Assembly (NCBI GenBank): GCA_021847105.1
Contig: JAJZUT010000001.1
Location: 186,001 to 250,000, forward strand
DNA: 64,000 nt
From: Pseudomonadota bacterium
GTDB taxonomy: Bacteria; Pseudomonadota; Gammaproteobacteria; Steroidobacterales; Steroidobacteraceae
Reading direction: 5' to 3'
Position numbers and translations under genes: made by a program. This document shows positions 1 to 64,000 of the stretch, piece after piece (position 1 is the first letter of the stretch; every line of letters starts with the position of its first letter). The notes beneath the pieces are model-generated. The model saw nothing but the letters and a program-made list of their open reading frames with translations. It was not told where the DNA came from and made no database searches.

Positions 1-1707
1 CGCGTCGCCGGCAGCGAGCTGCGCGGCGCGGTGCAAGTGCTCGAGCAAATAGCGCGGATCCTCGTCGCCCACCGAGATCCGCAACGTCGTCGGCGTGATT
101 CCAGCGGCCGCGAGCGCCTGCTCGGACATCTCCGAGTGGCTTGTCAGCGCCGGACACAACACCACGGTATTGGTTTGCCCGAGCGTGACCTGCAGTCCGA
201 ATGCAGGCTCCAGGCTGTCGAGCAGGCGCTGCAGGCGCCAGCGAGGCAGCGGCTGTGGATGGCGGGGCGTGCCCTGAAAGTCGATCGTGAACAGCGGCGC
301 CGGCAGCCCGAGCGTCATGAGACGCTCGCGCAGCTCGCCATTGGGATGATTTTCAACGGCGGAGCAGTGTACGTTGATCATCGGATGCAGCGCGAGAGCT
401 CGTGCGAGCACGATCGTATTGATGCACTTCTGCAGCACACGCAGCTCCATCGTGCGCATGCCGCTCAACACTTCGAACGCTTTGTCCGCGTCGAGGAATG
501 CTCCTTTGACGTAATAGACATTCCAGAACATCGTTTCGTCCCAGCGATATTCGCGCTCGTGACCGTCGTGACCCGCGGCACGCACGCTGTGTCCTTTCGG
601 CAGGAACATCCGCTCATTGCGGCCGATGACCACTCCAGCGGTGGTATTGCCCGAGCCGCAGATGTCCTTGGTGTAGGAATGGATGAGGAAGTCGGGCCGC
701 TCGCTCCGTTCGCGGCGCTGCAGCAGTCGCTGCAGCACCGGGGTGCCGACGGTCGCATCGCAGATGACGGTGAGTCCCTTCGCGTGCGCCGCTCGGCAGA
801 TCGCCGGTACGTCGAGAATGTTGCCGTGTGGATTGCACGGAGACTCGAGGTAGACAAAGATCTGCCGGCCGCGCGCGAGGCGCTCGGCGTGCTGCTGCTC
901 GAGCGCGGCAAGTCGGGCGGCGAAAGTATCTGCCGCTTCGCCATCGAACCATTCGACGCACACGTTGAGATTGCTGCGTTTGCCGTACCAGTCGTGCAGG
1001 AGCTGATAGGTGCCACCGTACACATTACGGCTGGCTAGAACGATGTCTTCGTACCCGACCAGGTTGGCAAGCGTGGCGTCGATTGCCGCCATGCCGGAGT
1101 TGAAGTTCCACGCGAAGTAATCCGCCGCCTCTGCCCCGGCTTCCAGATCGACGATGTGGTTGGCCAGACAGATGGAGGTCGGATTGAGCAGGCGGGAGTA
1201 GATTTCGTGCAGCAACTCCTTGCCCTGGAAGGCGTCCTCGACCCACTCTGTGCATGCATAGACGTAGGTCGCGGTTCGGGTGATCACGGGTGTGGCGCTG
1301 AACAGCGCAGTCACGTTGTCGAACAGCGGATAAGGTCCCTTGGCGATGGCCGTGGGCGCATCGTCCATGATCGATTGATACGTGGCGCGCAGCGGGTTCT
1401 GCAGCGTATCGAGCACCTTGGCCAGCTGAAAGCAGGCGAAACGCTTGGCATTGAACCAGGCAATCCGGTCACGTCGCTCCAGGCCCGAGAGCGTCTCCGT
1501 GGTGAGCCGCCAGGCGTCCTGGGCCGCGCCATTTGCCTCGATCAGCGCCAGAGACAGACGCCGCAGCGCCTGCCCGTGCGGCGAATTTACGCAGACCCCG
1601 AAGTGCTCGAGTTGCTCATGGACCAGCTCCTCGAGGGAGTGGGCCGCCGTGGAATGACGGCGGGGACTGAGCTGCAGCGCCGAAGGCGCGAGATTCTCGG
1701 TGGACAT
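1..1707 (-). CDS. Cys/Met-metabolism PLP-dependent enzyme (trans-sulfuration family), 3' end outside window
   Basis: An open frame runs from an ATG at 1707 off the left edge, giving at least 569 residues. The start is preceded by an AAGGGGGA Shine-Dalgarno. The PLP-binding signature YSRLLNPT lies at about residues 170-177, the pyridine-nitrogen Asp in ICDAT at 318, and the Schiff-base lysine in SYTKD at 347, as in cystathionine gamma-synthase, cystathionine beta/gamma-lyase and methionine gamma-lyase. These enzymes add or eliminate at the beta or gamma carbon of sulfur amino acids in the cytoplasm. Typical members have about 400 residues with the lysine near 200-210. This one carries roughly 120 extra N-terminal residues, so the exact reaction cannot be assigned. 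It is divergent from the aldo/keto reductase at 1863. The family call is secure; the substrate is unknown. Confidence 0.82.
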   Translation of the reverse strand, partial: MSTENLAPSALQLSPRRHSTAAHSLEELVHEQLEHFGVCVNSPHGQALRRLSLALIEANGAAQDAWRLTTETLSGLERRDRIAWFNAKRFACFQLAKVLDTLQNPLRATYQSIMDDAPTAIAKGPYPLFDNVTALFSATPVITRTATYVYACTEWVEDAFQGKELLHEIYSRLLNPTSICLANHIVDLEAGAEAADYFAWNFNSGMAAIDATLANLVGYEDIVLASRNVYGGTYQLLHDWYGKRSNLNVCVEWFDGEAADTFAARLAALEQQHAERLARGRQIFVYLESPCNPHGNILDVPAICRAAHAKGLTVICDATVGTPVLQRLLQRRERSERPDFLIHSYTKDICGSGNTTAGVVIGRNERMFLPKGHSVRAAGHDGHEREYRWDETMFWNVYYVKGAFLDADKAFEVLSGMRTMELRVLQKCINTIVLARALALHPMINVHCSAVENHPNGELRERLMTLGLPAPLFTIDFQGTPRHPQPLPRWRLQRLLDSLEPAFGLQVTLGQTNTVVLCPALTSHSEMSEQALAAAGITPTTLRISVGDEDPRYLLEHLHRAAQLAAGDA

Positions 1708-1862
1708 GGTCGCCATCCCCCTTCGGGGCGTGAATAGTGAGGCGTGGATTTTGCCACTGCCGCGAGCACAGCGGCGTGCGGCCCTTACTCGATGCAGCGA
1801 TATACTGTGCCGAGAGGCCGCTGCCAGCGGCCAGTATTTCGATGATGAACAAGGGGTTGTCG

Positions 1863-2855
1863 ATGCATACACGCGTACTCGGCAAGCACGGTCCACGCGT
1901 TTCGGCGCTGGGCCTAGGCTGCATGGGAATGAGTGAGTTTTATGGCGTTCGGGATGACGCCGAATCGGTCGCGACCATTGACTTGGCACTCGAGCGCGGT
2001 GTCACGCTGCTCGATACAGCCGACATGTACGGACCGTTCACCAACGAAGCGCTGATCGGTCGCGCGATCCGCGGCCGCCGCGATGCAGTCTTTCTCGCTA
2101 CCAAGTTCGGCATCCTGCGCGATGCGTCGGATCCCAAAAAGCGCGGCGTGAGCGGCCGACCGGAATACGTGCGAGCCTCGTGCGACGCCAGCCTCAAGCG
2201 CCTCGGGGTGGAACACATCGATCTGTACTACCAGCATCGGGTCGACCCGCAGGTGCCGATCGAGGAGACCGTGGGCGCAATGGCGGAGCTCGTCGCGGCG
2301 GGCAAGGTGCGCTACCTCGGGCTCTCAGAAGCCTCGGCACAGACCCTGGAGCGGGCCACGCGCGTGCACCCGATCGCGGCGCTGCAGAGCGAATTCTCGC
2401 TCTGGTCGCGCGACCAGGAGGAAAACGGGGTGTTGGCGGCGTGCCGTCGACTCGGCGTCGCGCTCGTCGCGTACTCGCCGCTCGGTCGCGGTTTCCTGAC
2501 CGGTGCGCTCACCAAGCCCGATGACCTCCCACAGGATGATGTCCGGCGCAACCATCCGCGTTTCCAGGGCGCGAATTTCACGCGCAATCTGCAACTGGTG
2601 GAACAGGTGCGGTCGCTGGCCGGGGCAAAAGGCTGTACGCCGGCGCAGCTCGCGCTCGCCTGGGTGCTCGCACAGGGCGAGGACATCGTGCCGATCCCGG
2701 GCACGAAGCACCGCGACCGCCTTGAGGAGAACCTCGGGGCGCTCGAGGTGCGGCTGAGCGCAGCGGAGCTGCAGTCACTGGCAGAAGTGTTTCCGCCCGG
2801 CGCGCCGGCCGGCACACGCTACCCGGCTGCGGGTATGGCCACGGTGAACCGCTAG
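1863..2855 (+). CDS. Aldo/keto reductase
   Basis: A 330-residue NADP(H)-dependent oxidoreductase of the aldo/keto reductase TIM-barrel superfamily, likely reducing an aldehyde or ketone in the cytoplasm. The catalytic tetrad is visible: Asp51 and Tyr56 in DTADMYG, Lys81 in ATKFG and His125 in YYQHRVDP. The C-terminal cofactor-binding segment [18 protein letters not shown] is also present. The start at 1863 was chosen because AAGGGG lies 6-7 bases upstream and the family's N-terminal strand begins there; an upstream in-frame extension from 1737 has no homology signature. It is divergent from the PLP enzyme and convergent with the hydrolase at 2962, with a strong hairpin between them. The natural substrate is not evident. 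Confidence 0.9.
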
Positions 2856-2890
2856 CCCGGCCCGCGCAGTCCTCGCATATACACAGGGGC

Positions 2891-2930
2891 GCCGATGCGG
2901 ACCCGGCGAAGCCGCCCGGTCCGCATCGGC
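2891..2930. terminator. Strong hairpin between convergent genes
   Basis: A 13-bp perfect stem (2891-2903 with 2918-2930) encloses a smaller CGGC-GAA-GCCG stem-loop. It lies between the convergent stops at 2855 and 2962. No T-tract follows on either strand, so intrinsic termination is likely but not certain. It could act in both directions. Confidence 0.6.
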
Positions 2931-2961
2931 CGGCACCTGTCGCGTGCCGGACCGGTTGCAC

Positions 2962-4968
2962 TCAGATCAGATCACGAGCAATCGTCACGTCCCACTGCCG
3001 TTCGGCCACGAGCTCGCCGTTCAGACGGGCGCTGAGGGTGCCGGCGATGTAGAAGTTGTCCGCATCGCTGCGCATGTCGGCACGGGTACTGATGAGAGTT
3101 CGCCATCCCTCGCGCCCCATCTCGTACGACTGGGTCAACACGTAGCGCGCTGAGAGCGGATCGTCGTCGCGGATCGTCAGCTCGCGCTTGAGGCTGTGGG
3201 CAACCTGGAAGTCGATGGCCTCGAGCCGCAGGATGCCTTCCCCGAACAGCCCGCCGATGCCTTCGGTGACGTAGGTGTGCTCCCCGGTGACGTGGTTCTG
3301 GATGCTGAACCGCTGAACACTCCCGGGATCGAGCACGGTGACCGGCGTCAGTGGGCCGTGCGCGGGTGGCTCAAAGGCGACCTGTGGTCCGCGGTTGTGC
3401 TGGCGCACCGGCAGCTCGAGGGCACTGGCAGCGGTGTCGATCGAGAGCGTGGCTGGATACGGTGCAGGCCAGACCATCGGCCAGTATGCCGTGCCGATCG
3501 ATACTCGGATGCGATGGCCCGGGGGGAAGCGATGTCCGCATGCGTTCAACGTTACGTTCACGTCGTAGAAGCACCCCGGCTCGAGAGCCGACGGCGATTC
3601 ATGGCTGTCTCGATGCGTCAGGTTGAGAACCTGGTAGCTCACGCGTGTGACACGGCCGTCGGGGGCAATATCAGACAGACGGACCGAGAGCTGCGCGACA
3701 GGTGCATCGGCCGCAAGTCGCAGATGCAGCTCGGGCGAACCGAGGACATTGTGCTCTTCCGCGAGCGTCACGGAGTCGAAGGTCAGCGCACCACCGTCAT
3801 CGAGCCGCTGGTCGGTCGGCTGTTCCCCCGGGCAGCCGGTCGCCATCCATTCACCGGCCGCTTTGCCGTGACTCTGCGGTGAGCGGATGTTGAGCGTAGC
3901 GCTGCGGGTGTCGGGATGCTCCCCGAGGCGTCCATCGGCGTGCAGGTGCAAGCGCCGTGGTTGAATGTTCGATGACGGATACGTCGGTTCCCCGACCCAG
4001 CGGCCCGGGATGAAGGTGCGAGTCCCTGCCGGCGGGACCGGATCCTCGAGGTAGGCGCGCAGCATGGGTTCTCGCATGATTCCGGTGTCGCGCCCCTTGA
4101 GCCAATGATCCCACCAGCGGACGGCTTCCTGCAGGTAACCGATCGCCGGTCCCGGCGAACCGTCATGCGGATAGATGTGCCCCCAGGGACCGATGATCCC
4201 GAGCCGCGGTACCTTCAGCCCCTGCAGCAGGCGGGGCACGGCATTCGTGTAGGCGTCCGACCAACCGCCGATGGCCAGCACCGGGCACTCTATGGCCGCG
4301 AAATCCTCGCACACTGAACCGTGCTTCCAGTACGTGTCGTAGCGCTGGTGGGCCAGCCACAGCGCCGGGAAGAACGGCAGACGCTCGAGCCGCTGCAGCC
4401 ATCGCTCTCGCCAACTCTCGCCGACGATCTGCGGATCGAGCGGGTGGCTCTGATACGCGAGCATGATGCTGCCCCACCAGAGATTGTCGTTGAGCAGGCA
4501 GCCGCCCATGTAATGGATGTCATCGGTGTAGCGGTGATCCGTCGAGAATGTCGTGATGATCGCCTTCAGCGCTGGCGGGCGCCGTGCGGCGATCTGCAAC
4601 GCGTTGAATCCGCCCCACGACTTGCCCTGCATGCCGACCGCGCCACTGCACCAGGGCTGACTGGCGATCCAGGCAATAACCTCCAGGGCGTCGTCCTGCT
4701 CCTGCTTGAGATATTCGTCGGCGAGGTGCCCGTCGGATTCGCCCGAGCCGCGCATGTCGACACGGACGGCCGCATAGCCGTGTGCCGCGAAATAGCCGTG
4801 CATCGGCTCATCGCGTTTGCGCGTGCCGTCCCGCTTGCGGTAGGGAATGTACTCGAGCACGGCGGGAACCGGGTTCTGGAACGCATCCCGCGGAATCCAC
4901 AGCCGCGCGCCGAGTCGACACCCGTCGCTCAGCGTGATCCAGACATGTTCCTCGACATGGACAGTCAT
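2962..4968 (-). CDS. CocE/NonD-type alpha/beta hydrolase (S15 X-Pro dipeptidyl-peptidase family)
   Basis: A 668-residue hydrolase with an S15/CocE catalytic domain. The nucleophile Ser117 is in GKSWGG, with probable Asp238 in GGWSDAY and His264 in GPWGHIYPHDG. The C-terminal half (from about residue 380) resembles the jelly-roll domain of X-Pro dipeptidyl-peptidase-like esterases. Members cleave esters, amides or proline-containing peptides. The start at 4968 has GGAGG six bases upstream; a longer frame to 5085 would overlap the upstream transporter. It is the last gene of a minus-strand run with two MFS transporters and a demethylase-like flavoprotein, suggesting that it releases or processes the compound those genes import and oxidise. 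A link to proline betaine-like substrates is inference only. Confidence 0.85.
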   Translation of the reverse strand: MTVHVEEHVWITLSDGCRLGARLWIPRDAFQNPVPAVLEYIPYRKRDGTRKRDEPMHGYFAAHGYAAVRVDMRGSGESDGHLADEYLKQEQDDALEVIAWIASQPWCSGAVGMQGKSWGGFNALQIAARRPPALKAIITTFSTDHRYTDDIHYMGGCLLNDNLWWGSIMLAYQSHPLDPQIVGESWRERWLQRLERLPFFPALWLAHQRYDTYWKHGSVCEDFAAIECPVLAIGGWSDAYTNAVPRLLQGLKVPRLGIIGPWGHIYPHDGSPGPAIGYLQEAVRWWDHWLKGRDTGIMREPMLRAYLEDPVPPAGTRTFIPGRWVGEPTYPSSNIQPRRLHLHADGRLGEHPDTRSATLNIRSPQSHGKAAGEWMATGCPGEQPTDQRLDDGGALTFDSVTLAEEHNVLGSPELHLRLAADAPVAQLSVRLSDIAPDGRVTRVSYQVLNLTHRDSHESPSALEPGCFYDVNVTLNACGHRFPPGHRIRVSIGTAYWPMVWPAPYPATLSIDTAASALELPVRQHNRGPQVAFEPPAHGPLTPVTVLDPGSVQRFSIQNHVTGEHTYVTEGIGGLFGEGILRLEAIDFQVAHSLKRELTIRDDDPLSARYVLTQSYEMGREGWRTLISTRADMRSDADNFYIAGTLSARLNGELVAERQWDVTIARDLI

Positions 4969-4988
4969 ACTTGCCTCCAGATATTCAA

Positions 4989-6185
4989 TCACGAGCGACC
5001 GCCGTCGCGTTGCAATCCGTCTGCCGTGGCGCCGCCACGCTCGTGCAGCACCGCTGAGATGCCATACATCGCCAGGCTGACACACGAGGCGATGACGACA
5101 ATCCAGATCACCGCTTGGAAATCATGCGGGTTCACCAATGGCGCGGCCAGGGCGGCCCCGGCCGCCGTCCCGAACGACCCGCAGGCTCCCGTGACGGCCA
5201 CGGCGCGGCCGCTGGCGTCGACCGCGTTCACGAAGGTGAACTGATACGCGAGCGCGTAGCACCAGGCGAAGGAATAGAGGAAGCCGGCGGCACCGAAGTC
5301 CAGTGCACCACCGTGCGCACCACTGAGCAACTGCGCTGCGGCCAGCACCAGCGCGGTGGCGAAAGCCAGCGGCATCAGGCTGCCGAAGCGGTTGCCCTGC
5401 GCCGAGGCCAACAGCCCGCCCGGGATACCGGCGGCCACGCTCACGGCGATGCACTCAGCGATGCGGTGCGCCGACATCCCCCACGCTTGTCCCATCAGCT
5501 CGATGTACGTCCAATAGGCACCGGCACCGACAAAGAACGTGCCGGCGCCAAGGAAGGTGAGCAATACCGCCGGCCGCAGCAGCCCACGGCCGGTGACACG
5601 CGATACCGTGCGCCCACGCGCGGGCAGCGTGGGCGCCAGCAGCAGCGCGAACACCGCAGGCGCGGCAAGCAGCAGCAGCACGCCATCAAGCCCGGAGAAC
5701 TGCAGCAGGAGCGGACCCGCCCACAGCGCGCCGATTTGATACGCGGCCTGCGCTGCCATTGCCGCGCCAAAGGTGCGCGCCGATTCGCGGGCATCGGAAA
5801 TGATCGTCATGCCGAGCGAGAAAACGGCGCTCGCGAAGAAGCCCGCTGCACCCTGCATGGCCGCAAACACCCAGAATCGCGCGACCGGCATGGCGAGCAC
5901 AAGACACAGCCCCATCGCGCAGAGGAATAGTGCGGCCGCACGTGGCCAGGACACCGACCTTACCCACAGGCCGGCCAGGAGCGAGCTGGCGCCGGAGGTC
6001 ACGGTCAGAACCGAGGAGACGACTCCGACCTCTCCGGCGGAGAAACCGAGCTTGTTCGCGGCACCGGCCGTGATCAGCGGCAGAATGTTGAACATACTTG
6101 CGCCGATGAGCACCAGGATCAGTCCGACGACACCGGTCAGAGTGCGTTCGGGCGCTTGCGAGAGATTGCCCACGGCCTGCCGCAT
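4989..6185 (-). CDS. MFS transporter (tandem copy 2)
   Basis: A 398-residue, highly hydrophobic protein with about 12 predicted membrane segments, typical of a major facilitator superfamily permease in the inner membrane. It is closely similar along its whole length to the neighbouring permease at 6265-7464: both begin with a segment containing NILPL and share ISD-ESAR and FVGAGAYWTYIEL. The pair therefore arose by tandem duplication. The start at 6185 gives the same length as the paralogue; a start at 6320 would overlap it. It sits 20 bases upstream of the CocE-like hydrolase and is probably co-transcribed. The substrate is unknown. Confidence 0.88.
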   Translation of the reverse strand: MRQAVGNLSQAPERTLTGVVGLILVLIGASMFNILPLITAGAANKLGFSAGEVGVVSSVLTVTSGASSLLAGLWVRSVSWPRAAALFLCAMGLCLVLAMPVARFWVFAAMQGAAGFFASAVFSLGMTIISDARESARTFGAAMAAQAAYQIGALWAGPLLLQFSGLDGVLLLLAAPAVFALLLAPTLPARGRTVSRVTGRGLLRPAVLLTFLGAGTFFVGAGAYWTYIELMGQAWGMSAHRIAECIAVSVAAGIPGGLLASAQGNRFGSLMPLAFATALVLAAAQLLSGAHGGALDFGAAGFLYSFAWCYALAYQFTFVNAVDASGRAVAVTGACGSFGTAAGAALAAPLVNPHDFQAVIWIVVIASCVSLAMYGISAVLHERGGATADGLQRDGGRS

Positions 6186-6264
6186 GGTGTCCGCGCTCCG
6201 TTCCGTCACGGTTGCAATGGCTGCGAGGATACTGCGACGATCAGGCGGTGCCCCGTAGCGACCG

Positions 6265-7464
6265 TCACCGCGGTCCTCCAAGCGAGCCCTCCGCCGACTC
6301 GCCCCGGGTTCGTGCCTCACGGGCGTGCAACAGCCAAGCGAACAGATAGGCGAGCAGGCTCAGGCAGGCCGCAATCACGGCAATCCACACCACGGCGCGA
6401 TAGTCGTGGGGGCTCACGAATGGCGCCGCGACGGCCGCACCGCCCGCCGAGCCAAAGAATGCACACGCACCCGTCAGCGCCACGGCGCGACCGGTGGCAT
6501 CGACACTGTTGACGAGCGTGAACTGATACGCCAGCGAATAGCACCAGGCGAAGTAGTAAAGAACGCCGGCGGCACCAAAGGCCCAGACGCCGGTGGCCGC
6601 ATCGAGCAGCAGCGCGGCAGTCAGCATCAGGACCGTGGCGAAGCCGAGCGGCCAGAGAATGCCGAAGCGGTTGCCCTGGGCCGAGGCAAGCAGCCCGCCG
6701 GGAATCCCCGCCGCCACACTGAGGGCAAGGCAGTCGGCGACAAGGGACGCGGAGAGGCCCTGCGCCTGGCCCAGCAACTCAATATAGGTCCAATACGCCC
6801 CGGCGCCGACGAAGAACAGCGCAAAGCCGATAAAGGCGAGCAGCAACGCAGGGCGCATCAGCCCGGCGCGGATCACGCGCGGAGTCGGACGTCCCCGAGC
6901 AGGCAATAGCGGCGTGAGGACAATGACGAGCCCCGCCGGAATGGCCAGCAGGAGCAGCACGCCGGCAAGCCCCGAGAGCCGCAACAGCAACGGACCGGCC
7001 CACAGCGCGGCAATCTGATAGGCCGCCTGCGCGGAAATCGCGGCGCCGAAGCTGCGCGCTGACTCGTGACCATCGGAAATGATGGTCATGCCGAGCGAGA
7101 AGGCGGCGCTGCTGAAGAAGGCAGCCGCCGCCTGAAGCACGGCGAAGGCCCAATAGTCGTGCACGCCGAGAGCGCTGAGCAGCGACACGCACATGCCACC
7201 GAGGGCGAGCGCGGCGGCACGCGGCCAGGACAGCGTACGGACCCACAGGCCCGCGAGCAGGGCGCTCAGACCCGAGGCGACGGTGAGGATCGAGGAGAGG
7301 ATGCCGACCTGACGCGCCGAAAAATCGAGTTTGTCCGCCGCGCCGGCGGTGAGCAGCGGCAGGATGTTGAACATGCTGCCACCGACGACCACCAAAGCCA
7401 GTCCGGCGGCGACGATGAGCGCCCGCTGCGCAGCGAGCGGACGAGAATCATCGTAAGCTGTCAA
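6265..7464 (-). CDS. MFS transporter (tandem copy 1)
   Basis: A 399-residue inner-membrane permease of the major facilitator superfamily with about 12 hydrophobic segments, paralogous to the adjacent gene at 4989-6185. It lies between the demethylase-like flavoprotein (7531-9570, 66 bases upstream) and its paralogue (79 bases downstream), all on the minus strand, consistent with one operon. The two permeases could take different methylated substrates or act as importer and exporter. The sequence does not decide this. Confidence 0.88.
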   Translation of the reverse strand: MTAYDDSRPLAAQRALIVAAGLALVVVGGSMFNILPLLTAGAADKLDFSARQVGILSSILTVASGLSALLAGLWVRTLSWPRAAALALGGMCVSLLSALGVHDYWAFAVLQAAAAFFSSAAFSLGMTIISDGHESARSFGAAISAQAAYQIAALWAGPLLLRLSGLAGVLLLLAIPAGLVIVLTPLLPARGRPTPRVIRAGLMRPALLLAFIGFALFFVGAGAYWTYIELLGQAQGLSASLVADCLALSVAAGIPGGLLASAQGNRFGILWPLGFATVLMLTAALLLDAATGVWAFGAAGVLYYFAWCYSLAYQFTLVNSVDATGRAVALTGACAFFGSAGGAAVAAPFVSPHDYRAVVWIAVIAACLSLLAYLFAWLLHAREARTRGESAEGSLGGPR

Positions 7465-7530
7465 CGCGGATCCCCCTTGTCGTCATCGCGGTTCGAGCCG
7501 CCCGCACAGACATCAGTTGAATGTGCGATC

Positions 7531-9570
7531 TCAGAGATCCTTCACCAGTCTCAGTGCGTCGTAGATTGCAGCATGGGTGTTGCGCGCGGCGATCGCATCG
7601 CCGATGCGAAACAACTGGAATCGGCCGAGCGGATTGCTGCAGATCTGCTGACGTCCTCCGCTGATGAGCCGGTCATAGTCCACCTCGCCGAGGTTGGTCG
7701 AGTGCGGCTGCAGCGCGAAGTACAGTTCATCGTTGGGAATCGTCCCGTGATTGATCACGACCTGATCGACACGGCGCTCGCGGCGAACACCACCGTAGTC
7801 GCTACCGACCACGGCGAGCAGGTCATCGCCGTCACGCATGACCTGTTCCAGGCGGTAGGTGACGGTGAACGTCACATCGAGCTTCTGCAGACTGCGCATG
7901 TAAGGAACGAGGTTCATGCTCATGACTTCCGGGGCGAAACACCGGTCCGGGGTCATGAATTCAAGTCGCGCGCCGCTGGCGGCGATGATCTCTGCGGCCT
8001 GCAGCCCGGTGTGGTCGCCGGCGTCATCGAACAGCAGAACGTTGGCGCCTGGTGCAACGCTCCCAGATAGAATGTCCCAGCTCGAGACCACCAGGGAATT
8101 TCCCGCCTGCAGCACCTCGGTATGCGGCACGCCGCCCGTGGCCACGATCACCACTTCCGGGGACTCGGCCAGCACCTGTTCGGCCTCCACCCATTCACCG
8201 AAGCGGAACTGCACCCCACGCGCCGTGCACTGTGCCATCCGCCATTCGATGATGCCCAGCATTTCGCGCCGCCGGCCGCTGCGGGCCGTGAGATTCACCT
8301 GACCGCCGGGCTGCGCAGCGGCCTCCAGCACTCGTACCTCGTGGCCGCGCTCGGCGCCGACCCGCGCCGCCTCCAGACCGCCGGGACCGGCACCGACCAC
8401 CAGGATCTTGCGCCGGTGCGGTGCCGGCTCGATCTCATGGGGCATGGTCAGCTCTCGGCCGGTGGCGGCATTGTGGATGCAATACGCCGATCCGCCCTGA
8501 TAAATGCGGTCGAGACAGTAGTTGGCCCCGACGCACGGCCGGATGGCCGCTTCGTGTCCCTGCGTCAGCTTGCGCACGATATGCGGGTCGGCCATGTGCG
8601 CCCGTGTCAGGCCCACCATGTCGAGCTTGCCGGCTGCGATGGCATGACGCGCGGTGGCGGTGTCCTGGATCCGGGCGGCATGAAACGTAGGCAGACCGAT
8701 GGCCGCGCGGACCTCACCGGCGAAATCGAGGTGTGGCGCACTCGCCATGCCTTGAATCGGGATAACGTCCGTCAATCCGGCGTCGGTATCGATGTGGCCG
8801 CGGATGATGTTGAGAAAATCGACCATGCCGCTCGCCTTCAGACGCCGGGCGATCTCCAGGCCCTCCACGTGGGTCAAACCGCCCGCAATCCGTTCATCGA
8901 GCACGCAGCGGATGCCGACGATGAATTGCGCGCCGACGCGCTTGCGAATCGCGCCAAGCACTTCGAGAGTGAAGCGCATGCGGTTCTCGAGCGTACCGCC
9001 GTAGGGAGCCGGCAGCGCATTGGTGGCCGGCGACCAGAACTGGTCGATCAGGTGACCATATGCCTCGAGCTCGATGCCATCGAGGCCGGCGGCGTACATG
9101 CGCTCGGCGGCATCGGCGAAGTCTGCGACGATGCGACGGATGTCCCATGACTCGATCTGTTTCGGAAAAGCGCGGTGAGCGGGTTCCTTGTGGTGCGAGG
9201 GCGAGACCACGGGCAGCCAGGCGCCGCGGTCCCAGCGGGTGCGGCGGCCGAGATGGGTGATCTGCACCATCACGGCGGCGCCGTGTTCGTGACACGCATC
9301 CGTCAATTCGCGCATCCAGCGGACGACTTCGTCCTTGTAGAGCAGAATGTTGTTGAATGCCGGCGGGCTGTCTCGAGAGACCGCAGCCGAGCCAGCCGTC
9401 ATGGTGAGCGCGATACCGCCCTTGGCACGCTCGACGTGGTAGGCACGGTAGCGCGCCTTGGGCATCCCTTCTTCCGGGTAGGCCGGCTCGTGCGCCGTGG
9501 TGATGATCCGATTGCGCAACGTGAGATGCTTCAACGTGTACGGCTGCAGTAGTGGATCGTTCGAACTCAC
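7531..9570 (-). CDS. NADH:flavin oxidoreductase / FAD oxidoreductase, N-methylproline/dimethylglycine demethylase-like
   Basis: A 679-residue two-domain flavoprotein of the trimethylamine dehydrogenase / 2,4-dienoyl-CoA reductase family. Residues 1-345 form the FMN-binding barrel (LRNRIITTAHE near the N-terminus, VQITHLGRR at 102-110). A cysteine motif follows (Cys346, Cys352, Cys364), then an FAD/NAD(P)-binding domain starting with VVGAGPGGLEAARVG at 391-405. The motif CVGANYC and the following CIHNAATGRE resemble, from memory, the subfamily of dimethylglycine and N-methylproline (stachydrine) demethylases. The second of the usual four cluster cysteines is Ala349. It heads a minus-strand operon with two permeases and a hydrolase. 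Oxidative N-demethylation of a small methylated amine or betaine is the best guess. Confidence 0.8.
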   Translation of the reverse strand: MSSNDPLLQPYTLKHLTLRNRIITTAHEPAYPEEGMPKARYRAYHVERAKGGIALTMTAGSAAVSRDSPPAFNNILLYKDEVVRWMRELTDACHEHGAAVMVQITHLGRRTRWDRGAWLPVVSPSHHKEPAHRAFPKQIESWDIRRIVADFADAAERMYAAGLDGIELEAYGHLIDQFWSPATNALPAPYGGTLENRMRFTLEVLGAIRKRVGAQFIVGIRCVLDERIAGGLTHVEGLEIARRLKASGMVDFLNIIRGHIDTDAGLTDVIPIQGMASAPHLDFAGEVRAAIGLPTFHAARIQDTATARHAIAAGKLDMVGLTRAHMADPHIVRKLTQGHEAAIRPCVGANYCLDRIYQGGSAYCIHNAATGRELTMPHEIEPAPHRRKILVVGAGPGGLEAARVGAERGHEVRVLEAAAQPGGQVNLTARSGRRREMLGIIEWRMAQCTARGVQFRFGEWVEAEQVLAESPEVVIVATGGVPHTEVLQAGNSLVVSSWDILSGSVAPGANVLLFDDAGDHTGLQAAEIIAASGARLEFMTPDRCFAPEVMSMNLVPYMRSLQKLDVTFTVTYRLEQVMRDGDDLLAVVGSDYGGVRRERRVDQVVINHGTIPNDELYFALQPHSTNLGEVDYDRLISGGRQQICSNPLGRFQLFRIGDAIAARNTHAAIYDALRLVKDL

Positions 9571-9760
9571 GCGTCTGTTCCCGGTCCGGCGGACGATGCG
9601 CTTCGGACCTTAGCGCCCCCGACGTTTAAGTGGCCTTTCGGATCGCGCACGGATCCTAGGAAATCCGCTTTTTCACCTGCGCACCGCCGCAATGCCGCGC
9701 GGCGTGCTCGACCGTGCCGCGATCGCGCGGTATAAGGCCCCAGTCTCCTCCCCAGAGCGT

Positions 9761-11230
9761 ATGACTGTCATCACTCCCGACGTAGCCGCCTTGCAGCTGA
9801 TGCGTGCCGGACGCCTGAATGAGGCGCTCGTGCAGGCGCAACGGGCCGTCGCGGGCGCGCAGCGCTGCACCTCCGCGCATGGTCTGCTGGCGACGATCCT
9901 GCTGCAGCTCGGCCGTGCGCCCGACGCCGATGCGCTCATCGGAATGGCCATGGGCCTCGAGCCCGCCAGCGCCGATGCGTGGGATGCGCTCGCGTACGTC
10001 TCGCTGCATCTGGGCGAGCACGCGCGCGCCAACGAACTGTATCGGCGCGCGGCGCAGCTGGCGCCGGAGACCGCCCGGCACTGGTACAACCTCGCCTCAA
10101 GCGAGCGGAGCTTCGGCAGACTGCTGCAGGCCGAGGAGGCCTGCAATCGGGCCATCGCACTCGATGAGCACGAGTACCGGAGCTTTCTGCTGCGCTCGGA
10201 GCTGCGTGTGCAGACACCGACTGACAATCATGTTGCGCAGTTGCGCGAGAGGCTCGATAGCGCGCAGCTGACGGACGCCGCACGGGTGTTTCTCGGGTAT
10301 GCCCTCGGCAAGGAACTCGATGATCTCAACGGGTTCGACGAGGCGTTCCGCTGGTTCTCGCTGGCTGCAGGCACGCGGCGGCGCCACCTGCAGTACGATG
10401 TCAGCGTCGACGAGCACAAGCTGCGGCGCATAGCAGCGGTATTCGCGCGCAGTCGGTCCGAGGGCGATGCCGGCGGTTCGGAACGGTTCATCTTCATCGT
10501 CGGCCTGCCGCGCTCCGGCACGACGCTGCTCGAGCGCATCCTCAGCAACCTTCCCGATGTGCATTCCAACGGGGAGACCGATCACTTCGCGCACGCACTG
10601 CTCGGTGCGGCCCCGGCAGACCGGCCCGCAGGCGAGTCGTACGCGGACGTTTTCGAGCGCGCCGCAGCAGCGGATCCGCGCGTGGTCGCCGCTCAGTACG
10701 CGAGGCTGGCCGGTGCGGAGCGCCGCGGTGGCTGGATCCTCGATAAGCTGCCGATGAATTTCTTGTATCTCGGTGCGATCCACCGCGCTCTGCCGCAAGC
10801 CCGTCTGCTGCTCGTCAACCGCTCCCCGCTCGACAGCTGTTTCGCGATGTATCGCACCTTGTTCGGCGCGGCCTATCCGTTCAGCTACGACCTGCACGAT
10901 CTGGCTCGCTACTTCGCTGCATACACCCGGCTGATGACGCACTGGCGCACGACGCTCGGTGACGCGCTCCATGAAGTCGATTACGACTCCCTCGTCAGCG
11001 ACCCGATCCGCACAGCGGCCGCAGCCGCAAGGTTCTGCGGACTGCGGTGGCAGGACAGCGCGATCGCCATCGAAGGCAACGCGGCGGTGTCGCTGACCGC
11101 GAGTGCCGCGCAGATCCGGCGGCCGATCTACGGCACCTCCTCCGGACGCTGGCGTCATTACCGCGATCCGCTGGCGCCGCTCGTCGCGGAGCTGCGCCGC
11201 CGGCACATTGTGCTGCCGGACGACGCCTGA
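9761..11230 (+). CDS. TPR-repeat sulfotransferase family protein
   Basis: A 489-residue protein with tetratricopeptide-like helical repeats in about residues 5-210. A sulfotransferase domain begins with the PAPS 5'-phosphosulfate loop FIFIVGLPRSGTTLLERI at about 243-260. Conserved downstream elements include DKLPMNFLYLGAI and LVNRSPLDSCFAMY, which carries the 3'-phosphate-binding Arg/Ser region. The architecture is the bacterial relative of tyrosylprotein sulfotransferases; it is common but rarely characterised. The start at 9761 was chosen over 9692 because the first TPR begins directly after it. No Shine-Dalgarno is strong. It is divergent from the flavoprotein operon and convergent with the TonB receptor, 7 bases apart. 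The acceptor is unknown. Confidence 0.85.
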   Translation: MTVITPDVAALQLMRAGRLNEALVQAQRAVAGAQRCTSAHGLLATILLQLGRAPDADALIGMAMGLEPASADAWDALAYVSLHLGEHARANELYRRAAQLAPETARHWYNLASSERSFGRLLQAEEACNRAIALDEHEYRSFLLRSELRVQTPTDNHVAQLRERLDSAQLTDAARVFLGYALGKELDDLNGFDEAFRWFSLAAGTRRRHLQYDVSVDEHKLRRIAAVFARSRSEGDAGGSERFIFIVGLPRSGTTLLERILSNLPDVHSNGETDHFAHALLGAAPADRPAGESYADVFERAAAADPRVVAAQYARLAGAERRGGWILDKLPMNFLYLGAIHRALPQARLLLVNRSPLDSCFAMYRTLFGAAYPFSYDLHDLARYFAAYTRLMTHWRTTLGDALHEVDYDSLVSDPIRTAAAAARFCGLRWQDSAIAIEGNAAVSLTASAAQIRRPIYGTSSGRWRHYRDPLAPLVAELRRRHIVLPDDA

Positions 11231-11237
11231 GCGCGGC

Positions 11238-13793
11238 TCAGAACCGGTAGGCGAGCCGCACGCCGAGTACCCGCGGCTCGTTCACGATGTAGTCGTTGGT
11301 GAGGTTGTCGAAGCCGACAAGGGTCGGCGGCGCGAGGATCTCCCGCTTGTTCGCAAGGTTGGTGACGTACACGGTCGTGCGCCAGGGATAGTGGATCAAC
11401 GAGGCCGCGGCGTTCATGACCAGGTAGCTCGAGGACTGCTGGACGCTGGTCGTGCCCTCGGCCGCCGTGAGGTTCATCACAACGGGGCTGCGGTAGCTGC
11501 CGTTCAGAGACAGCGACATCGCATAGCCGGGCGCGAGCCGGCGCTCATAGTCGAGTGCCGCGCTGATGCTGGTCTTCGGGCTGCCGGGCAGGCGCTCCCC
11601 GGCGGTGCCGGTCAGCTCGCCCGGGACGACCGTACCGAGACCGTTGTTCGCCGGCAGCGAGAAGTTGCTGGTCAGCTTCGCGTCGGCATACGTGATGCCG
11701 AAGTTATACGTCAGACCCCGCAGCAGGAGCGGTCCGGAAGTCTCAAGCTCGAAGCCCTTTGATTCGGCGGTGTTGGCGTTGTAGACGGCGAGGTTGCCAT
11801 CGGGCAGGCTCGAGGAGATTTGCGGCTTGTCCCATTTGACGTCGAACACGTCGAACGCATAGGTGAGTCCGTTCGCGAATTCGCCCTTGAGTCCGATCTC
11901 GTAATTATTGGTCCGGTCGGGCGCATACGTGCGCAGCAGCGGACTCTCCTGGAAGGGTCCCGACAGCGGTACCGAATTGGCACCGCCGCGGCGAAAGCCC
12001 TGCGACCACAGCGCATAGACGAACTGATTGGGCAGATACTGATAAGAGATGTCCAGTTTGCCGATGCTCGTTGAGGCGGGGGCGGCATGCGCTACGGCCG
12101 GCAGGAACGTCGGGAAGGTGTAATCGGCGTACAGCTGCGCGTCGGTGAACTGTTCGATGTAATGCCGGAATCCGCCGGTGATCTTGGCATGGTGTGCGAA
12201 ATGCCAGGTGAGATCGCCATAGATCGACTCCTCCTGGAAGCGCTGGGTGTCGATTTGCGTGAACACCAGATCGTTCGGTCCGCTCGTCACCAGGCAGTTC
12301 GGATACGTCGAGCCGTAGTAGATCGCGCCGGTGCAGCCCTGAGCGACGGATCGTTCCGGAGAGCCGGGATTGGCAATGTTCCAGGCGCCTTGACGGGTCT
12401 CCTTGTCGTAGAACAGGCCAGCGACGTAATCGAACATGTTCCATAGCCGAGTATTGGAGACCAGCCGGACTTCCTGTGTGAAAGCGTGGGAATGGTCTGC
12501 GAACTGGTAGTCGTACACGAACCGCGGATTGGTCGGCGTACCGGCGTAGTAGGGCAGGTAGGCGCCGCCAGCGATGCCGGCAATGCGGTAACTGTCGTCC
12601 TCGAGCAGCTGTCCGCGGGTGGTGCGGTAGGAGCTGGTGGTCGACAGCGTCGCGAATCCCGCGTCGTAGCTCATGTCGAGGCTGAGCAGGTTGGTATAGC
12701 GCGAGAAGGGCTGGTCCACCTGGGAGAATTCCTGGTAAGGCCCGCCCGGCGGCAGCGTCGCGTTGGGATCGATTGGCGAGACCCCACCCTGAAAATCCGG
12801 ATTGACCTGCGGTCCGCCGTCGCCGCGCAGGCCGGTGTGCAGAATGGCGAGCACCGCCTTGAAAGACTCGATCGGCTTCCACAACAGCGCCGCGCGCCCC
12901 GTGAAGGTCTTCTGCCAGTTCCAGTCCGAGCGCCGGGAGTAGATTGCCGAGCTGCCGACCGGATCGGCGGGGTTGGCGAGAACGGGAACCCCGGTCAAAC
13001 CGGGGTTGGTGCGCTTCAACAGCCCATAGACATTGATCCAGCCCGGTTGATAGTCGTACTTGGCCGCCGCGCGGAATGCCAGCTTACGGCCAATTGGCAG
13101 GTTTATAACACCCTGCAGGGTATAGCCGTTGCCGTTTGAGTGGGTAACCGTGTCGCCGCCGACCTCCACGCTTCCCGAGACTCGGTTCAGCTGCGGGTTG
13201 TTTGGAATCAGGCGGATCGTGCCAGCGAGTGAGCCCGCTCCATACAATGTGCCCTGCGGGCCGCGCAGCACCTCAATGCGCTTCAGATCGATGAGCTGGA
13301 TATACCCGCCGACCGGCGAGTTGTCGACGTACACCCCGACAGGACTCTGCTCGAAGCTGCGAAAGCCGCGAATCGGCTCTCCGGTGGCGTTGATGCCGCG
13401 GATGATGGGCACCGTGGCGCCAGCCAGCCGCGCGCCAAAATCATACATGCTCAGGCCGGGCACCGCGTTGGCCAGAGAGGCGAGTCCGGTGACGCCGGCG
13501 TCGGTGAGCTGCTGCGGAGTGATGACCGCGAGACTGCCGGCGATGGAGATGGCCGTTTCCCGATGACGGGTCGCAGTGACGGTGATTTCCCGCAGCATGG
13601 TGGGCAACGCTGACGAGGGGTTCGACTGGCCCGCCACCTTGCTGTTGTGACCCAGCACGGAGTCGGCCGCGCAAGCGGGCTGCGGCACGCCGTACAGCGC
13701 CAGGCACACTGCCGCGCCCACCGCACTCAGCACACGGCGCTGCGTCCGGCAATCCCAATTCGCTCGGCTGCGCCGAGCGTTCGCGTCATTCAT
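11238..13793 (-). CDS. TonB-dependent outer-membrane receptor
   Basis: An 851-residue precursor with a basic N-terminus and signal peptide ending near ACA-A at about residue 42. A TonB-box-like REITVTATRHRE follows at 69-80, then a plug domain (to about 200) containing IEVLRGPQGTLYGAGSLAGTI, then a long beta-barrel ending in the C-terminal Phe of LAYRF. Such receptors import substrates across the outer membrane using TonB-ExbB-ExbD energy. The start at 13793 has GGGGGATCGAA upstream and places the signal peptide correctly; a start at 13916 would add about 40 residues. It lies downstream of the AraC-family gene in the same orientation. The ligand cannot be read from sequence; a methylated amine or betaine-type compound is possible from context only. 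Confidence 0.93.
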   Translation of the reverse strand: MNDANARRSRANWDCRTQRRVLSAVGAAVCLALYGVPQPACAADSVLGHNSKVAGQSNPSSALPTMLREITVTATRHRETAISIAGSLAVITPQQLTDAGVTGLASLANAVPGLSMYDFGARLAGATVPIIRGINATGEPIRGFRSFEQSPVGVYVDNSPVGGYIQLIDLKRIEVLRGPQGTLYGAGSLAGTIRLIPNNPQLNRVSGSVEVGGDTVTHSNGNGYTLQGVINLPIGRKLAFRAAAKYDYQPGWINVYGLLKRTNPGLTGVPVLANPADPVGSSAIYSRRSDWNWQKTFTGRAALLWKPIESFKAVLAILHTGLRGDGGPQVNPDFQGGVSPIDPNATLPPGGPYQEFSQVDQPFSRYTNLLSLDMSYDAGFATLSTTSSYRTTRGQLLEDDSYRIAGIAGGAYLPYYAGTPTNPRFVYDYQFADHSHAFTQEVRLVSNTRLWNMFDYVAGLFYDKETRQGAWNIANPGSPERSVAQGCTGAIYYGSTYPNCLVTSGPNDLVFTQIDTQRFQEESIYGDLTWHFAHHAKITGGFRHYIEQFTDAQLYADYTFPTFLPAVAHAAPASTSIGKLDISYQYLPNQFVYALWSQGFRRGGANSVPLSGPFQESPLLRTYAPDRTNNYEIGLKGEFANGLTYAFDVFDVKWDKPQISSSLPDGNLAVYNANTAESKGFELETSGPLLLRGLTYNFGITYADAKLTSNFSLPANNGLGTVVPGELTGTAGERLPGSPKTSISAALDYERRLAPGYAMSLSLNGSYRSPVVMNLTAAEGTTSVQQSSSYLVMNAAASLIHYPWRTTVYVTNLANKREILAPPTLVGFDNLTNDYIVNEPRVLGVRLAYRF

Positions 13794-13942
13794 TTCGATC
13801 CCCCGGGATATGCTCTTCATGGCGCCTGAAGCGCCCGCGCCGACCCGCGCTGGGTTGTCGTCCCGACGCGGTGCGGACAGATGCCTGATTGAGTGAACGA
13901 TACCCGCGGGAGGCAAGAGCGGCCTTCGTGCGGCCAGCGAAT

Positions 13943-13959
13943 TTGCTAGGAGTTTGACC
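13943..13959. repeat. 17-bp inverted repeat, left copy
   Basis: The 17 bases TTGCTAGGAGTTTGACC are the exact reverse complement of 15250-15266. This copy overlaps the last codons and the stop of the AraC-family gene. The two copies bracket the whole regulator gene. It could be a recombination site, a duplicated operator, or a remnant of rearrangement. Confidence 0.7.
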
Positions 13960-15151
13960 GCAAATGCGCTTTGGTACGCCGCACGTCGATCGGTCGCATG
14001 CCGAAATGGCGGCGGAAGGCAGTGGTGAACGAGGTTGGATGCGCGTAGCCGATCGCCTCGCCAGCTTGTTCGACCGAGCAGCCCTGGTCGCGGATCAGGC
14101 TGAGGGCGTGGCGCATGCGGCAGCCGAGGCTGAAATCAAAGAGAGTCTCGCCGAAGACGGCCTTGAAGCCCTTGGTGAGTATCGATTTGGACATCCCGAC
14201 CGTGCGGGCCAACGCATCAATTGTCGGTGGCGGTGAGAACTGGCGCATTAAGATAGTGCGCGCGGCGTGCAAACAGCGTAACTCCCGGTCGCTGAAGTGC
14301 TCAGCCGTCGGTTCGGCGCGCGCCGAGAGGCTCGCAACCGCGTGACAGACGAGTTCCAAAGCAAGCGCTTCGGTGTAAACCAGACCAAGTGCGCCGTCGT
14401 GTTGATTGTTGATAAGCCGCAGGGCGATCTCAAGGGTGTGGGCCGACAGTGGCTGCTGACAGTAGTTGATCTTCTCGCCAAGACTCGCCGCATACGCTCT
14501 GAGCGCCCCGGAGACCTCCACATTCGACGGCAGGAAGTTCTCCGCGAGAAACTCCGGTCGCATGCTGACGATGATGAATTGCTCGCGGGCGCGCGGCGCG
14601 GTCCACTCATTGATGTCGACACCCTTCGGCTGCGACCAGACCAGCAGCGAGGGCCGGTTCCAGCGCACCGGTTCGGTGCATCCCACGCCGAGGGTGAGAT
14701 CGCCGGTGATCTTGAAATCAAATTGCACCAGCCCGTCGCCGGGCACGCGCTCGGTGCGCGGATCGTGGTAGGCGCAGTTCGCCACCACAACGTAGATCTC
14801 GTTCTGGATGCGCGCGAACTGCCAGTAGCCTTCGCCTTCCTCGGGCGCAAGCGCCACCTGCGCACCCATGACGTCACGGCTGGGATGGCGGAGGATCCGC
14901 TCCAAGTGCGGTGCACGCTCGAGGCTGGCGAAGGCATCGGCCAGGGTCCGACCGGGGCCGGCGAGCATGGCGCGGAACAACCCCTGCTTGCGCGAGGGGC
15001 TCGCTAGGACCTCTTCGGGCTCGGATCGCAGCGGTTTCACGCGGGCGGTTGGCGGTGAGGCACGCTTGACACTGTCATCAATGCAGCGAAGTTGCCGCAA
15101 CTCCCGGTCGTGTGCAAGCGCCACATCACCGCTCGGCGCCAAGGTTCGCAT
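13946..15151 (-). CDS. AraC-family transcriptional regulator
   Basis: A 401-residue protein. The last ~100 residues are a double helix-turn-helix AraC domain: IDALARTVGMSKSILTKGF at about 300-318, then VEQAGEAIGYAHPTSFTTAFRRHFG. The first 290 residues are a sensor domain I do not recognise. It is not obviously the glutamine-amidotransferase-like domain of GbdR-type betaine regulators. It is divergent from the MttB-family gene at 15355 and upstream of the TonB receptor, so it probably controls one or both. Its start codon overlaps a near-palindrome at 15148-15163 that could be an autoregulatory operator. The gene is enclosed by a 17-bp inverted repeat. The start at 15151 is the only early ATG and has a poor Shine-Dalgarno, so it may be a few codons off. 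Confidence 0.87.
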   Translation of the reverse strand: MRTLAPSGDVALAHDRELRQLRCIDDSVKRASPPTARVKPLRSEPEEVLASPSRKQGLFRAMLAGPGRTLADAFASLERAPHLERILRHPSRDVMGAQVALAPEEGEGYWQFARIQNEIYVVVANCAYHDPRTERVPGDGLVQFDFKITGDLTLGVGCTEPVRWNRPSLLVWSQPKGVDINEWTAPRAREQFIIVSMRPEFLAENFLPSNVEVSGALRAYAASLGEKINYCQQPLSAHTLEIALRLINNQHDGALGLVYTEALALELVCHAVASLSARAEPTAEHFSDRELRCLHAARTILMRQFSPPPTIDALARTVGMSKSILTKGFKAVFGETLFDFSLGCRMRHALSLIRDQGCSVEQAGEAIGYAHPTSFTTAFRRHFGMRPIDVRRTKAHLRSNS

Positions 15152-15210
15152 ATCCGGATGTGCGGAGCGGATCTAAATATAAGAAAATTGCACAAAAACA
15201 TATGGATATG
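15148..15210. promoter_or_regulatory. Divergent promoter region with two palindromes
   Basis: The intergenic stretch between the AraC gene (start 15151) and the MttB gene (start 15355) holds a 16-base near-palindrome, GCATATCCGGATGTGC at 15148-15163. It also holds an AT-rich block at about 15170-15200 and a perfect palindrome, CATATGGATATG at 15199-15210. Both elements share CATAT and GGAT motifs and are candidate regulator-binding sites. No convincing -35/-10 pair was assigned. Confidence 0.35.
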
Positions 15211-15249
15211 AGCAGACTGGCCAGGACCGCGGAGGGCGGCTGCAATCAT

Positions 15250-15266
15250 GGTCAAACTCCTAGCAA
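15250..15266. repeat. 17-bp inverted repeat, right copy
   Basis: GGTCAAACTCCTAGCAA is the exact reverse complement of 13943-13959. It lies in the leader of the MttB-family gene, about 90 bases upstream of its start. Bases flanking the two copies do not match, so the identity is confined to 17 bp. Confidence 0.7.
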
Positions 15267-15354
15267 TGGGACACGTGAACGAAGCCACGATAGGGTATGG
15301 ACAGCTATCGTGTCAGGCGGTGCAGGCCTACTGGATCAGTTGCGACGGACACCG

Positions 15355-16920
15355 ATGACGGACAAAGCCATGGCTGATGAAGCAGCGTCTTCGCGCAAAA
15401 GCCGGGTAAGCGCCCGGGAAGCCCGTAAGGCTCAGCGCGCGGTCCGGCCCAGTGGTCCGGCATACATCACCCGCACCATTCCCCCGTACGCGCTGCTCGG
15501 CGAGGAGGGCCTCGAGCAGATCGAGCGCCATGCCGATCGTCTGCTCGAGGAAGTCGGTCTGGAAATCCGGGGCGATGCCGAGGCGATCCAGCTGTGGCGG
15601 CAGGCGGGCGCGGACATCACCGGTGAGTCGCGCGTGCACGTCCCAGCAGGGCTGGCACGGGAGATCATCCGCCGCTCCGCTCCCGCGGAATTCGTTCAAC
15701 ATGCACGCAATCCCGCGCGCAGCGTGCGCATTGGCGGCAACAGCACGGTGTTCGCGCCATCCTATGGCTCACCGTTCGTTTCCGATCTGGATCGAGGCCG
15801 CCGCTATGGAACTCTGGAGGATTTCCATAATTTCGTGAAGCTAGCTTATCTTGCACCGTGGCTGCATCACTCCGGCGGCACGGTCTGCGAGCCCGTCGAC
15901 GTACCGGTGAACAAGCGCCATCTGGACATGGTGTATGCGCACATGCGCTGGTCGGACAAGCCGTTCATGGGCGCCGTCACCAATGCGGCGCGCGCGGCGG
16001 ATTCGATCGAAATGTGTCGCATCCTCTTTGGCACACAATTCGTTGCCGAGCACTGCGTGATTCTGGGCAACGTCAACGTCAATTCGCCTTTGGTGCTCGA
16101 TGGCGAGGCGAGCCGGGTGATTCGCACGTACGCGGCAGCCAACCAGGCGCCTGTGTGCGTACCGTTCATCCTCGGCGGCGCAATGGGCCCTGTGACCACC
16201 GCCGGAGCGCTGGCGCAGTGTTTTGCCGAGGCTGTCTTCTGCGTCGCGCTCGCTCAGCTCGAGCGGCCGGGCTCGCCGGCGATTCTGGGTAACTTCCTCT
16301 CCTCGATGTCGCTGCGCAGCGGGGCCCCCACCTTCGGCACGCCCGAGCCGGCGCTGGCCTATCTGGTGATCGGACAGCTTGCCCGCAGGCTCGGCGTGCC
16401 GCTGCGCTGCGGAGGAAATCTGTGCGCGGCAAAGGTTTCGGACGCACAGGCTGCTAGCGAGAGCGCAAATTCGATGTGGCCGGCATTCTTCGCGGGCGCC
16501 AATTTCATCCTGCACTCGGCGGGCTGGCTGGAAGGGGGACTGGCCATGTCATACGAGAAATTCGTCATGGATGTGGATCAGTGCGGCGCATTTCACACCG
16601 TGGCGAAAGGCATGGCGCTCGATGAGAACGCCTTCGCGCTCGCCGCCTTCCAGGAGGTCGGTCCGGGCAAGCACTTTCTTGGCTCCGCGCATACGCTCGC
16701 CAACTACGAGACGGCGTTCTACGATTTTGAACTCGCGGACAACAATTCCTTCGAGCAATGGTGCGCCGAGGGCTCTCAGGATCAGCTGGTACGCGCGAAC
16801 CGCAAGTGGAAATCGCTGCTCTCCGGATATACGCCACCGGCGCTTGATCGCGGCAAGGACCAGGCACTGCAGGAGTTCATCGCACGGCGCAAAGCGGCGA
16901 TGCCCGACGACATCGCCTGA
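15355..16920 (+). CDS. Trimethylamine methyltransferase (MttB) family protein, non-pyrrolysine
   Basis: A 521-residue member of the MttB superfamily, recognised by the N-terminal region LLEEVGLEIRGDAEAIQLW and central segments such as the glycine-rich LGGAMGPVTTAGALAQ. Pyrrolysine-containing MttB demethylates trimethylamine onto a corrinoid protein. Here there is no in-frame amber codon, so it belongs to the larger non-Pyl group, whose known members (MtgB, MtpB) use glycine betaine or proline betaine. The start at 15355 follows GACGGA; the upstream in-frame extension is low-complexity and unlikely. It is divergent from an AraC regulator. No corrinoid protein or MtgA-like partner is seen in the window, so the methyl acceptor is unknown. 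Confidence 0.85.
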   Translation: MTDKAMADEAASSRKSRVSAREARKAQRAVRPSGPAYITRTIPPYALLGEEGLEQIERHADRLLEEVGLEIRGDAEAIQLWRQAGADITGESRVHVPAGLAREIIRRSAPAEFVQHARNPARSVRIGGNSTVFAPSYGSPFVSDLDRGRRYGTLEDFHNFVKLAYLAPWLHHSGGTVCEPVDVPVNKRHLDMVYAHMRWSDKPFMGAVTNAARAADSIEMCRILFGTQFVAEHCVILGNVNVNSPLVLDGEASRVIRTYAAANQAPVCVPFILGGAMGPVTTAGALAQCFAEAVFCVALAQLERPGSPAILGNFLSSMSLRSGAPTFGTPEPALAYLVIGQLARRLGVPLRCGGNLCAAKVSDAQAASESANSMWPAFFAGANFILHSAGWLEGGLAMSYEKFVMDVDQCGAFHTVAKGMALDENAFALAAFQEVGPGKHFLGSAHTLANYETAFYDFELADNNSFEQWCAEGSQDQLVRANRKWKSLLSGYTPPALDRGKDQALQEFIARRKAAMPDDIA

Positions 16921-16966
16921 GCGGCGCCCGGCTGATGGCCTTACGCTGAATTCCCGTCACGCAAAC

Positions 16967-16993
16967 TGACCTAAAAATCAATCACTTAGGTCA
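16967..16993. terminator. 8-bp inverted repeat downstream of the MttB gene
   Basis: TGACCTAA at 16967-16974 and TTAGGTCA at 16986-16993 form a perfect 8-bp stem with an 11-base loop, 46 bases after the stop. Without a T-tract on the plus strand it may be a weak terminator, an operator, or part of an old integration site next to the tRNA remnant. Confidence 0.35.
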
Positions 16994-17465
16994 TCGAAGG
17001 CAGTCAATTCTGGACACCCTACAGCAGGAAAATGGCGTCACTGCGCTGCTGAGTGGCCTCACAGCGCGTGTGCCGCCTGCCTGGCGAGAAATTGGACCCG
17101 ACCGGTTTGGAATCTGACGCCAGGAGGCATGCCGTCGGACACTAATCTCGCGAAACGGAGGGACTCGAACCCTCGACCCCGGCATGATGAGCTCGACGCT
17201 GCGCAAAAATTAGGCATTAACTTCAATAACTTAGCCGTCGAGCACCCGTTGCATTCCAATCGGTCGGTGTTGTGCCCCAAAGCCAGATGGACGCTTTTGT
17301 CCGCTCGACCGAACGGTAATCGAGACGAGATGACAGGAGCACGGGGATATTTGACTGGCTAGCGTTCAGCCAGGGCACCAGACGACGCGAAATCGACCGG
17401 TCCCTTTGGAGGCGGCTCTCTCTACGTTTCGAAAGTGATATCGATTTCTCTCAAGGACACGACCG
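16994..17465. other. Gene-free interval between MttB gene and gyrB
   Basis: No coding region is convincing in this ~470-base stretch. It contains a tRNA-derived fragment at 17150-17191. A short reading frame on the minus strand through that fragment gives GSRVRVPPF, the familiar false translation of a tRNA T-arm. The interval marks the junction between the catabolic region and the origin core. Confidence 0.6.
17150..17191 (-). pseudogene. tRNA 3'-half remnant (T-arm plus partial acceptor)
   Basis: On the minus strand a perfect T-arm is visible: GAGGG - TTCGAGT - CCCTC (17158-17174). It is preceded by a five-base variable loop and an anticodon-stem 3' strand, and followed by CGTTTCG, which would be the 3' acceptor strand. 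Sequence upstream of the anticodon loop cannot pair to complete a tRNA. The break near the anticodon loop is what an attachment-site remnant of a tRNA-integrating element looks like. No integrase is in the window. Confidence 0.55.
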
Positions 17466-20977
<3,512 letters not shown>

Positions 20978-21025
20978 CCGCCGCCATCCGCCCCGGTCAT
21001 GAATCGTAAATTCTGCTGCGTACGG

Positions 21026-22120
21026 TTACAGCCGCATCGGCATGACGACGTAGCGGGCCTCGGACAACCCAGGTGCCCGGATCAGGCAGCTGCTATTGGC
21101 ATCCGTGAAGCCCAACTCCACCTGGTCGGTATCGATCGCGCTCAGGGCGTCGAGCAGATAATTCACATTGAAGCCAATCTCGACCTCATCGCCCGTGTAA
21201 TCAATCTCGACCTGATCTTCGGCTTCTTCGTGTTCAGGGTTGTGCGCCTGCAGGGTCAGGATTCCTGATTTAATTCCAACCCGGATACCCCGGTATTTCT
21301 CATTCGAGAGGATGGCGGTGCGCTGCAGGGCCTGCCGCAGCAATTCACGATCCGCCAGCGCGACCTTGGGCGGATTATCCGGAATCACCCGGCCGTACTC
21401 CGGGAAACGTCCATCGATCAGCTTCGAGGTGAATCGAATTTCGCCGATCTGGGCTCGAACATGGTTCGTTCCAATGGCGAGCTCTATCTCCCCATCCGTA
21501 CCGAGTATTCGCTGCAGCTCAAGAATAGCCTTGCGCGGCACGATCACCTGTCCACCGTGCGCCGCCTCGTTGAGGGTCACCTCGCACAGTGCGAGGCGGT
21601 GTCCGTCCGTCGCCACCGCCCGCAAGGTGCTGTCTTGAGTCTCCAGCAGCAATCCATTGAGGTAGTAGCGCACGTCCTGCTGTGCCATCGAAAAATGGGT
21701 CTTGTCGATCAGCCGCTGAAAGGCCCCTTGTGCCAGGGTAAGCGTCTGTTGCGCATGAATTTCCTCCAGGACGGGAAATTCTCCTGCTGGGAGCGTCGAG
21801 AGCGTGAAGCGGCTGCGGCCGGCGCGCACCGTCGCCTTCTCGCCTTCGGTGCTCAACGTGACGTCCACCCCGCTCGGCAGTGCCCGAAGGATATCGAGGA
21901 ACTTCCGACCGGGCACCGTGATGTCGCCGGCGCTCTCGACAGCCACCGTGGTCGTCGCCGCGAGCTCGACCTCAAGATCGGTTCCGGTCATGCCGAGCCG
22001 CTTCTCGCGTGCAGACAGCAATACATTGGCCAGAACCGGCATGGTCTGCCGTCGCTCGACTACACCGATCACGCTTTGCAGGGGAGCGAGGAGCTCCTCG
22101 CGCTTCGCCGTCAGCTTCAT
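21026..22120 (-). CDS. dnaN: DNA polymerase III beta sliding clamp
   Basis: A 364-residue protein forming the ring-shaped processivity clamp of DNA polymerase III. It begins MKLTAKREELLAPLQSVIGV and ends with the conserved PMRL, with three homologous clamp subdomains across the length. It is separated from dnaA by a 217-base interval that looks like the chromosomal origin, and is followed by recF and gyrB. Confidence 0.97.
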   Translation of the reverse strand: MKLTAKREELLAPLQSVIGVVERRQTMPVLANVLLSAREKRLGMTGTDLEVELAATTTVAVESAGDITVPGRKFLDILRALPSGVDVTLSTEGEKATVRAGRSRFTLSTLPAGEFPVLEEIHAQQTLTLAQGAFQRLIDKTHFSMAQQDVRYYLNGLLLETQDSTLRAVATDGHRLALCEVTLNEAAHGGQVIVPRKAILELQRILGTDGEIELAIGTNHVRAQIGEIRFTSKLIDGRFPEYGRVIPDNPPKVALADRELLRQALQRTAILSNEKYRGIRVGIKSGILTLQAHNPEHEEAEDQVEIDYTGDEVEIGFNVNYLLDALSAIDTDQVELGFTDANSSCLIRAPGLSEARYVVMPMRL

Positions 22121-22337
22121 AAGTCTTATCTTCTTCTCTTAGATCTTTAAGAATTCAGATTGTAGTGATGATTAGGCCTGTGAATAGTGATGATTTCGCT
22201 CGCGCCCGAATCCGATCAAGCGCTTACGCGCTGTTTGCGCTTGCGCTTTCCGGGGAATGCCTGGGAGCGAGCTGTGCATGGTCTGTGCGTAACTTTATCC
22301 CCAGATCGCTGCACCGGATATCCACAGACTTATCCTC
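22121..22337. other. oriC: Probable chromosomal replication origin (oriC)
   Basis: The dnaA-dnaN interval holds three DnaA-box-like 9-mers on the plus strand: TTATCCCCA (22295-22303), ATATCCACA (22318-22326) and TTATCCTCT (22330-22338). An AT-rich stretch next to dnaN (22121-22195) contains the 11-mer TAGTGATGATT twice, at 22163-22173 and 22185-22195, exactly 22 bp apart. The GAT-rich repeats could be the unwinding element or DnaA-trio-like. Boxes deviate from the TTATCCACA consensus, so cluster geometry and position carry the call. Confidence 0.65.
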
Positions 22338-23690
22338 TCAAGCCGTCAGGGTTCTCAACAGGTTCGAGTAATCCTCGCTCATCCGAATGTCGATATCACG
22401 CAGCTCCTTGATGCGCTTGCAGGCATGCAGCACCGTCGTATGGTCGCGGCCGCCGAAGGCATCCCCGATTTCAGGCAGACTCTGACTGGTCAGCTCCTTG
22501 GCGAGCGCCATCGCCACCTGCCGGGGCCTGGCAACGGAGCGACTGCGTCGCTTGGAGAGCAGGTCCGCCACCCGGACCTTGTAGTAATCCGCGACCGTCT
22601 TCTGAATGTTCTCGATGGTCACCAGCTTCGCTTGTAGCGAGAGCAGATCCTTCAGCGCCTCCTTGGTGAACTCGAGCGTGATCGGGCGCCCCGTGAAGCG
22701 CGCATTGGCAATCACCCGTCGCAGCGCCCCTTCGAGCTCGCGCACATTGGAGCGGATCCGCTTGGCGATGAAGAACGCGACCTCCTCGGGCAGCGGCATG
22801 CCGAACTGGCGCGACTTGCTCATCAGAATCGCTACGCAGGTCTCGAGTTCGGGCGGTTCGATCGCCACCGTCAGACCCCACCCGAAACGCGACTTCAGCC
22901 GCTCCTCGAGTCCCTCGACCTCCTTCGGATAGCGGTCGCAGCTGAGTATCACCTGGTGCTGGCCCTCGAGGAGGGCATTGAAGGTGTGGAAGAACTCCTC
23001 TTGGGAGCGGTCCTTACCTGCAAAGAACTGGATGTCGTCGATGAGCAGCGCATCGAGCGAGCGATACGCTGTCTTGAACTCATTCATGGAGTTGTGTTGC
23101 AGCGCACGCACCATGTCACTGACGAAGCGCTCGGAATGTACATAGGCGATCCGCGCCTCTTCGTTGTGCTCGCGAATGAAGTGCGCGATGGCGTGCATCA
23201 GATGCGTCTTGCCCAGGCCGACGCCGCCGTAGAGGAACAGCGGGTTGTAGGCCTTGCCCGGATTCTCGGCGACCTGCAGGGAGGCCGCCTTGGCCATCTG
23301 GTTACTCTTGCCCTCGACGAAGGTCGCGAACGAGAAATCGGCATTGAGCCGCGCACCGATCACCAGCCCTTCGCCGCGCCGGGGCCGCTTGGGCAGCTCC
23401 AGAACCGGTGTCGGTGTCGGTGCCGGCGCCGGCTCACTCACGGGACTGCGCGAACCGACCTCCACCGTGACAATGGGGACATCACCGGTGCTTTTGTCGC
23501 GCAGCAGCTCGCCAATGCGCGGCAGCAGCCGTTCGTTGATCCATTCGACCACGAAGCGGTTCGGGGCCAGCAGCTTCAGCGCGCCGGCACCCTCGAGTGC
23601 CTGCAGCGGCCGCACCCAGGTATTGAACTGCTGCTCCGGCAGCTCGGCTTCCAGTGCACAAACGCACCGGGCCCATAGCGACGCTTCCAC
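22338..23690 (-). CDS. dnaA: Chromosomal replication initiator DnaA
   Basis: A 450-residue initiator ATPase that binds DnaA boxes and opens oriC. Domain I ([26 protein letters not shown]) starts immediately, followed by a Pro/Ala-rich linker. The AAA+ domain has Walker [15 protein letters not shown] and Walker [14 protein letters not shown], and the DNA-binding domain has the DnaA signature around [19 protein letters not shown] start at 23690 was chosen: it has GGGGGAG about eight bases upstream and gives the family's usual N-terminus. The longer frame to 23831 is not supported. Confidence 0.96.
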
Positions 23691-23940
23691 GCGCGCACTC
23701 CCCCGACTGGATCTAGGTTCCGTCCCCGGCCATGGGCGCCCGGTCGATCGCCATTTGTGACACGCCTTCCGCGAGCGCTCCCGAGCAGCGACGTGCGCTG
23801 CCGGTCCGGAGCGATCGCGGAAAGATGCCACTGCGGCGCGACCGCAGAAAGTGCACCATGGAGGGGTCCGGCTTCGTGGAAAAGGCTCGGCAGTCTATAC
23901 CGATCGGCTGCCGTGCTGAAGATTTTAACGCGATTAAATA

Positions 23941-23970
23941 TTGACACCTTGGCGGTCAACGGCTTAGCCT
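23941..23970 (+). promoter_or_regulatory. Predicted sigma-70 promoter of rpmH operon
   Basis: A consensus -35 TTGACA (23941-23946) is separated by 18 bases from TAGCCT (23965-23970), 47 bases before the rpmH start. The preceding bases are AT-rich (TTTTAACGCGATTAAATA). It would drive rpmH-rnpA-yidD-yidC, opposite to dnaA. Confidence 0.65.
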
Positions 23971-24017
23971 TGCCGCCCCTTTTTGGAACCCCCAATGGAC
24001 CTTCTGGAGCCCGCGGT

Positions 24018-24152
24018 ATGAAGCGTACCTATCAACCGAGCAAGCTGCGCCGTAAGCGCACGCACGGGTTCCGGGCGCGCATGGCGACCCAAAACGGCCG
24101 CAAAGTGCTGGCCCGGCGCCGTGCCAAAGGACGCAAGAAGCTGATCCCGTAG
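24018..24152 (+). CDS. rpmH: 50S ribosomal protein L34
   Basis: A 44-residue, extremely basic ribosomal protein with the invariant pattern [18 protein letters not shown] at the start and KGRKKLIP at the end. It is the first gene of the classic rpmH-rnpA-yidD-yidC-mnmE block, divergent from dnaA. Full family length. Confidence 0.98.
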
Positions 24153-24207
24153 ACCGGGACAGCGGCCCGTCCGCGGCGGAGTGCCTGCGGTGTACGCTTG
24201 AGCGGGT

Positions 24208-24639
24208 GTGAACCCGACCCGGCGCCCGACGGCAGCAGCGGACGAGGCGGTCCACGTGCCCCGCGTGCATCGAGAGCGACTGACTTTCCCGGCGCCGAGG
24301 CGCTTGCGACATAAGTCCGAGTTCGATGCGGCGCGCACGCGTGGCCGGCGCTTTGGCAACGGATTTTTCGCGGTGACAGTGATCAGCAACGACAAGACCG
24401 GTCCCCGTCTCGGCCTGGCGGTCGCGCTGCGCGTCGCCCGGACTGCCGTCGAGCGCAATCGCATCCGGCGCATCATCCGCGAATCCTTCCGCCTGCACCA
24501 ACGGGATCTGCCCGCGGTCGATATCGTCGTCAGCGCGCGGACCGCGGCTTACGGCGCCCCGGGTGCACAGCTGCATGGCAGCCTGGCGGGCCTCTGGCGA
24601 CAGGTGAACGAACGATGCGCGCCCTCGCGGTCGGCCTGA
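24208..24639 (+). CDS. rnpA: Ribonuclease P protein component
   Basis: A 143-residue basic protein that pairs with the RNase P RNA to mature tRNA 5' ends. The signature [18 protein letters not shown] lies at about 76-93, and the [20 protein letters not shown] segment is typical of the family N-terminus. The GTG at 24208 is used here. The true start may be an internal GTG near 24256, because the first 16 residues have no family match. It overlaps yidD by 25 bases. Confidence 0.93.
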
Positions 24640-24860
24640 TCCGCCTCTATCAGTGGACGATCAGTCCGCTGCTCGGCCCGAACTGCCGATTCCATCCGTC
24701 CTGCTCCCAGTACGCGCTCGAGGCGATCGATCGCTTCGGCGTCCTGCGCGGCAGCTGGCTCGCGGTCAAACGCATCGGCCGCTGCCACCCCTGGCATCCC
24801 GGCGGCTACGATCCGGTGCCGGCTCATGGCTCGAACCGCATTGCTCACAGACATGACTAA
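24615..24860 (+). CDS. yidD: Membrane protein insertion efficiency factor YidD
   Basis: An 81-residue YidD/Haemolytic-domain protein. It has the conserved [30 protein letters not shown] core with three cysteines, and [13 protein letters not shown] near the C-terminus. It associates with the inner membrane and aids YidC-dependent insertion. It overlaps rnpA by 25 bases and yidC by 8, showing tight translational coupling. Confidence 0.96.
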
Positions 24861-26535
24861 TCAACTGCGCTACTTCCTTTGGCTCGGCTTGCTGGCCCTG
24901 CTGTGGTTCAACTACACCACCTGGAGCGAGGATTTCGCTTCCACGCCCCCCCCGGTTGCGACTCGGTCGACCGCGGCGCCCGCCCCCAGCCTCTCGAACA
25001 ACGTCCCGCAGACCTCTGCGCCAGCCGCCGCGGGCCAGCCGCCCGCGCCCACCAGTGCGCCGCCGCCACCGGCGCCGGGTGCGGTGGCAGCGCCAGTGAG
25101 TTCGAGTGCGCCGGTGATTCAGGTGCACACGGACGTCTATGACCTGCAGATCAGCACCGAAGGCGGCACGCTGCAACAGGTAAAGCTGCTGAAGTACGCC
25201 CAGGCGAAAGGCAAATCACCGCGCGTCGAGCTTGAGAACACCGTTCCGGCGCGCGTGTACCTCCTTCAAACCGGGTTGACCGGGCCGGCCGGCCAGAACT
25301 ACCCCACGCAGACGGCGCGCTTCAGCAGCGCCCGTCTCGACTATCGGATGGGACCCTCCGGTGTGCTGCAGGTGCCACTGACCTGGCACAGCGGTGGCGT
25401 CACCGTGACCAAGACGTTCATTTTCCACAAGGGCTCGTACCAGATCGGACTGCAGTACGCGGTCCACAACACCGGAACCGCAGCCTGGACCTTCACCCCG
25501 TATGCGCAGCTGTTCCGCAACGACCCGCGCACCGGCGGCAGTTATTTCGATCCTGGCAGCAAGGCCTATCACGGCCCGGCCATCTGGAATGGCCACGAAT
25601 ACGTGAAACTTGATCCCGCCAGCAGTGACTATCAGCACTACGCCCGCGAGGTCGCCAACGGCTGGATTGCCGTGCCGCAGCACGATTTCGTCACGGCCGT
25701 GGTGCCCCCCAAGGGCGAGACCTATCGCTTCACGTCGCACGTCTCCGGCTCCGATTATCTGCTGGCGGCCACCGGACCGGTGCAGACCGCCGCCCCCGGC
25801 GCGACCCTCACCGTCGGCCAGACGCTATTCGTCGGTCCCACGCTGCACTCGCAGCTGGACCAGGCCGACCCGACGCTCACCTATCTGGACGATTACGGCA
25901 AGCTCACGATCCTCGCCCGGCCGCTGTTTTGGCTGCTCAGCCAAGCCCATCGACTCACCGGCAACTGGGGCGTGGCGATCATCGTTGTCACGGTCCTTCT
26001 GAAGCTGCTGTTCTATCCGTTGTCGGAGGCCAGCGGCCGCTCGATGGCGAAGATGAAGGCACTCGGGCCGCGCATCAAGAACATCCAGGAGACCTACAAG
26101 GACGACAAGGAGAAGCTGGGTCGCGCGATGATGGAGCTCTACAAGCGCGAGAAGGTCAATCCGGTGTCGGGGTGTCTGCCGATGATTCTGCAGATCCCGG
26201 TGTTCATCGCGTTTTACTGGGTTCTGCTTTACAGCGTGGAGCTGCGTCAAGCGCCGTTCATGCTCTGGATCCAGGATCTGTCCGCGCGCGATCCGTTCTT
26301 CATCCTGCCGGCTGTCATGGCCCTGACCGGCTTCCTGCAGTACAAACTCAATCCCGCTCCGCCCGACCCGGTGCAGGCCAAGATGTTCATGTTCATGCCC
26401 CTGGTCATGGCCGGAATGTTCGCGTTCTTCCCGTCGGGCCTCGTCTTGTACTACGTCGTGAACAGCCTGCTGTCGCTGGCGCAACAGTGGAACATCAATC
26501 GCCGCATCGCCGCGGCCACGGCGCGGCGCACCTAG
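24853..26535 (+). CDS. yidC: Membrane protein insertase YidC
   Basis: A 560-residue inner-membrane insertase. It has an N-terminal anchor (about residues 5-22), a Pro/Ala-rich linker, and a large periplasmic beta domain (about 80-345). The conserved five-TM core begins near [20 protein letters not shown] and includes [24 protein letters not shown]. The start at 24853 (ATGACTAA overlapping the yidD stop) is preferred over the GTG/ATG-like start at 24826 because the hydrophobic anchor follows directly. Confidence 0.96.
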
Positions 26536-26584
26536 CCGGCCGGGCCTCTTCAATCGGCGGGGCTGCCGAGGTAACCTTGAGCGC

Positions 26585-27940
26585 ATGACGCGTACGGATA
26601 CGATCGTGGCACCGGCTACCCCGCCGGGACGCGGCGGCATAGGGATCGTGCGCGTGTCGGGACCGAAGGTTCCTGAGCTGACCGCCGTCCTGCTCGGCGG
26701 TGATCTGCCGCCGGCCCGCGTGGCGCGGTTCGAGCGTTTCCTCGATGCCCGCGGCGAGCCGATCGATGCCGGTCTCGTCCTGTTTTTTCCCGCTCCGCAT
26801 TCCTACACGGGCGAGCACGTGCTGGAACTGCAGGGGCACGGCGGACCGGCGGTGCTCGAGGCGATCGTGGCGCGGGTTGTGGAACTCGGCGCGAGGCGTG
26901 CCCAGCCCGGGGAATTCACGCTGCGCGCCTTTCTCAACGACAAGGTCGACCTCGCCCAGGCCGAAGCCATCGCGGACCTGATCGATGCCGGTTCGCGTGA
27001 AGCGGCAGCGGCCGCGATGCGCTCCCTGCAGGGGGAATTTTCCGCGATGGTGCACGGTCTGACCGAAGCGGTCATTGACGTGCGCACGCATGTCGAGGCG
27101 GCCATCGATTTTCCCGAGGAGGAGATCGATTTTCTTGCGGACCGACACCTGCATGAACGCTTTCATGCGCTCGTGGACCATTTTTCGGCGATCGAACAGA
27201 GCGCGCGGCAGGGTGCGCTGCTGCGCGAAGGGATGACCGTCGTGATCGCCGGTCGGCCGAACGCGGGCAAGTCAAGCCTCCTCAATCGGCTGGCCGGCTA
27301 TGAGGCCGCAATCGTCACGCCGATCGCCGGCACAACGCGCGATGTGCTACGGGAGCGGATCGACATCGACGGCATGCCGTTGCACGTGCTCGATACCGCC
27401 GGACTGCGTGACAGCACCGACCTGGTCGAAGCAGAAGGCATCCGGCGCGCGCACGAACAGATGCAGCGGGCCGATCGGGTCTTATTTGTGATCGATCTGC
27501 TCGACGATCCGGATGCTGTTGCATTTGTGCAGGAGCGAGACCGCCTGCCGCACGACGTCCCGGTGACGCTGGTGTTGAACAAGACCGACCTCGCCGCGGG
27601 CATTCCGCTCGCGGACACGATCGCCGGTCCACCGCGCATCGCCATTTCCGCGCTCGATGGCCATGGCATCGATCAGCTGCGCAGCCACCTCAAGGACTGC
27701 ATGGGGTTCCGGACGGTGGAGGGCGGCACCGTCTCGGCGCGCCGACGACACCTGCACGCATTGCAGCGCGCCCGGGACCACGTCGAAGCCGCTGCGCGCC
27801 AGCTGCGCGACAGCCGCGCCGGGGAACTGGTGGCCGAAGAACTCCGTGGCGCGCAGCAGGCGCTCAGCGAGATCACTGGCGAATTCACGACGGATGATTT
27901 GCTCGGCCGCATTTTCGGCAGCTTCTGCATCGGCAAATAG
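26585..27940 (+). CDS. mnmE: tRNA modification GTPase MnmE
   Basis: A 451-residue GTPase that with MnmG adds the carboxymethylaminomethyl group to wobble uridine of tRNA. The formyl-tetrahydrofolate-binding N-domain contains ATPPGRGGIGIVRVSG. The G domain has G1 GRPNAGKS at 223-230, G3 DTAGLRD and G4 NKTD. The C-terminus ends in CIGK with the conserved Cys448. It closes the rpmH-yidC block. mnmG is not adjacent here; the next genes are accessory and on the opposite strand. Confidence 0.97.
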   Translation: MTRTDTIVAPATPPGRGGIGIVRVSGPKVPELTAVLLGGDLPPARVARFERFLDARGEPIDAGLVLFFPAPHSYTGEHVLELQGHGGPAVLEAIVARVVELGARRAQPGEFTLRAFLNDKVDLAQAEAIADLIDAGSREAAAAAMRSLQGEFSAMVHGLTEAVIDVRTHVEAAIDFPEEEIDFLADRHLHERFHALVDHFSAIEQSARQGALLREGMTVVIAGRPNAGKSSLLNRLAGYEAAIVTPIAGTTRDVLRERIDIDGMPLHVLDTAGLRDSTDLVEAEGIRRAHEQMQRADRVLFVIDLLDDPDAVAFVQERDRLPHDVPVTLVLNKTDLAAGIPLADTIAGPPRIAISALDGHGIDQLRSHLKDCMGFRTVEGGTVSARRRHLHALQRARDHVEAAARQLRDSRAGELVAEELRGAQQALSEITGEFTTDDLLGRIFGSFCIGK

Positions 27941-28061
27941 CAGCACATCCACAGTGGTCACAGACCATCCGCCGTTCACTCCCAGCCTGCCCGGTCTGAA
28001 GACTCTTCGTCTGCCTTCGACCGTCGCTGGCCACCGGCGATCCGCTCGCCGATGCCCGGCA

Positions 28062-28081
28062 GGGTCGGGACGGCCCTACCC
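28062..28081. terminator. Hairpin between mnmE and the nuclease-helicase gene
   Basis: GGGTCGGG (28062-28069) can pair with CCCTACCC (28074-28081) with one mismatch and a four-base loop. It sits between the convergent stops of mnmE (27940) and the helicase gene (28095). There is no T-tract, so the call is tentative. The rest of the 154-base gap shows nothing else. Confidence 0.35.
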
Positions 28082-28094
28082 GAAACCGGCCGCG

Positions 28095-29957
28095 CTAAGC
28101 GATTCTCGAACGGAAGTGCGCGGCAGTCTCGCGGTCGGTACAGAAAATGTAACAGCCCTTCATGCCGCGGCTCATCAACGTCCTATATGTGTTTTTGATG
28201 AGAGCGTCGGCTTTACGGTGCGCCGCATGGGGCTGCTCTCGCAGCGCCTTCTTGTAGCCCTTGAGCGACTGGTCTTGCCGCGAGCGCTGCTCCGGCTGCG
28301 TCACGATCCGGCCGCCGCGGGCGATCAGGTCCGGCCCCACGATGACGCCGATATAGTCCACCTCGAGTCCCTGACACGTGTGTATGCACCCGATCTGCTC
28401 AACTGAATGTTCGGCAGTGATCCACAGGCCACCGTCCTGGGCGAGGTTCCAGCGCATCGCGAACTCATGCTCGGGAATGACGACGTCAAATGCGGCCGGA
28501 TCTCTCTTGCTCTTCCAATCCCAACAGTAGCCGGCGACTATGCGCGCGCGGTTGCTCTGCAGGTTCCTCTCTTCGATCAGACGCCGAACCTCATTCGGTG
28601 AATCAAGCACTCGGAAATCGAACTCATCGGCTCGCAGGACCGGATTGGCGGTATCGCGAACTCCGAGCATCTGGTCCAGCCATGCGAGGTATCCATCGGA
28701 TCCGGCGCACCGGAACTGTGAGGCAAGCGTCAGCTGCCTCACCGTTGCCCCGGCCTTCTGCGCCCAGGCCGCGATCTCCGATTTGCGGCCAATATCGTTC
28801 CAGGTGACCCGCTGGTCTTCGTCAATGAAGAAGACGGCGCATCTGGCGGCTCGAATGATCTCCTCGATCTGGTTGTTGCCGAGATTGGCATAGAGGCCGG
28901 ACTTCTCGTTGAGCCGATGTGCTTCGTCCACGACCAGCGCATCGAACGTATCGGCGGGCGTGTCGATGAATTCCCCTGATCCGGCGAACAGACTCGCAAT
29001 CTGCGACCGGCGGTAGGATCCCGACAGCGTCTGCTCGAATACGGCACGCGGTGCCCGGTTCTTGGTCACATATTTGGTCATCATGCGCTGGGCCGTCAGC
29101 GCGGCCAACAGATTAATTGCAACGACCGATTTGCCCGTTCCCGGCCCGCCCTCGATGATGATCACTCGCTTGGCGCCCTCGGCAACCTCGATGGCGTCGG
29201 CGAACACAGTTTCGTAGGCCACCTTCTGATCGTCGATCAAAACGAACTCGCGCTTGCCGGCCAACATGCCGGTCAGCGCATCGATCAGTCTGCGGGAGGG
29301 CCGAATGCGGCCATTTTCGATCTGCTCGATGAGACTGCCGCGGTCGCCACGACGGACGTGCTGCGCGATGAAGGCGCGTAGACGCTCACGTTCCTGCTGT
29401 CCGGACAGGAAAATCGGCGCCTTTTCGACGTACGGCCGGTAGAGAGGGTCATTCAGTACCTCGCCGCCGACGAAGTTGTGGAGGTAGGCACAAGGCTGCA
29501 GCGGAATTTCGTTCGAATACACCTCCTCATTGAAGTTACGCAGGAGCTCCGCGTAGGACCACGCCTGGTAGGACGGATGGCTGGTATCCGCCTCCCCGCC
29601 CCCGAACCGGGTCCGGATCAGTCCGTCCTTGCGGGTCAACGTCGCGCTTTCCCACTGTTTCAGTTCGACGATGATCAGCTTGCTCCGGTCCCGCTCGTCG
29701 ATTCCCGACAACAACAGGTCGATGCGCTTGGCGGTTTGAGGAATGACGTACTCGATGGCGATGCCACAGTCGGTCGGTATCGAATCGTCGCGAAGCACCT
29801 TTGCCATCGCGAGCAGCGATTCCTTCCAGGCGCGCATCTCAGCCTTGGTGACACGATGTCCGGTCCGTGCCGCAAACGCCGCGAGCACGACCGCTTCAAT
29901 GTCGTGACCGAATGTGTCGTTGAGAAATCCGTCCTTGGTCGATCGATAGATGATCAT
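28095..29957 (-). CDS. PD-(D/E)XK nuclease-like / DUF2075-type superfamily-1 helicase fusion
   Basis: A 620-residue protein. The N-terminal ~200 residues contain a PD-(D/E)XK-like arrangement (Asp80 in RIDLLLSG, Glu98 and Lys100 in IIVELKQW). The rest is a DUF2075/Schlafen-type P-loop helicase domain: Walker A IIEGGPGTGKSVVAINLL at 268-284, Walker B ALVVDEAHRLN at 340-350, FFIDEDQRV at 377-385, and a C-terminal helicase motif around IHTCQGLEVDYIGVIVGP. It has no signal peptide. It lies 15 bases after a MazG-like pyrophosphohydrolase gene and is probably co-transcribed. Nuclease-helicase fusions with nucleotide hydrolases are often anti-phage systems, but I know of no named system with this exact pair. 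Function is inferred. Confidence 0.78.
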   Translation of the reverse strand: MIIYRSTKDGFLNDTFGHDIEAVVLAAFAARTGHRVTKAEMRAWKESLLAMAKVLRDDSIPTDCGIAIEYVIPQTAKRIDLLLSGIDERDRSKLIIVELKQWESATLTRKDGLIRTRFGGGEADTSHPSYQAWSYAELLRNFNEEVYSNEIPLQPCAYLHNFVGGEVLNDPLYRPYVEKAPIFLSGQQERERLRAFIAQHVRRGDRGSLIEQIENGRIRPSRRLIDALTGMLAGKREFVLIDDQKVAYETVFADAIEVAEGAKRVIIIEGGPGTGKSVVAINLLAALTAQRMMTKYVTKNRAPRAVFEQTLSGSYRRSQIASLFAGSGEFIDTPADTFDALVVDEAHRLNEKSGLYANLGNNQIEEIIRAARCAVFFIDEDQRVTWNDIGRKSEIAAWAQKAGATVRQLTLASQFRCAGSDGYLAWLDQMLGVRDTANPVLRADEFDFRVLDSPNEVRRLIEERNLQSNRARIVAGYCWDWKSKRDPAAFDVVIPEHEFAMRWNLAQDGGLWITAEHSVEQIGCIHTCQGLEVDYIGVIVGPDLIARGGRIVTQPEQRSRQDQSLKGYKKALREQPHAAHRKADALIKNTYRTLMSRGMKGCYIFCTDRETAAHFRSRIA

Positions 29958-29972
29958 CGGCGGCAGCGGCGC

Positions 29973-30320
29973 TCACGTATCCGAATACTTGCGGGCCGAA
30001 CCCTTGAAGAGGCTCGCTGGGTACTTCTCCGCGTTCCGGACGATCTTCTCGCGCACGGCTTGCAGCAGGTCGACTTGCAGCTTGTCGGCGAGGCGGATCA
30101 GGTAGATCTGAACATCAGCGAGCTCCTCGATGACTGCTGTCCGCTGCTTGTCACTGAGGTTCCTGCTCTGTTCTTCAGTCAACCATTGGAAGGGCTCCAA
30201 TAGTTCTGCTGCTTCCACAGCGAGGGCCGACGCCAGATTCTTCGGCGAGTGAAACTGATCCCAGTCCCGTTCCGCCGCAAATGCTCGCAAGGTATCGCGC
30301 AACTCCGTTAATTCTGACAT
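29973..30320 (-). CDS. MazG-like nucleotide pyrophosphohydrolase
   Basis: A 115-residue all-alpha NTP pyrophosphohydrolase of the MazG/RS21-C6 (dCTPase-like) group. The metal-binding motifs are ExxE at Glu36/Glu39 (AVEAAELLEPFQWL) and ExxD at Glu66/Asp69 (IEELADVQIYLIRLADKL). Members hydrolyse (d)NTPs to monophosphates. It is upstream of, and 15 bases from, the nuclease-helicase fusion, so the two likely form one unit. Possible roles are nucleotide-pool control during phage infection or housekeeping of damaged nucleotides; the pairing favours the former. Confidence 0.82.
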   Translation of the reverse strand: MSELTELRDTLRAFAAERDWDQFHSPKNLASALAVEAAELLEPFQWLTEEQSRNLSDKQRTAVIEELADVQIYLIRLADKLQVDLLQAVREKIVRNAEKYPASLFKGSARKYSDT

Positions 30321-30518
30321 GGCAGTGATCTCTGCGTTTTGACCGTGATCGTGGTGGGCCCGGATACGTGATTGCAGGAAGCACGTGGGTTCCGCTATCG
30401 CGTCTAGGCCCGAGACGCTGCGCCGATGACCAGTCCGACATGGACCGCACGGTGAGAACGGCCGTATGGCGCAGACTGGCTGTCGTGCTGCGCGCGCCGA
30501 GCTTCATGAGGCGTGACA

Positions 30519-31364
30519 TCATGACCGTTCGGCCTGCGATGCTGCCGTCACCATAACAAAGCGGATGGGAACATCCGCACGATCACGCTGATTCGGGCCA
30601 TCGAGTCCGGCGACCGGCAACTGTTGTCGCCGGCGCGCCGAGTCGGGGGCGGGGCCCTTGACGAACGTGATCTCCAGGACGTTCGGTAGTCCGTCGGGCG
30701 CGATGTAACTGTGATTGTTGCCGTGCACGTGGACGATGTGAAATTCCCTCAGCAGTCGCTGCAGCGCGGCGCAGAACGTCTCGCGCAGCGCCATCGTCTC
30801 GTGAAATTCCACGATCAGTAGCTGGATTCTGCCGGCATGCCGCAGCACCTCGCCGATGATTCCGTACTCCGCCCCTTCGATATCGATCTTGAGAAGCACT
30901 CGATCGGAGTTTGTTCTGCCGAAGACCTTGCCTATGGTCGCATGACCCGGACCGGCATTCACCGCGTGGATTCTCTCCTTGAAATGGGTGGCCTCGCTGG
31001 CAAAGAATTGCCGATAAGTGCGCCAGGTTCGGAACCTCGCCTGCAGCTCTCGAAGGGTGATGCGACCACGCAGCAAGCGCGGAATACCGCGTTCGAAAGC
31101 GCGTCTGAATTTTCTCGCGCCTACCGTATGGTCATACGCGTGAATCGTCGCAGAGGCATTGATCCGCTTGAATTCTTCTTCGAAGGTCCAGTCCGACGAG
31201 AGACCGAAAGAGAGCAGGGTGTCCACACTCTGTACGGTACTTCGCGGCACGACGTAGCCGCCATCGTGCGGGTTGCCTAACCGCATGAGGCCATCGACCT
31301 CGACCGGCGCCAGGAACGCGAGCTCTGCTGGCAGCGATTCCGGTATCGCATTTTCCATAGGCAT
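30519..31364 (-). CDS. FkbM-family methyltransferase
   Basis: A 281-residue protein resembling Methyltransf_21/FkbM enzymes. VDTLLSFGLSSDWTFEEEFKRI lies at the start of the Rossmann fold, and LLKIDIEGAEYGIIGEVL is the characteristic central motif. Such enzymes O-methylate sugars or other metabolites. It follows a family-9 glycosyltransferase by 8 bases in the same direction, suggesting a role in surface-glycan decoration. ATG codons at 31364 and 31358 are both possible starts. Confidence 0.82.
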   Translation of the reverse strand: MPMENAIPESLPAELAFLAPVEVDGLMRLGNPHDGGYVVPRSTVQSVDTLLSFGLSSDWTFEEEFKRINASATIHAYDHTVGARKFRRAFERGIPRLLRGRITLRELQARFRTWRTYRQFFASEATHFKERIHAVNAGPGHATIGKVFGRTNSDRVLLKIDIEGAEYGIIGEVLRHAGRIQLLIVEFHETMALRETFCAALQRLLREFHIVHVHGNNHSYIAPDGLPNVLEITFVKGPAPDSARRRQQLPVAGLDGPNQRDRADVPIRFVMVTAASQAERS

Positions 31365-31372
31365 ACCCGATT

Positions 31373-32446
31373 CTAATGGATCTGACTACCCTGCGCAGCG
31401 CGTGCCGGGGGCACGCGCTGCGCCAACTGCTGCCAATGCTCCACCACCAGTTCCACGGGAATCTGCTCGACCCGGCTGTATTGGGGGGGGCCGCCGAGCC
31501 CGACAACGGGGCTTGCGGCACTGCGCGGCAACCACTGTGTGGGCGAATGAGCACCGAACAACACAACCAGGGGCACGCCCAGCGCGGCTGCGGCGTGTGC
31601 CGGCCCGGTATCGATCGAAATCATGCTGTGCGCGACCTCGCACAGCGCAAAGAGCGCACGCAAATCCAACACCGCGCCGAACACGCACTCCAGGGCCGCG
31701 GCCTGGCGGATCTCCTCGATGAACGGCGCCTCGCTGGCCGCCCCGCACAGCAGCACGACCGCCTGCGGCATGCGCGCGTGGATCGCATGCAGCAGCTGTC
31801 GCCAGTTGCCAGTTGGCCACGCCTTGTCGTCTCGATTCAGCTTGCGGTGGCGGTCGCGCTTGGAGCTCATGGTTCGCCGATTGCCGGCTTGCACGAGCAC
31901 GAGCGGTCGCCCCAACCAACCGTGCGCCTCGAGCCAGCGGTCGCGCGCCTGTCGCTCCGCCTCGAGCACCACCAGGTGTGGCACCGTCGCGAACGCCCCG
32001 GAGGCATTCGGGTCGGGGCCGCAGACCCGCAGCAGACGCTCGATCGAATGCTCCGCCGGCTCATGCGGGCCATGCCGATGCGACAGGCGTCGTGAGGGCT
32101 CCACGCCAGCGAATGCGAGCAGGCGCTCCACTGCGGTAGTGGCGGATGTCTCGCAGAGGTCATATACGGGCACGTCGTGACAGCGACGGACAGCCGCCAC
32201 TGCGGCCCACCAGCGCATATCGAAGGGGAATGGAACGCGCCGGCTGACGGCGATTACGCGGCCCACGTCGGGGTTTCCCCGGCACACAGGCTCGGGCCAC
32301 CATCCGCGCCCGATGACGAGACAGGGACGGCCATGGCGCTCGCGCAGGCAGCGCAGCAGCGGCAGCGAGACGATCAGATCGCCGAGTGCGCCGAAGCGGA
32401 TGACAGGAACGAGCGCCTCTGCGGGATTCTGCGCTCTCAGGTCCAT
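31373..32446 (-). CDS. Glycosyltransferase family 9 (heptosyltransferase-like)
   Basis: A 357-residue GT-B glycosyltransferase related to LPS heptosyltransferases. It has an N-terminal IRFGALGDLIVSLPLLRCL acceptor-side motif and a C-terminal SIDTGPAHAAAALGVPLVVLFG nucleotide-sugar site. It probably transfers a heptose or similar sugar to a lipopolysaccharide core or other glycan on the cytoplasmic face. It is operonic with the FkbM methyltransferase. Its substrate is not assignable. Confidence 0.88.
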   Translation of the reverse strand: MDLRAQNPAEALVPVIRFGALGDLIVSLPLLRCLRERHGRPCLVIGRGWWPEPVCRGNPDVGRVIAVSRRVPFPFDMRWWAAVAAVRRCHDVPVYDLCETSATTAVERLLAFAGVEPSRRLSHRHGPHEPAEHSIERLLRVCGPDPNASGAFATVPHLVVLEAERQARDRWLEAHGWLGRPLVLVQAGNRRTMSSKRDRHRKLNRDDKAWPTGNWRQLLHAIHARMPQAVVLLCGAASEAPFIEEIRQAAALECVFGAVLDLRALFALCEVAHSMISIDTGPAHAAAALGVPLVVLFGAHSPTQWLPRSAASPVVGLGGPPQYSRVEQIPVELVVEHWQQLAQRVPPARAAQGSQIH

Positions 32447-32749
32447 CCGCTCGCGCCTCGCGCCTTCATCATTCCTCCGGCAGTCACATGCGAAACCGAA
32501 CGGGTTCGCCGGTTGCCGTCCGCACGCGGATGCGCGCCTGGCACCTCGGCTGCTTCAGCCCGGCGAGCATAGCGAATGGCACCGGCGCTGCATATCTGCC
32601 CCCGTCCGGTGCACGTAAGCCTTCCCAGCCCCCGACGCTCACCCTACACTGCCGGCCTGCGAGCCGAGCGACCACGATCCGCCGCACTCCCGTGCCGCAA
32701 CGGCAGGCATGGGAAACGAAATCCAACCACCGAAGACCATCAGGACGTC
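32447..32749. other. Divergent intergenic region
   Basis: About 300 bases separate the glycosyltransferase start and the fumarylacetoacetate-hydrolase-fold gene. It should contain promoters for both directions, but no clear -35/-10 pair or operator stood out. A frame open through it (from 32576) is only an in-frame extension of the downstream gene without family similarity. Confidence 0.5.
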
Positions 32750-33604
32750 ATGAAACTACTGCGCTACGGACCGCCCGGCCAAGAAAAGCCGGGACTCCTC
32801 GATTCGAACGGTGTGCTGCGCTGCCTCGCCGCACACGTCCCTGATCTGAGCGGGTCACAGCTGTCGCCGCAGACGCTGACGCGGTTGGCGGCGCTGGATC
32901 CGGCCGACCTCCCGGCCGTCACCGGCAATCCACGGCTTGGGGTGCCGGTTGCGGCCAGCCGCAAATTCATCGCCATCGGTCTGAACTACGCGGATCACGC
33001 GGCAGAGGCGAATCTGCCAATACCCACCGAGCCGGTGATCTTCAGCAAAGCCGTGAGCTGCCTGCAGGGTCCGAACGACCACATCAGGCTGCCGCGGGAC
33101 TCAACGAAAACCGACTGGGAGGTTGAGCTCGGCGTCGTCATCGGCACGACAGCACGGTACGTGCCAGAACACGACGCGCTCGCCTATGTCGCCGGTTACT
33201 GCGTGGTCAACGACGTGTCCGAACGCGAGTACCAGCTCGAGCGGGGTGGTACATGGGACAAGGGCAAAGGTTGCGACACGTTCGGTCCGGTCGGTCCATG
33301 GCTCGTCACCCCCGACGAAGTCGGCGACGTGCAGAACCTCCAGATGTGGCTTGAGGTCAATGGCCGACGCATGCAGAGTGGCAACACGCGCACGATGATT
33401 TTCGGTGTCGCAACCCTGATCAGTTACGTCAGTCGCTTCATGAGCCTCGAGGCGGGCGATATTCTCACCACCGGAACACCGCCCGGGGTTGGAATGGGAC
33501 AGAAACCCGAGCCGGTGTACCTCGCGCCCGGCGATCGGCTCCGACTCGGAATCGAGAAGCTCGGTGAGCAGCACCAGACCGTACAGGCGTGGCGGCCGAA
33601 TTGA
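32750..33604 (+). CDS. Fumarylacetoacetate hydrolase-family protein (2,4-diketo-3-deoxy-sugar acid hydrolase candidate)
   Basis: A 284-residue FAH-fold enzyme. Metal ligands are Glu124 and Glu126 in DWEVELGVVIG and Asp155 in VNDVSERE. The C-terminus has the MSLEAGDILTTGTPPGVGMG signature. It resembles hydrolases that split 2,4-diketo-3-deoxy-L-fuconate or -rhamnonate to pyruvate and L-lactate, as described in Xanthomonas L-fucose catabolism. The next gene is a lactate-oxidase-like flavoprotein, which supports that route. The start at 32750 has AGGA five bases upstream. Other acylpyruvate hydrolase activities remain possible. Confidence 0.85.
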   Translation: MKLLRYGPPGQEKPGLLDSNGVLRCLAAHVPDLSGSQLSPQTLTRLAALDPADLPAVTGNPRLGVPVAASRKFIAIGLNYADHAAEANLPIPTEPVIFSKAVSCLQGPNDHIRLPRDSTKTDWEVELGVVIGTTARYVPEHDALAYVAGYCVVNDVSEREYQLERGGTWDKGKGCDTFGPVGPWLVTPDEVGDVQNLQMWLEVNGRRMQSGNTRTMIFGVATLISYVSRFMSLEAGDILTTGTPPGVGMGQKPEPVYLAPGDRLRLGIEKLGEQHQTVQAWRPN

Positions 33605-33765
33605 GCCATCGGCGATCCCGACGGACATGGCGCGCTCAGCGTCCGTCGTGACCGTGCATCGGCATGGTGCCGATGCCGACCCGCGGGATCGCATTCTGAA
33701 GTTGAGCAGCGGATTCCAGTTCCGACTCCGATCTCGGCACGCCACGATACCCTGGGAGACCCACC

Positions 33766-34956
33766 ATGCCGTGGAAGCGCAAGCCCTTTGTCGGCCGGGA
33801 TGTCCGTGCCGCGCTCAACATCGCCGATCTGCGCGAGGCGGCCCGGCGCAGCGTGCCGGGCTTTGTGTTCGAATACGTCGAGGGTGGTGCCGAGGATGAG
33901 GTCACACTGCGTGCCAATCGGGACGCGTTTGCCGCTCTGCGCTTCCTGCCGCCGACTCTGCGCAATACCGAAGGCCGCAGTCTAGCGACCAAATTGTTCG
34001 ATGCGCCCTGCGGGGCCCCACTGGCGATCGCACCGACGGGCTTGAACGGCATGCTCCACCCGCAGGGAGACATCGCCCTTGCCCGGGCCGCTGCCGCCTT
34101 CGGCATCCCTTATACGCTCAGCGCGCTCTCGACCACTCTGTTAGAAGACGTTGCGAAGCAAGCGGGCGGGAGATTGTGGATGCAGCTCTACGTCATGCGT
34201 CAGAGAGAAATCGCCGAAGACATCATGCGGCGAGCGGCGGCGAGCGGATACGAGGCGCTGCTCTTTACCACCGACGCCAACGTGTTTGGCAGCCGTGAGT
34301 GGGACAGGCGCAATTACCGCAGACCTGGACGGCCAAGCCGGCGCGCGATGCTCGATACGCTGCGCCACCCGCGCTGGCTGACACAAGTGCTGTTGCGCGG
34401 GGGGATTCCGCGTTTCCGCAACCTCGAGATGTTTCTCCCGCCCGCGGCGGTGAGTGCCGTTGGCGGTAGCACCATCATCCCGCAGATGTTTGCCCCCACG
34501 ATCAGCTGGAACGATATCGCCTGGGTTCGTGATCACTGGTCGGGCAAGCTGCTCATCAAGGGCGTGCTCACCGTCGAGGATGCACGCCGCGCCGTGCAAC
34601 TGGGCTGCGACGGGGTCGTGCTCAGCAACCACGGCGGCCGCCAGCTCGATCATTGTGTCGCGCCGATTGAAGTGCTCGCGGAGATCGCCACCGCCGTCGG
34701 TAAGCACCTGACCATCGTGATCGACAGTGGCTTCCGGCGCGGCACCGACGTCGCCAAGGCGCTCGCCCTGGGTGCCGATGCGGTGATGATCGGGCGAGCG
34801 ACCCTCTACGGGCTGGCCGCCGCCGGAGAAGCGGGCGCACACCGCGCCCTGGAGTTGCTCACGATCGAGCTCGAGCGGGTCCTCGGTCAGCTCGGCTGCC
34901 GCGCGCCGCGTGAACTCGGACCGAACCTGCTGCGCGTCTCGTCCCGCGCATGTTGA
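33766..34956 (+). CDS. FMN-dependent alpha-hydroxy-acid (L-lactate type) dehydrogenase
   Basis: A 396-residue member of the LldD/glycolate oxidase/mandelate dehydrogenase family that oxidises an (S)-2-hydroxy acid to the keto acid. Active-site residues are visible: Lys265 in LIKGVL, His289 and Arg292 in LSNHGGRQLDH, and FMN-phosphate-binding IDSGFRRGTDVAKALALGAD near the end. The start at 33766 follows GGGAG. It lies 161 bases downstream of the FAH-fold hydrolase, suggesting oxidation of the lactate released by it, probably to the respiratory chain. Confidence 0.88.
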   Translation: MPWKRKPFVGRDVRAALNIADLREAARRSVPGFVFEYVEGGAEDEVTLRANRDAFAALRFLPPTLRNTEGRSLATKLFDAPCGAPLAIAPTGLNGMLHPQGDIALARAAAAFGIPYTLSALSTTLLEDVAKQAGGRLWMQLYVMRQREIAEDIMRRAAASGYEALLFTTDANVFGSREWDRRNYRRPGRPSRRAMLDTLRHPRWLTQVLLRGGIPRFRNLEMFLPPAAVSAVGGSTIIPQMFAPTISWNDIAWVRDHWSGKLLIKGVLTVEDARRAVQLGCDGVVLSNHGGRQLDHCVAPIEVLAEIATAVGKHLTIVIDSGFRRGTDVAKALALGADAVMIGRATLYGLAAAGEAGAHRALELLTIELERVLGQLGCRAPRELGPNLLRVSSRAC

Positions 34957-35050
34957 AACCACAGTATTCCCTGCCAACTGAGGAGCCGAGTCCGGGCCGC
35001 GCAACGGCGCTATACTGAGCGCCCTCCACCGCTTCGAGAGTGCGCGAGTC

Positions 35051-35839
35051 ATGCGAGCGAGGACGCCTGCGTCGTCCATCACCGCACAAGGGAGTAAAGC
35101 CCTGCGGCTGCACGGCACCATCGCCCGTGACATCGGCATGCGAATTGTGTCGGGCCAGCTCCCGCCCGGCTGCGTGTTGGACGGGGAGATCGCGGCCAGC
35201 GAACAGCTCAAGGTATCCCGCACCGCCTATCGCGAGGCGGTGCGCATCCTCGCCGCCAAAGGTCTCGTCGATTCGCGTCCCAAGCTCGGCACCCGGGTGA
35301 GCGATCCGAGCACCTGGCATCTGCTCGATCCAGACGTGATTTCGTGGCTTTTCGGCGCAGATCCTGAGCCCCGGCTGCTGAATGCACTGTTTGAACTGCG
35401 GGCCGTCGTCGAGCCGGCCGCGGCGGCGCTCGCTGCGACACGCCGCAGCAAAGAGCAGCTGATCGCCCTGCGGCGCTCGCTCGAGGCCATGGCCGCCGAT
35501 TCCCTGGCCGTCGAGACCGGCCGGGAGGCGGATCGTGCCTTTCACTCGGTGTTGCTCGCCGCCTCGGGCAATCCGTTTCTCGCTTCGCTCTCGAGCGGCA
35601 TTGCCGCTGCAGTCGCCTGGACGACGATCTTCAAGCAGCGCGCCGGACCGCTCAGTCGCGATCCACTACCCGATCACCAGCGGGTGTACGCAGCGATCGA
35701 GCGGCGAGACTCTGTGGCTGCACAGGCGGCGATGACCGAGCTGGTGCGGCTGGCGCTGCTCGATACCACACGGGGCGGGTCCCGGCGCGTTGCGCGGCTC
35801 AAGCGGTGGTCAGGCGCTCGTCGTGCGCGGCAGCGGTGA
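35051..35839 (+). CDS. FadR/GntR-family transcriptional regulator
   Basis: A 262-residue regulator. It has an N-terminal winged helix (LPPGCVLDGEIAASEQLKVSRTAYREAVRILAAKGLV at about 36-72) and a C-terminal FCD all-alpha ligand domain (FELRAVVEPAAAALAA onwards). Such proteins respond to sugar acids or other organic acids. It is convergent with, and its 3' end overlaps by 41 bases, the FucP-like transporter. It is followed on the plus strand by the AraD1-like gene. A likely target is the 37107-37288 divergent promoter region. Confidence 0.88.
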   Translation: MRARTPASSITAQGSKALRLHGTIARDIGMRIVSGQLPPGCVLDGEIAASEQLKVSRTAYREAVRILAAKGLVDSRPKLGTRVSDPSTWHLLDPDVISWLFGADPEPRLLNALFELRAVVEPAAAALAATRRSKEQLIALRRSLEAMAADSLAVETGREADRAFHSVLLAASGNPFLASLSSGIAAAVAWTTIFKQRAGPLSRDPLPDHQRVYAAIERRDSVAAQAAMTELVRLALLDTTRGGSRRVARLKRWSGARRARQR

Positions 35840-37106
35840 CGCGGTAACCACGCAGCGCATAAAAGAGCACGTAGCCGTAGCAGACCCACGGTAGGACGTA
35901 AGACAGGTGCAGGCCAATGGCGTCGGCGAGCACGCCCTGCAGTTCGGCGAGGGCGCCGCCGGCTATCGCCATGATGAGCAGGCCCGAGCCCTCCTCGGTG
36001 AGTGGCCCGAGGCCGCGGATCCCGAGCGTGAAAATGGTCGGGAACATGATCGAATTGCACAACCCGACCGCGAGCAAGCTCCACATCGCGACAGGTCCGC
36101 TCGAGACGATGGCCACGCCGACCAGCACTAGAGCCCCGACCGTGACCGCCGCAAGGACTCGCTGCGGCCGCATCCACCGCAGAAACCATGCCCCGATGAA
36201 GCGGCCGGCCATCGCTCCGCCCCAATAGAGGGTGAGGTAATCGGCCGCCCGGGCGTGGGGCATCCCGCCGATCGAGGGCAGCGACAGGAAGTTCACCAGC
36301 GTCGAGCCGATTCCAACCTCACAGATCAGATACAGCGCGATGGCCGGCACCCCTAGCACGAGGTTGCGGTGCCGCCAGAGGCTGTGCTGCGCGCGCTCCG
36401 CCTGCGCAGCACGGCGGGTCTGTTTGCCGAGGTCCGGCAACCGTACCCGCCAGACCAGCAGCGCGAGCAACACGAGCACCCCGGCAATGATCGCGTAGGG
36501 GAGCTCTACGGTGTGGACGTCTGCGGCACGCTGTCCGAGCGTCAGGTGAGCAGCTGCCCGGGCGGTGTCGGTGCGGCCGTGGCCGAGGATCAGCAGACTG
36601 CCGAACAGGGGCGCGAGCATCGTTCCGGCGGAATTGAACGCTTGAACCAGGTTCAGCCGGCTCGAGGCGGTCTGCGGTGACCCGATCACCGTCACGTATG
36701 GATTGGCCGCGACCTGCAGCAGTGTGATTGATCCGGCCAGCACAAACAGGGCGAGCAGGAACAATCCGTAGGACTCGAGCATCGCCGCCGGGATGAATCC
36801 GCCCGCGGCCGCGGCCATGCCGAGCAGCCCCAGCACCACGGCCAGCTTGTAACCGGTGCGCTCGAGGATCTTCGCCGATGGCATGGCCATGACCAGATAC
36901 GCCAGAAAGAACACGAACTGCACGAGCAGCACCTGTGCGTAATCGAGCCGGAACGCGCTCTTCAGGTGCGGAATCAGGATGTCATTCAGGACGGTGGCGA
37001 AGCCCCACATGAAGAACACTGTAGCGAGCACCGCAAGGGCCGCTCCATATCGCCTCGGCCCGTCCGAGTGCGCAGCGGTTGCTGCCTCGCCAACCGTCAG
37101 TGCCAT
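35799..37106 (-). CDS. FucP/GluP-type MFS sugar transporter
   Basis: A 435-residue inner-membrane symporter of the fucose-glucose MFS subfamily, with about 12 hydrophobic segments. The family N-terminus FFMWGFATVLNDILIPHLK is followed by QVAANPYVTVIG, both typical of FucP-type proton symporters. The start at 37106 follows GGAG. It is divergent from the AraD1-like gene across a 182-base region with repeated operator-like motifs. A fucose, arabinose or related deoxy/pentose sugar is likely. Confidence 0.88.
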   Translation of the reverse strand: MALTVGEAATAAHSDGPRRYGAALAVLATVFFMWGFATVLNDILIPHLKSAFRLDYAQVLLVQFVFFLAYLVMAMPSAKILERTGYKLAVVLGLLGMAAAAGGFIPAAMLESYGLFLLALFVLAGSITLLQVAANPYVTVIGSPQTASSRLNLVQAFNSAGTMLAPLFGSLLILGHGRTDTARAAAHLTLGQRAADVHTVELPYAIIAGVLVLLALLVWRVRLPDLGKQTRRAAQAERAQHSLWRHRNLVLGVPAIALYLICEVGIGSTLVNFLSLPSIGGMPHARAADYLTLYWGGAMAGRFIGAWFLRWMRPQRVLAAVTVGALVLVGVAIVSSGPVAMWSLLAVGLCNSIMFPTIFTLGIRGLGPLTEEGSGLLIMAIAGGALAELQGVLADAIGLHLSYVLPWVCYGYVLFYALRGYRVTAAAHDERLTTA

Positions 37107-37168
37107 GCTAAGGGCTCCGGATCGGAGGAATCTGGATTCAATTCGCGCTACGGATCATCGCGCGTATT

Positions 37169-37227
37169 ACTCAGACAATACGGAGTGCCAGGACCCGCTG
37201 TCAAGCACGCTCTCTTTAACTCAGACA
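37169..37227. promoter_or_regulatory. Paired direct repeats (candidate operator)
   Basis: ACTCAGACA occurs at 37169-37177 and again at 37219-37227, in identical orientation and 50 bp apart, within the divergent promoter region between the FucP-like transporter and the AraD1-like gene. The near-integral helical spacing suggests cooperative regulator binding, perhaps by one of the two FadR-type proteins nearby. Confidence 0.45.
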
Positions 37228-37288
37228 GTTGAACGCCGCTGCACTATGATGCGGGGCAAACCGCGCACGCCGGCCTCATGGGGAGCTT

Positions 37289-38269
37289 ATGCCGTTGCGT
37301 CTCTTGCAGATCGAAGTCGATGGCGCTCGGTGCGTCGCCGCACTGGTGGATGAGCGGCGCGCCGAACTGCTCGTGGGGGCGACGAGCGTTCACGCGCTGG
37401 CAAGCGCTGCGCTTGCGCAGGGTATGAGTCTGGCGGAGGCCGCCGAGCGCAGCCGTTCGGGCCGGTACCTCGATCTCGCCGGCGTGCGGCTTCTGCCGCC
37501 CATCGACCATCCCGACCCCGCCCATCTGTACCTGACCGGAACGGGGCTGACTCATTTGGGTTCGGCCGCGAGTCGCGATCGGATGCACGCGCTCGCCGCC
37601 TCCGGGGGCGGGCAAACCGATTCCATGCGCATCTTTCAGGAGGGACTGAAGGGCGGCAAGCCCGCTGCGGGCGCCGTCGGGGTGCAGCCGGAATGGTTCT
37701 ACAAGGGAGACGGGTCGAGCGTGGTGCCGAGCGGTGCAGCGCTGCGGTCTCCGGACTTCGCGCTCGACGGCGGCGAGGAGCCCGAGATCGCCGGGATCTA
37801 TCTCATCGATTCCGAGGGCGTGCCGCGGCGGCTGGGCTTCTGCCTGGCCAACGAATTCTCCGATCACCTCACCGAGCGACACAACTACCTGTGGCTCGCC
37901 CACTCGAAGCTGCGCCCGGCAGCGCTCGGTCCGGAGCTGCTCACCGGTACGCTACCGGCCGATGTCCGGGGCACGAGCCGGATTTATCGAGATGGGCGTT
38001 TGCTGTGGGAGAAGGCGTTTCTGACCGGCGAGGCGAACATGTCCCATTCGATCGCCAACCTCGAGCATCACCATTTCAAATATGCCGCGTTTCGCCGGCC
38101 CGGTGACGTGCATGTGCACTTCTTCGGCACCGCAACGCTATCGTTTGCCGATCAGATTCGAACCGAGCCGGGCGATGTCTTTGACATCAGCGCCGATGCG
38201 TTCGTGCTGCCGCTGCGCAACACGCTGGTGCGCGGCGCCGCCGCGACGGCGGCACCGCGCCCCCTGTGA
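37289..38269 (+). CDS. AraD1/GguC-family FAH-fold protein (2-keto-3-deoxy-pentonate dehydratase candidate)
   Basis: A 326-residue fumarylacetoacetate-hydrolase-fold protein of the AraD1/GguC type. Conserved stretches are LYLTGTGLTHLGSA, GVQPEWFYKGDG, the metal-binding GGEEPEIAGIYLID and LANEFSDHLTERHNYLWLAHSKL. Related FAH-fold enzymes (for example XylX) dehydrate 2-keto-3-deoxy-pentonate to 2-oxoglutarate semialdehyde in the Weimberg-type pathway. The next gene encodes the dehydrogenase for that product. The start follows GGGGAG. The function is strongly suggested by context but GguC-type proteins are only partly characterised. Confidence 0.83.
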   Translation: MPLRLLQIEVDGARCVAALVDERRAELLVGATSVHALASAALAQGMSLAEAAERSRSGRYLDLAGVRLLPPIDHPDPAHLYLTGTGLTHLGSAASRDRMHALAASGGGQTDSMRIFQEGLKGGKPAAGAVGVQPEWFYKGDGSSVVPSGAALRSPDFALDGGEEPEIAGIYLIDSEGVPRRLGFCLANEFSDHLTERHNYLWLAHSKLRPAALGPELLTGTLPADVRGTSRIYRDGRLLWEKAFLTGEANMSHSIANLEHHHFKYAAFRRPGDVHVHFFGTATLSFADQIRTEPGDVFDISADAFVLPLRNTLVRGAAATAAPRPL

Positions 38270-38303
38270 GCGCTGGCATCAGTCCATGTGCTGCGCCCGA
38301 GAC

Positions 38304-39887
38304 TCAGACCGGCTTGCCGAGACGCAACTCGCCGTCGAACCGGTGCGGCCATCGCGACAGCTCGGTGGTGTGCAGCTCCGCGGGCAACAAGTCCTCCGGA
38401 AACCCCTGGTAACACACCGGACGCAGAAACCGCTCGATCGACAATGTGCCGACCGAGGTACTTCGGCCGTCGGAAGTCGCCGGGAACGGCCCCCCGTGCA
38501 CCATCGCATGCGACACTTCGACGCCGGTCGGCCAGCCGTTGATCAGAATGCGGCCGGCCTTGCGCTCGAGCGCCGGCAGCAACTGCAGCGCGAGCGCCCG
38601 ATCGTCGTCCGTCATCTGCACGGTCGCCGTCAGCTGACCGTCGAGTCGCTCGATGATCTGTCGTACTTCCGCCGGGCACGAGCAGCGCACGAGCAGCGAG
38701 GCGGGGCCGAAGACTTCCTCTGCAAGCGCCGGCCGCGCCAGCAGGGTGGCTGCCGGCACGCTGAACAGAGCCGCGCGGGCCGCGTTCGGCGCCTCGGGTG
38801 CACCGGCCTGGGCCAGCCGCTGCGCCCCTTGTTCGGCCAGCCGCTCGAGTCCCTGCGCATAGTTGCGCCGAATGCCCTCGTTCAGCATGATCCCCGGTGG
38901 GACGGCATCGAGTGCTGCGGCTGCCGCGGCGACGAACTGTTCCATGCCCGGGCCCTCCAGCGCGAGCACGAGACCGGGATTGGTGCAGAACTGCCCGACG
39001 CCCAGGCTTACCGAGGTGACGAACGCCTGAGCGAGGCTCACAGCGCGGCTCGCCAACGCCGACGGCAGCAGGATCACCGGATTCACGCTGCTCATTTCGG
39101 CGAACACCGGGATCGGCTTCGGCCGGGCTGCCGACGCCCTCATCAGCGCCTGTCCGCCCGCGCGCGAGCCGGTAAACGCCACCGCGGCAATGCGCGGGTC
39201 GCCGACCAGCGCCGCCCCGAGTGCGACGTCAGGTCCGTTGAGCAACGAGAAGACGCCCGCGGGCATGCCAGTTTCCGCAGCCGCCGCGATGATCGCTGCG
39301 GCGACCCACTCGCTGGTGCCGGGATGGGACGGATGGCCCTTCACTACGATCGGACATCCTGCGGCGAGCGCCGCAGCGCTGTCGCCTCCGGCGACCGAAA
39401 ACGCAAGCGGGAAGTTACTCGCGCCGAACACCGCCACCGGCCCGCACGGGATCTTGCGCTGGCGCAGGTCCGGGCGCGGCAGCGGTTGGCGGTTTGGCAG
39501 CGCTGGATCGACGCGCAGTCCGAGCCAAGCCCGGCTGCGCAATTCGGCGGCAAACACGCGCAGCTGCCCGACCGTGCGGGCTCGCTCGCTCGTGAGCCGT
39601 GCCGGTGGCAACGCGGTCTCCTCCCGGGCCCGCTCGAGCAGACCCTCGCCCTGATCGAGAATGTGCTGCGCGATGGCGTCAAGAAATGCCGCGCGCCGTT
39701 CGGGCGTCAGCGAGCGGTAGGGATCGAACGCCGCATCGGCGAGCGCACAGGCGGCATCGACCTCCGCGGTGCCCGCGGCGCTGAAGGGCGGCTCGAGCAG
39801 GCTGTTGCGAGCCGGATCGACGGCGTGAAAACGATGCGGCGTACTGTGGCGTGCGCCTCCGATGAACAATTCCCCGGTGAGTGCCAT
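38304..39887 (-). CDS. 2-oxoglutarate semialdehyde dehydrogenase (NADP+), aldehyde dehydrogenase family
   Basis: A 527-residue aldehyde dehydrogenase. Asn158 is in FGASNFPLAFSVAGGD, the cofactor lysine Lys183 in VVKGHPSHPGTS, Glu264 in FAEMSSVNP and nucleophile Cys301 in VGQFCTNPGL. The ASNFPLAFSVAGGD and EMSSVNP variants are typical of ketoglutarate-semialdehyde dehydrogenases acting in oxidative pentose or glucarate catabolism, producing 2-oxoglutarate. It is convergent with the AraD1-like gene (34 bases between stops) and divergent from the xylose-dehydrogenase-like gene. Confidence 0.88.
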   Translation of the reverse strand: MALTGELFIGGARHSTPHRFHAVDPARNSLLEPPFSAAGTAEVDAACALADAAFDPYRSLTPERRAAFLDAIAQHILDQGEGLLERAREETALPPARLTSERARTVGQLRVFAAELRSRAWLGLRVDPALPNRQPLPRPDLRQRKIPCGPVAVFGASNFPLAFSVAGGDSAAALAAGCPIVVKGHPSHPGTSEWVAAAIIAAAAETGMPAGVFSLLNGPDVALGAALVGDPRIAAVAFTGSRAGGQALMRASAARPKPIPVFAEMSSVNPVILLPSALASRAVSLAQAFVTSVSLGVGQFCTNPGLVLALEGPGMEQFVAAAAAALDAVPPGIMLNEGIRRNYAQGLERLAEQGAQRLAQAGAPEAPNAARAALFSVPAATLLARPALAEEVFGPASLLVRCSCPAEVRQIIERLDGQLTATVQMTDDDRALALQLLPALERKAGRILINGWPTGVEVSHAMVHGGPFPATSDGRSTSVGTLSIERFLRPVCYQGFPEDLLPAELHTTELSRWPHRFDGELRLGKPV

Positions 39888-40013
39888 AGGTGCCTGATGC
39901 TCCTCGCTCTATGGTCGCCGCTCGGCGCGGCGGTCCGAGACCACGCAGTATGATGCGCGCATGAGCGCATCGCGCCGCGCCGGCCCGATGTGACCACTCT
40001 GCCACGGAGACCG

Positions 40014-40778
40014 ATGACGATGTCAGCTTTGTATTCTGAACTGAAGGAACGGATCGTGCTCGTGACGGGCGGCGGCTCGGGCATCGGCGAGGCGATCGTC
40101 CGGCAATTTGCTGCGCAACAGGCCCGGGTGGCGTTCATCGACGTCGCCGAGGGCCCCGCGCTCGCGCTCGCGCAAGAACTGGCCGGCAGCGGGGCAAGCG
40201 TGCACTTCGAGCATTGCGATCTCACCGATGTGGCCGCCTTGCGGCGCGCGATTGCGGCCATTGGCGTTCGCCTCGGGCCGATCGAGGTGCTGGTCAACAA
40301 CGCCGCGAACGATGAACGACACGCCAGCGATGCGCTCACCGAAGCGCTGTGGGACCGGCTGATGGCGGTCAATCTGAAGCAGCAGTTTTTCTGCGCGCAG
40401 GCGGTACTACCGGGCATGCAGGCTGTTGGCCGCGGCGCGATCATCAATCTGGGCTCAATTTCCTGGATGATCGGCCAAGGCGGCATGGTGGCGTATACCG
40501 CGGCGAAATCCGCAATCCTCGGTCTGACCCGCTCGCTGGCGCGGGACTACGGTCCTTACGGCATTCGGGTCAACGCGGTCGCGCCCGGCTGGATCATGAC
40601 GCCGCGCCAGCTCGAAAAATGGGTCACACCGGAGACCGAGCGTGAAATCACGCAACGGCAGTGCCTGAAGCGCAAACTTCAGCCCGCGGAAGTGGCCAAT
40701 GTGGTGGTCTTTCTCGCCTCGGATGCGGCCAGCGCCTGTACCAGCCAGCAGTACATTATCGACGGTGGTTGGGTGTGA
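40014..40778 (+). CDS. SDR oxidoreductase, D-xylose 1-dehydrogenase (XylB of Caulobacter)-like
   Basis: A 254-residue short-chain dehydrogenase. It has TGGGSGIG (18-25) for the cofactor and NNA at 95-97. The catalytic Ser148 lies in INLGSISW and Tyr161/Lys165 in YTAAKS. Overall wording (ALYSELK, VLVNNAANDERH, GSISWMIGQGG, QLEKWVTP, QCLKRKL) closely follows Caulobacter XylB as I remember it. That enzyme oxidises D-xylose to xylonolactone with NAD+, the first Weimberg step; L-arabinose or L-fucose are alternatives. The start at 40014 has GGAG five bases upstream. No lactonase or XylD-type dehydratase is seen in the window. Confidence 0.85.
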   Translation: MTMSALYSELKERIVLVTGGGSGIGEAIVRQFAAQQARVAFIDVAEGPALALAQELAGSGASVHFEHCDLTDVAALRRAIAAIGVRLGPIEVLVNNAANDERHASDALTEALWDRLMAVNLKQQFFCAQAVLPGMQAVGRGAIINLGSISWMIGQGGMVAYTAAKSAILGLTRSLARDYGPYGIRVNAVAPGWIMTPRQLEKWVTPETEREITQRQCLKRKLQPAEVANVVVFLASDAASACTSQQYIIDGGWV

Positions 40779-40794
40779 GGCGGGTTCGTGCCGT

Positions 40795-41628
40795 TCAGCC
40801 CGGCACGCCGCGGTGCTTGCGCTGATCGATGCGCCGCACCGCGGTGTCGATCACCGCCAGGATGCGCTGCGCTGCGCCGGGCGCGTCTCCGGCCTCGATC
40901 GCATCGACCACCGCAGTGTGGCCTGTGACACTCGCAGCGTGATCGGTCGGGTCATCCACGGGCGAACTGTAGGTGAACGAGGCGACCAGCGCCGTCTCGA
41001 TGACCCCCGCAATGGAGCGGATGAGTGGGTTGCCTGAGGCGCTGCCGATCGCCAGGTGGAAGTCCAGATCAGCGGCCGCGAAGCTCTGACGGGATTGACC
41101 AGCGCGCCCGATCAGCCGCAGACACTCGCGCAACCGTGCGACATCCTCCGGCCGGCGCCGCCGCGCGGCGAGCGCGGCGGCGGCGGGTTCCACCGCGCGA
41201 CGAACCTCGGTCAGTGTCATGCGAAACTCGTCGTCGAGTCCAAGCCGTAGTCTCCACGCGAGCACATCGGCGTCAAAATAATTCCAAAAGACCGCATCAC
41301 GCACCCGCGTCCCGACCCGTGTCTTGGGGACAACAAATCCCTTGGCGGCGAGCGTTTTCATGACTTCGCGCAACACGGTGCGGGAGACGTCAAAGCGGGC
41401 GCAGAGTTCTGCCTCGCCGGGCATGGTGGTTCCGGACGGATAGCGTCCTTGCAGCAGCTCCGTGCCGAGAATCGCTGCAATCTGATCGTGGCTCGATCGG
41501 CCGCGCTCCGGTGCAAGCAGACTGAAGCGCGGCAGGGGCCGCGGCAGGTCCTGGTGCATCGGCCCGGCATCGCCCTTCTCGCCCTGATTTGCGGTGGGGA
41601 CCTCGTGCGAGATGAATGAACGGCTCAT
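40795..41628 (-). CDS. FadR/GntR-family transcriptional regulator
   Basis: A 277-residue regulator. It has a GntR winged helix (ELLQGRYPSGTTMPGEAELCARFDVSRTVLREVMKTLAAKGFV at about 56-98) and an FCD ligand domain beginning VRRAVEPAAAALAARR. It is paralogous to the regulator at 35051 in layout but clearly diverged. The start at 41628 has GGAG upstream; 41559 is an alternative. It faces the xylose-dehydrogenase-like gene tail to tail and is divergent from the exported glycoside hydrolases at 42033, so it may control both pentose oxidation and polysaccharide hydrolysis. Confidence 0.87.
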   Translation of the reverse strand: MSRSFISHEVPTANQGEKGDAGPMHQDLPRPLPRFSLLAPERGRSSHDQIAAILGTELLQGRYPSGTTMPGEAELCARFDVSRTVLREVMKTLAAKGFVVPKTRVGTRVRDAVFWNYFDADVLAWRLRLGLDDEFRMTLTEVRRAVEPAAAALAARRRRPEDVARLRECLRLIGRAGQSRQSFAAADLDFHLAIGSASGNPLIRSIAGVIETALVASFTYSSPVDDPTDHAASVTGHTAVVDAIEAGDAPGAAQRILAVIDTAVRRIDQRKHRGVPG

Positions 41629-42032
41629 GCTCCAATGCTCCCACGATCGGGCTGACGGGCGGCAGCTGCCGGCGGATCGAGCGGAGCGCGGAGGTCTTCT
41701 CTGCGTCCCCTGTATTGCAGTAAGACGTTCCAGCACGGAGAATCTTCCCCCGAGCGCGCCGGCGCAGCAGCGAAGTGCGGCGACCGGCCATGGGGCCGTA
41801 CTCGACTGCAGGGTCGGGCAGATGCCCGGCGTCGACTTGACCCGCCACCGAATTGCTATATTTTAGCGTCGTCATTCGACCCATCACAGCGGCAGTGCAC
41901 CTCACCACAATCTTCCGGGACGTGGCCAACGGCGCCGCGCGCGGCGTGATACCGTTCAGCGAGACGCACCTCTCATGCACTATGCAGGCGTGCTCAAGCG
42001 CCTGTGGGCGGCTGGGCGACGCTGCTTAGCGC
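41629..42032. promoter_or_regulatory. Gene-free region with candidate promoter for the glycosidase genes
   Basis: Some 400 bases separate the regulator start from the signal-peptide protein at 42033. A possible sigma-70 promoter on the plus strand is TTGACC (41837-41842), 16 bases, then TATTTT (41859-41864), inside a TATATTTT run that stands out in GC-rich DNA. No coding region is supported here. Confidence 0.4.
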
Positions 42033-43508
42033 ATGAGCGTCACCGGCCTGCTCCGCCACCGTGCCTTGCGCACCGCCTTGTGTGCGCTCGGCGCACTCGC
42101 GTGCGCCTATCGTGCGCCCGCCGCTCCGGCGGCAGTCACAGCGCTGCCCGCGGCGGCCATCCGTCGCATCACCGCCAATTCGCGCGGTATGTACCGGGAC
42201 ATTGAACGGCGCACGTTCGAATATTTCTGGGATACGACCAATCCGCGCAACGGCCTCGCGCCGGATCGCTGGCCCACCGCGGCGCCCTCGAGTATCGCCG
42301 CCACCGGTTTTGCGCTCACCGCCGAAGTCATCGGTGCACAGCGCGGCTACGTCAGCCGCCGCGCCGCCGCCCAGCGCGTGCGCACGACGCTGGCCTTCCT
42401 GCTGAGTCTCCCGCAGGGCCCCGCGCGCTACGGAGTGGCGGGCTATCAGGGCTTCTTCTACCATTTTCTGAATCTGCGCACCGGCCTGCGCGTCCGGCAC
42501 AGCGAACTGTCGACGATCGATACCGCACTGCTGATGGCCGGCGTGCTCACCGCCGGAAGTTATTTCGACCGGCCAACGCCGCTCGAGACGCGCATCCGCG
42601 CCCTGGCCCGACAATTGTATCTGCGGGTCAACTGGCGCTGGGCTGCCCCGGGTGTCGATCCGCGCGTCAGCATCGCCTGGTATCCCGAGAGCGGCTTCTC
42701 CCCGGTGCGCTGGAGCGGCTATAACGAAGCATCGATTCTGTACATTCTCGCTCTGGGTTCTCCCACGCATCCTTTGCGTGCTGGCGCGTGGCAGGCGTGG
42801 ACGTCCACCGACGCTGCGGACTGGCGTCACGTCGATGGCCAGACACTGTTGGCGTTCGGGCCGCAGTTTGGTCATCAGTACACGGCAGTGTGGATCGACC
42901 TGCGTGGCATCGCCGACGCGTTCATGCGCGCACACCACGAGACGTATTTCGAGAACGGACGCCGCGCCACGCTGGCGCAGCGTCAGTACGCCATTCGCAA
43001 TCCGCACAACTGGGCCGGCTATGGACCGACCATCTGGGGGCTGACCACGTGTGACGGCCCCGGCAATGTCACTGCGCCGTTCCAACACGGCACCCGCCGT
43101 TTCTACGGCTACGTCGCACGCGGGATCACCCGGCCAAGCAAGGATGACGGTACGCTGGCGCCGACCGCCATGGTCGCATCGTTGCCCTTTGCGCCGCGCG
43201 TGGTCAGCATGGGGACCACGGCCGTGCTGCGCCGCTATGGCACGCTGATCTATACACGCTACGGATTTCTCGATTCCTTCAACCCGAGTTTCCTCGATGG
43301 CGCGCGCGCACGCCACGGACACGTCGTCCCTGGACTCGGCTGGGCGGACGGAGATTACCTCGGGATCGACCAGGGTCCGATCATCGCAATGATCGAAAAT
43401 GCGCGCTCGGGACTCCTTTGGCGCCTCATGCGCGCCAATCCTTATGTCCGTCGGGGCCTGCGGCGTGCCGGATTCACCGGCGGTTGGCTGCAGGCAGCGC
43501 ACCGGTAG
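42033..43508 (+). CDS. Exported glycoamylase-domain protein (GH144-like)
   Basis: A 491-residue precursor with a signal peptide (hydrophobic ALCALGALACAYRAPAAPA at about 14-32). Its (alpha/alpha)6 catalytic domain of the Glycoamylase family is marked by RRTFEYFWDTTNPRNGL, PSSIAATGFALTAEVIGAQRGYVSR, RHSELSTIDTALLMAG and YNEASILYILALGSPTHPL. Characterised relatives in GH144 are endo-beta-1,2-glucanases. It probably acts in the periplasm or outside the cell. It is followed by a secreted GH39-like protein in the same direction. The exact substrate could be a beta-glucan or another polysaccharide. Confidence 0.8.
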   Translation: MSVTGLLRHRALRTALCALGALACAYRAPAAPAAVTALPAAAIRRITANSRGMYRDIERRTFEYFWDTTNPRNGLAPDRWPTAAPSSIAATGFALTAEVIGAQRGYVSRRAAAQRVRTTLAFLLSLPQGPARYGVAGYQGFFYHFLNLRTGLRVRHSELSTIDTALLMAGVLTAGSYFDRPTPLETRIRALARQLYLRVNWRWAAPGVDPRVSIAWYPESGFSPVRWSGYNEASILYILALGSPTHPLRAGAWQAWTSTDAADWRHVDGQTLLAFGPQFGHQYTAVWIDLRGIADAFMRAHHETYFENGRRATLAQRQYAIRNPHNWAGYGPTIWGLTTCDGPGNVTAPFQHGTRRFYGYVARGITRPSKDDGTLAPTAMVASLPFAPRVVSMGTTAVLRRYGTLIYTRYGFLDSFNPSFLDGARARHGHVVPGLGWADGDYLGIDQGPIIAMIENARSGLLWRLMRANPYVRRGLRRAGFTGGWLQAAHR

Positions 43509-43633
43509 CCGGCTCGTCGGCCCGGCCGCCACGGTGCGCCGTGCCCGCTCGAGGTGGCGAAAATCCTCTACCATGGCGGTCGAGCCGCCTCGAGCCACGG
43601 AATCTCATGACCTGCCGCCGCGGAGACACTGCC

Positions 43634-45238
43634 ATGACGCGCACCCTGCTTTTGGTCCTGCTCATTGCACTGGCGTGCGGCGCCAGCACGCAGCTTGAAG
43701 CGGCGCCGGCAAGCGCCGCGACCCCGGCCGCCAGCGAGGTCCTGCACATCGATGCACAGGCACCGGGTCAGGCCTTTCCGCACTTCTGGGAGCGCATGTT
43801 CGGTTCTGGCCGCGCGGTGCTGGTGCTGCGCGCGAATTATCAGCGTGACCTGCGGATGATGCGCGCCGAGACGGGCATCCGTTACGTGCGCTTTCACGGT
43901 CTGCTCGACGACGACGTGGGGCTCGCCGATGCACATGCAGCGCTCTTTTATGACCGCCATGGCCGGCGGGGCAAGAGCCGCGAGCTGGCTGCGCCATACA
44001 ATTTCTCCTACGTCGACCAGATCATGGACGCGCTGCGCGCGCAGGGCGTTCGGCCATACGTGGAACTCGACTTCATGCCCCAGACGCTCGCCAGCAACCG
44101 GCACGAAGTGCAGCCCTTCTGGTATCGCCCGAACGTGTCCCCGCCGCGCAGCTACGCGGCATGGGATCACCTGATCGAGGCGCTGGCCCGGCATTTCATC
44201 GCGCGCTACGGTATCAACGAGGTCGCGAAGTGGTACTTCGAGGTCTGGAACGAGCCAAACCTGAGCTTCTGGGGCGGCGTGCCGAAGCAGAAGACCTATT
44301 TCACGCTCTACGACCATACGGCACGGGCGTTGAAGAGCGTCAGTCCCCGCCTGCGCGTCGGTGGTCCAGCAACCGCTCAGGCCGCCTGGGTCAGTGCATT
44401 CTTGCGCCACGTTGCGCGCGTGCACGCGCCGATCGATTTCGTCAGTACCCACGTCTATGGCAATGACACCGCGGCGCACGTTTTCGGGGCGCACGTGTCC
44501 GTCTCACGGCGCACGATGGTGTGCCGGGCGGTGCGCAAGGTTCACCGCCAGATCGCCCGCTCGCCGTATCCGCATCTGCCGTTGATCCTCTCGGAGTTCA
44601 ACGCGAGCTACAGCAATGAACCGGATGTGACCGACACGCCCTACATGGGCCCATGGATTGCCTCGACCATCCGGCAGTGCGACGGACTGCTGCATGCGAT
44701 GAGCTATTGGACGTTCTCGGATGTGTTCGAGGAGGGCGGAGTGATCCGTAAGCCCTTCTACGGCGGGTTTGGACTGATCGCCGAGGACGATATTCCGAAG
44801 CCATCCTTCAATGCCTTTGTGCTGCTGCACAAGCTGGGACACGTGCGTCTGCAACCTGCCGCCCGTTCCGTATTGATCACGCGGACCCGCTCTGGCTCGC
44901 TCGTGCTGGCGCTGTGGAACTACGCCCGACCGGATGGCCGGGGGCGCCATTACACTCCACCGCCGCGCCAGCGCACTCGGCGCGTATTCGACCTCACGCT
45001 CGAGAGATTTCCCGCTGCAGCGCACGGGCTGTTATGGCGAGTCGATGATGCGCACAGCAACGTGCTGCGGGTGTTCGATGCCATGGGCAGGCCATCTTGG
45101 CCGACGCCGCAGCAGATCAAGGTGCTGCGCGCGGCAGGGCGGCTTGCACCGCCGCGCCCGGTGCAGCTGGTCGGTGGCCGGATCTCAGTCGCGGTACCGC
45201 AGCACGGCCTGGCGCTGCTGCTGTTGCCTCGCGGTTGA
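43634..45238 (+). CDS. Exported GH39-family glycosidase (beta-xylosidase-like)
   Basis: A 534-residue precursor with a signal peptide (MTRTLLLVLLIALACGAS). The (beta/alpha)8 barrel carries the acid/base Glu207 in FEVWNEPNLSFWG and the nucleophile Glu321 in LILSEFNASY, both hallmarks of GH39 retaining beta-xylosidases or iduronidases. A C-terminal beta-sandwich follows from about 400. The start at 43634 (GGAG upstream) places the signal peptide at the N-terminus. Release of xylose would feed the neighbouring oxidative pathway. Confidence 0.87.
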   Translation: MTRTLLLVLLIALACGASTQLEAAPASAATPAASEVLHIDAQAPGQAFPHFWERMFGSGRAVLVLRANYQRDLRMMRAETGIRYVRFHGLLDDDVGLADAHAALFYDRHGRRGKSRELAAPYNFSYVDQIMDALRAQGVRPYVELDFMPQTLASNRHEVQPFWYRPNVSPPRSYAAWDHLIEALARHFIARYGINEVAKWYFEVWNEPNLSFWGGVPKQKTYFTLYDHTARALKSVSPRLRVGGPATAQAAWVSAFLRHVARVHAPIDFVSTHVYGNDTAAHVFGAHVSVSRRTMVCRAVRKVHRQIARSPYPHLPLILSEFNASYSNEPDVTDTPYMGPWIASTIRQCDGLLHAMSYWTFSDVFEEGGVIRKPFYGGFGLIAEDDIPKPSFNAFVLLHKLGHVRLQPAARSVLITRTRSGSLVLALWNYARPDGRGRHYTPPPRQRTRRVFDLTLERFPAAAHGLLWRVDDAHSNVLRVFDAMGRPSWPTPQQIKVLRAAGRLAPPRPVQLVGGRISVAVPQHGLALLLLPRG

Positions 45239-45242
45239 ACGC

Positions 45243-46847
45243 TCAGCGCGACCGTGCAAACGTTCGCTCCAGCTGCCGCAGGTCGCGGCCGCGGGTTTCG
45301 TGTCCGAAGCGGGCGATCAGGAAGAGGCTGAGCAGAACTGCAATTGCGGTAACGGCACTCGACAGGCGCAGTGCCGGTACCAGTGCGAGCGCTCCGAGCC
45401 CCTGGCAGATCAGGCCTCCGGCCTTGCTGCAGCCGGCCACCCAGCCGGTGGCCCGTCCGCGAACCGCAAGCGGGTAGTTCTCCGCGGCATAAGGCAGAAG
45501 AATGGCGATCACTCCGGTCGAGCCAACGATGAGCAATACAGAAGCGAGCAGCGGGTTGGCCGCAGCCGGTAGCCCGGATTGCTGCAGCGTGAGCGCCAGG
45601 ACGCCGGCGGCCGTGATCGCGGTCATCACCAGCAGCGCGCCCTTGGTGCTCCAGCGCGAGTAGAGTACCGCGGCGAATATCACCACCGGCGCGGCCAATA
45701 CAGATGAGCGGGTCATCAGTGTGGCGGCAAGCCCCATGTCGCGGCCCCCAGCAATCAGTTCGCCGGGCAGCCACAACAGCAGTCCGAAATTAACGAGCCC
45801 CCAGGACAGCCCGGCAACGCTCAGCGCCATCGACGTGCCGGGCAGGCCCCGCCGCGCGGGCAGCTCTCGGTCCCGTTCCCCAGCCGGTGCCTCGTCCGCT
45901 GCCGCCGGCGCGATCATCCGCGCGCCGAAGCGCTCAAGCGTCGCACGCGCCGCATCCGGGTGGCCGATGTGCAGCAGAAACCGGGGTGATTCGGGAATCA
46001 GCGGCGATAAGGCAATCAGCAGCAGTCCCGAGGGGAGATTGAGAAACCACATGATCCGCCAGCCGAAGTACGGCTGCAGCAGTGCCGAGAATCCCGAGGC
46101 TGCAAGATACCCGCCGAGCGCACCGGCGCCGCCGACCAGCACCAGGCTCCAGCCGCGATGCTGCGTCGGCATGATCTCCGCGAGCAGCGCGTAGGCCACC
46201 GGCAGCAGCCCGCCGGCCGAGGCGCCCATGAGAAAACACATGAACACGTTCCACTCGAAGGACGGCATCGCTCCGCAGATCGAGGTGCCGATGAACATGA
46301 CGCCCGCGAGCAGAATGGTTGCGCGGCGGCCGTACCGATCTGCCAGCGAGCCCCAGATGAACGAGCCGAGCGTTGCGCCCGTCAATGCCGCAAAGGGTAG
46401 TACCGAGACCTGCGCCGCACTGAGGCGATACTCGCTGCGCATACCCGGGATGACAAAGCCGAGCGAGCTGACCTTCATGATGTCGACGGCTAGCGCAATC
46501 GCAAGCGCCGCGCAGGCCGCCCAGTGCCAGGCGGTGAGTGGTGCTTCTTCGGGCGCCACAACGCGCTCGAGCACCGCGCCGCAGTCGCCGGCGGCCGCGT
46601 CGGGCTGCAGACCGTATGCGGCCGCCATCACACCGATCAGGATGCACGCCATCCCGAAGAGCATCGGGGTACCCATCGGCATACCGGCCATCCGGTAATG
46701 CATTGCACGAGCCATGAGGAATGGCGGGATGTGCAGCAGCACGCCGAGCACGATGCCGGTACTGCCGAGCCAGAACGCGGCCGGGCTGCGTCGGTCCGCG
46801 AACATGAACCACTTGTGCACCGGCTTCTCCCTGAAATCCCGGCGCAA
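45243..46847 (-). CDS. MFS transporter with extra N-terminal membrane segments
   Basis: A 534-residue permease. Residues 22-80 contain two hydrophobic segments, followed by a standard 12-segment MFS core beginning near WHWAACAALAIALAVDIMK. The core contains the loop 2-3 motif GSLADRYGRRATIL and ESPRFLLHIGHPDAA, as in sugar and organic-acid porters. It is downstream of pyruvate carboxylase by 32 bases, on the same strand, and convergent with the GH39 gene. A substrate from the adjacent sugar catabolism or an organic acid is likely. The start could be at an internal Met near residue 15. Confidence 0.82.
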   Translation of the reverse strand: MRRDFREKPVHKWFMFADRRSPAAFWLGSTGIVLGVLLHIPPFLMARAMHYRMAGMPMGTPMLFGMACILIGVMAAAYGLQPDAAAGDCGAVLERVVAPEEAPLTAWHWAACAALAIALAVDIMKVSSLGFVIPGMRSEYRLSAAQVSVLPFAALTGATLGSFIWGSLADRYGRRATILLAGVMFIGTSICGAMPSFEWNVFMCFLMGASAGGLLPVAYALLAEIMPTQHRGWSLVLVGGAGALGGYLAASGFSALLQPYFGWRIMWFLNLPSGLLLIALSPLIPESPRFLLHIGHPDAARATLERFGARMIAPAAADEAPAGERDRELPARRGLPGTSMALSVAGLSWGLVNFGLLLWLPGELIAGGRDMGLAATLMTRSSVLAAPVVIFAAVLYSRWSTKGALLVMTAITAAGVLALTLQQSGLPAAANPLLASVLLIVGSTGVIAILLPYAAENYPLAVRGRATGWVAGCSKAGGLICQGLGALALVPALRLSSAVTAIAVLLSLFLIARFGHETRGRDLRQLERTFARSR

Positions 46848-46879
46848 CCGCCGGCTGGCGCCGACGCGCCGGAACGATC

Positions 46880-49800
46880 TCAGCGCAGTACGATGAGCAG
46901 ATCTTTCGGGTCGACCTGCTGGCCCGGCGTGATCACGATCTCCGCCACCTCGCCGTCGATCTCGGCCCGCACCTGGGTCTCCATCTTCATCGCCTCGAGA
47001 CTCACCAGCACATCGCCGCGTGCGACTTTGCGCCCCACGCTCACCGCAATCGTCGCAACCGTTCCGGGCATGGGTGCGCCAACCTGCCGGGCATCGCCTG
47101 GCTCGGCCTTGCGTTGCGGTGGGCGCTTGGCGATCTGACTGCGGTCCGCAACGCGCAGCGAGCGGGGCTGGCCGTTGAGCTCCATGAACACCGTGCGCAT
47201 GCCGTCTTCGTGCAGTTCGCTGCAGGCCACGTAGCGCACGAACAGACGCTTGCCGCGTTCGAGATCGACACTGATCTCATCGCCCGGCTCCATGCCATAA
47301 AAGAACACCGATGTCGGCAGAATGCTCACGTCGCCGTAGCGGGCCCGCTCGGCGGCGTAGTCGAGCCAGACTTTCGGATACATCAGATAGGACGCCAGAT
47401 CGTCATCGCTGAGTGCACGCGGTGTTGCCTTCTGGATCTTCGCCCGCGTGGCCGACAGATCGGCCGGTGACATCGAGGCGCCCGGCCGCTCTGCCAGGGG
47501 GGCGGCATTTTTGAGCACCTTGCGTTGCAGCGCCGGCGGAAATCCCCCGTACGGCTGCCCCAGATCGCCGTGGAAGAACTGCACCACCGAGTCGGGGAAC
47601 GGTACGTCCACTTCAGGGTCCAGGACCTGCTGCGGCGTCAGCCCACTCGTCACCATCAGCAGAGCCATGTCACCGACCACCTTGGAGCTCGGCGTGACTT
47701 TCACGATGTCGCCGAACATCTGATTGACGTCCGCATACGCCTGCGCCACCTGCGGCCAGTGCGCGCTGTCGATGCCGAGCGCGCGTGCCTGCTCGCGCAG
47801 ATTGGTGAACTGTCCGCCGGGCATGCCATGGACATATACCTCGGAGGCTCCGGAGCGGATGTCGCTCTCGAAAGCGACGTACAGACGGCGCACCTGCTCC
47901 CAGTATGAGGAAAGCATGCGCAGTTTCGTCGGATCCACGCCGCAATCGCGCGGGCCGTGCCGTAGCGCCTCGACGATCGAGCCGAGATTCGGCTGCGAGG
48001 TCAGTCCGCTCATCGCGTCGATGGCCCCGTCGACGGCATCGGCGCCGGCCTCGATCGCGGCCAGGACGCTGGCGGCGGCGATGCCACTGGTGTCATGGGT
48101 ATGGAAGTGCACCGGCAGGCCGATCTCCTCCTTCAGCGCCTTGACCAGCGTGAAGGCGGCGCGTGGCCGGCACAGTCCGGCCATGTCTTTGATGCCGAGC
48201 ACATGCGCACCGGCGGCTTTCAGTTGCTGCCCAAGGCTCAGGTAATAATCGAGTGTGTACTTGCGCTCGTGCGGATCAATGAGGTTGCCGGTGTAGCAGA
48301 TGGCCGCTTCGCACAGCCGCCCGGTCTCGAGCACTGCGTCGATTGCCACCCGCATGTTCTCGACCCAGTTAAGCGAGTCGAAGATGCGGAATACGTCAAT
48401 ACCGCGTTCGGCCGCCTGCTTGACGAAAAAGCGCACGACATTGTCAGGGTAATTCGCGTAGCCGACCGCATTGGCGGAGCGCAGTAGCATCTGCAGCAGC
48501 AGATTCGGCATGCGCTCGCGCAGGGCAGCAAGCCGCTCCCAGGGATCCTCGCGCAGGAAGCGCATCGCCACATCGAAGGTCGCTCCGCCCCAGCATTCCA
48601 CCGAGAACAGCTGCGGGACGAGGCTCGCGTAGTACGGCGCGATCGCAGCCATGTCGATGGTGCGCATGCGCGTGGCGAGCAGCGACTGATGTGCATCGCG
48701 CATGGTGGTGTCGGTGAGCAGCACGCGCTGCTCGGCGAGCATCCAGCGGGCGAATCCCTCGGGGCCGAGCTCATCGAGCTTCTGGCGCGTGCCGGCCTGC
48801 GGTTCGGTGAGCGGCACCGGTGGCAGCTTCGGTGTTTCGATCCGCTCCGGGCGCGGTCGCGCGCGCGTTTCGGGGTTGCCGTTGACGATGATGTCGGCGA
48901 TGTAACTGAGAATGCGTGTCGCACGGTCACGCTTGCGCGGCCAACGAAACAGCTCAGGCGTCTCGTCGATGAACTTCGTCGTGTAGGTGCCATCGGCGAA
49001 GTGCCGATGGCAGATCACCTGATCGAGGAAGCGCAAGTTCGTGACCACGCCGCGGATGCGGAATTCCCACAGCGCGCGGTGCATACGCGCGATCGCTTCT
49101 TCGGGAGTCGAGGCCCAGGCGGTTACCTTAACCAGCAACGAATCGTATGAGCGGGTGATGATCGCGCCGGTGTAGGCGGTACCGGCGTCAAGGCGGATGC
49201 CGAAGCCGGCGGGACTGCGGTAAGCGCTGATCTTGCCGTAATCCGGGATGAAGTTGTTTTCCGGATCCTCGGTCGTTACGCGGCACTGCAGGGCGTGGGC
49301 CTGGATGCGGATGTCCTGCTGCGCCGGTACGCCGCTCTCGGGCGTGCCAAGCCGCGCACCCTCGGCAATGCGGATCTGCGCCTTGACCAGATCGATGCCG
49401 GTGGCGCACTCGGTCACCGTGTGCTCGACCTGTATGCGCGGGTTGACCTCGATGAAATAAAATCGACCGCTATCCGCGTCCTGCAGAAATTCAACCGTGC
49501 CGGCATTGCGGTAGTGAGCCGCCCGGCCGATGGCGAGCGCCGCCTGACAGATCTCCTCGCGCTGCTCGGCGTTGAGAAACACCGCCGGGGCGCGTTCGAC
49601 CACCTTCTGGTTTCGCCGCTGCACGGTGCAGTCGCGCTCGTAGAGGTGAACCAGCCCGCCGTGGGCGTCACCGAGGATCTGCACCTCAACGTGGCGGGCG
49701 CGGCGCACCAGTTTCTCGAGATACACCTCGTCATTGCCGAACGCCGCCTTGGCCTCGCGCCGGGCCACTGGCAGCAGTTCGTTGAGCTGTTGGTCGTTCT

Positions 49801-50338
49801 CGACGACGCGCATGCCGCGCCCGCCGCCGCCCCAGCTCGCCTTGAGCATCACCGGATAGCCGATCTGAGCCGCGAGTCGCATGCACTCCTCGATCTGCTG
49901 AGGCAGCGGTGTGGTCGCTGGCATGACGGCCACGCCGGCTCGAGAGGCGAGATTGCGCGCCGACACCTTGTTGCCGAGCAGCCGCATCGTTTCGGCCTCG
50001 GGACCGATAAACACGATGCCCGCGCGCGCGCAGGCGGCAGCGAAGTCGGGATTCTCGGCGAGAAACCCATAGCCCGGATGCACTGCGTCCACGCGCGCCT
50101 CGCGTGCCACCCGCAGGATGTCCTCGATGTCGAGGTACGCCTCGATCGGCCCTTTGCCTTCCCCGACCAGATAGGACTCATCGGCCTTCGTGCGATGCAG
50201 CGAAAAGCGGTCCTCACGCGAATAGATGGCTACGGTGCGCAGGCCGAGTTCGTTGGCGGCCCGCATCACCCGGATGGCTATTTCGCCCCGATTGGCGATC
50301 AGAATGCTTCGAATCCCGTGCGGCATGTATTCATTCAC
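46880..50338 (-). CDS. pyc: Pyruvate carboxylase
   Basis: A 1152-residue biotin enzyme that carboxylates pyruvate to oxaloacetate. The order is biotin carboxylase (residues 1-450; ILIANRGEIAIRVMRAANELG, ATP-grasp KASWGGGGRGMRVV, EVNPRIQVEHTVTE), carboxyltransferase (from about 545; TDTTMRDAHQSLLATRMRT), allosteric/PC domain, then the biotin carrier domain with LEAMKMET and biotinyl Lys1118. Single-chain alpha4-type PC has the standard length. ATGs at 50338 and 50326 are both possible starts. Its anaplerotic role fits next to genes that yield pyruvate and 2-oxoglutarate. Confidence 0.96.
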   Translation of the reverse strand: MNEYMPHGIRSILIANRGEIAIRVMRAANELGLRTVAIYSREDRFSLHRTKADESYLVGEGKGPIEAYLDIEDILRVAREARVDAVHPGYGFLAENPDFAAACARAGIVFIGPEAETMRLLGNKVSARNLASRAGVAVMPATTPLPQQIEECMRLAAQIGYPVMLKASWGGGGRGMRVVENDQQLNELLPVARREAKAAFGNDEVYLEKLVRRARHVEVQILGDAHGGLVHLYERDCTVQRRNQKVVERAPAVFLNAEQREEICQAALAIGRAAHYRNAGTVEFLQDADSGRFYFIEVNPRIQVEHTVTECATGIDLVKAQIRIAEGARLGTPESGVPAQQDIRIQAHALQCRVTTEDPENNFIPDYGKISAYRSPAGFGIRLDAGTAYTGAIITRSYDSLLVKVTAWASTPEEAIARMHRALWEFRIRGVVTNLRFLDQVICHRHFADGTYTTKFIDETPELFRWPRKRDRATRILSYIADIIVNGNPETRARPRPERIETPKLPPVPLTEPQAGTRQKLDELGPEGFARWMLAEQRVLLTDTTMRDAHQSLLATRMRTIDMAAIAPYYASLVPQLFSVECWGGATFDVAMRFLREDPWERLAALRERMPNLLLQMLLRSANAVGYANYPDNVVRFFVKQAAERGIDVFRIFDSLNWVENMRVAIDAVLETGRLCEAAICYTGNLIDPHERKYTLDYYLSLGQQLKAAGAHVLGIKDMAGLCRPRAAFTLVKALKEEIGLPVHFHTHDTSGIAAASVLAAIEAGADAVDGAIDAMSGLTSQPNLGSIVEALRHGPRDCGVDPTKLRMLSSYWEQVRRLYVAFESDIRSGASEVYVHGMPGGQFTNLREQARALGIDSAHWPQVAQAYADVNQMFGDIVKVTPSSKVVGDMALLMVTSGLTPQQVLDPEVDVPFPDSVVQFFHGDLGQPYGGFPPALQRKVLKNAAPLAERPGASMSPADLSATRAKIQKATPRALSDDDLASYLMYPKVWLDYAAERARYGDVSILPTSVFFYGMEPGDEISVDLERGKRLFVRYVACSELHEDGMRTVFMELNGQPRSLRVADRSQIAKRPPQRKAEPGDARQVGAPMPGTVATIAVSVGRKVARGDVLVSLEAMKMETQVRAEIDGEVAEIVITPGQQVDPKDLLIVLR

Positions 50339-50400
50339 CCGTAAAATCCGTACCGATCATAGCGACTGCGGGCGCAATGCGCGCGGGGTACTCGTTCTAT

Positions 50401-51306
50401 ATGTATTCCATTGCGATTCATGGCGGTGCTGGCGCGCTGCCGGCACAGGGTCTGTCCGCGGCGCGGCAGCAGCAGTACCGTGAGGGTCTTGCTGCGGCGC
50501 TCGACGAAGGTTACGCCGTGCTCGAGCGCGGCGGCTCGAGCCTCGAGGCAGTCGTCGCCGCGGTGCGCGTCCTCGAGGATGATCCGTTATTCAATTCCGG
50601 CCGCGGTGCCGCGCTGACGCGTGAGGGTGGCGCGGAACTCGATGCGGCAGTGATGGATGGCGGTACGTTGCGTGCCGGTGCGGTCGCTGCCGTGCGGCAC
50701 GTGAAGAACCCGGTCGACCTTGCGCGGCGGGTGATGGAGAAATCCCGCCATGTGCTGCTGGTCGGCGCCGGTGCCGAGGAGTTCGCGCTCGAGGAGGGCT
50801 TCGAACTCGTCCCGAACGCCTACTTCCGCACCGCCGAGCGTCAGGCCGAGTTGGAGCTGCTGCGCAGCGGCACCAGCGTCTCGGAGCTGATGCCCTCGCC
50901 GCACGGCACGGTGGGCGCCGTGGCACGTGATGTGGCCGGGAATCTCGCGGCGGCCACCTCCACCGGTGGCATGGCGAACAAGCGGCCCGGGCGAGTGGGC
51001 GACTCACCGATCATCGGGGCCGGCACCTATGCCAAGAACGGAGTGTGTGCCGTGTCGGCCACGGGTCATGGCGAATATTTCATGCGCCTCGTCGCCGCCC
51101 ACCAGATCTGCGCGATGGTCGAGTACCGCGGTGTGAGCCTCGCCGAGGCCGTGCGTCAGATCCTGCACGAGCGGCTGCAGGCGCTCGGTGGGGCCGGCGG
51201 CATCATCGCGGTCGACGCCGCCGGGCGCATCAGCCTGGACTTCAACACCGAGGGGATGTTCCGCGCCGCGCGCGATTCGGCTGGCCTGCGTCAGGTCGCG
51301 ATCTAA
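50401..51306 (+). CDS. Isoaspartyl peptidase / L-asparaginase (Ntn-hydrolase, T2 family)
   Basis: A 301-residue Ntn-hydrolase proenzyme beginning with YSIAIHGGAGAL. It should self-cleave before Thr170 in HGTVGAVARD; NSGRGAALTREGGAELDAAVMDG precedes this, and STGGMANKRPGRVGDSPIIGAGTYA follows. It removes beta-aspartyl residues and hydrolyses asparagine. The start at 50401 was chosen because the family N-terminus begins there; an upstream Met at 50377 is possible. It is divergent from pyruvate carboxylase. Confidence 0.93.
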   Translation: MYSIAIHGGAGALPAQGLSAARQQQYREGLAAALDEGYAVLERGGSSLEAVVAAVRVLEDDPLFNSGRGAALTREGGAELDAAVMDGGTLRAGAVAAVRHVKNPVDLARRVMEKSRHVLLVGAGAEEFALEEGFELVPNAYFRTAERQAELELLRSGTSVSELMPSPHGTVGAVARDVAGNLAAATSTGGMANKRPGRVGDSPIIGAGTYAKNGVCAVSATGHGEYFMRLVAAHQICAMVEYRGVSLAEAVRQILHERLQALGGAGGIIAVDAAGRISLDFNTEGMFRAARDSAGLRQVAI

Positions 51307-51965
51307 GTCGGTTCCCTGCGCGTGCCGGAGCGCAATGCGGCGGCCGTCTGCGCCGCCAGCAGACGCATACCCTGCATCCGCACGCGCAGCTGGGCGCTGC
51401 CGCCTTCGGCGGCGGCTTGCAGCAATTCGTCCCAGAAGTCGGGTGTCTCCAGCCAGCGAGGACGCAGCCATCTCCACAGGCGGTGGCCGAGTTGATGGGC
51501 GCCGAGCACGCTCTCGGCCGTGATCCGCTCGGCGCAGAGCGGGTGCAGGCCCAGAGCGAGCCGAGCCTGCACCGGATGCCGACGGGCCAGTGACCAGGCG
51601 AAGACGAACACCATTTCCGAGGCGACGACTCCGCGCGCCACGGTGAACAGAGCTCCGTAGGCTGCGGGCGAGCCATCGTTGACCTGCCGACTGTCAAGGT
51701 TCTGCCAGCGCTGCGGGTCGGAGAATCCGGCATCGAACAGCAGATAGGGATGATTGGCCGCGCGCAGCCGGCCCGCGGCGGTGAGCTGCAGCCAGCGATG
51801 CGCAATGCGCGACAGAGCTGCGTGCGTGCCGCCCGCGCAGACCTGCTCCGCCAGGACTTGCAGGCAGAAGTCATTGAGTTCCGGCAGCGTCTCGATGACC
51901 TCCCGCGGTGCTCGCACACCCCAGGGCACGGTCCTCTGTCGAGCTTCTGTTTCGGATTCCGACAT
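51303..51965 (-). CDS. Hypothetical protein divergent from the FlhC-like gene
   Basis: A 220-residue soluble protein that I do not recognise. It is mostly helical in character with many Leu/Ala/Trp/Arg residues (for example LWRWLRPRWLETPDFWDELLQAAAEGG), has no signal peptide and no obvious catalytic motif. The start at 51965 has a GGGGGTG upstream. Its stop overlaps the isoaspartyl peptidase stop by 4 bases. It is divergent from an FlhC-like regulator, which may control it. Confidence 0.7.
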   Translation of the reverse strand: MSESETEARQRTVPWGVRAPREVIETLPELNDFCLQVLAEQVCAGGTHAALSRIAHRWLQLTAAGRLRAANHPYLLFDAGFSDPQRWQNLDSRQVNDGSPAAYGALFTVARGVVASEMVFVFAWSLARRHPVQARLALGLHPLCAERITAESVLGAHQLGHRLWRWLRPRWLETPDFWDELLQAAAEGGSAQLRVRMQGMRLLAAQTAAALRSGTRREPT

Positions 51966-52132
51966 CACGCACCCCCGTCTCACCTGGTGCAGGGTCGATG
52001 GTAGCGCTGCCGCGGCCGAACACCATCCCTGCATTTGCGTCGACTTTCGTCGCATTGTCCGATTGCCCTTTACTGCAGATGGCCGAAAATGCGTCCTCTG
52101 GGGCGCGGCACAGTGGCTGGGAAGGAAACGCG

Positions 52133-52726
52133 ATGCGTATCCTCGAAGATCGCTACGAGGGCGAGCTGCAGAATTTTCAGCTGGCGCTGCGGCTCGTGCG
52201 CTACGAGGCGCGTACGCGCACGATTCGATTGTATACGGGGCTCACCGACCACCGGATCCGCAAGCTCTGGCAGCGCTACTGCGGTGGGGCAAGCACTCTG
52301 CCGCGTCACCGCGGCAAGTCACCGCAGCAGGCGGGTTATTTCACCCGCTCGGCGCGCGTGCGCACCGAGGCTTCGTTGCTCGCCGCGGCCTTTTGCGCGT
52401 GCGGGCTGGTGGGGGAGGAGACCTCTGCATGCCAGCCCGCTGTGCCGCCGCGCCGGCACGTCGGTGCGCTGCTCTGCGACGTTTATGAGTACTACACCAA
52501 GCTGGTGCCGCAGCCGGCCATCTCGTTCGAGCATGCGCAGTTTCTGGCCCAATGCCTGCGCTCGGGCGAGCAGCTGGCGGTGCGGCACTGCAGCCAGTGC
52601 CGGGGACACATGGTGGTCGAGCGGTTCCCGCTTCGCCCGCGATGGTGCGATCATTGTGCCCCCCCGAAGGGAAGGCGTGGGGGCGCACGGCGCACGCGCG
52701 CCACTCACACCACCCGCAGGCCATGA
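52133..52726 (+). CDS. FlhC-like transcriptional regulator
   Basis: A 197-residue protein resembling FlhC, the zinc-binding partner of the FlhD4C2 flagellar master regulator. An N-terminal helical region has GLTDHRIRKLWQRYCGG (cf. the FlhC LSRGRLIKLYKEL helix). A C-terminal zinc site has Cys153-x2-Cys156 and Cys172-x2-Cys175 (HCSQCRGHM ... WCDHC), a spacing close to FlhC. The basic tail ends by overlapping nudC (ATGA). No flhD or flagellar gene is in the window, so it may act alone or with another partner. The start at 52133 has AAGGAA upstream. Confidence 0.72.
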   Translation: MRILEDRYEGELQNFQLALRLVRYEARTRTIRLYTGLTDHRIRKLWQRYCGGASTLPRHRGKSPQQAGYFTRSARVRTEASLLAAAFCACGLVGEETSACQPAVPPRRHVGALLCDVYEYYTKLVPQPAISFEHAQFLAQCLRSGEQLAVRHCSQCRGHMVVERFPLRPRWCDHCAPPKGRRGGARRTRATHTTRRP

Positions 52727-53622
52727 CACCCGTCCGACCGAACTTTTTCTCCGGCGCATACATCGACCGTCGCACCGAGCTGCGCGAGCATCGCGACTGG
52801 CTCGACCGTGCGCTCGCCGATCCGCATAGCCAATTCGTGCTCGCCCGGGGCACGAGCCAGTTGCTCTATGCGCAGCCCCAGCCGCACATCGCTTTCGTCT
52901 CGCGCGACCATCCGGCGGTCGCGGCAGCCGCGCCCGACCGCTTCGTGCTGCTCGGCTGGTTCCGCGAACGGCGCTGCGTGTTGCTGTCGCTCAGCGCCGA
53001 GTGGCAGGACGTCGAACTGCCCCCCGGTGCCTCATTCCAGGAGCTGCGTCCGCTCTCGCCCGAGCTCGACGCCGAGGAGGCTGGCTTGCTGGCCTATGCC
53101 CGGGCGTTGTCGGTCTGGCGGGCGCGCCAGCGCCGCTGCGGCGTGTGCGGTGGGCCGACCGCCCCGGCGCGCGCCGGACACAGCGTCATTTGCCTGGAGG
53201 CACAGTGCGCGGAGGAATATTTTCCGCGCCTCGACCCGGCGATCATCGTGCTCGTCAGCGACGGCGAGCGGGCGCTGCTCGGGCGCCAACGCACATGGCC
53301 GCCGGGGCGCTACTCGACCATCGCCGGTTTCGTCGAACCGGGCGAGAGCCTCGAGGATGCGGTGCAGCGCGAGGTGTTGGAGGAAACGGGTGTGCAGGTG
53401 CTCGCCAGCCGCTACGATTCCTCCCAGCCCTGGCCGTTCCCGGCGTCCCTGATGGTGGGCTTTCAGGCGGTCGCGGCCCCCGGGCCGGTGCGCGTCGGCG
53501 GGGAGCTCGAGGATGCGCGCTGGTTCTCCCGCGAGGCCGTGCGCTGCGGCAGCATTCTGCTGCCGCCGCCGCACTCGATCTCCCGTCGGCTGATCGACGC
53601 CTGGCTTGGAGCGCAGGCGTAG
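52723..53622 (+). CDS. nudC: NAD(+) diphosphatase NudC
   Basis: A 299-residue Nudix hydrolase acting on NADH/NAD and on NAD-capped RNA ends. A zinc site is formed by Cys139, Cys142, Cys157 and Cys162. The Nudix box is GFVEPGESLEDAVQREVLEETGV (202-224), followed by the NudC-specific SQPWPFPASLM (234-244). It overlaps the FlhC-like gene by four bases (ATGA) and the next gene by one base, indicating a coupled operon. Confidence 0.95.
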   Translation: MTPVRPNFFSGAYIDRRTELREHRDWLDRALADPHSQFVLARGTSQLLYAQPQPHIAFVSRDHPAVAAAAPDRFVLLGWFRERRCVLLSLSAEWQDVELPPGASFQELRPLSPELDAEEAGLLAYARALSVWRARQRRCGVCGGPTAPARAGHSVICLEAQCAEEYFPRLDPAIIVLVSDGERALLGRQRTWPPGRYSTIAGFVEPGESLEDAVQREVLEETGVQVLASRYDSSQPWPFPASLMVGFQAVAAPGPVRVGGELEDARWFSREAVRCGSILLPPPHSISRRLIDAWLGAQA

Positions 53623-54410
53623 TGTGTCTGCTGGTACTCGCCTGGCGCGTTCATCCACGCTACCGACTGGTCGTCGCGGCGAACCGCGACGAATATCACG
53701 ATCGGCCGGCCGCGCCGCTCGCACCTTGGCCCGCACCCCACGCCCTGCTTGCCGGGCGGGATCTGCGTGCCGGCGGGACGTGGCTCGGCATCGATCACCG
53801 TCGCCGCTTCGGTGTCATCACCAATTATCGCGAGCGACCGGAGAGCCCGTCCGATGCGCCCTCGCGGGGGGGGCTGATCCCGGATTTCCTCGCCGATCAA
53901 AACGGTGCCAGGGAATATCTGGATGCGCTCGGGCCGCGTGCTGCACGGTACGGCGGCTTCAATCTGCTGCTCGCGGACGAGCAGTCGCTCTGGTACGGCT
54001 CGAATCGCACCGAGCCATTTGCACGGTCGCTGGAACCCGGCGTCTACGGTCTGTCCAACCACAGCCTGGATACCCCGTGGCCGAAACTGATCCGCGTGCG
54101 TGCGTCCTTCGAACGCTGGCTGGCGGCCTCCCCGGATGCAGTCGATGAGGCTTCGGCCCTGCTCGAGATGCTCGCCGACCGTCGCACGGCGGACGCTGTC
54201 ACGGAGCCGGCGCAAGCCGGGTCGCCGGCATCCTGGGAGCAGGCGCTGTCGGCTCCATTTGTCGAGCACCCGCAATTCGGCACGCGCTGCTCCACGGTTG
54301 TGCTGCTCGAGCCGAGCGGTGCTCTGCGCATGTCCGAGCGGCGCTTCGACCGGCTCGGACGGCAGGCCGGGCAGAGCGAATACCGGCTGGCCGCGCAGCA
54401 GTGGTGCTGA
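53622..54410 (+). CDS. TANGO2/NRDE-family protein
   Basis: A 262-residue NRDE/TANGO2 protein with the eponymous N-terminus VCLLVLAWRVHPRYRLVVAANRDEYHDRP and the internal FGVITNYRE and LSNHSLDTPWPK motifs. Family roles are unclear; bacterial and eukaryotic members are linked to haem trafficking or acyl-lipid homeostasis. The start is a GTG at 53622 sharing its G with the nudC stop (TAGTG), giving the standard N-terminus. Confidence 0.92.
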   Translation: MCLLVLAWRVHPRYRLVVAANRDEYHDRPAAPLAPWPAPHALLAGRDLRAGGTWLGIDHRRRFGVITNYRERPESPSDAPSRGGLIPDFLADQNGAREYLDALGPRAARYGGFNLLLADEQSLWYGSNRTEPFARSLEPGVYGLSNHSLDTPWPKLIRVRASFERWLAASPDAVDEASALLEMLADRRTADAVTEPAQAGSPASWEQALSAPFVEHPQFGTRCSTVVLLEPSGALRMSERRFDRLGRQAGQSEYRLAAQQWC

Positions 54411-54497
54411 GTGTTCCGGGAACCGTCACGGTCATGCGGGGTCATGAGAGATTACAATGACTAATTCTTGGTCTGCCGGTCGGAGTCTCAACGCTAC

Positions 54498-56444
54498 ATG
54501 GCGCGTCGCAATCGGTATCGCGGGGCTCGGTGGGCGGGAGCCGCGCTCGCGCTCGTCTTGCTGCTTGCCGCTGCCGCCGCGCACGCCGACATCGCGCTGA
54601 CGATTCACGGGGTCGGCGGCAAGCTGCGCGCCAATGTGCTCGCTTATCTCAGCTTTCAGCGGTACCGAAATAGCCCGCACCTGAACGCCGAGACGATCGA
54701 ACGCCTCGAGAACCGGGTCCAGAGCGAGGTGAGTGCGGCGCTCGAGCCGTACGGGTACTTTCAGTCAAGCGTGCGTCCCGAGGTGCACCAGACCGGCCCG
54801 AATGACTGGCGGGTCGTGCTCGACGTCCAGCCGGGGCCGCCGGTGCTCTTGCGCACCGTCGAGGTGCGCGTCACCGGCGCGGGCACCGCTGATCCGCGCT
54901 TCACGCGCATCACCACACACCTGCCCTTTCACCCCGGTCAGCGCCTCAACGAGGCCGCCTATGAGGCGCTGAAGAGCGAGCTGCTGCAGACTGCGGCGAC
55001 CTACGGCTATGTCGATGCGCATCTGACCCGCCACGAGATCCTGGTTGACCCGCGCAAGCATCGCGCCGATGTCCTCCTGACTCTGGCTACCGGAGTGCGC
55101 TACCGCTTCGGTGCGACGCACATCGAGCAGCACGCCGTGACCAATGCCCTCGTGCGCCGCTACCTGCGCTATCGCCTCGGGCAACCCTTCGACCTCACGC
55201 AGGTGCTGCGCACTCAGTTCGTGCTCGATGACGCCGGGTATTTCTCCGACCTGGAGGTCGTGCCGGGCACTCCGGACAAAACGCTGCACACGGTGCCGGT
55301 CCGCATTCAGGCCCATTCGAGCCGGCGCAACGTGTACTCGCTCGCAGCCGGCTATGCCACCGACACGGGTGCGCGCGGGATCATCAGCTGGCAGGATCGG
55401 CGCGTGAACGAGGAAGGACATCGGATGAGCGTGGATCTGGAGGCGGCGCAGGTCACCAAGTACAGCCTGCAGAGCCGCTACGTCATCCCGATCGGTGATC
55501 CGGCCACAGAGAACCTGAGTTTCATCGCCAGTGTCGAGCAGCGCGAACTCGCCGCCGTCACGGCACGCACCATGACCCTGGGGGCGAGCCTTACGCGCGT
55601 CACCGGACGCTGGCAGACCGTGTGGTTCCTCGACGGCGTGCATACTACCGGCTCGGTGTCGGGCGCCATCTGTCCAGCGCAGATATTCACCACCACGGGG
55701 GCGTGCGCAAACCCGGTCACCGGCATCGCCAGCGTCGTCGACAACATGCTCGTACCGGGTGTTGACATTACATCCGTCCCGAGCGGCTATTTTGGCGAAC
55801 CCGTATTCGGTCACGGCGTGTCAATCGAGGTGCGCGGCTCGCATGGAGCGCTGGGCTCACACGCAGACTTTCTGCAGATCCGCGTCGAACTCGAACGGGT
55901 ATTCAAGCTCGCGCCGCGCTGGCACCTGCTGCTGCGCGACGCCTTTGGCGCAACCGCAGTGTCACATTTCAACAGCATGCCGCCGGTGATGCGCTTCTTT
56001 GCGGGCGGTGAAAGCAGCGTGCGCGGCTTCGAGTACAATTCCCTCTCGCCCGATCAGACCTTCTACGCGACCGGCGTTTACCAAGTCGTCGACAAGGCGG
56101 CCAAGACCACCGCCAATTATTACTGCTACGTCGGTCAGGCCCCGCCAGCCAATTCCGTCAATCCGGTGCGCTGTCCGCTGCCGCCGCTGCAGGCCGGTGG
56201 CAAGGACATGATCAGCGGCACGGTCGAAATCGATCGCGATCTGCCCCACAACTTCGGTGTCGCGGCGTTCTTCGACTATGGCAATGCATTCAACAGCTTC
56301 CACATCCCGCATCTGTTGCAATACGGAGCGGGAATCGGCTTCAGAGTGCGCCTGCCGGTGATGACGCTTGGCATCGATGTCGGCGAGCCGCTTTCGCAGC
56401 CCGGCAGTCCACGGCTGTATATCAATTTCTCGCCACGACTGTGA
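54498..56444 (+). CDS. tamA: Translocation and assembly module subunit TamA
   Basis: A 648-residue Omp85-family outer-membrane protein. It has a signal peptide (ALALVLLLAAAAAHADIAL), three POTRA domains in about residues 30-260 (VRVTGAGTADPRF; YRFGATHIEQHAV) and a 16-strand barrel with the Omp85 motif VRGFEYNSLSP near 515. With TamB it moves outer-membrane proteins or lipids. The start at 54498 puts the signal peptide at the N-terminus; a TTG at 54468 is possible. tamB follows after 13 bases. Confidence 0.92.
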   Translation: MARRNRYRGARWAGAALALVLLLAAAAAHADIALTIHGVGGKLRANVLAYLSFQRYRNSPHLNAETIERLENRVQSEVSAALEPYGYFQSSVRPEVHQTGPNDWRVVLDVQPGPPVLLRTVEVRVTGAGTADPRFTRITTHLPFHPGQRLNEAAYEALKSELLQTAATYGYVDAHLTRHEILVDPRKHRADVLLTLATGVRYRFGATHIEQHAVTNALVRRYLRYRLGQPFDLTQVLRTQFVLDDAGYFSDLEVVPGTPDKTLHTVPVRIQAHSSRRNVYSLAAGYATDTGARGIISWQDRRVNEEGHRMSVDLEAAQVTKYSLQSRYVIPIGDPATENLSFIASVEQRELAAVTARTMTLGASLTRVTGRWQTVWFLDGVHTTGSVSGAICPAQIFTTTGACANPVTGIASVVDNMLVPGVDITSVPSGYFGEPVFGHGVSIEVRGSHGALGSHADFLQIRVELERVFKLAPRWHLLLRDAFGATAVSHFNSMPPVMRFFAGGESSVRGFEYNSLSPDQTFYATGVYQVVDKAAKTTANYYCYVGQAPPANSVNPVRCPLPPLQAGGKDMISGTVEIDRDLPHNFGVAAFFDYGNAFNSFHIPHLLQYGAGIGFRVRLPVMTLGIDVGEPLSQPGSPRLYINFSPRL

Positions 56445-56457
56445 GCGGACCGGAGCG

Positions 56458-59400
56458 ATGCGCCGATTTCTAACACTGAGCGGCCTGCTGATCGCACTGG
56501 TGGTGGCGCTGCTTGTCGCGGCGCTTTATTTTTTGATCTATACCCAGAGCGGTCTGCGTTTCCTCGTGGCTCATTTGCCGGAGCGCTTCGGCACGGCTCA
56601 GGTACGGATCGAGCAAATCAGCGGTACCCTGGCAAGCGGCGTGCAGGCGCGGCGTGTGGTGATCGATCAGCGGCACGTCTATCTGCGCTTCGATGGGGTA
56701 TCGACCCGGGTGCACCTCTCGCCGTTGTCGTGGCGCAGCCTGGTCAGCCCGCAGACGAGCGTGACCAAGGCCTACGTGCGTATCAAGCCCGTAGCGCCTC
56801 TGCCTCCCGTGCCGCATCCGCAATTCCTGCCATGGTGGTTGCGCATCACGATCGCCCGTGCACACATCGGTGCGCTGGCCCTCGAGCTGCAGGACGGACG
56901 GCGGTTGCAGGGAACGGATATCAACGGGGCGGTTGCGATCAGCCATCGGAGCCTGCGCGTTCCTAACCTCACGCTGCACATGGGAGGAGGCACCTATGCG
57001 ATGGCGCTGGCTTTGCACGCTGCCCAACCGCTGCAGCTGTCCCTCGGTGGCAACGTGGTGTGGCGAGCACCGCATCAGCCGCAGTGGGCGGGCAGCTTTG
57101 CGTTGCGTGGGGATCTGGCGAAACTGCGTGTCTCAGGTCACCTGCGCAAGCCCTTCATCGCCACATTGCACGGTCTGCTGTACGGGCAGAACGGTCAATG
57201 GCGTACGCGCAGTGAACTCGCCGTCCGCGGTCTTGACCTGCGCACCTGGCACCGCACCGACCGGTTCGGTCTCATCCACGCGCAGCTGGCGCTGAGCGGA
57301 TCGATGCAAGCCTTCAGGCTCGGCGGAACCGTCGATCCGGCAGGGCTCGGTGCGGGTTCATTTCACGTCGAAGTGATCGGTCGTTATGCGGGCGGCGTGC
57401 TCACGGCGCGCCGTGTAATGCTTCGCCATCCGGCCTCTGGCGCGGACCTGAGCGCGACCGGTGTTGCCCGATTTGCTGGCGGGCGTCCGGATCTGCGCCT
57501 GCAAGGGGTGTGGCGCTCGCTGCGTTGGCCGCTGCGCGGCCCGGCGCGCTTCCAGAGCGCTGCCGGCACGTTTACGCTCGCCGGCCGGCTGCCCTACGCC
57601 ATCACGGCACGCGGGGTCGCGCAGATCGGCGCCGGGTTTCCCGTTCCGCTCAACTTGGCCGGGACGGTCGGCTCGACCGGCCTGACGATCGCTCACTCGA
57701 CCCTGCGGCTACTCGGTGGTCAGATCGTCGCGCATGGGCGCCTCGTTTGGTTGCCCGTCAAGCGCTGGTCATTGCAAGCGCGCGCCAGCGATCTGAATCC
57801 CGGCGGTGTTCGGCCGGTGCTGCGCGGCCGCATCGGCTTTGCGCTGCGCGCTTCAGGAGAGGGCTTCGGTGCCGCCTCGGCACTGCGGGTTGAGTTTGAC
57901 CAGCTGAGCGGTGAGGTGCGCGGCAAGCGCGCCAGCGGCAGCGGGCGCATCGTTCGCGATCAGGGTGTGTGGTCGTTCCAACACGTTCGGCTGAACCTCG
58001 GTCAGACGCGTCTTGCGCTCGACGGACGGCTCGATCATCAGCTGCGTCTGCGCTTCGCGCTCGCCGGGGACCTGAGTCTGCTCGCCGCGCAGGATCGCGG
58101 CCGCATCGAGGCGAGCGGCACGATCAATGGGACGCTTGCCGCGCCGCAGGTGCGTGCCTCGCTGCGCGGCTCGAATCTGCAGGTGGGGGCCAATTCGCTG
58201 GCCTCGGTCACGGCGAGCGTGCAATTTGACCCGACGGGACGGGGTCAGTCCCATGTTCTGCTGCAGCTGCGCTCGCTGCGCTCACGGCACCATCTTCTGC
58301 GCAGTCTCGATTTCACGCTCAGCGGCCCAGCCTCCCGTCTCAGTGCGCATCTGGCGGTGAGCGCACCGGGTCTACAGTTGACGGCACAAGCTGGGGGCCG
58401 CTTCGCAACCGGAGTGTTCAACGGCGAGATCACCTCGTTCGATGTGACCGGGCCGGAGCCGCTGAAGCTGCACCTGCGCCAACCGGCCGCGCTCGCCCTT
58501 GGCCGCGCACACAGTGCGCTCGGGGCATTGTGTCTCGACGGGACACCGGGCGCATTGTGCACCGGGGCGAGCTGGACGCCGGCGAAATGGTCGGCGTACG
58601 TGACCGCCGATGGGCTGCCGCTGGCGACGCTCACTGCGGGCATGACGCCTGAAGTCGAGTACCAGGGCACGCTGGGGGCGCGGATCGAGCTTGCCGGCGG
58701 CGGCGGATTGCCCGCGCAGGGAACGTTGCGCATGACTCTCGTGCACGGGGTGCTCTCGCGGCGGCTGGTGAGCGGCAAGGTTGAGCACACGACCATCGGC
58801 TCGGGCCTGCTCACCGCGACGGCGCGGCCGGGGGCCATTGAGGCGCAAGCCTCGCTCAGCGCCGGTGCCATCGGCACACTCGATGCGACCCTCGATATCG
58901 GTCGCAACGTGGCGAGTTGGCAGGACATGCCTCTCAAGGGCAGCGTGCACGTGCGCACGGCGCGGCTGAATTTGGTCTCGCTTTACCTGCCCGGCGTCGA
59001 TGCAGTCTCGGGGGTGTTGGTTGCGAACGCCTCGGTCGGTGGCACGTTGGCCGATCCGCGTCTCAGCGGCGTCGCGCGGATCGTCAATGCCTCTGCCGAC
59101 GTGTATCGGACCAACCTGCAGATGCGCGACCTTGCCCTGACGGCGCAACTGGCCGACGGTGGGCTAAAGATCGAGGGCTCGGCACGGGTCGGAAAAGGAC
59201 TGCTGCGCGCCACCGGCCAGATGGGTTGGCGTGCTGCGGAGCCGTACGCCGAGTTGCATCTGCAGGGCAACGATCTGCGCGTGGTCGATCTGCCCGAAGC
59301 GCGCATCGATGCCGCTCCGAACCTCGACTTCCGCATGGTCTCGCATCGCATCGATGTAACCGGCACGGTGCTCATCTCGCATGCGCGCATTGCCCCGCGC

Positions 59401-60225
59401 AATCTCACCGGCGCGGTGCGCACCAGCTCCGATCAGGTGATCGTCGGCGAGGAGTCGACTCCCGCGGCGCACCGCTATCAGGTCCTCAGTGCAATCACCT
59501 TCGATCTCGGCAGCGATGTCAACATCGACACCATGGGACTGACCGGCAACTTGAGCGGACGGCTCACGGTGCGCAGCGGCTTCGGGCAAGGAACCACTGC
59601 CACCGGTGAGCTGTACGTGCAGAAGGGTCAGTATTCAGCGTACGCGCGCCGGCTGACCATCCAGTCCGGCCGGCTTTTCTTCCGCGGTGGACCGCTCGAT
59701 AACCCTGGTATCGAGATCCGAGCCGTCCGCCGTTATCCGGACGTCACCGCTGGAATCAACGTCAGCGGCACGCTCAAGCAGCCGCAGGTGTCTTTCTTCT
59801 CCAACCCGGCGCTCTCGCAATCGCAGATCATGTCCCTCATCCTCTCTGGCGGCGGCGGCTCGCTGCAGGCGCTGCAGACCACCACCGGGACCCAGACTCA
59901 ACAGAACACCGCCGCCAGTGAACTGCTGGCGCAGGGCGGGGCAATCCTGGCGCAGCAGCTCGGCTCGCGCATCGGACTGCCCGACGTAAGCCTGCAGACC
60001 GATCTGAATAATCAGACGTCACTGGTGCTCGGCAAATATCTCTCGCCGCGCCTGTACGTGAGCTATGGCGTGGGGCTCACCGAGCAGTTGAGCGCAGTGC
60101 GGCTGCGCTACAGCATCGGTGAGCATTGGACGATCCGCATCGAAGCCGGGCAGGGCAAGTTGGCCGGGCAGAGCAAGAGTGGTCAGCTCGGTGGCGCGGA
60201 TCTGGTGTTCACGGTGACCAAGTGA
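56458..60225 (+). CDS. tamB: Translocation and assembly module subunit TamB
   Basis: A 1255-residue AsmA-like protein with one N-terminal membrane anchor (LLIALVVALLVAALYFLI, about 10-27). A long repetitive beta-rich periplasmic domain follows, and the C-terminal TamB/DUF490 domain contains FRGGPLDNPGIEIRAVR and VLGKYLSPRLYVSYGVGLTEQ. It spans the periplasm, pairs with TamA and probably carries lipids between membranes. The start at 56458 has CGGAGCG upstream. Confidence 0.93.
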   Translation: MRRFLTLSGLLIALVVALLVAALYFLIYTQSGLRFLVAHLPERFGTAQVRIEQISGTLASGVQARRVVIDQRHVYLRFDGVSTRVHLSPLSWRSLVSPQTSVTKAYVRIKPVAPLPPVPHPQFLPWWLRITIARAHIGALALELQDGRRLQGTDINGAVAISHRSLRVPNLTLHMGGGTYAMALALHAAQPLQLSLGGNVVWRAPHQPQWAGSFALRGDLAKLRVSGHLRKPFIATLHGLLYGQNGQWRTRSELAVRGLDLRTWHRTDRFGLIHAQLALSGSMQAFRLGGTVDPAGLGAGSFHVEVIGRYAGGVLTARRVMLRHPASGADLSATGVARFAGGRPDLRLQGVWRSLRWPLRGPARFQSAAGTFTLAGRLPYAITARGVAQIGAGFPVPLNLAGTVGSTGLTIAHSTLRLLGGQIVAHGRLVWLPVKRWSLQARASDLNPGGVRPVLRGRIGFALRASGEGFGAASALRVEFDQLSGEVRGKRASGSGRIVRDQGVWSFQHVRLNLGQTRLALDGRLDHQLRLRFALAGDLSLLAAQDRGRIEASGTINGTLAAPQVRASLRGSNLQVGANSLASVTASVQFDPTGRGQSHVLLQLRSLRSRHHLLRSLDFTLSGPASRLSAHLAVSAPGLQLTAQAGGRFATGVFNGEITSFDVTGPEPLKLHLRQPAALALGRAHSALGALCLDGTPGALCTGASWTPAKWSAYVTADGLPLATLTAGMTPEVEYQGTLGARIELAGGGGLPAQGTLRMTLVHGVLSRRLVSGKVEHTTIGSGLLTATARPGAIEAQASLSAGAIGTLDATLDIGRNVASWQDMPLKGSVHVRTARLNLVSLYLPGVDAVSGVLVANASVGGTLADPRLSGVARIVNASADVYRTNLQMRDLALTAQLADGGLKIEGSARVGKGLLRATGQMGWRAAEPYAELHLQGNDLRVVDLPEARIDAAPNLDFRMVSHRIDVTGTVLISHARIAPRNLTGAVRTSSDQVIVGEESTPAAHRYQVLSAITFDLGSDVNIDTMGLTGNLSGRLTVRSGFGQGTTATGELYVQKGQYSAYARRLTIQSGRLFFRGGPLDNPGIEIRAVRRYPDVTAGINVSGTLKQPQVSFFSNPALSQSQIMSLILSGGGGSLQALQTTTGTQTQQNTAASELLAQGGAILAQQLGSRIGLPDVSLQTDLNNQTSLVLGKYLSPRLYVSYGVGLTEQLSAVRLRYSIGEHWTIRIEAGQGKLAGQSKSGQLGGADLVFTVTK

Positions 60226-60228
60226 GGA

Positions 60229-60256
60229 TTGACTTGCACGAATTAATATGCAAAAT
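60229..60256 (+). promoter_or_regulatory. argR promoter with ARG-box-like palindrome
   Basis: TTGACT (60229-60234) is followed at 16 bases by CAAAAT (60251-60256). The 20-base palindromic TTGCA-N10-TGCAA (60234-60253) overlaps this promoter, and a second TATGCAC lies near 60269. AT-rich, TGCA-centred palindromes resemble ArgR operators, so autoregulation of argR and control of the downstream arginine genes is likely. Confidence 0.5.
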
Positions 60257-60300
60257 ACGCGCAAGTTTATGCACAAACCTCGTTACTACCCGTAATCTCG

Positions 60301-60747
60301 ATGGACGCCCAGCAGCTCGAACGTCGGCAGGCCGTGGTGCGCTTGTTGCGCAGCGGCGTCGTGCACCGCCAGGAGGACTTGGTGAGTCTGCTGCGCGCGG
60401 AAGGCTACGAGGTCACCCAGTCCTCGGTCAGCCGCGATCTGCGCGACCTCGGTGTCCTCAAGGCGAGCGGTCGGTACGTTCTGCCGCCCGACGAGGTCTC
60501 GCGCACCCAGGGCGATTTCGTCATGCTCGCGCAGTTCGTCCGGGGACTGAAGCGCGCGGGGCCGTCGCTGACGGTGCTGCGCACGACGATCGGTGCGGCG
60601 CAGAGTGTCGCGGTCGCCATTGATCGGGCCGAATGGCCCGAAGTCGCCGGCACCCTCTCGGGTGACGACACCATCTTCATCGCCACCGCCTCGGAGCGTG
60701 CTCAGGAAGAGCTGATCACGCGACTGCAGGCGCTTTTTCGGATCTGA
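60301..60747 (+). CDS. argR: Arginine repressor ArgR
   Basis: A 148-residue regulator. An N-terminal winged helix has QEDLVSLLRAEGYEVTQSSVSRDLRDLGVLK (residues 25-55; SSVSRDL contacts DNA). The C-terminal hexamerisation and arginine-binding domain ends with the conserved GDDTIFIATASERAQEELITRL. The protein represses arginine biosynthesis genes when arginine is high. argG follows after 3 bases, so they form one operon. Confidence 0.94.
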   Translation: MDAQQLERRQAVVRLLRSGVVHRQEDLVSLLRAEGYEVTQSSVSRDLRDLGVLKASGRYVLPPDEVSRTQGDFVMLAQFVRGLKRAGPSLTVLRTTIGAAQSVAVAIDRAEWPEVAGTLSGDDTIFIATASERAQEELITRLQALFRI

Positions 60748-60750
60748 CCC

Positions 60751-61998
60751 ATGCCCACAGCTTCTCCCACGGGCGAACAGCCCATCGTTCTCGCCTATTC
60801 CGGCGGCCTCGACACCTCCTTTCTGGTGCCGTGGCTGAAGGAGACCTACCAGCGCCCGGTGATTACCGTCACTGTCGATACCGGTGGCATCGACGCCAAT
60901 GCGGCGCGCACGCTCGCCGAGCGTGCGCGTGCACTCGGTGCCGTGGCGCACCATCAGGTCGACGCGCGTGCGGACTATTTCGAGCAGGTGCTGCGCTTTT
61001 TGATCATGGGCAACGTCAAGCGGGGTCAGCTCTATCCGCTATGCGTCGGCGCCGAGCGAGTGATGCAAGCCCAGACCATCGCCCACATGGCGCGCAAGCT
61101 CGGCACCCGCATGATCGCGCACGGCTGCACCGCGGCCGGCAACGATCAGGTGCGCTTCGAGGTGGCGATGCGGACACTGGCACCGGATCTTGATGTGCTT
61201 GCCCCCGTGCGCGACAAGGCCTTCAAGCGCCCCGAGGAGTTGGCCTTTCTCGAGAGCCGCGGCCTGCCCGTGCCGCCGTACGGCGCCGCCTACTCGATCA
61301 ACCGGGGATTGTGGGGGGTCACGATCGGTGGCAAGGAGACCCTCACCTCATACGGCACCATTCCGGATGACGCCTGGGTACTCACCCGCGAGGCGTTCAC
61401 ACGCCCGCGCGCGCCAGAAACCCACGAGCTCGCGTTCGAGCGCGGTCGTCCCGTCGGTCTCGACGGCCGCACGCTCACGCCCGTGGCGTTGATCGAGGCG
61501 CTGGAGTCCCTGGCGGCGCCCTTCGGCATCGGTCGTGGTATCCACCTTGGCGATACCATCATCGGCACCAAGGGCCGGGTCGCATTCGAGGCGCCGGCCG
61601 CCGAGGTGCTGCTCACCGCGCACCGGGAACTCGAGAAGCTCGTGCTGACCGGCCGCCAGCAGCGCATCAAGGAACTGGTGGCCCAGCCGTACGGTGACCT
61701 GGTGCACGAGGGACAGCTCCTCGATCCGGTCTGCCGGGATATCGAGGCGCTGCTCCTGTCCTCGCAGGAGCGCGTGAGCGGCACGGTGCGTTTCGCGCTG
61801 CGCCCGGGCAACCTGTTCATCGAGGGCGTCGAATCGCCGCACTCGCTGATGAGCGCCTCGAAGGGTGTCTACGGTGAGGCAGCGGGGGAATGGACGGCGC
61901 AGGATGCGCTCGGATTTTCCAAGATCGTGGCGCTGACCGGCGTGTTTCATCGCCGCGCGGGCAATGCGCCGCAGCAGCCCGGCTCGGCGGAGGCCTGA
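60751..61998 (+). CDS. argG: Argininosuccinate synthase
   Basis: A 415-residue ligase joining citrulline and aspartate with ATP. The PP-loop AYSGGLDTS lies at 15-23 and the substrate loop MIAHGCTAAGNDQVRFE near 129-145. The sequence type matches, as I recall, the clade found in Xanthomonadaceae and Bacteroidetes rather than E. coli. It lies between argR and an unknown P-loop protein in a tight operon. Confidence 0.95.
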   Translation: MPTASPTGEQPIVLAYSGGLDTSFLVPWLKETYQRPVITVTVDTGGIDANAARTLAERARALGAVAHHQVDARADYFEQVLRFLIMGNVKRGQLYPLCVGAERVMQAQTIAHMARKLGTRMIAHGCTAAGNDQVRFEVAMRTLAPDLDVLAPVRDKAFKRPEELAFLESRGLPVPPYGAAYSINRGLWGVTIGGKETLTSYGTIPDDAWVLTREAFTRPRAPETHELAFERGRPVGLDGRTLTPVALIEALESLAAPFGIGRGIHLGDTIIGTKGRVAFEAPAAEVLLTAHRELEKLVLTGRQQRIKELVAQPYGDLVHEGQLLDPVCRDIEALLLSSQERVSGTVRFALRPGNLFIEGVESPHSLMSASKGVYGEAAGEWTAQDALGFSKIVALTGVFHRRAGNAPQQPGSAEA

Positions 61999-61999
61999 A

Positions 62000-63076
62000 A
62001 TGGCAAACGAAATGCGTACCGTGGTGGTCGACAAGATTGCCTCCGTGGCCCAGGCCTGCGGCCTCTCGCACGAGGTGCGGATCTCACCCGACATCCCCGC
62101 CGAGGAAGGCGTGGTGATCGTCGTCGAGATCCTCACCAATAAGGCAACCTACAACACCTTGGAGCTCACCAGCGGGCGCATGGCCAAGGTGCGCAAGGGC
62201 GACATCGTCGTCGGTGCACTCGGTCACCGCAAGGCTCTGTTCGGTTATTCGGGGCACATCCCGGCCTCGGTCAAGCCCGGCGACACCATCCAGATGCTCA
62301 ACATCGGTGGGGTGCTCGGCGCATGCGACTCGATCAATCCCGATAAGGGCACGCCCTTCGACTGCCGCGTGCTCGGCGTCGCGTTGCGCTTTCCCTACCT
62401 CGGTGAGCGCATCGGTGTGCCGGCGCGGGTCGGCATTCGGCCGCTCGATCAGGCCGCGCGGCTCGAGACCCGCCAGGTGCCCGTGGTCGCCCTTGCCGGC
62501 ACCTGCATGGAAGCGGGCAAGACGGCCGCGGCCTGTGCCATGATCAGTCGCATGCGCCATCGTGGCCTCACGGTGGACGCATTCAAGGCCACCGGCGTTT
62601 CGCTGCGGCGTGACATCATGGCGATGGAGGATGCCGGCGCCCGCCGCTCGGCGATCTTCACGGATTTTGGCGTGGTGACCACCACGCGGCACAATGGACC
62701 GGCTCTGACCCGCGCCATGTTGACCGAACTTTCGGCGGGCAAGCCCGACATCATCGTCTTCGAGCTGGGTGATGGCATCCTCGGCACCTACGGAGTGGAC
62801 GCCATCCTGGAGTGCGCCGACATCCGCGCCGTGCTCACCGGCGTGGCGCTTTCGGCCAACGATCCGGTGGCCGCCTGGGGCGGCGTGAAGCTGCTGCGCG
62901 AGCGTTTCGGCATCGAGCCGTGCGTGGTCACCGGCCCGGCCACCGACAACCAAGTGGGCATCGACCTGATCAGCGAACAGCTGAAGGTGCCGGCCTTCAA
63001 CGCCATCAGTGATGGGGCCTCACTCGGTGACCACGTGATGCGGGCTGTCGGTCTGCTCGAGACGGCGCGCGCATGA
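62000..63076 (+). CDS. Uncharacterised P-loop protein in the arginine operon
   Basis: A 358-residue cytoplasmic protein. Residues 1-155 form an N-terminal domain rich in Val/Gly (including GDIVVGALGHRKALFGYSGH). The C-terminal part is a P-loop domain with Walker A LAGTCMEAGKTAAACAMI (165-182, Lys174) and an acidic segment IIVFELGDGILGTYGVDA (251-268). It weakly recalls DUF1611-type or BioD/MobB-type proteins, but I cannot place it in a known family. It starts one base after argG and overlaps argC by four bases (ATGA), so it is surely co-expressed with them. A replacement or modified acyl-transfer step in arginine synthesis is one inference. Confidence 0.8.
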   Translation: MANEMRTVVVDKIASVAQACGLSHEVRISPDIPAEEGVVIVVEILTNKATYNTLELTSGRMAKVRKGDIVVGALGHRKALFGYSGHIPASVKPGDTIQMLNIGGVLGACDSINPDKGTPFDCRVLGVALRFPYLGERIGVPARVGIRPLDQAARLETRQVPVVALAGTCMEAGKTAAACAMISRMRHRGLTVDAFKATGVSLRRDIMAMEDAGARRSAIFTDFGVVTTTRHNGPALTRAMLTELSAGKPDIIVFELGDGILGTYGVDAILECADIRAVLTGVALSANDPVAAWGGVKLLRERFGIEPCVVTGPATDNQVGIDLISEQLKVPAFNAISDGASLGDHVMRAVGLLETARA

Positions 63077-64000
63077 GCGAGCCGATTCCCACGGTGCTGC
63101 TCGGAGGCAGCGGCTACGTGGCGGGCGAACTGCTGCGGTTGCTGAGTGCGCACCCGCATTTCCGGCTGTGCGCGATCATGTCGGACAGTCAGCCCGGCGA
63201 ACCGCTTGCGGCGGCATTCCCGCACCTTGCTGCGGTGTACGGCGAGCGCTGCTTCCAGTCGCAAGAGGAAGTCCGCGAGTGCTTGACCCGCGAGCCGCGC
63301 TGCGCGGTGTTTTCCGCCGCGCCGCACGGCGTGTCCGCGCAGCTCATCGACTCGCTCCTGAGTGCCGCCGCGAGTGCCGGCACTGCGCCGCGGGTGGTCG
63401 ACATCTCGGCGGATTTCCGCTTCCGCTCGGCCAGCGATTACGCACAGGTTTACGGGCACGCCCATGGCGCCCCGGAACGTCTCGAGCAATTTACCTGTGC
63501 GGTGCCGGAGCATCTGGCCCGGCTCGACACTGCGCACGTGGCCCATCCGGGGTGCTTCGCCACGGCGGTGCTGCTCGCGAGCGTACCGCTGCTCGCCCGC
63601 GGCCTGGTGCTGCCGCAGCTCTATGTTGCAGGCATCACGGGCAGCACCGGCTCGGGCCGCAAGCCCACCGCCGGCACGCATCATCCCGTACGGCACAGTG
63701 ATCTCTATGCTTACAGCGCACTCGCTCATCGGCATGCTCCGGAAATCGCCGCCTGTGCCCGGGCCGCGAGCGGCGTGGCGGCGGAATTCGCCTTCGTCCC
63801 GCACTCCGGGCCTTTTGCCCGGGGGATTCACGTCACGGTGCAGGCGCGGCTTGCGCAGTCGGCCAGCAGTGCCGAGGTGCTCGGCGTCCTGCGCGAATTC
63901 TATGCACGCGCGCCGTTCGTGCGTGTCCTCGACAGTGCGCCGCGCATCAAGGACGTGACGGCCAGCAATTATGCGCACGTGAGTGCGACCAGCGACGGGC
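63073..64000 (+). CDS. argC: N-acetyl-gamma-glutamyl-phosphate reductase, 3' end outside window
   Basis: The first 309 codons of ArgC, the NADPH-dependent reductase of the third step of arginine synthesis. The N-terminal Rossmann motif LLGGSGYVAGELLRLL is present, along with VVDISADFRF and the catalytic Cys161 in HPGCFATAVLL. ITGSTGSGRKPTAGTHHP follows. It overlaps the preceding gene by ATGA, the operon continuing beyond the window. Confidence 0.94.
   Translation, partial: MSEPIPTVLLGGSGYVAGELLRLLSAHPHFRLCAIMSDSQPGEPLAAAFPHLAAVYGERCFQSQEEVRECLTREPRCAVFSAAPHGVSAQLIDSLLSAAASAGTAPRVVDISADFRFRSASDYAQVYGHAHGAPERLEQFTCAVPEHLARLDTAHVAHPGCFATAVLLASVPLLARGLVLPQLYVAGITGSTGSGRKPTAGTHHPVRHSDLYAYSALAHRHAPEIAACARAASGVAAEFAFVPHSGPFARGIHVTVQARLAQSASSAEVLGVLREFYARAPFVRVLDSAPRIKDVTASNYAHVSATSDG

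Follow-up and report, generated by a model that had tools for sequence, protein, structure and literature searches.

In the 64,000-nt stretch of the Steroidobacteraceae genome analysed here (the window), a MazG-like nucleotide pyrophosphohydrolase and a protein combining a predicted nuclease with a helicase are encoded by two neighbouring genes that recur side by side across bacteria and archaea. The two genes thus form a unit that has been conserved, and this uncharacterised module is patchily distributed, inserted and mobile. Combining these data with the identity of the genes found around its relatives, we suggest that the pair is probably an anti-virus module.

The two proteins and their active sites

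Both genes are on the minus strand. The gene for the MazG-like enzyme, a nucleotide pyrophosphohydrolase of the DCTPP1 type (115 aa; 29973..30320; PF12643 and a profile match to dCTP pyrophosphatase 1), lies upstream of the gene for a PD-(D/E)XK nuclease fused to an SLFN-g3 SF1 helicase (620 aa; 28095..29957; open reading frame, Pfam and AF2 model), and a gap of 15 nt separates them. The coordinates, strands, protein lengths and gap given in a first-pass annotation of this DNA were all exact. It had also placed the pair on the strand opposite to rpmH-mnmE, and this is confirmed: the rpmH-rnpA-yidC-mnmE block is on the plus strand, ends at 27940 and has the pair antisense to it, while dnaN and dnaA, at 21-24 kb of the window, are a few kb from the pair (all named from their translations). 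A scan for sigma-70 promoters found none.

PF12643 covers aa 34-114 of the 115-aa protein (E 2e-15, 57 bits against a cut-off of 27). The metal site, consisting of E36-x-x-E39 (30204-30215, minus strand) and E66-x-x-D69 (30114..30125, minus strand), is invariant in 40 of 40 homologues, as are K92, K99, Y100 and P101 in the same alignment, so that the MazG-like enzyme with ExxE and ExxD motifs recognized at first pass is well founded. Because the metal-site and other residues are invariant, we expect an active enzyme, and the intact active site of every aligned MazG likewise favours an enzymatic role. In a PDB search with a profile of the 40 MazG proteins, human and mouse dCTP pyrophosphatase 1 (DCTPP1, RS21-C6) came out on top (E 1e-32), with a match that spans the full length from the N-terminal helix through the YP...KY tail and includes the same ExxE/ExxD site. 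Judged from this sequence likeness, the enzyme may prefer dCTP or modified dCTP. Known members of the DCTPP1 group are house-cleaning enzymes, whereas the MazG in the window is encoded in an operon with a nuclease-helicase.

Residues 1-231 of the 620-aa protein (29265..29957, minus strand) are a predicted PD-(D/E)XK nuclease, identified by the AF2 model, VIA-align matches and invariant residues, and the domain is predicted to cleave DNA. Seven residues are unchanged across an alignment of 51 homologues: E69, D80 (29718-29720), E98 (29664-29666), K100 (29658-29660), H127, Q131 (29565-29567) and Y135 (29553-29555), the coordinates all referring to the minus strand. D80 and E98-x-K100 constitute the D...ExK motif of the PD-(D/E)XK superfamily and are followed by Q131-x3-Y135; together, D...ExK and QxxxY are the signature of the RecB/Cas4-type enzymes within the superfamily. 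Because a sequence-only PDB search with the nuclease domain gave no match, its fold was searched. The AF2 models, built on an alignment of genome contig rows, have a pLDDT of 88.7 for the full 620 aa and of 94.1 for the isolated nuclease domain. The best VIA-align match of the isolated domain was Can2 (Z 9.4 over 139 residues, 3.2 A), followed by VC1899 (Z 8.9) and Cdn1 (Z 8.4), further matches to NucS/EndoMS, NucC, Card1, BstEII, PfoI, McrC, XisH and FokI-like enzymes, and weak matches to Hachiman and Dna2. This list consists almost wholly of PD-(D/E)XK nucleases, and the domain is thus predicted to have the core fold of the superfamily; Foldseek gave nothing below E 0.001, its best match being Card1 at E 8e-3. 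The site of Asp80, Glu98 and Lys100 put forward at first pass is borne out by its invariance in the 51 homologues and by the nuclease-like fold of the model.

The C-terminal part is an SF1 helicase of the SLFN/UvrD/RecD2 type. PF09848 (SLFN group 3 helicase, formerly DUF2075) matches aa 263-608 (28134..29171, minus strand; E 4e-104, 349 bits against a cut-off of 24), in agreement with the DUF2075/Schlafen-type helicase named at first pass. Walker A (GGPGTGK276, with K276 at 29130-29132, minus strand) and Walker B (D344-E345) are intact, K276 and E345 are invariant in the homologue alignment, and in fold this part matches UvrD (Z 20.7), SLFN11 (Z 18.9) and RecD2 (Z 16.9). The Schlafen AlbA_2 RNase core (PF04326) has no match in the window protein, the N-terminus of which has the PD-(D/E)XK fold instead.

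Recurrence, mobility and variants of the pair

Scanning 84,980 genomes yielded 80 near full-length relatives of the nuclease-helicase, which come from Pseudomonadota, Bacteroidota, Bacillota, Verrucomicrobiota, Planctomycetota, Nitrospirota, Acidobacteriota, Spirochaetota, Thermodesulfobacteriota, candidate phyla and archaea. MazG is present in the loci of 53 of the 80, and among the 66 relatives with at least 600 nt of sequence on both sides it is adjacent in 44, in many phyla and in archaea. By comparison, the number of MazG genes expected at a distance of up to 1 kb from any one gene is roughly 2e-4, as calculated from the Pseudomonadota background (approximately 36 genes of this type in 200 genomes of about 4 Mb each). 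Recurrence across genomes, like a nuclease fold in the first 200 residues, had been named in the first-pass annotation as what separates a module from a chance neighbourhood; both are found, the latter as a prediction. MazG is nearly always on the same strand as the helicase, with spacings that range from an overlap of 4 nt to some tens of nt (mostly up to about 40 nt), and is downstream rather than upstream of it in six loci. When 398 Pseudomonadota genomes were sampled evenly, each of the five other full-length homologues had MazG next to it, and an archaeal plasmid from Halalkalicoccus carries the pair as well. The pairing extends over the whole of a tree of 91 helicases, with at least 14 changes that include several losses; Bacilli account for many of these. 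MazG is not obligatory, since it is missing in about one third of the testable relatives and especially in Bacilli.

Several lines of evidence indicate that the module moves. In two genomes of the same genus, about 110 and 620 nt, respectively, separate mnmE from the FAH-family gene that lies beyond it (window 32576-33604); because these genomes join the two genes nearly directly, about 4.8 kb (27.94-32.75 kb) are extra in the window. These empty sites and the GC content, which is about 0.60 in the module and 0.65-0.68 in the DNA around it, mark out a block inserted between mnmE and the FAH-family gene (approximately 27941..32750) that contains the helicase, MazG, an FkbM-type methyltransferase and a GT9 gene. 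The genes for the methyltransferase (PF05050; 30519-31364) and the GT9 heptosyltransferase (PF01075; 31373-32446) are likewise on the minus strand, upstream of MazG, and are absent from the recurrent neighbours of the pair elsewhere. Within the genus, a relative is found in 7 of 57 other genomes and at different sites, in one case on the contig that carries mnmE but 150 kb from it; since these copies are located elsewhere, the position beside the origin in the window appears to be incidental. Relatives are also carried by plasmids. With regard to a phage-borne origin, the pair is present in one Microcystis phage record, and a pattern scan of IMG/VR found at least one clear relative among the matches listed.

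The nuclease domain is exchanged in some relatives. In another family of the same class, 22 of 163 genomes have a relative, always with MazG adjacent (22 of 22); in 13 of these carriers a GIY-YIG nuclease replaces the PD-(D/E)XK domain, which is present in the other 9. PF01541 scored above its cut-off in three of five GIY-YIG-type proteins tested. GIY-YIG-SLFN-g3-S24 proteins are encoded at loci L164-L166 and L168-L179 (also L161), with the same MazG immediately adjoining.

A long C-terminal extension occurs in 16 of 74 intact PD-(D/E)XK relatives from the genome scan, and Peptidase_S24 (PF00717) is matched by the extensions tested as well as by the GIY-YIG-type proteins tested. All 16 LexA/S24-like fusions retain the catalytic Ser and 15 of them the Lys, and most have an (A/C)-G site resembling the self-cleavage site of LexA. 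These C-termini (L028, L037, L051 and about 13 more loci) changed state at least seven times on the tree; the nuclease-helicase in the window is without one. Control by upstream LexA boxes was considered and rejected, as these showed no excess over shuffles. In addition, two Bacteroidota plasmids encode two different SLFN-g3 nuclease-helicases in tandem (L013:4001-7987 and L016:4001-7742). In total, the first-pass assignments of the nuclease-helicase and of MazG stand, but the annotation missed the DCTPP1 type of the latter, the QxxxY motif, the GIY-YIG exchange and the addition of the LexA-like domain.

Neighbouring genes and comparison with known systems

Clustering of 939 neighbouring open reading frames around the relatives identified a homologue of DUF3427-PLD type IV restriction enzymes in 9-10 loci (counted as a cluster of which the representative alone was annotated), on the same strand and no more than about 55 nt from a module gene at L024, L026, L042, L067 and L100. 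Based on a background from Pseudomonadota only (8 in 150 genomes), roughly 0.01-0.02 would be expected in the 1.06 Mb of flanking DNA. GmrSD is found in four loci, DUF2357-PDDEXK_7 in three, McrB-N at L019 and a TPR protein at L020. No fixed third gene emerged, as even the most recurrent neighbour was limited to about 10 of 98 loci. A Bacillota relative without MazG adjoins BrxC of BREX (L068:8001-14353), indicating that the helicase alone is also found in defence loci.

Upstream of the archaeal pair, the Halalkalicoccus plasmid encodes an SF1 helicase that resembles Mokosh MkoA/MkoC (L018:1096-2940). A same-genus relative without MazG has a Schlafen AlbA_2-HATPase_c_4-wHTH protein directly upstream and, downstream, an open reading frame resembling an HNH endonuclease by a motif recognized by eye (L150:4541-8936). 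The stretch L159:1400-7784 has a further MazG of this type, which adjoins a type I restriction-modification methylase (HsdM) and, judged by eye, an apparent GmrSD/DUF262 protein; no SLFN helicase is present in this stretch.

The first-pass annotation knew of no named system with this pair, and none was found in the profile libraries and literature searched, although an earlier mention is possible. The literature searched contained no work that joins DUF2075 and MazG with defence or anti-phage activity, and did not mention PDC-S41. In PADLOC, MazG had no match, and the Nhi and AbiO models match the ATPase core of the helicase only. Nhi (SERP2475) resembles the window protein in having nuclease and helicase in one protein, and the Walker A/B part of the latter matches the PADLOC model; Nhi acts on phage DNA by nicking and unwinding it and has been linked to the phage SSB (PMC12904381). 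However, the match is between aa 237-392 and profile positions 180-309 of 470 (37 bits) and leaves the nuclease uncovered, and Nhi is described as a single gene without MazG (PMC12904381), whereas the helicase in the window is part of a two-gene unit. PDC-S41, a candidate single-gene defence protein in PADLOC, matches 51 of 51 helicases over the nuclease and early helicase; yet it does so in pieces and with a modest score (59 bits for the window protein), and it has the rank of a candidate whose definition does not include MazG. Hachiman (HamAB), for which DNA-integrity sensing is described in PMC12278908, likewise couples a nuclease to a sensor helicase and was a weak match in the fold search with the nuclease domain, but its nuclease and helicase are separate proteins and it has no pyrophosphohydrolase. 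Finally, in an independent prediction, a MazG NTP pyrophosphohydrolase domain is among the predicted defence domains of DefensePredictor and appears there as unvalidated (PMC13092281, Fig. 6F); the likeness of this system to the pair lies in the predicted MazG domain. We regard the module as a nuclease-helicase kind of system with a MazG partner.

Possible functions of the module

Because the distribution is patchy, the insertion site is empty in two other genomes of the genus and the neighbours include restriction and BREX genes, we infer a role in defence. The reading to which we lean, with rather more confidence than doubt, is that the pair is a mobile counter-invader module against phages or plasmids that combines dCTP-type nucleotide hydrolysis with unwinding and cutting of DNA. 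In such a module, (i) the dCTP-pyrophosphatase-type MazG would take dCTP or modified dCTPs out of the pool, (ii) the ATP-driven SF1 helicase with its nuclease would load on abnormal or replicating DNA, unwind it and cut it, the nuclease slot being filled by PD-(D/E)XK here and by GIY-YIG in the sister type, and (iii) in the simplest joint mechanism, the two activities would reinforce each other in that MazG would starve foreign replication or strip protective modified nucleotides, while the nuclease-helicase would destroy the stalled or exposed DNA. In the relatives with a LexA/S24-like domain, self-cleavage would tie activity to the SOS state. The stronger proposal, that the pair represents a widespread and undescribed two-pronged immunity in which the pyrophosphatase depletes or edits the pool (possibly of phage-modified dCTPs), the nuclease-helicase destroys DNA, the nuclease is interchangeable and LexA-type SOS gating operates in some members, is one that we make tentatively and with more doubt than confidence.

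The main rival of the defence reading is a horizontally acquired module for DNA repair or genotoxic stress, in which MazG would clear oxidised or damaged dCTP, the nuclease-helicase would process forks or ends in the manner of AddAB or Dna2, and the LexA-like domain, where present, would provide SOS control. Genome-maintenance modules would resemble the one described here: a DCTPP1-type MazG suits house-cleaning, for which a parallel exists in the mycobacterial MazG linked to 5-OH-dCTP in PMC3855555; the SF1 helicase is near RecD2 and UvrD; and a LexA-like domain with the retained Ser, Lys and cleavage-like site could indicate repair. We nevertheless consider this explanation unlikely, as the distribution is patchy and mobile, the neighbours are those of restriction and BREX loci, LexA boxes are not in excess upstream and the module is missing from most genomes of the genus, which argues against a core repair function.

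It is less likely still that the pair functions in the manner of a toxin-antitoxin system, with MazG restraining a toxic nuclease-helicase, either through binding or through removal of a nucleotide that activates it, until the inhibition is lifted when a phage infects. The small gene coming first and the overlap of start and stop are the usual layout of such systems, and the distances of MazG and helicase proteins correlate (r 0.42, with 0 of 2000 permutations as high), a correlation that shared descent alone could also give. However, the nuclease and helicase residues remain invariant in relatives without an adjacent MazG, suggesting that the nuclease can be tolerated without MazG and disfavouring an obligate antitoxin, and the catalytic residues of MazG are always retained, suggesting that it acts as an enzyme. 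That a house-cleaning pyrophosphatase and a defence helicase are neighbours by chance is hardly credible and was rejected on the background count, despite the relatives without MazG and the stand-alone MazG genes in other genomes, given the frequency of the pairing, its tight same-strand gaps and its recurrence with a second type of nuclease.

If the defence reading is true, nucleotide-pool attack and DNA degradation, known separately as antiviral strategies, would be joined in a single compact operon that occurs widely in both bacteria and archaea, and MazG-like enzymes, which in PMC13092281 appear as predicted and never as shown to be defensive, would gain a concrete and testable role. Relatives that have another type of nuclease or an added LexA-like domain provide a natural experiment on the arming of such nucleases.
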